37,500 nt of DNA from Chromera velia (taxonomy: Eukaryota; Sar; Chromeraceae), in NCBI GenBank assembly GCA_018398765.1, contig JAHBMJ010000247.1, forward strand, positions 1 to 37,500, read 5' to 3'. Under the pieces are notes generated by a model that saw only the letters and a list, made by a program, of their open reading frames with translations, was not told the DNA's origin and searched no databases. Shown here one piece after another: positions 1-37,500 of the stretch (positions are counted from its first letter, which is position 1; every line of letters begins with the position of its first letter). A program made the position numbers and the translations under genes.

Positions 1-2
1 CT

Positions 3-779
3 GAATCTGCACTGCTTGCAGGATCTCTTGCTCGCCTTACGAAAGATCTCTCTGCAGTTCCTCCTGAGGAGTGGCTTCCTCTCAAGGGAACAGCCAGAGC
101 GTTGTTGAGAGAGATGGGCCCTGAGGCCCTCAGTACTGCTTTTGCGCTTCTAGATGGACGGTTTTTGCAGGGTGGGGTGGGGATGGAGGTAGGGGAGGGT
201 AAGGGAGGTACGGCATCGCTTTTAACTGGGCGTCCGGGATTCATTGCGGTTGAAGTCGACGACCCGGACCATTTGTTGTTTTCTTCTTCTGAAGAGTGCA
301 GGGAAAGAATGATGAGGTATGTGCGTGACCACGTGAACCTGCCTGCCGACGATGTGCCGAAGGCAGTGGGCAGGGTGTCAAAAAGCGTGCGTGGGTACGT
401 TGCAGATCTGTCTGCCCCAGTTGCTGAGAAGCTAGTGTCTCTTCGTCGTCTTTCAACCGCATCCGGAGGGATGACAGGACAGAGGGGTGGTGCTTCTTCT
501 CTTCACCCTTCCCGAATGCAGGCTGCAGGATTTGTTGATCCTCTCTCTGCCTCCCTGTCAGTTTTGCGACAGGTTCCCTCTCTGCTTCCCGATTCAAAAT
601 CCACGGGGGCGAGACGGCAGAGAAAGAAGGCGCCTTGGCAGATGAGGAATAAGAATGGCATGAGGGCGAACGGGGGTAGGCGAACGAAGACGATTTCAGT
701 CTTGGGTGTTCCTCGTGGTCAAATGAAAAGAGAGGAAGCTGCGTCTCAAATCAAACGCACAGGTACTGTTTATGGATAA
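3..779 (+). CDS. 3' end of an unrecognised protein-coding gene (partial)
   Basis: The frame is open from the window edge to a TAA at 777-779, about 258 codons, so the start lies outside. The first ~140 codons are a mixed, globular-looking sequence with acidic patches (VEVDDPDHL) and likely helices. From about position 435 the protein turns basic and Ser/Arg/Lys-rich (GARRQRKKAPW, ANGGRRTKT) up to the end GTVYG. I do not recognise the family; the basic tail suggests nucleic-acid binding or nuclear localisation, which is inference. From 435 onward the DNA, including stop and 3' flank, recurs as an inverted copy at 1880-2443. The frame may therefore be a host gene whose 3' end was duplicated, or a frame that runs into a repeat. 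The uninterrupted frame across the boundary favours the first. Confidence 0.5.
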   Translation, partial: ESALLAGSLARLTKDLSAVPPEEWLPLKGTARALLREMGPEALSTAFALLDGRFLQGGVGMEVGEGKGGTASLLTGRPGFIAVEVDDPDHLLFSSSEECRERMMRYVRDHVNLPADDVPKAVGRVSKSVRGYVADLSAPVAEKLVSLRRLSTASGGMTGQRGGASSLHPSRMQAAGFVDPLSASLSVLRQVPSLLPDSKSTGARRQRKKAPWQMRNKNGMRANGGRRTKTISVLGVPRGQMKREEAASQIKRTGTVYG

Positions 780-1030
780 TCATGGGTAGCTATCTGAACG
801 AGCAGTGTCGAGTGGACACACACATAGACGTGCAAGAACTAGGCGACACACAGTGATTAAAAAACTACTATAGTAGTTAAAAAAAAAAGAAACATGAAGG
901 AAACAAAATCTTGAAAGGTCTGTTTTTCTTTTTTCAAAAAATAAATCAAAATGATGATTGAAGCGCACTCCTAGGCGCACTCAAGCTAAAAGTTTATGAT
1001 TCACGTATGTTTGTAAGTATGTTTCTAGGC
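435..1030 (+). repeat. Left arm of a large inverted repeat
   Basis: This stretch matches the reverse complement of about 1880-2443. The first ~345 bp (the coding tail up to the stop) differ at only about 6-7 sites (~98% identical). The following ~250 bp are clearly more diverged, with several short insertions. The outer boundary is sharp at GTGTCTCTTC (435). There is no obvious target duplication next to the arms. Confidence 0.85.
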
Positions 1031-1879
1031 CGGGGCCTAGGCCGGGGCACTGCTTGAATCCGGCGGGCCGCATGCTACAAATCGTCTCTGATCTTGTATT
1101 GTGCCAGTATGAGCCTTTTGCGAACGATCTAGTATGATATGGGCTAGTTGATTTTGTTTAACAGATTCGATCGATCGACTTATTAACGTATCAGGAAAGG
1201 TCTTGACACCTAGGCCTGAGGGGTTGGTCTAAAATGGTCTAAAACGCTCTACTACTGCTCTAGAAAACACTCGATCTACATGCAGGTATCTGAGTGACCT
1301 CTCGACGGTGCAAATCGAGGCCTAGCAGCTAGCCTGGCAGTGGATTGCAGGGCAATCTGGAACATTAATCCTTTCATATCCCATCCTTTCCAAAGACTAA
1401 GGCACCTCTGTCCGGGGTGTGTGCTTAAGACTATTAAAAGCGAAGGGGCCACCTAGTCTTGTAAGCCTTCAAATGCCTCATCGAACCTAGGTTGGGTAAC
1501 AAATTTCTGTATGACATGCCGGGTTAGCCAGAGTGGCAGAGCTTAAGTGGTGGCTCACCAGCTTTAACCTAACTCATTCATTCAAGTTTGAATATTAATT
1601 TAATAATAATTTTCGAGTACTTTAGCTTATTAATCTGAAGTAATTTAAAGTAGCTTAAAGTAATTTAGACTAGAATTTAAAATAGTAAACTGAAATATAA
1701 TTTTAAAAGCTTAACTACTAATTTTAATTGGTTAAACATTAAGTTAAACTAGGTTAAACAGTTACTTAAACTTTGGAGGTGCATATTTAGGCGACCACAG
1801 TGATAAAAAAAAAAAAGAAAAAATCTAGAGAAGCATATATTCAAACTTGTATCATAAGTTGTATGGTAGTATGAGACCT
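1031..1879. other. Spacer between the inverted arms, AT-rich in its second half
   Basis: I see no gene here. The first part has GC-rich CCGGGGCCTAGG direct repeats (1028-1047). The part from 1560 to 1840 is strongly AT-rich, with many near-repeats of TAATTTAAAGTAGCTTAAAG. A tRNA-like pair of pol III boxes lies at 1518-1600 (listed separately). Confidence 0.5.
1518..1600 (+). ncRNA. tRNA-like fragment with A and B box resemblance
   Basis: TAGCCAGAGTGG at 1525-1536 fits the pol III A box of Leu/Ser-type tRNAs, and GTTTGAAT at 1586-1593 resembles a B box about 50 bp downstream. The 5' sequence GCCGGGT has no matching 3' acceptor strand, so this is not an intact tRNA. It could be a tRNA relic or the head of a SINE, or chance. 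Confidence 0.25.
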
Positions 1880-2443
1880 AGTATAACATACCTAGAAACA
1901 TACGTGAATTATAAGCTTTTAGCTTGGGTGCGCTTCAATCATCATCTTTATTCATTAAAAAAAAAAGAAAAACTCACCTTTCAAGATTTTGTCCCCTTTT
2001 TTATTATCACTGTAGACTGTGTGTCACCTAGTTCTGCGTGCATGCACGTCTATATGTGTGTGTCTGCTCGACACTGCTCGTTCAGATAGCTACCCATGAT
2101 TATCCATAAACAGTACCTGTGCGTTTGATTTGAGACGCAGCTTCCTCTCTTTTCATTTGACCACGAGGAACACCCAAGGCTGAAATCGTCTTCGTTCGCC
2201 TACCCCCGTTCGCCCTCATGCCATTCTTATTCCTCATCTGCCAAGGCGCCTTCTTTCTCTGCCGTCTCGCCCCCGTAGATTTTGAATCGAGAAGCAGAGA
2301 GGGAACCTGTCGCAAAACTGACAGGGAAGCAGAGAGAGGATCAACAAATCCTGCAGCCTGCATTCGGGAAGGATGAAGAGAAGAAGCACCACCCCTCTGT
2401 CCTGTCATCCCTCCGGATGCGGTTGAAAGACGATGAAGAGACA
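1880..2443 (-). repeat. Right arm of the large inverted repeat
   Basis: Reverse-complement partner of 435-1030. The outer edge is at 2443 (the GTGTCTC of the minus strand starts there). The arm is shorter than its partner because of indels in the non-coding half. Confidence 0.85.
2100..2443 (-). pseudogene. Inverted copy of the last ~114 codons of the left-edge gene
   Basis: On the minus strand this repeats the C-terminal part of the gene at 3-779, starting at the RLSTASGGM region and ending in the same GTVYG plus stop. The reading frame is still fully open. Only two or three of ~114 residues differ (for example Pro to Leu and Val to Ala). It lacks the upstream two thirds of the gene and has no visible start of its own, so it is a partial gene duplicate. 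Upstream of 2443 the open frame runs into the unrelated tandem repeat. Confidence 0.6.
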
Positions 2444-2475
2444 CCGGGCAGGAAGGAGCATCACGTGACAGAATA

Positions 2476-4039
2476 GTCGCAAGAAGGACGGCAAGGACGG
2501 CGTTAGCAACGGTGGAGGCGGAGGCAGGGTGGTCGTATCGGTTGGTGGATGCAAGGGAAGGAAGAGGGAAGGGAGAGCAGGAGGAGACATGCACCATCCG
2601 TATATTTATCGATATTATTATATATTGATGTTGCATGCATAGAGGCCGGATGGAAAAGAGTTTGTAGAGCTAGAAAAAACATGCAACAGACTATGTGCAA
2701 ATACGGAAAATGCACGCAAATTCCTTTCTGACATACAGTGCATGTAGCCTACCACTTTTGTTCCTTTTCCCCTGTGCATTTCTACAAACCGAGCCGGAAT
2801 ATCCGATTTCGCCGATTGTCACCTAAACTGGCCAGGGTACTAGGGGAAGGGCGGGACTACAGCATACACTGCATGCGGCCTACACTAGTGCTAATCATTC
2901 ATGCACAATTCAAAAGAGGACAACGGTTACCATTCTCAAATGACAAGAAAATGACAGTCTGTCTTCAGTGGGAAAGAAGAAGCACTTTAATGTCTGCTGA
3001 CTTGTCATGAAGGTCTACCCGGCACTTGATCAACGCAATGAAGAGAACGGTTGCAAAAAGGACGGCAGGGACGGCATCAGCAACGGTGGAGGCGGAGGTG
3101 GGGTGGTCGTGTCGGTCGGTGGATGCAAGGGAAGAAAGAGGGAAGGGAGAGCAGGAGGAGACATGCACCGTCCGTATATTTATCGATATTATTATGTATT
3201 GATGTTGCATGCATAGAGGCCGGATGGAAAAGAGTTTGTAGAGCTAGAAAAAACATGCAACAGACTATATACGCAAACATAGAAAATACATGCAAATTCC
3301 TTTCTGACACACACTGCATGTAGCCTACCACTTCTGTTCCCTTTCCCCTGTGTATTTCTGCAAACCCAGCCGGAATATCCGATTTCGCCGATTGTCACCT
3401 AAACTGGCCAGGGTACTAGGGGAAGGGCGGGACTACAGCACACACTGCATGCGGCCTACACTAGTGCTAATCATTCATGCACAATTCAAAAGAGGACAAC
3501 CATTGTCAAATGATAAAAAAATGATAGTCTGTCTTCAGTGGGAAAGAAGAAGCACTTTAATGTCTGCTGACTTGTCATGAAGGTCTGCCCGGCAGTTGAT
3601 CACCGCGGTGAAGAGAACGGTCGCGAGAAGGATGGCAGGGACGGCGTCAGCAACGGTGGAGGCGGAGGTGGGGTGGTTGTGTCAGTCGGCCGGTGGATGC
3701 AAGGGAAGGAAGAGGGAAGGGAGAGCAGGAGGAGACATGCACCGTCCGTATATTTATCGATATTATTATATATTGATGTTGCATGCATAGAGGCCGGATG
3801 GAAAAGAGTTTACAGAGAAAAAACATGCAACAGACTATATGTGCAAACATAGAAAATACATGCAAATTCCTTTCTGATACACACTGCTTGTAGCCCACCA
3901 CTTCTGTTCCCTTTCGCCTGCACATTTCTGCGAACTCAGCCGGAATAACCGATTTCGTCGATTGTCACCTAAACTGGCCAGGGTATTAGGGGAAGTGCGG
4001 GACTACAGCATACACTGCATGTGGCCTACACTAGTGCTC
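2476..4039 (+). repeat. Tandem repeat, ~573-bp unit, about 2.7 copies
   Basis: The landmark GGATGCAAGGGAAG occurs at 2547, 3121 and 3694, giving a period of 573-574 bp. Unit 1 runs 2476-3048, unit 2 3049-3621 and unit 3 3622-4039 (cut short). The copies look roughly 90% alike. Each contains a GGTGGAGGCGGAGG stretch, the palindrome-rich TTGCATGCATAG, and the marker CTGGCCAGGGTACTAGGGG. Open frames inside the units are short and shift between copies, so I do not call genes. The array starts about 30 bp after the right arm of the inverted repeat. Confidence 0.9.
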
Positions 4040-4068
4040 AAGGTGACTGACATTCTCAAACTCCTCAG

Positions 4069-4177
4069 GGCTGGGCATTGGAAGAGTTTGCCTTCTGGTA
4101 CTCTTGCATTCGCTGCAGGAGATCACCATGCAGTTATGTATGCAGAATTGATCTCATACAAGAGAACATTGCCAACT
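4069..4177 (+). pseudogene. Possible lone exon or gene fragment
   Basis: A stretch bounded by an acceptor-like CTCAG (4064-4068) and a strong donor GTGAGTGAG (4178) encodes about 36 residues with balanced composition (for example AGDHHAVMYAELISYKR). No partner exon is evident on either side. It may be a relic of a gene broken by the surrounding repeats, or chance. Confidence 0.22.
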
Positions 4178-5584
4178 GTGAGTGAGTACTCTGTTTTGTC
4201 TGTTTATTTTCTTTATACGGCTACTCTGCTCTCACAGAGGTCCTGTCCTTATATGTTTAGCAAAGAAGAGTACAGCAAAATACACAGCAGAAAGCGAAAA
4301 CAAAGAAAAGACATCGCTTTTGCACTCCCTGCGATATAGTCTGTACGCCTACCTGTTTGGTTCTTTGGTTCAGAATCTTTTTCATCTTCTTTCTCGTGGT
4401 TCCGTCGCCCACTGAGGCTGTGGTCGTGTCTGTGCCCTTCTTCTTCTTATTTTTTTTCTTCTTTTTTGAGATCTTTTTCTGCAGAGAGAGAAAACAGGGT
4501 AACATGTTTCGGACCATTCAACACCGGCACTGCCCACTCTCTGCTCGATGAGAAAGTGTGAATCAACACGGAGGGGGGGACAAGGCATTCGTACTGCATT
4601 CAGCGGGGGGTTGGGGAAGAACGGCGGCCCAGAAAAGGGAGAGGGGGAAGGGAAAACGGAAGAGAACTTTAAAATTGAGACTCAGGGGGGAAGATAAAAT
4701 ATCAGAAAAGCAGACTGGATAGAGAGCACTCGGGCGCAGAAACCTCCTTGGATGGGTTGGAGAGGGGCATACCAAAAAATACACTACCACCTACCTAGAC
4801 AGCTGTGGCGGAAGTTTCACCGTTCTGCAGAAACGTAAAACAAATACACGGAAAAAGCAGGACAAGGAGGCTTGATATACAGATTCTCTAAAACTTCACT
4901 AAGGGAAACACGTGGGAACATCATTCCGAGTGCTTCTGGGCATGTAGTGAACCGACCATTCTGAGGAGCTTGAGATTGCATGTGCACCCCTCGATGCCAT
5001 CGGGGCAAAGCACGAAGTCCTCCTCCATGCGAGCTGGCATTGCAAATTCAGAAGGGATCAAAATTCGAAAAAAAGGAGCTCTTTAGCTCTCTATACCTCT
5101 TTTTCCCTCTCTGTTGGACTGCCCTGTTTCTGCGCGATGGCTCCGGCAGTCAACTTTCCGGGGGTAACGTGACGGCCTGTAAGGAGTCCGCTGGGTGCCT
5201 TCTGCTGGAAGGGGAGCTGGGTCAAATGTACAGGACTGCACTTGAGAAGTGCACAATCTCTACGGTAGCCGCAATGTAATAGAAGCTCACGAGGGTCCAT
5301 CGTGTTTTTTCAAAGTAGAAAGCAGGAACTTAATGTGTTTGAAGAGTGTTGCACAGATCTGAAGTCGGAGGATCAGGCTGAAGTTGGAGGATTTGATCGA
5401 TCGAAGTAAGAGGATCCTGAAGTCGGAGGATCTAAAATATACAGTACACTGTTTTTTCATGAAACACCACGAACGGTACGAAAGTAACGAAACGCTGTAA
5501 TACGGCGTAGTACGATGTTTTTTGGCAATGCTGGACCGTTTGAGAGTGTAATTAAGTGTTTTTCAAATCATAGTTAATAAGAAA
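4178..5584. other. Non-coding stretch between tandem repeat and retrotransposon
   Basis: Nothing that I can support as a gene. It holds a pyrimidine run at 4430-4475, purine-rich G-run DNA at 4570-4700, and a cluster of near-repeats of GAAGTCGGAGGATC at 5358-5432. An open plus-strand frame at 4980-5279 has no recognisable content. Confidence 0.4.
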
Positions 5585-5589
5585 ATTAT

Positions 5590-5891
5590 AGAAAGATTTA
5601 TATGTGATGTAACGGCCCTCAGGCCACAGGCACACAGCACTCTTACGTTACTCCTGTTTCTAGAGGTTGTGTCAACAGAGTCTCTTTCTCAACTTTATAT
5701 GAGCAGCAGTCTCTTGTTTTATCTGACTCCTCAATACGAATTTAATTACTGCAATGCATGCATTTGCATACATGCATTTAATTCTGCATGCATGGATTTG
5801 CAAGATATCCACGCGCTCGGTCTTGGCTCAATGGAAGGACGCCACGCCGCGGAGCCGGTTGGCTGGTGCCGGTCCCACTGCGCGTCTTTCT
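5590..5891 (-). repeat. LTR of the copia-type element (3' LTR in element orientation)
   Basis: It starts AGAAAGAT and ends GTCTTTCT, so the ends form a short inverted repeat AGAAAG/CTTTCT rather than the usual TG...CA. It contains the palindrome-rich stretch ATGCATGCATTTGCATACAT. The target-site copy ATTAT lies directly outside at 5585-5589. Confidence 0.93.
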
Positions 5892-5956
5892 CACGGGGGT
5901 CCCCCCCATCTTGTTCAAATCCTTTTCCTTGTTCGTTTCTGTCCTCTTGCTTCTTT

Positions 5957-6316
5957 TCATACAAATTCTTTGCCTGGCCAGCAGGGTTTTGTTAGTGCGT
6001 TACCCATCTGAACTTGACGCCTATACCACATCACTTTCCCCCCAGTCCTGCCCAGTTCTTGGATCACGAAGTCCAACATCCCTTGGGATGTTCCGTCTGC
6101 TGCGACCCCCGATCTCAACTGTTCAAACAGGGGGTTGCAATCGGTAAAGAAAGTGACTAGTGGTTCGGTCCCCCACATCTGTGTTGACAGGGATTTGATG
6201 CATGGGAGATGTTTGACTACGCTTTCGAATGCGGTGGCTTCAGCTGCTGTGCTGCTCCCATGCTTGTGATTATATTTTTCTGTATGCCAGCTTATACAAT
6301 TCTCCCATAGATTCAC
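5957..6316 (-). pseudogene. RNase H part of the copia fossil
   Basis: The minus-strand frame carries the copia-type RNase H signature: SSTAAEATAFESVV resembles the SSTEAEY block, followed later by WYRRQVQMGNALTK, resembling the V-x-W...M-A-D-x-L-T-K end. It sits next to the 3' LTR, as expected. It is a fossil fragment. Confidence 0.8.
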
Positions 6317-6580
6317 TAGCTCTAACGCCTTCTCGGGTGTCCATCCTTCCTCTACGAGGAAAATCAGCTAACCCAGCCTCCCACTGTAGGTCTTGCGGGA
6401 ATAGGCGGAGTCAGGCATGATCGCTAGCATCATTCTCTTCAAACGGTTCAGTGCTCTCATACAGAGGGGCTCTTTCTTTTCTTTGAGCATTTCTATTACT
6501 CTGATGCCTGCCCGCACAATCCGTCTGCAAGGCCGTGTGGAGTGATAGCTCAACACATCAGCCCATACCCGTCTGTTTGG

Positions 6581-7297
6581 TCACGTCCTCACCATCCAGT
6601 GAGGGACTCCGTTGATGCTTCTCATCAGGGGTTCCAACCTTCTTTCCTTCTCTTTCTCCATTGCAGGTTCAAGCTCGGCTGCTCTGACTTCTCCCCCCTT
6701 TCTTTTCTCCCCCAAAACCCTCCATATGGCATCCGTGTTCACCCCTCTGCAGTAGGAGTCTTGGGAGATTTCGGCTGTACTATGGGAGAACATGAAGTCC
6801 ATACCTGCATATTTGATTGATGACTGAGGGGGGAGCTCCCGCAGGTGCCCCCAATCGAACTTTGTCTTCAGAAACTCGATCTCTCCCTCCATCTCCTTTT
6901 TTCCTTTTCTTCCCCCAAACACGTCGTTAATCCAGTTGATCTGAACACTATCAGCAGGCTGTCCAGATTCTCCTACCTTAATCGCGACCCCCGTTTCTAC
7001 GCGTTTGTAGCCTGCCTGTCCTTGCACTTCGGCAAGGCTCTTATCGAATATGTTTCCTGAGTAGGGCATTCCATAGAGGCCCTTCTCAATCAACCGCAAC
7101 TCTCCCAGCTTGATGGCCAGGGCGGCTCTGTGCAGCTCTGCACAGTCTTCATCATTGATGTCATCATAGGGGTTTGTGTCTGGGATTTTAGGCAGCCAAT
7201 CAGGGATGATAACGGCTGCGCATTTCTCGTTTCTGTCAGGGGCTGTAAGGAATGCACTAAAGATGTCTCCGGCGAACAGATTCAGAGAGAAAGTCAA
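6581..7297 (-). pseudogene. Reverse transcriptase part of the copia fossil
   Basis: The minus-strand frame shows the copia RT landmarks in order: an ODVxxAFL-like block (AGDIFSAFLTAPDRNE), the LYGMPYSG block corresponding to LYGLKQAP, and the INDVFGG stretch in the position of the catalytic YVDD block. Family assignment rests on this order; the frame is a fossil fragment. Confidence 0.8.
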
Positions 7298-8570
7298 AGA
7301 AAAGATAGCAAAGATCAGAATAGCCTAGACAGAAGGTGTGCCAACATAAGTATCGACCGCCTTCTTGTCCGTGAAACCCTTACCAAAGCACCTCGCTTTC
7401 GACTTTCTGTTGATTCCCTGCCTCTGCCTTCCTTCGTTCTCATCTCCAGTTCTTTTCATCCTTCCTTTCCTGCCTTTGTACTTCTAGGGCTGTTCCCCCT
7501 CTCTGTCGTACTGCAGCCTGTCACCCTTGCCCATGGTTTGTCTTGATTGTGCTGCCTTCTCTTCTTCCTGTCTGTTCTCTTCCTTCTCTTTCTCTACCTG
7601 CTGGGTTTCCTTTTCTTTCCATGTCAGCCTCCAGCCTATTTGCATGACAGAGTCAACTTCCTTCCTATCGACTACCCTGCCCAGAACCCCCTTACCTACA
7701 ATGTTCTTCAACCACTCGTCTCGGCACGCGACATCGAAGTCCCCCCTTGCGACCTCCTCCGGGAGTGCAGGAGTCTGGGTGGACCCCTGCTTGAAGTCAT
7801 CGAGGACCGTGAGTAGATGCTCAGGGTCGGGGCCCAGGTAGAAGCAGTCATGGGTAGGGGCAAGGAAGAAGACGTTCTAAGCGGGAGGTCGCTCATCCAG
7901 GTCAAACCCAGGGGGTCCCCCACTAGATTTCTCTCCATTATCTCTCGTCTCTTCCTGCTCTGCCTCCCTGTTCCTTCTTTCTTCACCCAACTGCCCACCA
8001 GTCAGAGCATCAGGTGCAAGATGATTCTCTCCAAAAAGAGAATCGTTGTCGTTGCTGTTGTCTCTACCCCCCGCAGCTTGAACTTCACCCCCCTCTGCTT
8101 GATCTCCGGATTGTCAGTGCCACCCCCCTGGCTTGATAGCCCCAGAGGGATTTGGGGTATGAACCGAACCGACGTTTCTATTCGGCTTTGAGGGCTGCTA
8201 GCTTGGTTTTTCTGTGGCGGTTCTTTCTTTCCACAAACCCGAGTGGCCCCTTTTCTCCTGCAGGGTTATCGAGGAACGTCATGCCTCTGCGTTCAATGAA
8301 ATCTCCTAGTGGTTCTCCATGAAATTCGGGTGCCTTGTCATATCAGATTCTGCCTGCTACGGCTTTCAAACCTTCCTTCTAGAATTGAACATGATCCCCA
8401 AACGACTCCATAAACTCAATGTGGTCACGCACTCCATCAACGGAGTGGTTACGGGAGTTGAGGGGATAGTCGAAATCGAGGCCACTATACTCATCTAATA
8501 CACTCAGGCAGCATGCATAAGGCCCGTTGACCTCATCATCATTTGGGAACCAGTGATCGAGTTGTATGAT

Positions 8571-9083
8571 TTAGAAGGGCCCACCCGCATCCTCATATTG
8601 GGTGGGGACAGGTGTTAGAGTGGGAATGGTTGTGTTTTTGAGGGAACACAGCCGGCACTCTGTCTCAAGCCTTTTCCAGTCTTCAGTCCTTGCGTGCATC
8701 CCCCTGCTTGCCAGTGTGGGCTCTAGTTTGTCTTGACCGACATGTTCGAATCGTCTGTGATGTGCCCTAAGTTTCTCAAAACTGATTGTTCTCTCTCTGA
8801 TTGCCCATGCCTCCCCAGTCTTCTGCATTGCTTCTTTGACTTCGTCTGCTGTGGGAATGGATGTGGTTGTGAATGAAAGGTTGGAGGTGGCGTCTCCCTT
8901 AAGATTCTCAACTACCACCTCAACAAGAAAACCCCTCGCGTCTCGCACAATCACGTAGGAGTCCTTTCCCTCACGACGGAGGAGGGTTTCCCCCTCCTCA
9001 TGATCTTCCCACATCAGATAGGGGACTGGGTCTTCAGTCAGATACACCCACAAGAGCAGAACCTTCCATCCTTTCTCTCTCAC
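8571..9083 (-). pseudogene. Gag-pre-integrase / integrase start of the copia fossil
   Basis: The minus-strand frame contains HHRRFEHVGQDKL followed by ECRLC about 28 residues on, the His/Cys pattern of the zinc-binding GAG-pre-integrase domain found in copia polyproteins. The catalytic integrase core expected at about 7298-8570 is only weakly recognisable. Confidence 0.7.
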
Positions 9084-9665
9084 TCAATTCTTTTGGGCAA
9101 TGCAAGCGAGACGAGAGATCTGAATTTTCTTTAGGGATTTTTGCAGAGCCACTCCGAATGAACCCTCACACGGCTCACTCCAGACTACCATCCCCCCAAG
9201 CTCTTTCTCCCAGCCAAGAGGTGTAGTCGTACATGAGTCTATGTGCATCCGTACAGACAGGCGGCCTGGCGGATCAACTTGACTGACCATTGACTGAACT
9301 TGTTTTGGGGGATCGGGTGGCTTCCTCTCGATCTCGTGCTCTGGAACTACGTACGCCTTGTGCGTCTCCGTCACAAACCAGGGCTTCGGTGCCCTATCAC
9401 GGAACTGAAACGTGATGCCCTGTTATTGTTTGATGATCCCTCCCTCCGCATCCTGAGAATATCACAAAGGGATAGAGAAAAGAGATGAGAAAGGAAGAAC
9501 AGTCATACACATATGCTGTCAAAAATGTTCAGAAAGGTGGCCTGCCTTCTGAAATGCTTTCCCAGTCAGGGCATTCTGCCCCCCAAATCTGCTGACCTCA
9601 TTGTAGTCAGGTGATTGCTCTTAACTTTTCCACTCGTCAGCAGCGTATGCCGCTTTTCCGTTGTA

Positions 9666-10792
9666 TCAACCGGGGCCACCTCCACGCACTGCCTGCATCC
9701 CTCCACGTCCTCTGTACGCCTGTGGACGCCCCCTGCCTCGAGGGTTGGATGAGGGAGATAAAGGGGACTGCTGCTGTGCCTTCGCCTTCTTGTCACGGCA
9801 GCATTGGGTGAAGTGCCCCGTCCTCTGACAGATGTTGCAATGAGCCGATATCCCAGGGCATTCGTTGTATATTAGCCACTCGGCATCATGCCCCCCCTTC
9901 CGACCATATCTGGAGCAGTCTTTCTGTTTATGGGATCCATTCTGTCCCTCTGCTCTCCCCTGCTGACTCTCTTGATAACCTCCTCTTCCTGACCCTGCAT
10001 TGCCCCTGCCTCTGCCTCCCTTGTGGCTTTTCCCCCTCGAGGGAAACCCTGCACCCCCAATAAATGTAACCTCCTCCTTCACAATGGGAGACTTCTGTTT
10101 GGGGGGGTTTGGCGTAGAGCCTTGTGCTTTGACCCAGATAGGGGGGCCACCAGGAGGCTCATTGATAGCGTTGGTATGGGATTTAGCAGTAAGCCTTTTA
10201 GCCTCCACCATCATCTTGTCATAATCCGACAGATCGTCCTCATCCCAATCATTCTCCATCTTCTTCTGGTTATACTGGGGAAAGCAAGCAAACATGGCCT
10301 CTCTTCTCAACGATATAAGGACATCGCTCTCTGCGCCACAATTCTTCATTTCCTTAACCAGGGTCTCAAAAGAGTCTACCATCAGTTGGAAGGATTTATA
10401 TCTGTATCCGTTATCGGTAAGGGTCCGCCACTGTCGAGCGTTCTATTTCTTCTTTGTTCACGAGGTCTCATCCAGAAGTTGTTTCACCTTGTCCCTTAAT
10501 ACGTCTCTCTACTTGACCCACTCAATCTTCCCACCGAAATGAAAAGTGGTGTCGAGAGGGTTTTTCTTTTGGTCAAACAACAATTGAATGGAATTGCCTA
10601 CGATGTAATGGTTACGGGTTGCTGCGTAAATTCTGCAGCATGACAGCTGGCTTGCCACTGAGCAATTTGCTCTTCTGAGGCACCAAACAGTTTCTGATCT
10701 CCTTCAGTCCTGTTTTTGCAAGAATCCCACCAGGGCTGAAAAGTGTTATTCGCTCCTAATACAGGGAAAGGCGAACCACTGGAGTCAGACAT
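9666..10792 (-). pseudogene. Gag region of the copia fossil, with zinc knuckle
   Basis: A minus-strand coding stretch next to the 5' LTR. Its later part is Gly/Arg/Gln-rich and holds CNICQRTGHFTQCC, a C-x2-C-x4-H-x4-C knuckle typical of nucleocapsid. The first part (about 10792-10598) begins with MSDSSGSPFPVLG and has a Trp-rich stretch like copia Gag starts. It is a fossil in more than one piece. Confidence 0.75.
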
Positions 10793-10812
10793 TCTCTCGC
10801 TGGATCATTACC

Positions 10813-11114
10813 AGAAAGATTTATATGTGATGTAACGGCCCTCGGGCCACAGGCACACAGCACTCTTACATTGCTCCTGTTTCTAGAGGTTGTGTCAATA
10901 GAGTCTCTTTCTCAACTTCATATGAGCAGCAGTCTCTTGTTTTATCTGACTCCTCAATCTAAATTTAATTACTGCAATGCATACATTTGCATACATGCAT
11001 TTAATTCTGCATGCATGGATTTGCAAGATATCTATGCGCTCGGTCTTGGCTTAATAGAAGGACGCCACACCGCGGAGCTGGTTGGCCGGTGCCGGTCCCA
11101 CTGCGCGTCTTTCT
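10813..11114 (-). repeat. LTR of the copia-type element (5' LTR in element orientation)
   Basis: Direct copy of 5590-5891, the same 302-bp length, with the same AGAAAG...CTTTCT ends. About 16 sites differ, nearly all transitions. Target copy ATTAT follows at 11115-11119. Confidence 0.93.
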
Positions 11115-11119
11115 ATTAT

Positions 11120-11293
11120 ATAAAAATTTGATTTATGATAATTATATATGTATTTAAATTTGAATGTATCATTTTAAGTTTTTAACTCTTTAAAATATTT
11201 TCTTCACAACAAATCTTAAGGTTTTAACAGAAAGATTGAAAACATGTGAAACATAGTGTAGAGCTTTTATAAGTATCACAATTGATGTTATTA

Positions 11294-11324
<31 letters not shown>

Positions 11325-11772
11325 CTGTGTGCTAGCTGATATGCAGACTGAGCTAGCTAAGTTGGAGGATCCGAATTAAGATGGCCCCGTAAAGCATGTG
11401 GCGGGGGGCTCTTAGAACAATCTTAGATCGCCAAAATCGCTTTCGCGCGGGCCATTCGCGGGCCGCATCGAAATCGATCCATGCCGGGCAACAAAAATGT
11501 AATTAGCGGATGCACGGACAACATACGGACAACAGATGGACAACAGCTTTCACCGATCGAGTTGAGGTTTCTCAGTTTGTTTACATCATGAATTGTGTAC
11601 AAACGCGACACCCACAAAGACGGAGGCAACCAAAGTGATGCTCCAATGATGCTCCAGGGCCGGTGCGATGGGATGACCCAGAGGGACTGTCAAAAAGCGG
11701 ACCCCTCAGTCTGACTGTCTCCCTCAGTGGCTTGCCTTGCGCAGACGTTCTTCTTGCTGTCAACAAAGTAGA
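11120..11772. other. Intergenic: AT-rich, (TA)n, then upstream region of the MORN gene
   Basis: 11120-11300 is AT-rich, followed by (TA)13 at 11299-11325. From about 11400 the base composition rises in GC, with palindromes such as GCTAGCTGA near 11332. This part probably holds the promoter and 5' UTR of the gene at 11773. I see no clear TATA box. Confidence 0.4.
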
Positions 11773-13326
11773 ATGTCCACACAACTTGAAGACCCAGCCG
11801 GAGCGGCCTCTCTGGTGATTCATGGAACCCTGAGTCACCGGCAGGATTCTTGTCAACCCAAGCCTCCACTGCCCCCACCTCCGTGTCCGGTCTCAGATCC
11901 GTCCCCGCATCCGACTCCGATCTCAGGGGGCGGCGGGAGCATGGGAGTGGGGGTTGATACGTATTCTGGACACATTAAGAATGGCGTTGTCCACGGGGAG
12001 GGTGTGCTGACGTACGCAAATGGACATGTATATGAGGGACAGTTTTGCGATGGAAAGAAACACGGAATGGGTACATACCGCCGCACGGACGGGTGTGTAT
12101 TCACAGGGAGCTTTTTAAACGACCTGGCGCAAGGGTCAGCAAGTCTCACTGCTTCACGTCCCATGCATGCAGGTCTCTTTGTTTTCTCGGCGGCCTTCCA
12201 TGCTTTGGAGTTGTTGCTCACCATTTCTCTTTTTGCATTTCTTTTTACCTTTATGCCGAGGGGCACCGGCCTCACCGCGTCTCTTTTCCTTGTCTGCTCA
12301 GTGCTCATGGTTTGGGATTGAATGCCCCGCGCCCCTCTCATTTGTGCACCCACGTCTTTTCGCTTGGGTGTGCGTGCAGCTACGGAGTAATGACGGATGG
12401 CAGGGGATGTGAGATGTTCCGTGGGACATGGAAAAACGACACGGTGAGTGAGGGGGGCGCTTCATGAATGTAAATTAGTTAGGGTATGTGAGGTTCCAGA
12501 ATAGTGTTGACTTGTGTACGAGCATGCATGCGACTTTTCCGGGTAGAACATAGGCAGCACGTTGATTCAGCATTGAGGCAGCCTTCATGTCTAAGGGACT
12601 CCGTCTTGGACTAGTTCATGTACATTCATGCACTGGCTGACGACAAATCCCCGACAATTGTGCGTCTCCCTCTGTCCGTCCGTCGGTCTGTCTGTCTGAC
12701 TGACTGTCTGTCTGTCTGTCTGACTGTCTGTCTGTCTGTCTTTCTGTCTGTACGCACCTCGATCAATCTGTCTGTCTTTCATGAAGAAAAGTAGAGAGAA
12801 GAAAGAAACACATAGTCTGTCTTTCAGGTCCGCTAGCTGCCGACTTTGTCTGAGTTGCTGTGTATTTTTTTTGTCTTCTTTCTTTGTTTCTTTAATTCTT
12901 TCTTTGTTTCTTTGTTTGTTTCTTCCTTCCTTCCTTCCTTCCTTCCTTCCTTCCTTCCGTTCGTTCGTTCGTTCGTTCTTTCTTTGTTTCTTTCTTTCTT
13001 TTTTTCTTTCTTTGTTTCTTCCTTTCTTTCTCTCTCTCTTTGTTTCTTTGTCGTGATGTTCTTTAAATTTCTCTCTGCTGCCTTTTTTTCTCTTTTTGTT
13101 TGTTGCCACAGCGTTCGATCAGGAGGAGAATGAGGGAAAGAAACCATGTAATCTGTCTGTTTGTAGAAAGAAAGAGAAAGAGGGAAAGAAGGAACGATTT
13201 AGTCTGCCTGCCTGCCTTCCTGCCTGCCAGTTTCTGCAGCCTGTGAGCACGTGCGAGGCCGGAGCCCCGGAGCCCCCGGCCCCGGCGCCCGCAGCCGGAG
13301 GTGCAGTGGAAGAGCCCAGGACCAAG
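11773..13326 (+). CDS. MORN-repeat protein gene, exons 1-3
   Basis: Three exons join in frame: 11773-12134, 12380-12443 and 13240-13326. Donors are GTCAGC, GTGAGT and GTCTGT; acceptors end TGCAG. The start is the first ATG of the frame. Residues 1-60 are Pro-rich. From residue 64 come MORN repeats (YxGxxxxGxxHGxG): YSGHIKNGVVHGEG (64), VYEGQFCDGKKHGMG (86), VFTGSFLNDLAQGYG (109, split by intron 1 at the GG|C codon), and the start of a fourth (EMFRGTW, 132). Exon 3 is Pro/Ala/Glu-rich. MORN arrays bind membranes or lipids and act as scaffolds in alveolate cytoskeleton and division structures; the specific role here is unknown. Exon 3 ends in phase 0, so the gene continues, probably to 16057. 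Introns 2 and 3 are packed with (CTGT)n and (TTCC)n repeats. Confidence 0.78.
12444..13239 (+). repeat. Intron 2 of the MORN gene, full of tetranucleotide repeats
   Basis: (CTGT)n occurs at about 12680-12780, (TTTC)n at 12880-13060, a pure (TTCC)9 run at 12925-12957 and (GTTC)4 at 12958-12977. There are also two degenerate pieces of the SINE-like family (12775-12830 and 13075-13200). The large lysine/arginine-rich frames on the minus strand here are products of these repeats, not genes. Confidence 0.75.
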
Positions 13327-13474
13327 GTCTGTCACTGATTAGCTGTCAAGCTTTCTTTGTGGGTCGGTCGGTCGTTCTGTCTGCATGTGTGTCTCTGTTT
13401 ATTTGTTTGGCTGTCTGTCTCTGTCTCGGACTGTCTGTCTATTGCCCACCTCCCCACCTTTTGTCAGAAAAAAT

Positions 13475-13780
13475 CATGACAGCACTGGTTCCCGCCATGT
13501 TGTATGGGAATGTTTGGAAAGCAGTGCACTTTCCTTTCCTTTAAATTTTTTCTCGTTTCTTCTTTTTTCTTGTCTTGAGTCGAAACAGTAGAGGAGTAAC
13601 GTGTGAACTCAGGGACCATGTAGAAGTCTCTCTGGAGGTGTAGAGGCAAGGGGCGCTCATTATGCCACCGAACTTCCACCCTCTGGGTCGGACTCCCCAT
13701 CGATCCGAGTTGCCTTCTTTCTTTTTTGTTCGTTGTGTTCGTGAGGAGACGGAGGGAGGAAAAGCAATGCGGTCTGTCTA
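13475..13780 (+). repeat. Copy A of a SINE-like repeat with a GTCT tail
   Basis: It aligns with 15096-15455 along its length: CATGACxGxxCxGGTxCC head, CTTGTCTTGAGTxGAA, a GGCAAGGGGCGCT block, a T/C-rich run, GTTGTGTTCxTGA, a GGAGGGAxxAxAA purine run, and the GGTCTGTCT end. Identity is about 70-80% in the conserved blocks. Confidence 0.65.
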
Positions 13781-14111
13781 TTTGAACCCCAGAAGAAGAA
13801 ATCAAAAGGTAAAGGGAACCCCAGAAGAAGAAAGAGGCGATTGCTGAAAACGAACATAGAAGAATGGACCCTAAACGAAAGGAAATGAAAAGAAACGAAC
13901 CTGTCCAGATGGAAAGAATGTGGAAGTGCACAAGCGTAAGCCTGCACTGGGCAGAGAAGTGCCGCAGAGTACGCTTAAGGCCTGGAGCTCTGGTACTCTT
14001 CCACTGAGAGCGCGCCAAAAGAAAAGAAGAAAACAGAAGAGAATGAGCGGAAGGTTCCGTGTGTCTGACTGTCTGTCCGTCCGTCTGTCTGTCTGTCTTT
14101 CTGTCTCTCTC

Positions 14112-14145
<34 letters not shown>

Positions 14146-14339
14146 CTTCCATCTATTGTCTGTCATGCTGTATCTCTGCTTTTCCTGTCTCATTGTTTGT
14201 GTGGAATAATTTGTTTTAAAGATAAACAACGAAATGATATAGTCTGTCTGCCTGTAGGTATCTGTCTGTCTTTCTCTCTACCTGCCCATCCCTCTGTCTC
14301 AGACTGGCTCTCTGTCTCTCTGTCTCCGTCTGTCTGTCG

Positions 14340-15120
14340 ATGACGAGGAATGGAAACGATGACGAGGAATGGAAGTGTCCAAAATGTAAAGCGACCTTCT
14401 CAAGCGAACGAGGTCTGACGACCCACCAAACCCACCCCAACGGAAAGAAGAGGAGCAAAGAGAACATCCAAGCAGCAGCAGTACTCCATGAGCCCCCCCC
14501 TCCCCCGCAGTCTTCTTCGTCTTCCAATCCGGACCCGCACCCTCCCCTCCCCCCTCCCGCCCCTCCCTCTTCTTCCTCCTCTTCGTCGTCGTCCTCCTCC
14601 TCCTCCTCCGCTATCGCAGCAGCATTGCCGAATCCTCCGGCTCCCCCCGAAGACCCTCCCCCTGAAGCCCCACCATTATCGCAACCCCCCTGTAGAAGGT
14701 CGTCACCAGGAAAATCAAGAAGGCTGCACCGAATAGAAGAGAACCAGCCAGAGCCAGATGCAGCCGCCGCCCCCGATCCCATGCCAGCCCCCGTCTCCGC
14801 CCCAGACGCAGCATCCAATTCCGCCTCGGCTTCTGCTTCTAGCGGCATCCCCCACCCAGCTTCCACGCATGACGAAGAGCATCAAAACCCGCCCCCTTCA
14901 GAACAGGAATCCTGAGAGAGAGAAGAGGTTCTGGAGAAGGTTTTCGGCCCCACCAGCACCGTCGCTCTTTCGGTATGGGACTTTGAGAGTTTCGTTACCG
15001 CCGAAAGAGTCCTTCCGCAAGATACGAAGACACATAATCAGAAGAATCCCCCTCCGCAGGGGCGCCCCCCCACCGCCCCACCCCTGTCTAAAGACCATGA
15101 CGGTGCCGGTCCCCGCGTGC
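14340..15120 (+). CDS. Zinc-finger/proline-rich reading frame, possible LINE fragment
   Basis: An ATG at 14340 opens 191 codons. Residues 12-33 form a C2H2-like finger, CPKCKATFSSERGLTTHQTH, with C-x2-C-x12-H-x2-H spacing. The ERGLTTHxxxHP style recalls the N-terminal finger of R2/NeSL-type LINE proteins. The rest is Pro/Ser-rich low complexity. A TGA ends the frame at 14913-14915, yet the same frame stays open and protein-like to about 15120 (VFGPTSTVALSVWDFESF). That may mean a broken element, read-through, or chance. A short duplication, GATGACGAGGAATGGAA twice, spans 14339-14374 at the start. It lies in what I read as intron 3 of the MORN gene. It could also be an independent host zinc-finger gene. 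Confidence 0.4.
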
Positions 15121-15455
15121 AGTTTTCTTTGTTGTTTTTTTCTTTTCTTATTTGTTGGTTTTTCTTGTCTTGTCTTCTTTTCTTCTCTTTCTTGTCTTGA
15201 GTGGAAGCAGCAGAGGAGTAGCGTGTGAAACCAGTGATCACGTGAAAGTCTGTCGGGAGGTAGAGAGGCAAGGGGCGCTTAACTCTCACCTTTCGGGCCC
15301 CCTGCCCACGCTGTTTGATTGTTGGTGCTGTTCTTTGGTCTTTGTTCTTTCTTTCTTTCTTTCTTTCTTTTCTTTCTTTTTGTCTGTTGTGTTCATGAAG
15401 AAAAGGAGGGAGAAGAAGAAGAAACATATAGTCAGTCTGTATGTCTGTCTGTCTT
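15096..15455 (+). repeat. Copy B of the SINE-like repeat
   Basis: It is the longest copy, with the same block order as copy A and a tail of GTCTGTCTGTCT. Its first bases overlap the end of the extended zinc-finger frame. Confidence 0.65.
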
Positions 15456-15553
15456 TGATTGGTGGTGCTGTTCTTTTGTCTTTGTTCTTTCTTTCTTTTT
15501 GTCTGTTGTGTTCATGAAGAAAAGGAGGGAGAAGAAGAAGAAACATATAGTCA

Positions 15554-15589
<36 letters not shown>

Positions 15590-15698
15590 TTGATTGTTGG
15601 TGCTGTTCTTTTGTCTTTGTTCTTTCTTTCTTTTTGTCTGTTGTGTTCATGAAGAAAAGGAGGGAGAAGAAGAAGAAACATACAGTCTGTCTGTCTGT
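15316..15698 (+). repeat. Tandem array of the 3' part of the SINE-like repeat, three units
   Basis: TGATTGTTGGTGCTGTTCTT (or GGTGG) starts at 15316, 15456 and 15591, giving a period of 135-140 bp. Each unit runs through TTCATGAAGAAAAGGAGGGA and AAACATAxAGT into a (CTGT)n tract of different length. The units are nearly identical, so the amplification is recent. Confidence 0.88.
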
Positions 15699-15915
15699 GA
15701 CGCGGGACGTCATATCCTATCGGGGCCTAGGCCCTGGGGCGCTTATCGTGCACCTTTTGGGCGGCCCCCTGCCCACTTTTTCTGACTTTTTTTTTTTTCT
15801 CTTTTGTCTTTGTTAAACTTTGTGTTTTTTTTTTCCTTTCTGTCTGTCGTGTACATGAAGAGAAGGAGGGAGAAAAGAGAAGCATGCTGCATCTCCGATG
15901 CTGTCTGTCTGTCTT
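15699..15915 (+). repeat. Copy C of the SINE-like repeat
   Basis: It shares the GGGGCGCTTA...CCCCCTGCCCAC block with copy B, then the GTCTGTCGTGTACATGAAGAG block and a (CTGT)n end that passes into the repeat-rich intron end at 15900-16050. Confidence 0.6.
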
Positions 15916-16056
15916 CCTGTCCGGCTGTATAGTCTGTCTCCGTTTGTCTGCTTCTGCCTATTTGTCTGTCTCTCTGTCTTTGTGTGTTTGTGCGTCTGTC
16001 TGAATTTATGTGTCTGTGTGTCCATCTGTCTCTGTCTCTGTTGGTTGATGATGCAG

Positions 16057-16329
16057 GGGCCTCCCGGGAGAGACGCACAGTGGAAGACAGCCGTCGAAAT
16101 TGCCAACGAAGCAAAGAAACGGGGCATCATGACATGGCCTCAAGATCCTTCCCCAGGGACAACAGCCAAAAACGTCACAGCAACGAACATAAAGGGCCAG
16201 AACAAGGCTCACCCCCGGCCACATGAATTTCACAGCTGCCGAGAGGGCGGAGCTCACCCAAGCCTGCGGCTTTACATGGAGAGTGATGAGCAAGAGAAGA
16301 GAGACGAATCTGATGCCGGCTGCCAATGA
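16057..16329 (+). CDS. Probable last exon of the MORN-repeat gene
   Basis: An acceptor (GATGATGCAG, ending 16056) opens 90 codons to a TGA at 16327-16329. The start is in phase 0, matching the phase 0 end of the exon at 13326. Joined, the gene would encode about 261 residues. The peptide is hydrophilic (AVEIANEAKKRGIMTWPQD) with no family I know. The join across a 2.7-kb repeat-filled intron is inferred from phase alone; the exon could belong to a separate gene. Confidence 0.42.
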   Translation, partial: GPPGRDAQWKTAVEIANEAKKRGIMTWPQDPSPGTTAKNVTATNIKGQNKAHPRPHEFHSCREGGAHPSLRLYMESDEQEKRDESDAGCQ

Positions 16330-16354
16330 ATACGGTGGGCAGGAGGAGGAAAAG

Positions 16355-16404
16355 CCACGTTCGCCCAGGCCAGCAGGCGGTCCACGTTAGCCCAGGCCAG
16401 CAGG
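16355..16404 (+). repeat. Short tandem duplication, 23-bp unit
   Basis: CCACGTTxGCCCAGGCCAGC is present at 16355 and 16382, separated by 4 bp, with one mismatch. It lies between the MORN exon and the next gene, probably in that gene's upstream region. Confidence 0.8.
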
Positions 16405-16589
16405 CTTTACTGACGCAGTTCGAAGGGCAAAGAGTGGAGAAAGGCTCGCAGTGCATGACTGCATGTCAAGCAAGATCCGAGCGATTCGTAGTATCCTTAC
16501 TATCGATCTCCCGACCCCCTCTTCCTTTTTAAAGATTTTGCTTCCAGACGGGAATCGTCTTCCTGGATCTTCTTTCGGCTTAACCAAGG

Positions 16590-17856
16590 ATGGCTGAGGA
16601 CTTGAAGTCGATCAAGGAGACCGATGGACTTTGGACTTTCGACAAGGTCCGCGAAGTGTTTCCGCCTGGAGACGGGGGCGTGGAGCACTGCATCCCCACG
16701 GAGCTTGAAAAACTTCTAGTTTTGATACAGTCGAACCCAATGAAAGATCACCCACTGAAGCAAATGTTGCCTGGCGACGAACCAGCTCCAGTCCGCGCCT
16801 TCTTTGCCAAAGAAAGGATGGACGTCTCGATGGCAAGCAGTGAGCACGTAAGAAGCTCTGAGGGGTGGGGCAACTTGAACGGCCACTGGTGTGTCGCAAT
16901 ACAGTATGGTAACCATCTGATAACAACTGAATGCTGCGGGGTTAGTCAGGCCAATGCCCCCAACAGCATCGAATGCTCTTTGACGGAGGACGGAGTGAAG
17001 GTGAACTTTGGTGGCCTCGACGAGGGCTGTTCCGCCAAGGTCACTGTTACACCCTGGAAAGACGTCGGCCCGCCTGCTGGTTTTGTGGAGCTGACTGCCA
17101 GTCAGTCTCCCACACAGCAAGGCCTACCTGTGCAAGCCACGCCCCTCTTCTTTCTGCTTTGGGCAGTGGCCTTCGTCCGCATTCCGTACAATGCAATGAT
17201 TATCTCCAAGCACAACTGCCAGACCTACGTGAAGGACCTTGTCAAGACCCTCGGGTTTTGCTTCCCCCACCAGACTCTAGACCAGACTAGCAGGGAATTA
17301 AGCTTTTGGCAAAGGTGTGGCTGCTGGTGGAGCAGCAGGTGGCTTAGGAGGTGGGGCAGCAGGTGTGGCAGTGGGTGGGGCATTGGGGGTCTCAGCAGGT
17401 GCGATAGGGATTGGGACAGTAGGTGCGTTAGGAGGTGGAGCAGCAGGTGCAGTAGGTGGGGTATTGGGTGGGGCAGCAGGGGCAGTCGGCGGCTTTTGCA
17501 CTGGCGGTGCTTCGTTAGGTCTTGTCGGTGCGTGTCTTGGTGGAGTTCTCGGTCCACCTGGAAGCGCTGCCGGGGCTGCTGCAGGGGCGGCCATCGGTTC
17601 CTTGGTTGGAGGGGTTGTAGGGGGTAATGTTGGCCTAGGTGTCGGCGCACTCACTTTTGGTGGTCTGGGGGGAATAGTTGGGGGCGCTGGGGGGGGATTG
17701 GGGGGGGGAGCTACCGGAGGTGCTTTGGGAGGAGTAGCAGGAGGCGCTTTGGGGGGAGCTGTAGGGGGTGTAGGGGTGGGAACCGCGGATGCAGTTGTTT
17801 ACGGACCTGCCTTTGGAGGCATTCTTGGGCTTTTGTTCTCTTTCAGAAAACCCTGA
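16590..17856 (+). CDS. LRAT/NlpC-P60-like protein with a glycine-zipper tail
   Basis: The ATG at 16590 follows a short 5' region. Residues 95-225 look like a permuted papain-fold domain as in LRAT and NlpC/P60 relatives: GHWCVAI carries the candidate catalytic His (residue 99), and HNCQTYVKDLV the candidate Cys (residue 210), in the His-before-Cys order of that group. Such enzymes are acyltransferases, amidases or peptidases; substrate unknown. After SRELSF the coding sequence moves by +1 frame at a TTTT run (17304-17307) into about 180 residues of Gly/Ala with GxxxG glycine zippers, a likely membrane-inserting tail, ending FSFRKP. I found no canonical intron that bridges the frames. Explanations are an assembly indel, a mutation, or +1 frameshifting. 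No introns are evident otherwise, unlike its neighbours. Confidence 0.6.
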
Positions 17857-18699
17857 ACCCCCCTGATGACCTCTAAGATGACTTGCAGTACAGCGCATTG
17901 AGACTGTATAGCTGTTGAGCAATGTGCGTCGCCCTAGGTGTCGCCATGACTCGTGGTCAGGGTCATCAAGTATCATCCAGTGACTGAGTAACATCATCAA
18001 TCTTATTTTATGAAACATCATTTTTGTCTTTCGTCAGACGTATACTATAATTGTGACTATAAAATTGTGACGAAATTAAATTGTTACTGTAATAATCTAA
18101 GATCTGTTTTCAACAGTTCAGCTCAGGTCATCATCATCATCTTAGAGTATCTTTAATAGAGGACTTGTAGCTAAACCTTTTAATCTTTTTTTCTTTTTAA
18201 GTTAGTTTCTTTGCCAGTGTAGTGGTCCCTTATAGGTGGTCCCCGGGAAACTTGAACTAGCCGGGAAAAGCCCAGAACTGCTCAGAACACTAGTCAGAAC
18301 ATGAACATCATCTTAAAGTTACTTAAAGTTGCGTACTCTTACTATGAGATAACACAAACTACTTATGCATAACAATTTGCAATGTTGCTAGCAATGTTGC
18401 AAGAATCAATTTATAAAAATCCTTGATGATCAGGATGATGAAATATGATTCATTCACGATTGACTGGGCCCAGGGTGAAGTACCATAGTACGTCTCGCTA
18501 CGCAAAGTTCTTTCCCCTGTTTGAGTGAAATACCGGTCTGGCAATAGGGTTATAAACTTGAAGCATTACCCCAGACTCATGCATTGCATTACAACTTACA
18601 CTCTAGCCTACACACCAATCAATAACGATGATGATGATGTTGTGGACTACAAAAAACTCGAACAATCCGGAGAGAATGAAGTATTATTTGACTGATGGG
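17857..18699. other. Intergenic region between two convergent genes
   Basis: It carries the 3' ends of the plus-strand gene ending at 17856 and the minus-strand gene ending at 18700. It is AT-richer than the genes, with short ATCATCATC runs (18130 and 18625) and the near-repeat CTTAAAGTTACTTAAAGTTG (18312). No gene seen. Confidence 0.5.
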
Positions 18700-19669
18700 T
18701 TATCGTGGAGGTGCGACTCGGACGGCTGCCCGATTCACCTGGCGAACTCTCTCTTTCCATTCATCGGACGGCTCCTCGAATTCCAACTGAGGGATACGGA
18801 AGGGATCCGAGACGGGAGGCAATTCTGAACCTCGTGGCCGCCCATTCGCCTGCGTTTCTTGCATGAGGGACCCTGGGGTCTCGCCTGCAAACGGAGAAAC
18901 TCCTGAGAGAAGCCGTGGTGGCAGTCCCAGAACATCACAGCGAATCTCTTCAACAACATCGTCGATGCTCGAAGCCTCTCCCGACCCCCCGATGCCACCC
19001 GGCCCGCCGCTTGTCGAAACCGCGTCTCGTCCAGTGAGGAAAGACATGACTGCGGGATGAGTCACAATTTTTCTCAGAAGAGCGGGAGGGATGTGCCGAG
19101 GGGCGGCGACGCCCACCCCGGCTGCGGACTTCCCCCGGACCTTCTGGGTGATGGCGCCGAGGAAGACCAGACACTGGCTCCGTGTGCAGACTCGGAAGCG
19201 TAAACACGCAAGCCTGCAAAGACAGATGGAGAAAGAGGTGATCGAACAGACAAAGAGACCGCCAGATAGCGGAACAGACAGAGAATGCTGCCCTTTCTCC
19301 CTCTTCTGTCAATGGTGGTTGCGTTCTTTCCTTCTTTCCTTCATTACCCTGTTACTTTCTTTCTGCTTTCGTTGTCCCACTCCCTCCCTCCCTTCCTTGC
19401 CTTCCTTCTGTCTCTCTGTCCGTCCGTCTGTCCGTCTGCCTTCTCTCTGTGTCTCGCACGCATGCAGCCACACAGAGACAGGAAAAAAGGCGGACAAAAA
19501 GGTAAACACGCAGACCAGCTGTTTTTCTCTTTTCCTTAATTTTTTCAGATACAGACCAGACAGACAACAAAGAAAGACTCACACACAAAAGAACGACACG
19601 GTCACTCAGACAATGTGGGCAGGAGGCTCAGAGACAGACGGAGAGACAAAGAAACTTATTCTCTCTTTT

Positions 19670-19740
<71 letters not shown>

Positions 19741-21486
19741 CAGAGAGAGAGAGAGAGACAGAGAGACTGTAGGGTTTCTTTCCTTCCTTGTCTTCATGAA
19801 CACAACAGACAAAAAGAAAGAAAGCAACAAAGACAAAAGAACATCACGGGAACTCAGACAGACAGACAGACAGACAGATTGCGAGATGGAGACATAAAGA
19901 AACAAAGAAAGAAGCCAAAGGGAGAAAAACAACACAGAAGACCCTCACATGATTTCTTCAATTTCTCTTGCCGTCAATCTCTTCACCCTCGCTGTCGTCC
20001 AACACGCCACGCTCAGTTGGCACACGGCCTTTTCGACTTTTGTCCACAGCCGGTACGACGTCAGTCCGAAAGAGTTTCTCAACGAAGAGGTTTGCGGAGT
20101 GGAGGGAGAGAAGGAGGACAGAGAGGGGGTACCACTGCCGCCTAGTGTTTCTGCAGAAGACTCTCCTCCTCTTTTCTTCTCCCCGTGTTCAAGCAAGGAG
20201 ACGGCACTCCTCCAGACTCGCCAGACATCCGTATCTAGGTGTTCCTCTCCCCGCGGTTCCGCTAACGGAGCGATCTGCCCCAATGCGCTGTCTACCTGCG
20301 TACACAAGTTTATCGCATGCTTGCTCATGTGTGCAGTTTTGTGTAGTGAATCATGCTCCCCCTATGGAAAGTCATGCTCGTCAATATGGACGAAAGCTGC
20401 ATGCACGTGCTCGCACGGGACACATTCATAACTGCGGACAACAAACGCGACAGTCATGTTTGCTGTCGTCGATTCGTATGGATGTATCCCTTCCACCTCA
20501 GAAAGGAAAGCCAACAAAAAGTTTGGAATGGACCCTCTGATCCACTCAAAGAAAGTTTTCGTGCAAGAATTTCTGTTTTTGCCCGTGTTCTTTGGATCGT
20601 TCCGTGTCTGCCTCTGCTCTTTCTATTGGCCTTCTGGCACGAATCTCGGAAATCAAGTGGATAGACAATCAAAGGCATGATATGATCAGTGGAGACCGTG
20701 GCGTCCGTTTCACGCTTTCAGCAACCCCCCTCACCGGAAATGAACTTGCCGACCTGATCTTCATCGAGCCTCATAGCCTCTTCAATCAGTCTCTCGTTCT
20801 GCCGCTCAGTCTCCCGAGCGACCCCGGCCTGTCGGGCAAAGACCTGTTGCCTGAAGGAGACGGTCGTGGAGGCCATGCGAAGGAGGGGCAGGCCGATGCG
20901 AGGAACGTCCGCAGTACTCGTGTCTGCGTCCATGCAGCTCTGCAGCGACTCCCTGCAAGTCCAGACAGAGCATGAGTACATTACGCATCTACAGCGACAC
21001 ACTGCTAAGGCAAAAGAAGAAGGCTGTCACTCAGGCACTGGGTGTATGGACGCAGACAAACTATCTGGAATTTTTTCTCTCTCTTGTGTGCATTTCATGA
21101 AAAAGCAGAGACAGACTGACAGAGCGTCTGCCTGTGCACTGAGAGAGACGGGCCAATTAGAGTTGTACATCCCGAACGCTGCTCTCCCAGTCTTCATCTC
21201 CAGCATGCGCCTTTTCATCTGAGAGAGCGCATAGTTGGATCGCCTGGCCAGTTCGTTGGTGAGGTGCACAGCTGTTCTGAAGGGAATGACACGCACTTCC
21301 TCAACTGTCTGTGCTTCCTCTTCTTCTTGTACGTCAGAAGAGGAAGAGGACACAGAAGAATGGTCACTTTTGCTCCTCCCTCTTTTCCTTTTGGCGCCTG
21401 AAGCAGTGCGGTCAGTTGCATCACTCGTCGATGGGAGGGCACTGTTGGAGGGGATTTTCACCGAAGAAAGAACGCTGACGGCGGCC
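18700..21486 (-). CDS. Exons 9-12 of the large gene, 3' end
   Basis: Exon 9 (21486-21169) is basic then acidic, with HLTNELARRSNYALSQM. Exon 10 (20952-20735) ends at a strong GTGAGG donor but in phase 1, while exon 11 (20295-19949) opens at a strong acceptor in phase 0. A small exon between 20734 and 20296 would resolve this. Exon 11 ends AT|GTGAGG and joins exon 12 (19213-18700) in phase 2. Exon 12 begins LACLRFRVCTRSQCLVFLG and ends RVAPPR plus TAA. Confidence 0.6.
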
Positions 21487-24400
21487 CTGAAAGACGGAAG
21501 GAAGAGATGGAAGAAGTGAAGAGGGGGGGGCAAGTGCGGCAGCATAGAAAGGTGAAGACCCCAACAAGCAAATAAATGTCAGGCTATTGAATAAGTGCGA
21601 GATTGAAGAATGACTGCGTACACGAAAACGGAGGGACAGTTGCGTGAGCAGAAAGCCAGTCTGGGAAGGGAGCAAACAACTGAGAAAGAATGTCACAGGA
21701 CCATCCAGAGGAGGAAGAACGAACAAAGCAAGCAAAACAAGGCACAACAGCGGACGCTGAGCGGTATTCTCCATGAAAGAAACCGAGAGGGAGGCAGAGA
21801 AATGACTCAACAATCGAGGCTTTCACCCCTCTCTACCTCTCTCTGAGATGGTCACTTTTGTCACTCACCCACTCACTCACTCACTCACTCACCGGACTTT
21901 GGCAACGTCATTGACTTGTTCGACTTCGAAGAGTCTCTTTTCGAGAATTCGCACAATCTCACGACACACAAAAGCGCTCAGTCTCAACGAATCTGTCACC
22001 ATTTCCAGACTCGGACTTGACGCATCAGATGCACCATCTTTTTTCTCTTCGGTCTGTCCCTCCTCCTCTTGCTCTAAGTCATCCTCTCCCACTTCAAGAA
22101 ACGCCCGAAAACCAGACCCCCGTTTTCCCTTAGTACTCTCATCTCCCTTTGAAGACCTCCTTTTTTTCTGTCGTCTCTTCAATCTCTGAAGCTTCCGAGA
22201 TCTCTGAGAACTGAGGTCCACCACAAGAGGCGTCAACGCAACTAGAGCAGCTACCAACTGAGGCGCACCAAGTGAGCGAACACTACTGCCCCCCCGCTTC
22301 CCCCCTGGAACTCCACTTACCCCCCCCTGCTCACCACCCTGAGGATTCTCCGCTGCCTGCGCACAGATCTGTTGCACCAACGGAATGTCCGGAATATTCC
22401 ATGCCACCCATCCCGTTCCACTTGCTTCCACATCGCCGTTCTCCTCTCCTCCTCCTCCCTGTACATAGCCATCGGCTGGGTTGATGTCAAACTCGAAATC
22501 AGGAGATTCGATCAGCATGCGCGCCGTCTCACAAAGCCAAAAGTCCACTAAACTCGACGGAGACGGAGACGCAACGGAGCTGCTGAGGCTCGACTTTTTC
22601 TTCTTTTTCGCTCCTGCCGTCCCTTTCTTTTGCCCTCGCGACCGCCCCTCAGTTGCGGCGTTCAGATTCTTCCCACCGATGCTGTCCCCAGCAATGAGGG
22701 CTTCGTGAAAAGCGCGCTGAGGAAAACATCCTTCACACACACTGCGTGGGCAAGAGGGCACCAGAACAGATAGACGAAAGGAAAAGACAAAACAATGAGT
22801 GTCAGGGAAGAACGGAACTGTCGACGACAAATCCCGAAAGCTCTGTGGACACACAATTCACCTTTTTCAAAATGTATGACACATATCAATGCTTTTCGTT
22901 GTGTATTAATTCACCCAGCACACGAACCATGTCGACAAATGGTACGGTCCCACTGCCTCCATCAAATGTAGCAACAATTATCAACCCCAAAAGAATCGTA
23001 CACACACGTCAAACACGCTGACTGAGTGACTGACTGACTGACCACAGAGTTGCCAGTTGGTCCAACCGGAGGGAAGTCGGGTTTTCCCTTTGTTTCTCTT
23101 TTAGCCACAGAGTCAGACGAGGTCGGAAATCCTCCAGATGTTCCCAGAATGCCTCGCCATCTGGCAGACACGCACCCCCAGACACCCAAAAAGCATCCAT
23201 CTCCGCAACCCTCTTCTTCCACCTCGACGCACCTACAGAGCATGCCACAGAGGCTCGCACAAGTTCATGCGAGCTGAGGGGACAGGGGTCCTCAAAGAGC
23301 TTTTCTGTCTCTGTCTCGGTCCCTGAGCCCCCCTCCAGCCTTTCCATCTGCCTGTCGAGCGCGTCCGTCACACTCACCGCTAACCGGACCCCAGCCTCAG
23401 ATGGCACAGCCTCTTGAGCGATCCACCTGCTCATGCATGCAGTTTGGTGACAACAGAACACACGCAGGTAGAGGGGTTCAAAGAGGTAGACAGGCAGGCA
23501 GAACGACGCCGGACTACATAAACACCAACTTGGAAGCAAAAACGCAACAGTCGAAAGAAACAAAACCTTCTTTCTAGGAAGTTTCCCTCCCTGTTCAGGC
23601 TTTTTGTGTGCCCAGACTCAGTCAGTCTGCTATCAACCCGCACCAGAACATCCATCCATCCATCCATCCATCGAGGCAAACAAAGACAGAAAGAGGCTTT
23701 GGAAGGAACCAGCCGTCAGACCCTTGCAAGGGCATCTCGAACGGACACAGGAAGCAAGCAAAAATAGAGTCCTAACGGTGACTGTACGGAAGACAGAAAG
23801 AGAAAAGAAGACAGGTTGGACTGACAGCAGAGTAAAAAGGTTTCGTGTCAGGAACGGAACCGGCACGCCACTTTCGAATGTGTCCAGAATTCTCTGATAA
23901 GTGTCCGAAAAGAAAGGCTCTGGAGGACCGTCGTCAGAAAACACATCCTCCTCTTCACCCACTTCCCGCAGCATTTCCTCTCCCCCTTCTTGTGTTTGTC
24001 CATCCATAGGATCCTCTGAGGAACAGCTGCTTTCCATTTCTTCATTGGAATCTTTCAATTCTGTATCCCCTCTTACGACTCCCAACGCCTGTCGCGGAGG
24101 AAACCAGATGTCGCCCCTCCCCTTCTCCCCTCTTTCAAACCGGGTGTCCCCCTCCTCCTCGAACTGACGAAACCGATAAAGTCGCCTCTCGATTTCCTCA
24201 CCCAGCAGTAGATTGACTCTCTCCCCCCTTCCCCCGATTTCATTCAGACCCACCCTGGAAGACAGATAGACGCAACACAAAGAAAAAACATCCATAACAG
24301 TGTGTAGTGTATACATGAGAAGAGGGTATCGTATCTGACCCCCCCCAACTAGTCCCCTGCTCGACCCCATGTCAATCAGACTGCTGAACACTTTCTCACG

Positions 24401-26509
24401 GAAGTCTTCCCAACTGATGATGGGGAGGCAGCATGAAACAGAAAATGGAGAAGTTCCATGGGGAGGGGAAGTAGACACCAACATTCACCGAGTCGCCAGA
24501 GCAGAAAAAGAGAAAGAAGAAGAAGAAGTAGAAGAAGAAGAAGAAGAAGAAGTGAACAAGTAAAGGTTCCTTCCGCACTGTATGGAGATAAGATACGCAG
24601 ATCCACGGAAAGAGCAACTTGTCCCCTTCGCAAAGAAAGAATAGAAGAGAGAAAAAAAGGAAACATGGAATTATACAATCATGCACTTAATTGAAGAAAA
24701 TCCTTCATCACTCACTCGCTGACTCGCTCACTCACTCACTCACTCACTCACTCGAAAACTCACAAACTCAATCAAAACATTGACTGACAGCATTTCGAAA
24801 AGCTCCACGTTCTTCATTCTCTTTGTTCGTGAATGCACATAGATGTCCGACTCGAACGCAGACACCCACGCGTTGGAGAATCCATCTGAAAAAGACTCAT
24901 TTCCCCCTTCCCTCTGTCTCTGTAACGCTGCTCTACCTGCTGCTCTCACAATTGTCACAGCGTCGTGATCTCTCATCATCATCTTCCATCGAAAATTTTC
25001 CTCGAGATCCTCAAGCACAGCCTTCATCCGTCCAGTTCCTTTCCCTTCTCCTTCTGCACCCCTAAAGTCACCTGTTCCATTCTCCCCATTTGACACCAAA
25101 CCACCGTCCCCCTGCTGATTCTCAAACTCCTGCCCCTGTCCCCCCACAGGCTCTCCAACGTCTGCCTGCACGTGCTGCAGACCAAGAAACTTCTTGATCC
25201 TCTCTGCCTCAGACTGAAGCAGTTCCCAGAACTCGGCATCGCAGAACCCCATGGCGGCCACGCAATCTCTGCGACGGCCACACAAAACCACACAGGTATA
25301 GACACACACCGGATCGTGTGATACGTACACGAACCACTCACGTGCCTAGCCAATCATGAGAAGTGCACAGTGGAGGATGGCCGGGGGGCAGGGTGTAGCA
25401 TGTGAGCCAACAAACAAGAGATCGACAATACACAAGCAAGGGAAAAAAGGGTGGAGGGGGAGAGCAAAAAAAGGTATCGATCGATCATGGATCAGAGCAC
25501 GGTTTGGCAAATGAAAGGAAAGAAAAGTAGAAAAAAACGAATGGATCACCCTCCTCAGAGGAAACGTCAAAGACAAATTGTTTGAACCATCAGACTGACA
25601 AAAAAGGGACGAAGAACGCAACAAAAAAACACAAAAATGCAGAGAATTGCTTCTGCTTCCACTCAACTCGTGAAGGGCACCTGCGTCTCTTTTCTTCCTA
25701 TCCGTCGTTCATTCCTGTGATTGCCGGTCTTCACTACAGTCAGCCTTCTTCCCACGAGAATCTCTGTGCCTTTCTTTTCCACAGCCTTTGAGAAAATATG
25801 CTGTCCTGCCTGTCCTCACCACTGATTCTCTCTCCGTTCACCACTGGGAAAAAAACAGGTTGAGTAGACTGACGCGATGCTTGCGAGATTCTTTGCCGAG
25901 AAGAAGAAAAAGTCAATGCTTCCCGGTGTCCCTGTAGTGCGCCTGAGGGCCAGAGGCTTCTCCCTCGTGATGGCCAGAACGGCAGGTGACGCACCCCGTC
26001 TCTGCAGGCTTAGGTGCACAGGAGAGACTCTCCAACCTGTGCGAGGGTCCTCAAGGATCGGGATCAACAGGTTCGCTTTCTTTGAGAGACTCATCATTTG
26101 AAATTTTCCCCCTGGCCGACCCTGGGAGAGACGCAGCCGGACTGCAATCTCCTTCAACACCCCGCCACAGAAACGTCGAAAGACAGGGAGACGCACAGCA
26201 ACCATCCTGCATAGATACATGGCATTCATGGGTTCATTCAACCCATTCACGTGCATCAATGAATGAATGCATGCATGCATGTATGTGCAAAGGACCTGTC
26301 AGTCCAGGAATCCATCCGGTGTCTCAATCGAAAAATGAAAACAAATACGGAAGGTTGACAGACACTTGGAAAGAAAGCATGGTCGTGAGAAAGGAGTCAT
26401 GACGAGAGAAAAGGTTGGAGGACGAACCAGGGGACCCCTGCCTTCCGCAAAGCGCAATTTCAGAAAGGGCGAGTCGATTGGTGGACGAAAAATCAAAGCA
26501 GAAGAAGAG

Positions 26510-26551
<42 letters not shown>

Positions 26552-28930
26552 CTAACAGGAATGTGCAGAGCTCGTGTGCCGTCAAAGCCCGAAGCCGAAG
26601 CGGGTACCCCTGCGGATTCAGAGCAGCTCCACCCAGTTGGGCATCAGGAGCCGCCCCCGAGGGCCCGCCAGAGCCAGAAGAGGAGGAGAGTGGAATCACG
26701 GAAAATCCACAAGAGAGAAAGAACTCGCAGATCAAATCCAGTGCGGTTTCCCATTCCCGCAATTCTGCCCTTGAAACAAAAACTTTTTTCACCCCACCCG
26801 CCTTTTGCTTTACTTCTCCCACGGGAATTTCCTCGACGCTATCTTCGTCTTCCGTTCCACGACGTACCATCTCTCTATGGAGACAGCTCAGAACAAAAGC
26901 AGCACACTGATGAATGATATCATACAAGTACAAAACATCTCGAATGGTTCCGTAAGCGGATCGGAAACCCCAAAGGTCCTCTTCGTTTTTCGCATACTGC
27001 GCTAGTGCTCGCAGCCACACGCTCAGGTCATTAGAGGACCCGAAAAGCCGACGCACGATTTTCTGTAAGTGCAGCTGGGAGGGCTTTGGGATTCGTTTGC
27101 CTTTTGATATGTTATTGACAAGAAAACGGCGGAGCACGGCTGCGGCTGTGGCATGACCAGCAATGTCGAACAGGTCTGCTAACTCGGCAATTCTCGACAC
27201 AGTTGTTCCGATATCATCTGAGGCTGTGAGAACATCATCCAAAGATCTGCCGCTCATGATCTTCTCAAATCGATCCTGCTTTTCAATCTCTTCATCTGGC
27301 ATGTGACGCATTCTCTTCAAGTCGGCCGGGATTGAGCGCCCAGCTCTTGAGAAGCCCAGACGCATGATCTTGAAATTCGCGGGGGAGAAGTACAGCCACG
27401 TGTTCAAACCCCCCGCGTCTGGGTACATGACAGAAGGGTCCGGCAGTTCCCCTGCCCTGCTCAGGGTTTCCCTCTCGCTCCTGCTAGGGAATTCGACGTT
27501 CGCATTTTTGTCGGCCGTCCGTACGACCTCCCCCATCCGCAACCGCCGCCGCACTGCCAGAAGTGCCTTGTCCAACACTGGGCCTGTGTAGCCTAGTGAC
27601 CCTATGTGCCAGCTGCAGAGGGAAAAGAAAGAAAGTCGACAGGAAAGAACAAGAAAGAAACAAGCGGAGGAAAGACGGAAAAGAAGAGCACTGCTGGGCC
27701 TGAAAGGAAGTGCGACTGTTCACACAATGTACAGGTGTAAGCGGACATGGACAGCAGACGTGCACTGTCCTGCCATTTTTGTTTGCAAAGAAGCTCTATT
27801 TTCTTGTGTTCGTGTACCTGTTGAATGATGAACGATCTCTCGAACTGACGATTGACGGTCATTTTCTTCCTGAATCCAAGGAAAAAAAACAACCTTAGAC
27901 GACACCCAAAAGGTGGCAAACTCATTTCACTGATCCACGCTTGCACACACAATCCCACTCACTCACCCACTCAGTCCCTCACTCACTCACTCACTCACTC
28001 ATTCAACCCCCCAGTGACTTACATGAAATGGGCAAGCTGTACCGCATACACAGCCATGGCCCCCTTGGCAGTCATGAGATCCCCTGTCCCCGTCGCCCCA
28101 CCCGGAGACGGCCCCTCCCACTCGAGCTCCAGGTCCAGCAGTTTTCCGAATCTGCTCACGAGGGCCTCCAGCACCCCCCTCATTTCCTCATCCAGCTGCA
28201 CACACACGCCCTGCTGCGACTGAGCGCCCGTGCCCCCCATGACAAGCGTCGCCCGCGTCTCCGGGTCCATCGGAGGGCCGTGACGAAGATCAAAGACTCG
28301 ACGAACAATCCGAATAAAGTCGGATAGCTCACGTGCAGTGGTATGTCGCTCTGGATCCGCTAGGTGCCTCTGTACCTCTTTGCAGAGATGACGAAACACA
28401 GGGTCGCTTTGAAGTCGCTTCAATTCGAAAGCGAGAAGGTTCGGTACCACCTTCCTCTTCTGATCGTGGCATTGTTCATACTCATACCGGTCGAGTGCTC
28501 TGCCCAGGGCCTTGAATGTCAAAAGAAGCTGTCGGGGACCTAGACCGTCTCTGTACATGTCCGCAGTAAAGAGAACGTCCTCTGGCACCTGAGCGTCGGT
28601 GAGAGCAAACTCAAGAGCATTCCTTCGCTCTTTCTGTTCAGGTGTTGGGAGGATGGACAGGGGATCCAGGCCCTCTGCACCCCCCAAACGCACACCTTCA
28701 TTGATGAGCTCTGGAGACGGAAAGTCCCCCGAATGCACGGAGAGGGAAAATGAAGACCCCCTCACACGGCTGACTGATTTTTCAACCGATCTCCTTTGAC
28801 CCCCAAATGACAAAACCTGAAACGCAAGGCAGACCTGGTGGTGCGAGAGCGCAACGACCAGGAGGAATATTTTTAAGAGGAGAGAAAGAGAGCTGCTGCG
28901 TCCCTCCGTCTCCGTCCTGGCGAGTCGCAT
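18700..28930 (-). CDS. Large plastid-directed helical protein of unknown family, 12+ exons
   Basis: Minus-strand exons: 28930-28023, 27612-26557, 26206-25991, 25268-24789, 24413-24315, 24254-23826, 23426-23043, 22741-21893, 21486-21169, 20952-20735, 20295-19949, 19213-18700 (TAA stop). The sum is about 5.8 kb, ~1,940 codons. Exons 1-10 join in frame with GT-AG borders. The step from exon 10 to 11 is one base out of phase, so a small exon or another border is missing there. The product starts with a signal peptide plus transit-like stretch, so a plastid location is likely. The body is mostly alpha-helical with acidic linkers. Helical stretches such as LSDFIRIVRRVFDLRH, QLVAALVALTPLVVDL and HELCTFLL recall the loose ~38-residue repeats of organelle RNA-binding FASTK/heptatricopeptide-type proteins. 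That is a guess; I saw no clear RAP domain. Confidence 0.68.
19214..19948 (-). repeat. Intron 11 of the large gene with microsatellites and a SINE-like piece
   Basis: It contains (CA)16 at 19675-19706 directly joined to (GA)n to 19760. At 19793-19880 lies a reversed partial copy of the SINE-like repeat (GTTCATGAAG and GTCTTTGTT blocks on the minus strand) next to (CAGA)n. Confidence 0.7.
21863..21892 (-). repeat. GTGA array starting at the exon 8 splice donor
   Basis: On the minus strand the intron begins GTGAGTGAGTGAGTGAGT and continues to about 21863. The donor consensus itself is the repeat unit. Confidence 0.85.
21893..22741 (-). CDS. Exon 8 of the large gene
   Basis: 849 bp with phase 2 at both ends. 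It holds low-complexity linkers (KKKKKSSLSSSVAS, GGGGEENGD), the helical APQLVAALVALTPLVVDL, a very basic stretch (RKLQRLKRRQKKRRSS) and a final helix LRLSAFVCREIVRIL. The basic stretch could contact RNA or be a linker. The donor is the first unit of a GTGA array (21892 down to 21863). Confidence 0.7.
23043..26206 (-). CDS. Exons 3-7 of the large gene
   Basis: Five exons (26206-25991, 25268-24789, 24413-24315, 24254-23826, 23426-23043), each starting with one base of a split codon and ending with two. Donors are GTCACC, GTCAGT, GTATAC, GTCAGT and GTCAGT. Exon 4 begins near DCVAAMGFCDAEFWELL. Exon 6 has an acidic linker (EEMESSCSSEDPMDG). Exon 7 includes SSHELVRASVACSVGASR, which looks like a helical repeat. 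Introns are 150-740 bp, and one (24790-25267 is exon 4; the next intron 24414-24788) carries GAA and CTCA repeats. Confidence 0.68.
26557..27612 (-). CDS. Exon 2 of the large gene
   Basis: 352 codons between acceptor CTCTGCAG and donor GTTAGT. It begins WHIGSLGYTGPVLDKAL and contains helical segments (LAQYAKNEEDLWGFRSAYG, ALDLICEFFLSCGF) and a Gly/Ser-rich linker near its end. The intron after it begins with a (CT)n/(GA)n tract (26510-26544) directly downstream of the donor. Confidence 0.75.
28023..28930 (-). CDS. Exon 1 of the large gene: bipartite plastid presequence and first helical part
   Basis: The first ATG in the open frame is at 28930. Residues 1-15 are charged, then SLLLKIFLLVVALSHHQ is a signal-peptide core, followed by VCLAF with a Phe at the likely cleavage zone, and a basic Ser/Arg-rich stretch (RRSVEKSVSRVRGSSFSLS) typical of a transit peptide. 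From about residue 75 the mature part begins; it includes GLGPRQLLLTFKALGRAL and ARELSDFIRIVRRVFDLR. The exon ends CAT TTC AT|GTAAGT, phase 2. Confidence 0.75.
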
Positions 28931-29545
28931 GGCGTCTCCGTCAACTTCTCTGTTGTCACACCATTTTCTGTACCAGCCACTGAGTTTAAAGGTATGAATT
29001 CCACTCCTGTAAGATTTGTCCCCGACAATTGACAGTCTCGGAGTCTGCGTAATCCTCCGGAATTCCTCCGGAGTATCGCACACTTTCTGCGCGGTCACTG
29101 AGTCACAAGGGAACTATATACCGTCGGCGCACAACGCTCCGGCCTCCAGGTGAAACACATTGACGGAGGTCATTCTGAAAGGTGCCCCACATGCATGCAG
29201 GCACATTCCGACGCAGCTTCGTGCGAGCAACTCGATCTGATGCCTTCCTTCGTCTCTTTCAAAATTTTGACCAAACAACCTCTTTTCACATTTTCTTTCG
29301 AGTTCGCCAGTCTTTAGTCGTCGTTTTCCGCTCGGAGTTGATGTTGCAAGTAAGCACTTGAAATCACGACAGGCTTTTGCAGCGTGCTTCACGCATCAGA
29401 AGGAAGAAATCGATTGTCTTTCTTTGGCGCTTTTTCTTGAGCGTCGTCTCGCTCGAAAAAGTCGCAGTCTCCTGATCGAATTTTCCTTTTCGTCGTGACA
29501 GGTTGATAATTGACTGACTTACACTCCTGCCGGTAAACTCTGAAG
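28931..29545. promoter_or_regulatory. Divergent promoter region shared by two genes
   Basis: 615 bp lie between the start codon of the minus-strand plastid protein gene (28930) and that of the plus-strand gene (29546). Both 5' UTRs and both promoters must lie here. I see no TATA box in either direction. Short features include TCCGGAATTCCTCCGGA (29056), an inverted-repeat-like stretch. Regulation of both genes from this region is inference from layout. Confidence 0.55.
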
Positions 29546-29918
29546 ATGAGTGATGACGGATTTGAAGACGGGGCTGCGACATCGGAGCACCGCACATACA
29601 GCTGGCGTGAGTTTTCCGTGGCAAACCTCTACTCTCGGTTGCCTTTTTCAGTTTCCCGTCTCTTATTCTCGAACGACATTGGAATCTTCTCTGTGAGACT
29701 GGCTGCTTTCCGGGGCGCTCCAATACGTGTCAACAACTGGAAATGCACAGCAGACTTTGTGTGAATGATATTCCCGTTGACTATCGTTTTTCAATGAAGC
29801 CCGCTTCCTTCCCATGGTGTGCTACCTACCTCGTGAATTCAGGAGAGCTTGAGGCGACTAACCAGAGCTGCTTTGTCATTGTCGGAAATGCCCCCGAGAC
29901 AGGACTCCAGGTAGGTTG

Positions 29919-29962
<44 letters not shown>

Positions 29963-32900
29963 GTGTGTGTGCGTGTGTGTGTGTGTGTGTGTGTACTTGT
30001 ACATGGGTGTCTGTGAGTGCGTACGTCCAGGTACGTGGGTAGTCTATTCTTCTGCACGAAAAGAAGAAGAGAGGGGGGGAGAAAGAAAAATGTAGTATGC
30101 CTGTCGCCTCTGTCTTTCTCTTTATGCTTTTCCCTTTTTGGCAAGTTTTCACCACTAGTCTGCGTATTGGCCTCTTTTGCTTCCCAGTTTGCCTGGGCCC
30201 GCCTTCGAGCCCTTTCAACTCTATGTTTTGTGTCCGTCTCTTCGTCTCCTCGCAGCTTTCGTTCTCTCTTATTCGATCTCCATCTCTACTCCCTATCTCG
30301 ACTCACCGTCTCCTCGCGATCTCTCTCCCTCTGCCCTGCGCGTGAATCGTTTCAATTGTGCGCGCAGGCAGAAGAAAAAATGCTGCCCGGAGGAGAATTG
30401 CTGAGGTGGGCTGGTCGAGGAAAAAGGGGGGAGAAATGCAACCTGGAATTTCTCTTGCTGTGGGTATCGCATTTCGCTGTTTGCCAGTGTTTTTTCCTTC
30501 TTTTGTCTCCTGCGTTGTCTTCCGTCCTTTACCCGGTCTCGTTTTCTGGAATCGAATCTTGCCCTTCCTCTCTCTTCTCTCTCATGCTTTTAACCGTCTT
30601 TCCCTTCCTGCACTCCCATTCAAATGTTGCAGAAAACGAAGTCTGGCTGCTGATGGGTCAACGCTCCTGTACCAATTCAGGGATACCCGATGTGCTGCCG
30701 TTTTCCGAAAGGCAGTTGACGGTCAGGCGGCCGTCCAAGTTTTCAGAAGGTTTAGACCTGGCTGTCGTTTGTCCTCACTTCACCCAGCAGTCTCCTTCCC
30801 CTCCTGGTTTGTGCGCATGGCCTCTGTTTTGTCCCAGACAATCACGACCTGCATGGAGAAGAAGTGCGTGTATCCTCCTGCACGCCTGTCATCTTTGTGC
30901 GGAACCAATGCACCTGCATGCCTGTCTTCTTTGTACGGAACCAATGCACCAAGTAAATAATGGGTGAGGCGTGAAAGAGATTTTGGAGATGATGAAAGGA
31001 ATGGATTCGCAAGCTCTCATTCACGGGATGAAAAGAAGAGGAAGAGGGAGATCGAGAGAGACGCGCTGGCGCACGACGGAGGGGCAGACAGAAAGAGAGA
31101 GAGGCGACAACCACCTATCCTTCTGGAAATTGACTGACTAGTGGATGGACGTGTGCGAAAGGAGTTCGCGAATGGAGCTTCCGGGCCGGTTTTGCTTTTC
31201 TTTCTGCCTGTCTGGCGGTCAGGCGAACTCTCTCTCTCTCTCCCTCTCTCTCTCTGTGTGTGTGTGTGTGTGTGTGTGTTTCGGTATTTATCATTGTTTG
31301 TGCAGGAAATGTACGGGGACGGGTGCCCTTCGAAGCCCGCTTTTGCCACGAAGAGAAGGTCAGTCAGTGAGTTACTTCATTTATTTTGTCCCTTTACTTG
31401 TCCAATCTCTTTTCTCACTCGAGCTGCCTGCCTTACGGGCCTCAACGTCTCATACCTGTCTTCATATGTGAACGCGCTCTTCAAGCTGTAGACAGCGACG
31501 GATTAGTCTCGTCCCTTGACGGAAGTCTGAAAGAAATTCTCTCCTTTCGTGTCCTCTCCAGCGGATTCTGACATGTCTTTTCTCCTCCCCAATAGGAAAA
31601 CGCCAATGCTGACTGTACTAATCTCAGCTGTATCTCCTGACGCAGGCCCAGCACCTCTTCGACGAGTGTGCGGAGCTGTACCAACCACACCAGCAGCAGC
31701 AGGCGCACACAGGCACAGCCGGCAGAGGATCGGGGGGAGAACGGAAGATCCGTCTGGAGAGACGCCCGCCCACTGATGCTGAGGAACTTCAGCAGAAGGA
31801 GAGGAGGATGGAAGAAGAGTCGAACAGAAGAGGGAGAACCAGACAGTCGAGTAGGGACGACGAGGAAATGGAAGATGTAGATCGTGACAGAGGGACCAAG
31901 AGAAGGGTTGAGATGGTCCACAATCTTCCCTCCCAGCAGCTGCCCCCCGAAGAAAAAGAGGACATTCCTCTGTTTCCCCCTGTAGGAGGAGGAGGCCGTC
32001 CGTTCCCTTCCCCTTCTGCTGCAGAAGAGAATGATGAAGTGAAGGTCGTCAGGCAGGTGTCGTCGTCTGGCGGTTCCACTGGAAGAATCCGTCTTATGAC
32101 CGCAGCAGCAGCAGCTGCAGCAGCCGCGGCTGCAGAGTCTGCCGCCACGACCTCTACAACCCCGGACGGCAAGGGGGTCCAGCAGATGAAAGGAAAGCGA
32201 GAGAGGGAAGAGCAAGAAGAAGACGAAAACGATGAAGGCCCCCCCTCAAGAAGTAAGGGAGGCGTAGTGCTCCGGCCGAATCCGAAAGTAGCGGCAGCAG
32301 CAGCAGCAGGAGGGGGTGGAGGGGGGGGGCAGGGGAGAGTTCGGCTGGTTGGCAACGGATCATCTCCATCTCCGTCTCCTTCTCCCTCCCCAGTGGAGAT
32401 CCAGATGGACGAACGTGAAACTCCCTCAGGGATGACTGTGCGTTCCCTTCCCCCCCCAAGGGTTCAGCCTGAGGCTTCTCCTTCTGGGCTGACGGCGCGC
32501 TCCCTTCCGCCGCCAAGGGTTCAGCCTCAGGCTCCCGCCCCCCCCCGTGTTCGCCCCCTTCTCAGATCGCGTGAGGAAAGGGAAAGGGAAAGGGGGAGAG
32601 CTGAAGAGGGGGAGGTTGCAGGGTCAGAGAAAGGCAAGGATAGAGGGGGGGGAGGTGAGAGCCCCCGTGTACTCAAACGCCGCCGCCAGGAAGAAAGAGA
32701 AGACAGGGGGGAAGAGTTTCCGGAAGGAAGGGGGCAGAGAAAGGATGAGATGATGGAATTTAACTTTGGCGTTTTGAGAGAAAAGGAGAGAGAAATCGAT
32801 AGAGGAGCAAGGGATGGGGGCATGAGAGGAGAATTTGTCAGACAGAAAGCGCCGCCTCTACAGCCGGACCATTCTGTGTCGAACTTGACGGGGATGGGGG

Positions 32901-33829
32901 ACAAGCATGTGATTGATATTGACTCCCCCCCTCCTACCTTTGTTGGTGCTGCTGGTCCAATTGTGATTGAGGATGACAGCCATGACAGCCGCCCCCTCCC
33001 TTTTCCTTTCATTCAACGGTTTGTTGTCCTATGGATACATCAATGTCAGGAGAGACAGAGAGTGAAAAAGAAGTCGGAGTGAAGGCAGCCAGATTTCTTC
33101 ATATTTGTGTTTCCCGCCTCCCCCATTTCTGTCGGTTTTGGCCCTCCACAAGGGGGCCAATTAGTTCTTTGCTTCACCGTCTGCACCGTCTGCCATGCAT
33201 TCATCATCCATTCATTCGTTCGTTCGTTCATTGTTTCATCAGTCATCACTCATTCGTTCATCACATTGATGGCTCGATCCTGAAAGCCTGTTTGACTTAT
33301 CCCGTACATTCACCTTTATTCTTGATGCATCGATTCATTTTTCACTGAACCGACTCCTCTTTCCCGTCTTCGCTGCGTTTTCTCGGCTTCTCTTCTCTCC
33401 TGTTCGCTTCAAAAGAAAGAATTGAAGCAGCGCCCCAAGAGAATGAATGAAAGGGATTTCGGGGCTTGAACAAAACAAGGGAAGAGGGAAAGGGTGGATC
33501 TCCCAGCCTGCACGCGGCTGCTGAGCGTATCCTTCCGAAGAGATGGAGTAATAAAGATACATGCATGCTTGCGTTCATGTACAGGCAGACTGTATTAATG
33601 GTGTGTGTATGATCTTGTGTATGTGTCCGTGCAGGACCTGTCTTGCAAACACAGGAAAACGGCCCTTCGGTGGTTGGTTCTTTTTTTCGCAAGCTTTCTT
33701 ATTTCTGTTATTACAGCGGTTTCTCTTTCATTCTTTGGCGACTAAAACCTTGAATGATGGTGTTGCCCCTCTTCTGTCTGCGTGAGCCAATAAGCCCTGC
33801 CTGATGAGGCACCTCATAGACTCTGTCTC

Positions 33830-33877
<48 letters not shown>

Positions 33878-36760
33878 GTCTCTCTCAGGTCTCTCTCGTT
33901 CAAATTTCACTCGCCTTCTTTGTCGCCCTTCTGCGGACTCTCGCCAATGCCTCTGTGTGTCGGTGTTTCTATGCCGGTGTGTTTGGCTGTATGGATTGAT
34001 GGACTGCATGGATGCAGCGGAGCACTTGAACACAGAGCAGAAACGGAAGGAGCATCGGGGCCTGAAGGAGAGCAATGAAGTCTTTCGTGAGTCGTTGAAT
34101 TAATGAATCAATAAGCCTGCCTGTCTCTCGAGTTTTTGTCCCCTTCCCTCTGAAAGCCCTGACTGACTGACTGACTGACTGACTGACCGACTGACTGACT
34201 GACTGACTGACTGACTGAATGAATGAATGAATGACTGTCGACTGCAGTTTCAGGTGACCCCTCTGTATTCTCATGTTTACATGAGAGGGGGAAAAGCAAA
34301 GAACGAGGAGAAAAGGAATGCGAAGAGTCGTTTCCATTGGTGCCCATACTTGTACATTTGCACAAGGCGTCGGGATCCTTAGAAGTTTTCTCGTGCATGC
34401 TGCGAGAGTTCTCCCAAATGCTTCTTCTGAAGATTGAGTACAGCAACCGGAGTGGGGCAACTGCCTTTTTGTTTTTGGTTCTCCCTTTTGTGCCGCAACA
34501 GAAGGCGTCAGCTCCAGAAAAGAGAGGAAAAAAGAGCAAGCGATGCTTCAAGGTGACAGGAGGGAGTATGCTGGTCGGTGTGGTGGAGATGGACGTTGCA
34601 TCATGTGTGTAGTATTTTTTCTCACCCAGTAACCAACGCCAAGGCCCACCACTTCACTTTTCCTTTTGACTGAAGCACTGACCTGCTCAAACAGACGGCA
34701 AGACGTCAATGCTCTCTCTGCTTGCAGAAATGATGAAAGAGCGTTTCTACAGGACGCAGACGGAGCCTCGAATCCTTTGGAAACCTCTCACTGCAGAAGA
34801 GGTCAGGGGAAGGACGTCGGCGTTTCTTTTTCTTTGAGAAGAGAGACTGGGAAAGCAAGGCGAAGAATTCCTCTTTTGCTCTTTTGTGTGTGTTTGGGAC
34901 GAACGTGTATTCTGGCCCTTCAACGAATACTGTGAGGTACATTTTTTCTCGTGTTTTTACAATCCTTCCTCCGGTGCTCACTCGACCAACGTCGCGATTG
35001 AATGAATAGAGCTTTATCTATGATCGCATGCAGCAAAGAGAACGGGCGAGGGACAGAAAGTCCCGTCTGGGGAACTGGCGAGACATCCAGCTCTTCGACA
35101 TGAAGAGGGACCAGGCCGATCGAGAGAGACGGTGGGGACCGGTCGCGAATGAGCTCCTGAAGGCCTCCGTCCCTATTGACGCCTTGTCTATCTGCCTTCC
35201 CGACCCTCAGTTCTTCGATGTGTTCCCAGAGCTCTCCCACTGGAAGCAGGCACTGGATCCCTGCACTTTGCGCTTCAAGGAGATCAAACAACAACGTCTC
35301 GCAGCTGCTACCGCTGCTGCAGCTGGTAGTGCGGGAGGGGGGGCACAGGTGCCGCCAATTAGTGGACAGTCTCCCTTCTCCATGTCTGAACAGCAGCGGG
35401 TCGTTCTTCGAGGGGACGGGGGGCGGCCAGGCGATGTGAGTGCAGCGTCGGGACCTTCGGGAGGCCATGAACAAGTGTTCTTGCAGGTTGGGTTGTTCTT
35501 TTGTTTAATTGTCTGTTTTTTCGTTGTGTGATGTTACATTGCCTCTCCTGCCCGCTCGCCTTTTTCTTCCGCTGTGCATTTGCGTTTGCTGTGTGTGCGT
35601 ATGTGTGTGTGTGTTTGTGTGCGCGTGTGCTTGCGAGGGTTGTTTCTTTCTTTTGCCTGTTTTCACTCTCTAAGCTTCTCTCGTTTGGTCTTCCAAAAAT
35701 TGTAGGGCTTGGCACTCCATTTACTCCATTGCGCTCGCTTCCTCAATGCCTGTCTGCCCCCTTTTGCATGAGCAATGCCTCTACCTCTGGGGAACCGCGT
35801 TGCCTTTCACAGCTCCTTCTCTCCCGCATTTCTTTGCAACTCCTTCCTTCCCTCTTCTTCTCCCTCCCTGTGAAGAATCTGCAGCCACAGCCAGGGAGCC
35901 GGCGGGCGTCCGTCCACACAAGCGCTGCGTCCTCCCAGGCGGCCTTCTTCCCGCCTCCCCGCATTCTGGGAGCTTCCCAGGCTTCGTCCCTCAATGGCAG
36001 CGATGTTGTTGTTGTGGACAGAAGCAGAGCGCCCCCAAGAGGCATGCACCCTGTCCCCCATCCACCACAGAGAGACAGAGACTCTCCGAGCGCGGGTGTC
36101 CACCAGGAGAGGGAGTCTCAGAGAGAGACGCCGGAAGCAGAAGCAGCAGAAGAAGAAGGAAGCCAAGCCCGACCCCTCGCTCCGATGATCCTTCCCAGAC
36201 CCGGGGGGGCCCTCCAGGCCCCCGGGATTCCAGGGAGGGTTCCCCCCCTCTTGCGGTCTCGAGACGCACGCTTGCAGGACAAGGAGAGGGCTGCAGGGGA
36301 TGACGGAAGAGAAGAAGGAGAATTGTGCGGAGGGGACGAGACGGAAGAAGGAGGAGAGGGCGAGGAGACCCCTTCCAACGCCCTTCCCCTGCGCGCAGCT
36401 GAAAAGGGAAGAGAGGACAGGGAAGAGGGCGAGGAGGTCATCGATCTTGAAGCTGAGAATTTCGACTGCGGTGAGGAAACATTCCCAGAAAGGGGAGGGG
36501 GGGGAGAAGAAGAGGGAGAGGCAACGGAGGGGTGGGACGCGGATGGGGACAGGGAGAGAGATTCCGCCAGTGCCCGAGAGAAGGAAGAGGAGGAGAAGTT
36601 GCAAGAGAATCCGGTTGGGGACGGTTTGAAGAAGGATGGGGGGGAGCAGGAGGCAGAGACGGAGAGCGTTCCTCTCCAGGCCTATCCGAGTGAGAATGGA
36701 GGAGAGGCGGGGGGTACCTGGGGGGACGATGAAGCAGAGTTGGTCGACTACGATCTGTAG
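29546..36760 (+). CDS. Multi-SIM charged nuclear-type protein, 12 exons, 1,079 residues
   Basis: Exons: 29546-29606, 29843-29910, 30368-30405, 30633-30721, 31306-31358, 31646-33018, 33635-33669, 34018-34086, 34502-34552, 34728-34801, 35034-35486, 35885-36760 (TAG). All borders are GT-AG, phases agree throughout, and the total is exactly 3,240 nt. Residues 1-160 look globular (GSTLLYQFRDTRCAAVF, FEARFCHEEKAQHLFDEC). Residues 160-560 are low complexity, Arg/Glu/Pro-rich. Residues 561-735 are a charged helical block (HLNTEQKRKEHRGLKESN, RILWKPLTAEEQRERARD, LPDPQFFDVFPELSHWKQ). The C-terminus is Glu-rich. SUMO-interaction-like motifs: VIDID (525), IVIED (542), VVVVD (829), VIDLE (973). I do not recognise the family. 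A nuclear, SUMO-linked role is inference. Confidence 0.72.
29917..29994 (+). repeat. (GT)n microsatellite in intron 2 of the multi-SIM gene
   Basis: A nearly pure GT run starting a few bases after the donor GTAGGT at 29911. The arginine- or histidine-looking frames across it are not genes. Confidence 0.9.
31229..31280 (+). repeat. (CT)n-(GT)n microsatellite before exon 5 of the multi-SIM gene
   Basis: A CT run passes into a GT run about 25 bp upstream of the exon 5 acceptor; it may serve as the polypyrimidine tract. Confidence 0.85.
31646..33018 (+). CDS. Exon 6 of the multi-SIM gene
   Basis: A 457-codon exon, acceptor CTGACGCAG, donor GTTTGT. It begins AQHLFDECAELYQPHQQQQ, then becomes Arg/Glu-rich with a poly-Ala run (32099-32135) and a tandem peptide repeat SGxTxRSLPPPRVQP twice (about 32425-32525). 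The repeat is followed by PLLRSREERERE, and two SIM-like motifs lie near its end. Confidence 0.75.
33824..33876 (+). repeat. (CT)n microsatellite in intron 7 of the multi-SIM gene
   Basis: An almost pure CT run about 140 bp upstream of the exon 8 acceptor. The minus-strand Arg/Glu frame here is a by-product. Confidence 0.9.
34160..34234 (+). repeat. (GACT)n passing to (GAAT)n in intron 8 of the multi-SIM gene
   Basis: About 14 units of GACT from 34160, with one interruption (GACC), then GAAT units to 34234. Confidence 0.9.
35034..35486 (+). CDS. Exon 11 of the multi-SIM gene
   Basis: 151 codons, phase 0 at both ends. The first ~85 residues are the most globular and conserved-looking part of the protein (SRLGNWRDIQLFDMKRDQ, VPIDALSICLPDPQFF). 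An Ala/Gly/Ser-rich linker follows, ending at donor GTTGGG. Confidence 0.75.
35885..36760 (+). CDS. Exon 12 (last) of the multi-SIM gene
   Basis: Acceptor AATCTGCAG, 291 codons and a TAG. It includes SDVVVVDRS and EEVIDLEAENFD, both SIM-like, and GRVPPLLRSRDARLQDKERA, which repeats the PLLRSREERERERGRA stretch of exon 6. The end is highly acidic (WGDDEAELVDYDL). Confidence 0.75.
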   Translation, partial: PQPGSRRASVHTSAASSQAAFFPPPRILGASQASSLNGSDVVVVDRSRAPPRGMHPVPHPPQRDRDSPSAGVHQERESQRETPEAEAAEEEGSQARPLAPMILPRPGGALQAPGIPGRVPPLLRSRDARLQDKERAAGDDGREEGELCGGDETEEGGEGEETPSNALPLRAAEKGREDREEGEEVIDLEAENFDCGEETFPERGGGGEEEGEATEGWDADGDRERDSASAREKEEEEKLQENPVGDGLKKDGGEQEAETESVPLQAYPSENGGEAGGTWGDDEAELVDYDL

Positions 36761-37500
36761 CTGCCACCTGCAGCGAATAGGGATGGAAGTCTGACATTTG
36801 TTCTTGCGATTTTAATATGTCCCTTCCTCTACTGTGTCTCGATCTCTGTCTTTTCTGTCGCATCAGTTGAGTCTTTTTTCTTCAGACGGAATGAGGCTGC
36901 GTGCTCGTTTTTATTATTAAGAATCTCTTCGGCCTTTCTTGACTCGAGGATCTCGAAATAGCTAGATCCGTCGGCTGATGCGATTGGTTTGCTTCTGGCA
37001 ATTTCCTTCAATTCAACTCAAGTCGATTAGCTAAGATGGTAGTTGCACTATACATTAATTTAAGTTAGCTTAATTCATTGCTGCTTCAAATGGTGTTCCT
37101 TTTAAAGGACTTTTTTCAATCATTAATGCTGGTGTCAGAATTGTCTCTAAGTCTTAGTAAGTCTGAAATGTGTGTGTTAAAGTATATATATAATAATTTA
37201 TGAATAATTCATTTACGCTATAATCCATTAGTTACCAAACATTTGTAACTAAGTTTTTCTCGGCCATTGGGTACTGAAATCGAAACCGAAACCGCTTGTT
37301 CAGATAAGAGTACACCCAGGCTTTAAGAAGGAAACTCACTCGAGGTTTTTTGAAAACTTTGGGTTGAGTATCAGTCTCCTTTGAGCTCCTCTTCTGAGCG
37401 CGTTCCTGGTTTCTCGTTTTATGTTGAGAGTCTGCCCAGATGACGATGATGACCATGAAACCTGAGGCAAGAGTGGTTCTTGCTGAAGAGATTACGACAC
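36761..37500. other. 3' flank of the multi-SIM gene and AT-rich end of the window
   Basis: The sequence turns AT-rich after 37020 (TATATATAATAATTTATGAA near 37183). No clear polyadenylation signal can be named. A minus-strand frame at 37232-37456 has a basic composition but no start or splice context that convinces me. Confidence 0.4.
36829..37011 (-). CDS. Possible last exon of a minus-strand gene
   Basis: A minus-strand frame ends in TAG and reads about 58 protein-like, charged residues (SKPIASADGSSYFEILESRK, KKKDSTDATEKTEIETQ). It has no ATG near its start and no clear acceptor; a weak AATTGAAG lies upstream. It would overlap the 3' flank of the gene ending at 36760. Low confidence. Confidence 0.22.
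   Translation of the reverse strand: MKEIARSKPIASADGSSYFEILESRKAEEILNNKNEHAASFRLKKKDSTDATEKTEIETQ

Follow-up and report, generated by a model that had tools for sequence, protein, structure and literature searches.

Why should nearly all introns of one large gene fall in the same phase? The question is raised by a minus-strand gene of Chromera velia, a photosynthetic relative of apicomplexans, in the 37,500-nucleotide stretch of contig JAHBMJ010000247.1 that we analysed (the window). The best reading of the gene, at 28930..18700, has 11 exons, 10 introns and 1954 codons in a single open frame with no internal stop, and its intron phases run 2,2,2,2,2,2,2,2,0,2, that is nine of phase 2 and one of phase 0 (Table 1). 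The initial annotation had the coordinates and the strand right, and the near-uniform phase 2 it described is real. It had counted 12 exons and ten phase-2 introns where we count 11 and nine; its twelfth exon is probably an optional 48-nt piece (24413-24366), which appears in the first predictor run and is absent from later runs, and which would make the count 10/11 if real.

Table 1. Exons and introns of the minus-strand gene, in window positions; a slash marks the junction in the peptide.
Feature	Position	Strand	Description
Exon 1	28023..28930	-	Start codon; ends in phase 2 within a repeat
Intron 1	27613..28022	-	Phase 2, 410 nt; repeat codon 10 (QLAHFI/WHIGSLG); GTGA array 24 nt from donor
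Exon 2	26557..27612	-	Phase 2 at both ends; finder runs agree
Intron 2	26207..26556	-	Phase 2, 350 nt (HELCTFL/MVAVRL)
Exon 3	25874..26206	-	Symmetric 2-2, 333 nt = 111 codons; finder runs agree
Intron 3	25269..25873	-	Phase 2, 605 nt (KNLASIA/DCVAAMG); best repeat-profile match
Exon 4	24789..25268	-	Symmetric 2-2; finder runs agree
Intron 4	24255..24788	-	Phase 2, 534 nt (VELFEML/VGLNEIG); GTGA array 37 nt from donor
Optional exon within intron 4	24366..24413	-	48 nt, symmetric 2-2; coding log-odds +5.9 nats
Exon 5	23826..24254	-	Symmetric 2-2; finder runs agree
Intron 5	23427..23825	-	Phase 2, 399 nt (RNLFTLL/WIAQEA)
Exon 6	23043..23426	-	Symmetric 2-2; donor inside GTCA array
Intron 6	22742..23042	-	Phase 2 (alternative: phase 1), 301 nt (DQLATLC/VCEG); GTCA array at donor
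Exon 7	21893..22741	-	Symmetric 2-2; gene-finder runs start exon 11 nt further in
Intron 7	21487..21892	-	Phase 2, 406 nt (NDVAKVR/AAVSVL); GTGA array begins at donor
Exon 8	21121..21486	-	Symmetric 2-2; finder runs agree
Intron 8	20953..21120	-	Phase 2, 168 nt (SAQADAL/ESLQ); poorest repeat match, p = 0.057
Exon 9	20754..20952	-	Start phase 2, end phase 0; finder runs agree
Intron 9	20296..20753	-	Phase 0, 458 nt; off the repeat site (p = 0.80)
Exon 10	19949..20295	-	Start phase 0, end phase 2; finder runs agree
Intron 10	19214..19948	-	Phase 2, 735 nt (REIEEIM/LACLRF); contains simple repeats
Exon 11	18700..19213	-	Terminal, stop TAA; finder runs agree

The uniform phase alone is mildly unusual; the striking part is where the introns fall in a protein repeat. 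Aligned without any gap, the nine phase-2 junctions all fall on codon 10 of a 37-residue helical repeat of the HPR/OPR type (…ANTL/WAFAKLG…), a codon that precedes the conserved Trp of repeat helix A, and this supports the "helical modules" of the initial annotation. In a common-register test with a profile drawn from the repeats of other genes the junctions reach z = 11.8, a value found in 0/5000 random sets, and the gene combines one phase (9/10 introns) with one repeat position, as in-phase repeat exons do. The same test in 16 other predicted genes (27 tests) gave z of at most 2.6 and a lowest p of 0.01; with introns closer than 36 residues to a protein end excluded, 16 of the 17 comparison genes remained, and the null for L037 is distorted (z = -3.4). 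The windows also resemble one another when compared, ungapped at the intron, with random or shifted windows from the same protein. For the 12 residues before the junction the nine windows score +0.10 against -0.91 (sd 0.14), with 0/4000 random and 0/4000 shifted sets as high, and the 20 residues after it are, taken alone, weakly alike (134/4000 random and 84/4000 shifted sets reach the value).

When 94 segments of 19 other predicted genes are built into an outside profile, offset 10 ranks first among 35 registers for 5/9 phase-2 introns and second for three more; such outside profiles omit the tested gene's segments, but the picking of segments used a profile that had included them (a seed of 100 segments, three from this gene). 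Compared profile to profile with 28 repeats of other genes, the nine windows reach a probability of 90.8% (P = 1.2e-6) with the junction at position 10, against at most 0.8% for 40 random window sets. For this comparison hhalign was run on ungapped windows because in MAFFT these windows lost their ungapped register. Taken by themselves, the six weaker junctions keep the register at 27.5% (P = 6.5e-4; 60 random and 60 shifted sets at most 2.1%) and match the repeat over its first 16 positions only. When the gene's own windows are used in a leave-one-out scan, junctions 1480 and 1602 rank 956 and 924 of 1910, and junction 1602 has p = 0.057 with the outside profile. Among repeat-internal introns (p < 0.002), 5/6 in this gene and 0/45 in other genes lie at offset 10 in phase 2, and two of the 45 may be one intron counted twice, because the two copies at locus L040 are probably an unmerged contig overlap. 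The last exon base ahead of the intron is T in 6/9 cases here and in 11/60 phase-2 introns elsewhere (p = 0.005), which is what one would expect if the site were set by the protein repeat and not by a splice consensus.

HPR/OPR-type proteins are organelle RNA-binding factors with fast-diverging repeats, and they are expanded in malaria parasites. We read the product of this gene as a long protein of alpha-helical repeats, of the HPR/OPR/RAP-associated kind, and probably an organelle RNA-binding factor. Its 37/38-residue repeat has a helix-A pattern like FNPQDIANTLWAFAKLG and belongs with HPR/OPR repeats by the profile-profile result of 90.8%; three stretches score above threshold with an iterated profile to which those hits had been added, and they come top again with the profile of other genes. 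A repeat profile of 31 rows (28 from other genes, 3 from this gene) finds HPR/OPR chains in the PDB at E values from 7.2e-27 to 8.7e-4, namely RESC6 (8fn4), mL115 and mL113 (7pkt), mL123 (8a22) and the RAP-domain chains of 9g6k and 9i05, and the junction windows match the same repeat type. Residues 1-800 as a single sequence found no HPR/OPR chain in the PDB, and gave two weak, unrelated matches at E about 0.045. Unlike the RAP-bearing chains, the gene has no RAP domain (in the 1954-residue protein Pfam shows no PF08373 hit at E of 1 or lower, and no other family reaches its curated cut-off), and long low-complexity stretches separate its recognisable repeats, with no regular 37-residue ladder of the kind seen in L029. 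In that locus, a single predicted exon holds nine repeats with a spacing of exactly 37 residues. Genome-wide we find 21 RAP matches up to E = 0.1 and 18 over the cut-off, none of them on contig C246; 28 RAP proteins are reported for Chromera velia (PMC8190603). A reading with two repeats per exon was set aside, the repeat mask being arbitrary.

We consider an ancient duplication of intron-bearing repeat modules, followed by strong divergence, to be the best explanation, and hold it with moderate confidence. An ancestral repeat or small repeat group would have borne an intron at codon 10, and the protein would have been enlarged through tandem duplication of intron-plus-exon modules. Copied junctions would inherit one phase, so that the new symmetric 2-2 exons would keep the frame. 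Later, the protein may have diverged almost beyond recognition and gained low-complexity loops, while the intron was lost from some repeats and one unrelated phase-0 intron was gained. Growth by exon duplication, as first proposed for this gene, fits such copying of modules and is unproven: exon lengths are uneven (199 to 1056 nt) with no uniform repeat-related length, and no exon pair is similar at E < 0.01 in blastn (best 0.019) or at E < 0.5 in blastp (best 0.52). The introns share short, simple-looking matches only (best 29 nt, E = 0.001). In 237.5 kb, elsewhere than at their own positions, they find matches as long as 185 nt (65-96% identity, best E = 4e-8) that look like simple-sequence runs, although not each was inspected. 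The short intron matches and the lack of clear exon similarity make it unlikely that exons were duplicated recently or that the introns form one recent family. A paralogue search with residues 1-800 gave 4 matches up to E = 10 among the best candidates scored, all of them the gene's own exons. The young repeats of L029 multiply inside an exon, without introns, which counts against the duplication of intron-bearing modules. At L040, an apparent tandem duplication of 1,375 nt, spanning repeat exons with their phase-2 intron (98.98% identity), was rejected as direct proof of the process; exactly where the two copies join stands a single N, hence the suspected contig overlap.

The main rival explanation, possible though rather unlikely, is parallel gain: a gene whose repeats already existed would have received introns time and again at one codon, where the DNA, chromatin or RNA structure of the repeat prefers the site. 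Such gain would account for the fixed site and phase without exon similarity, and several repeat-like stretches of the gene do carry no intron. GTGA or GTCA arrays lie at or near the donor in four introns (1, 4, 6, 7) and hint at a shared origin or a shared donor drift, but the intron-intron matches are short, and the proto-splice AG is absent before the phase-2 donors (0/9, against 19/60 phase-2 introns elsewhere; Fisher p = 0.055). The other repeat genes have introns at many sites and phases and none of the 45 at codon 10 in phase 2, so the repeat itself is no general insertion hot spot. The initial annotation had also offered introns from one mechanism with a fixed sequence preference; the short matches and the missing AG weaken its simple forms and leave structure- or codon-specific gain as the possible one. 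A testable question separates parallel gain from module duplication: is the comb of introns common to orthologues, hence old and made by duplication, or not?

That the gene model itself is wrong, with exons taken from several genes or with false borders, is improbable. The borders are predicted from sequence, yet one open frame spans the 11 exons, the junction peptides rebuild a known repeat, and the chosen splice pair ranks first at 10/10 introns when the pairs within 80 nt that keep the frame are compared. We also ran a home-made gene finder, blind to phase, on the isolated region 29300-18501; it gave the identical 11 exons except at junction 6/7 (phases 2222212202), where its borders are shifted by 8 and 11 nt to phase 1; direct ranking puts the phase-2 pair at 11.7 against 9.7. 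The end of exon 6 is the least certain border, because the donor sits in the GTCA array. Finder and pair ranking are not fully independent, because this gene served as seed for the splice matrices and is among the predictions used to retrain them. Outside the training, the finder rebuilt a chaperonin gene with Cpn60_TCP1 in one stretch (positions 38-460 of 490). On the whole window it fused upstream pieces to exon 1, a point for a faulty model together with the optional 48-nt piece and the phase-1 alternative at junction 6/7. A further extra-exon candidate near 27860-27809 was rejected: it has no coding signal (log-odds -1.4 nats) and, by our own reading, no strong phase-2 donor after it, and exon 1 joined to 27612 gives a clean repeat.

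Chance, in the sense that the gene happens to be rich in phase 2 and that the repeat alignment is overestimated, appears quite improbable. Against 148 introns from 17 other predicted genes with at least 4 introns (phases 41/23/36%), the probability of at least 9/10 introns in any one phase is 0.0028, and of phase 2 alone 0.00066, with a background of our own gene predictions, some of them surely wrong. Runs of N occur in the comparison loci L030, L033, L037, L041 and L045, and short runs in L036 and L046. A phase-only value of about 0.003 has to be read against many genes in the genome, some 26,000 predicted ones (PMC4501334). Another predicted gene (L032) has 8/9 introns in phase 0, so near-uniform phase alone is not unique, and the rebuilt chaperonin gene has 7/9 in phase 0. 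The statement that the pattern is far from the usual mix holds in a milder form. The gene across the divergent promoter, said to use all three phases, is indeed mixed (predicted 1,0,1,0,0,1,1,0,0) but in two phases. Clustering of phases by gene among the other predicted genes is not significant (p = 0.086). Against chance stand the 0/5000 random sets of the register test with other genes' repeats, and phase played no part in the choice of register. An introner-type origin, with one mobile intron family seeding all ten introns, would suit a single phase within a single gene but is highly improbable, given that matches among the introns and across the 237.5 kb look like simple sequence, those between introns being short.

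Repeat-locked introns of the same phase are a classic mark of proteins built by exon duplication, and are best known from LRR proteins. In Tetrahymena, LRR genes are arrays of 90-bp exons with nearly all introns in phase 2, explained by exon duplication, and control genes of the same genomes have no phase-2 bias (PMC6564038). Here too a repeat protein has nearly all introns in phase 2. The Tetrahymena exons, as described there, are exactly 90 bp, number tens of thousands and conserve their leucines, whereas we have one gene, unequal exons, no BLAST-level similarity and a helical repeat that is not an LRR. The brown-algal ROCO genes have one LRR per 72-bp phase-2 exon with strong shuffling and alternative splicing, and they and the gonadotrophin receptors likewise have phase-2 introns at one repeat position and symmetric exons (PMC11378527); compared with those ROCO genes, the exons here are old, diverged and each over one repeat length. 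The phase-2 LRR exons are a known parallel, and the Chromera velia gene is a variant in another repeat family, which extends the signature of same-phase, repeat-locked introns to HPR/OPR-type proteins. Among the matches listed from the open-access literature (titles and abstract starts), we recognised no paper that deals with where introns lie in HPR or OPR genes. We tentatively suggest that the HPR/OPR solenoids of this lineage may first have been built from intron-bearing repeat exons, like LRR receptors, with this gene as a surviving record. If so, the intron comb would preserve the ancestral repeat frame after the sequence has diverged, and intron positions could align and count repeats where sequence cannot.

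The N-terminus, encoded by exon 1, has a hydrophobic segment LLLKIFLLVVAL, then CLA-FQ (cleavage point placed by eye) and a Ser-rich, weakly basic stretch. This makeup suggests import via a complex plastid.

Splice consensus and open frames give the minus-strand gene 28930..18700 a model of 11 exons and 1954 codons, with phases 2,2,2,2,2,2,2,2,0,2 for introns 1 to 10. The initial annotation had described 12 exons and almost uniform phase 2. The near-uniformity holds for nine of the ten introns, but intron 9 is in phase 0, and the twelfth exon is probably an optional piece inside intron 4, a possible cassette exon. The modelled splice pair ranks top at 10/10 introns among the GT-AG pairs up to 80 nt away that leave both frames open, a ranking that is partly circular, since this gene seeded the splice matrices and was among the predictions used to retrain them. 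We also trained a simple gene finder with no phase bias on 237.5 kb of the same genome. From the isolated region it returned the same exons except for a phase-1 alternative at junction 6/7; run over the whole window, it joined exon 1 to upstream pieces. For a chaperonin gene outside the training set it gave one unbroken Cpn60_TCP1 match (E = 2.4e-123) and phases 0,0,0,2,0,0,0,2,0, the ninth intron lying at the extreme end of the stretch.

Uniform phase by itself is a mild oddity given thousands of genes. Against 148 introns from 17 other gene predictions that each have four or more introns (phase 0, 41%; phase 1, 23%; phase 2, 36%), the probability of 9/10 introns sharing one phase is P = 0.0028. 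One background gene, in the RAP-region locus L032, has 8/9 introns in phase 0, and no common repeat position of its introns was found.

The repeat was sampled in 10 kb around 20 of the 21 genomic RAP family matches (18 above cut-off), using an iterated profile over predicted proteins seeded with an HPR/OPR consensus. This yielded 100 segments with the consensus FNPQDIANTLWAFAKLGYYDPAFFDALCEKAMKK, spaced exactly 37 residues in the sample loci L029 and L028; three come from the window gene, all with an intron at position 10. A profile built on 31 repeats, of which the window gene supplied three, hit 27 different PDB sequences at E <= 1, including unrelated chains such as sc-CC-7-LI (E = 2.4e-9). 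The top match was RESC6 (E = 7.2e-27), with mL115, mL123, mL113 and several RAP-domain chains also found, and these we take to be HPR/OPR-type proteins. The assignment draws partly on excerpts of PMC11079077 and PMC8190603. In the window-gene protein no match to a Pfam family passes that family's cut-off, the sole listed match being TilS (E = 0.09, 13.5 bits vs a cut-off of 21). Judging from repeat type and N-terminus, the product is probably an organelle RNA-binding factor, perhaps of the plastid.

All nine phase-2 junction peptides share a common pattern. The likeness of the 12 residues upstream was reached by 0/4000 random and 0/4000 shifted window sets of the same protein, and the weak likeness of the 20 residues downstream by 134/4000 and 84/4000; the phase-0 junction is off pattern (p = 0.80). 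Leave-one-out scanning with windows of the gene itself places seven junctions at ranks 1-70 among 1910 positions, while those at residues 1480 and 1602 rank 956 and 924. With an outside profile (94 segments, 19 other predicted genes), offset 10 ranks first of 35 registers for five of the nine (303, 655, 766, 926, 1480) and second for 1069, 1197 and 1784; junction 1602 has p = 0.057 at this offset. Aligned by hhalign to 28 repeats of other genes, the nine windows reach a probability of 90.8% (P = 1.2e-6) with the junction at repeat position 10, compared with at most 0.8% for 40 random sets. Restricting the comparison to the six weaker junctions lowers the probability to 27.5% (P = 6.5e-4), in the same register but over repeat positions 1-16 only, against a maximum of 2.1% in 120 control sets. 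As a single statistic, the best common offset of the nine introns under a leave-gene-out profile has z = 11.8 (0/5000), and z <= 2.6 in 27 tests on 16 other predicted genes. In other genes 45/169 introns fall within a recognisable repeat (p < 0.002), at many offsets and in all phases, none of the 45 combining offset 10 with phase 2; in the window gene 6/10 pass this threshold, five of them at offset 10 in phase 2. Within the sample studied, the intron lock belongs to the window gene and not to the repeat family.

Junction peptides (slash, intron site) and positions of features in the window and sample loci
Feature	Position	Strand	Detail
Intron 1		 	VQLAHFI/WHIGSLG, phase 2
Intron 2			HELCTFL/MVAVRL, phase 2
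Intron 3			KNLASIA/DCVAAMG, phase 2
Intron 4			VELFEML/VGLNEIG, phase 2
Intron 5			RNLFTLL/WIAQEA, phase 2
Intron 6			DQLATLC/VCEGCF, phase 2
Intron 7			NDVAKVR/AAVSVL, phase 2
Intron 8			SAQADAL/ESLQSC, phase 2
Intron 10			REIEEIM/LACLRF, phase 2
Optional exon	24413-24366	minus	48 nt, open, symmetric 2-2, coding signal weak
Array-bearing introns	28022-27613, 24788-24255, 23042-22742, 21892-21487	minus	
Phase-0 background gene	L032:4891-9501	plus	
HPR-type array	L029:1309-2835	minus	nine repeats, one predicted exon
Tandem copy	L040:4250-6998		1,375 nt, 98.98% identity
MORN-repeat open frame	11677-12318	plus	Pfam E = 2.4e-13
Putative copia-type pieces	5960-10442	minus	open frames
Long direct repeats	2470-4038; 5590-5891 paired with 10813-11114		identity about 89-95%

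The reading we favour is that repeat modules carrying one ancestral intron were duplicated in tandem long ago, which would account for a shared phase, a shared codon and donors that are weak on their exon side. The exons show no similarity to one another at BLAST level, and the introns share only short matches, simple-sequence in look. The main rival to module duplication, repeated intron gain at one repeat site, seems to us plausible but less likely. T precedes the intron in 6/9 phase-2 junctions vs 11/60 elsewhere (p = 0.005) and AG in 0/9 vs 19/60 (p = 0.055); the exon bases at the donors follow the protein. Sense arrays of (GTGA)n or (GTCA)n lie at distances of 0-37 nt from the donor in four of the ten introns, and look like donor sites multiplied by slippage. 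Only 16 such arrays (at least four units) occur on both strands of the 237.5 kb, and three or more GTSAGTSA words within the first 80 nt are seen in 1/169 other introns.

The same genome also shows recent intron-free growth of HPR-type arrays, in L029, where the repeats lie exactly 37 residues apart. A seemingly recent module duplication in the sample locus L040 was discarded because both copies join at a single N, and is probably an assembly artefact.

Phase-2 repeat exons are documented in Tetrahymena LRR genes (excerpts of PMC6564038) and in brown-algal ROCO genes and gonadotrophin receptors (excerpts of PMC11378527), and our search of the open-access literature found no report of them in HPR or OPR genes. 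We therefore regard the window gene as a new case within a known pattern.

Elsewhere, the window holds a MORN-repeat open frame. Some minus-strand open frames resemble, in our reading, fragments of a copia-type retroelement; four of them were scanned, with no Pfam match at E <= 0.01. Long direct repeats are also present.
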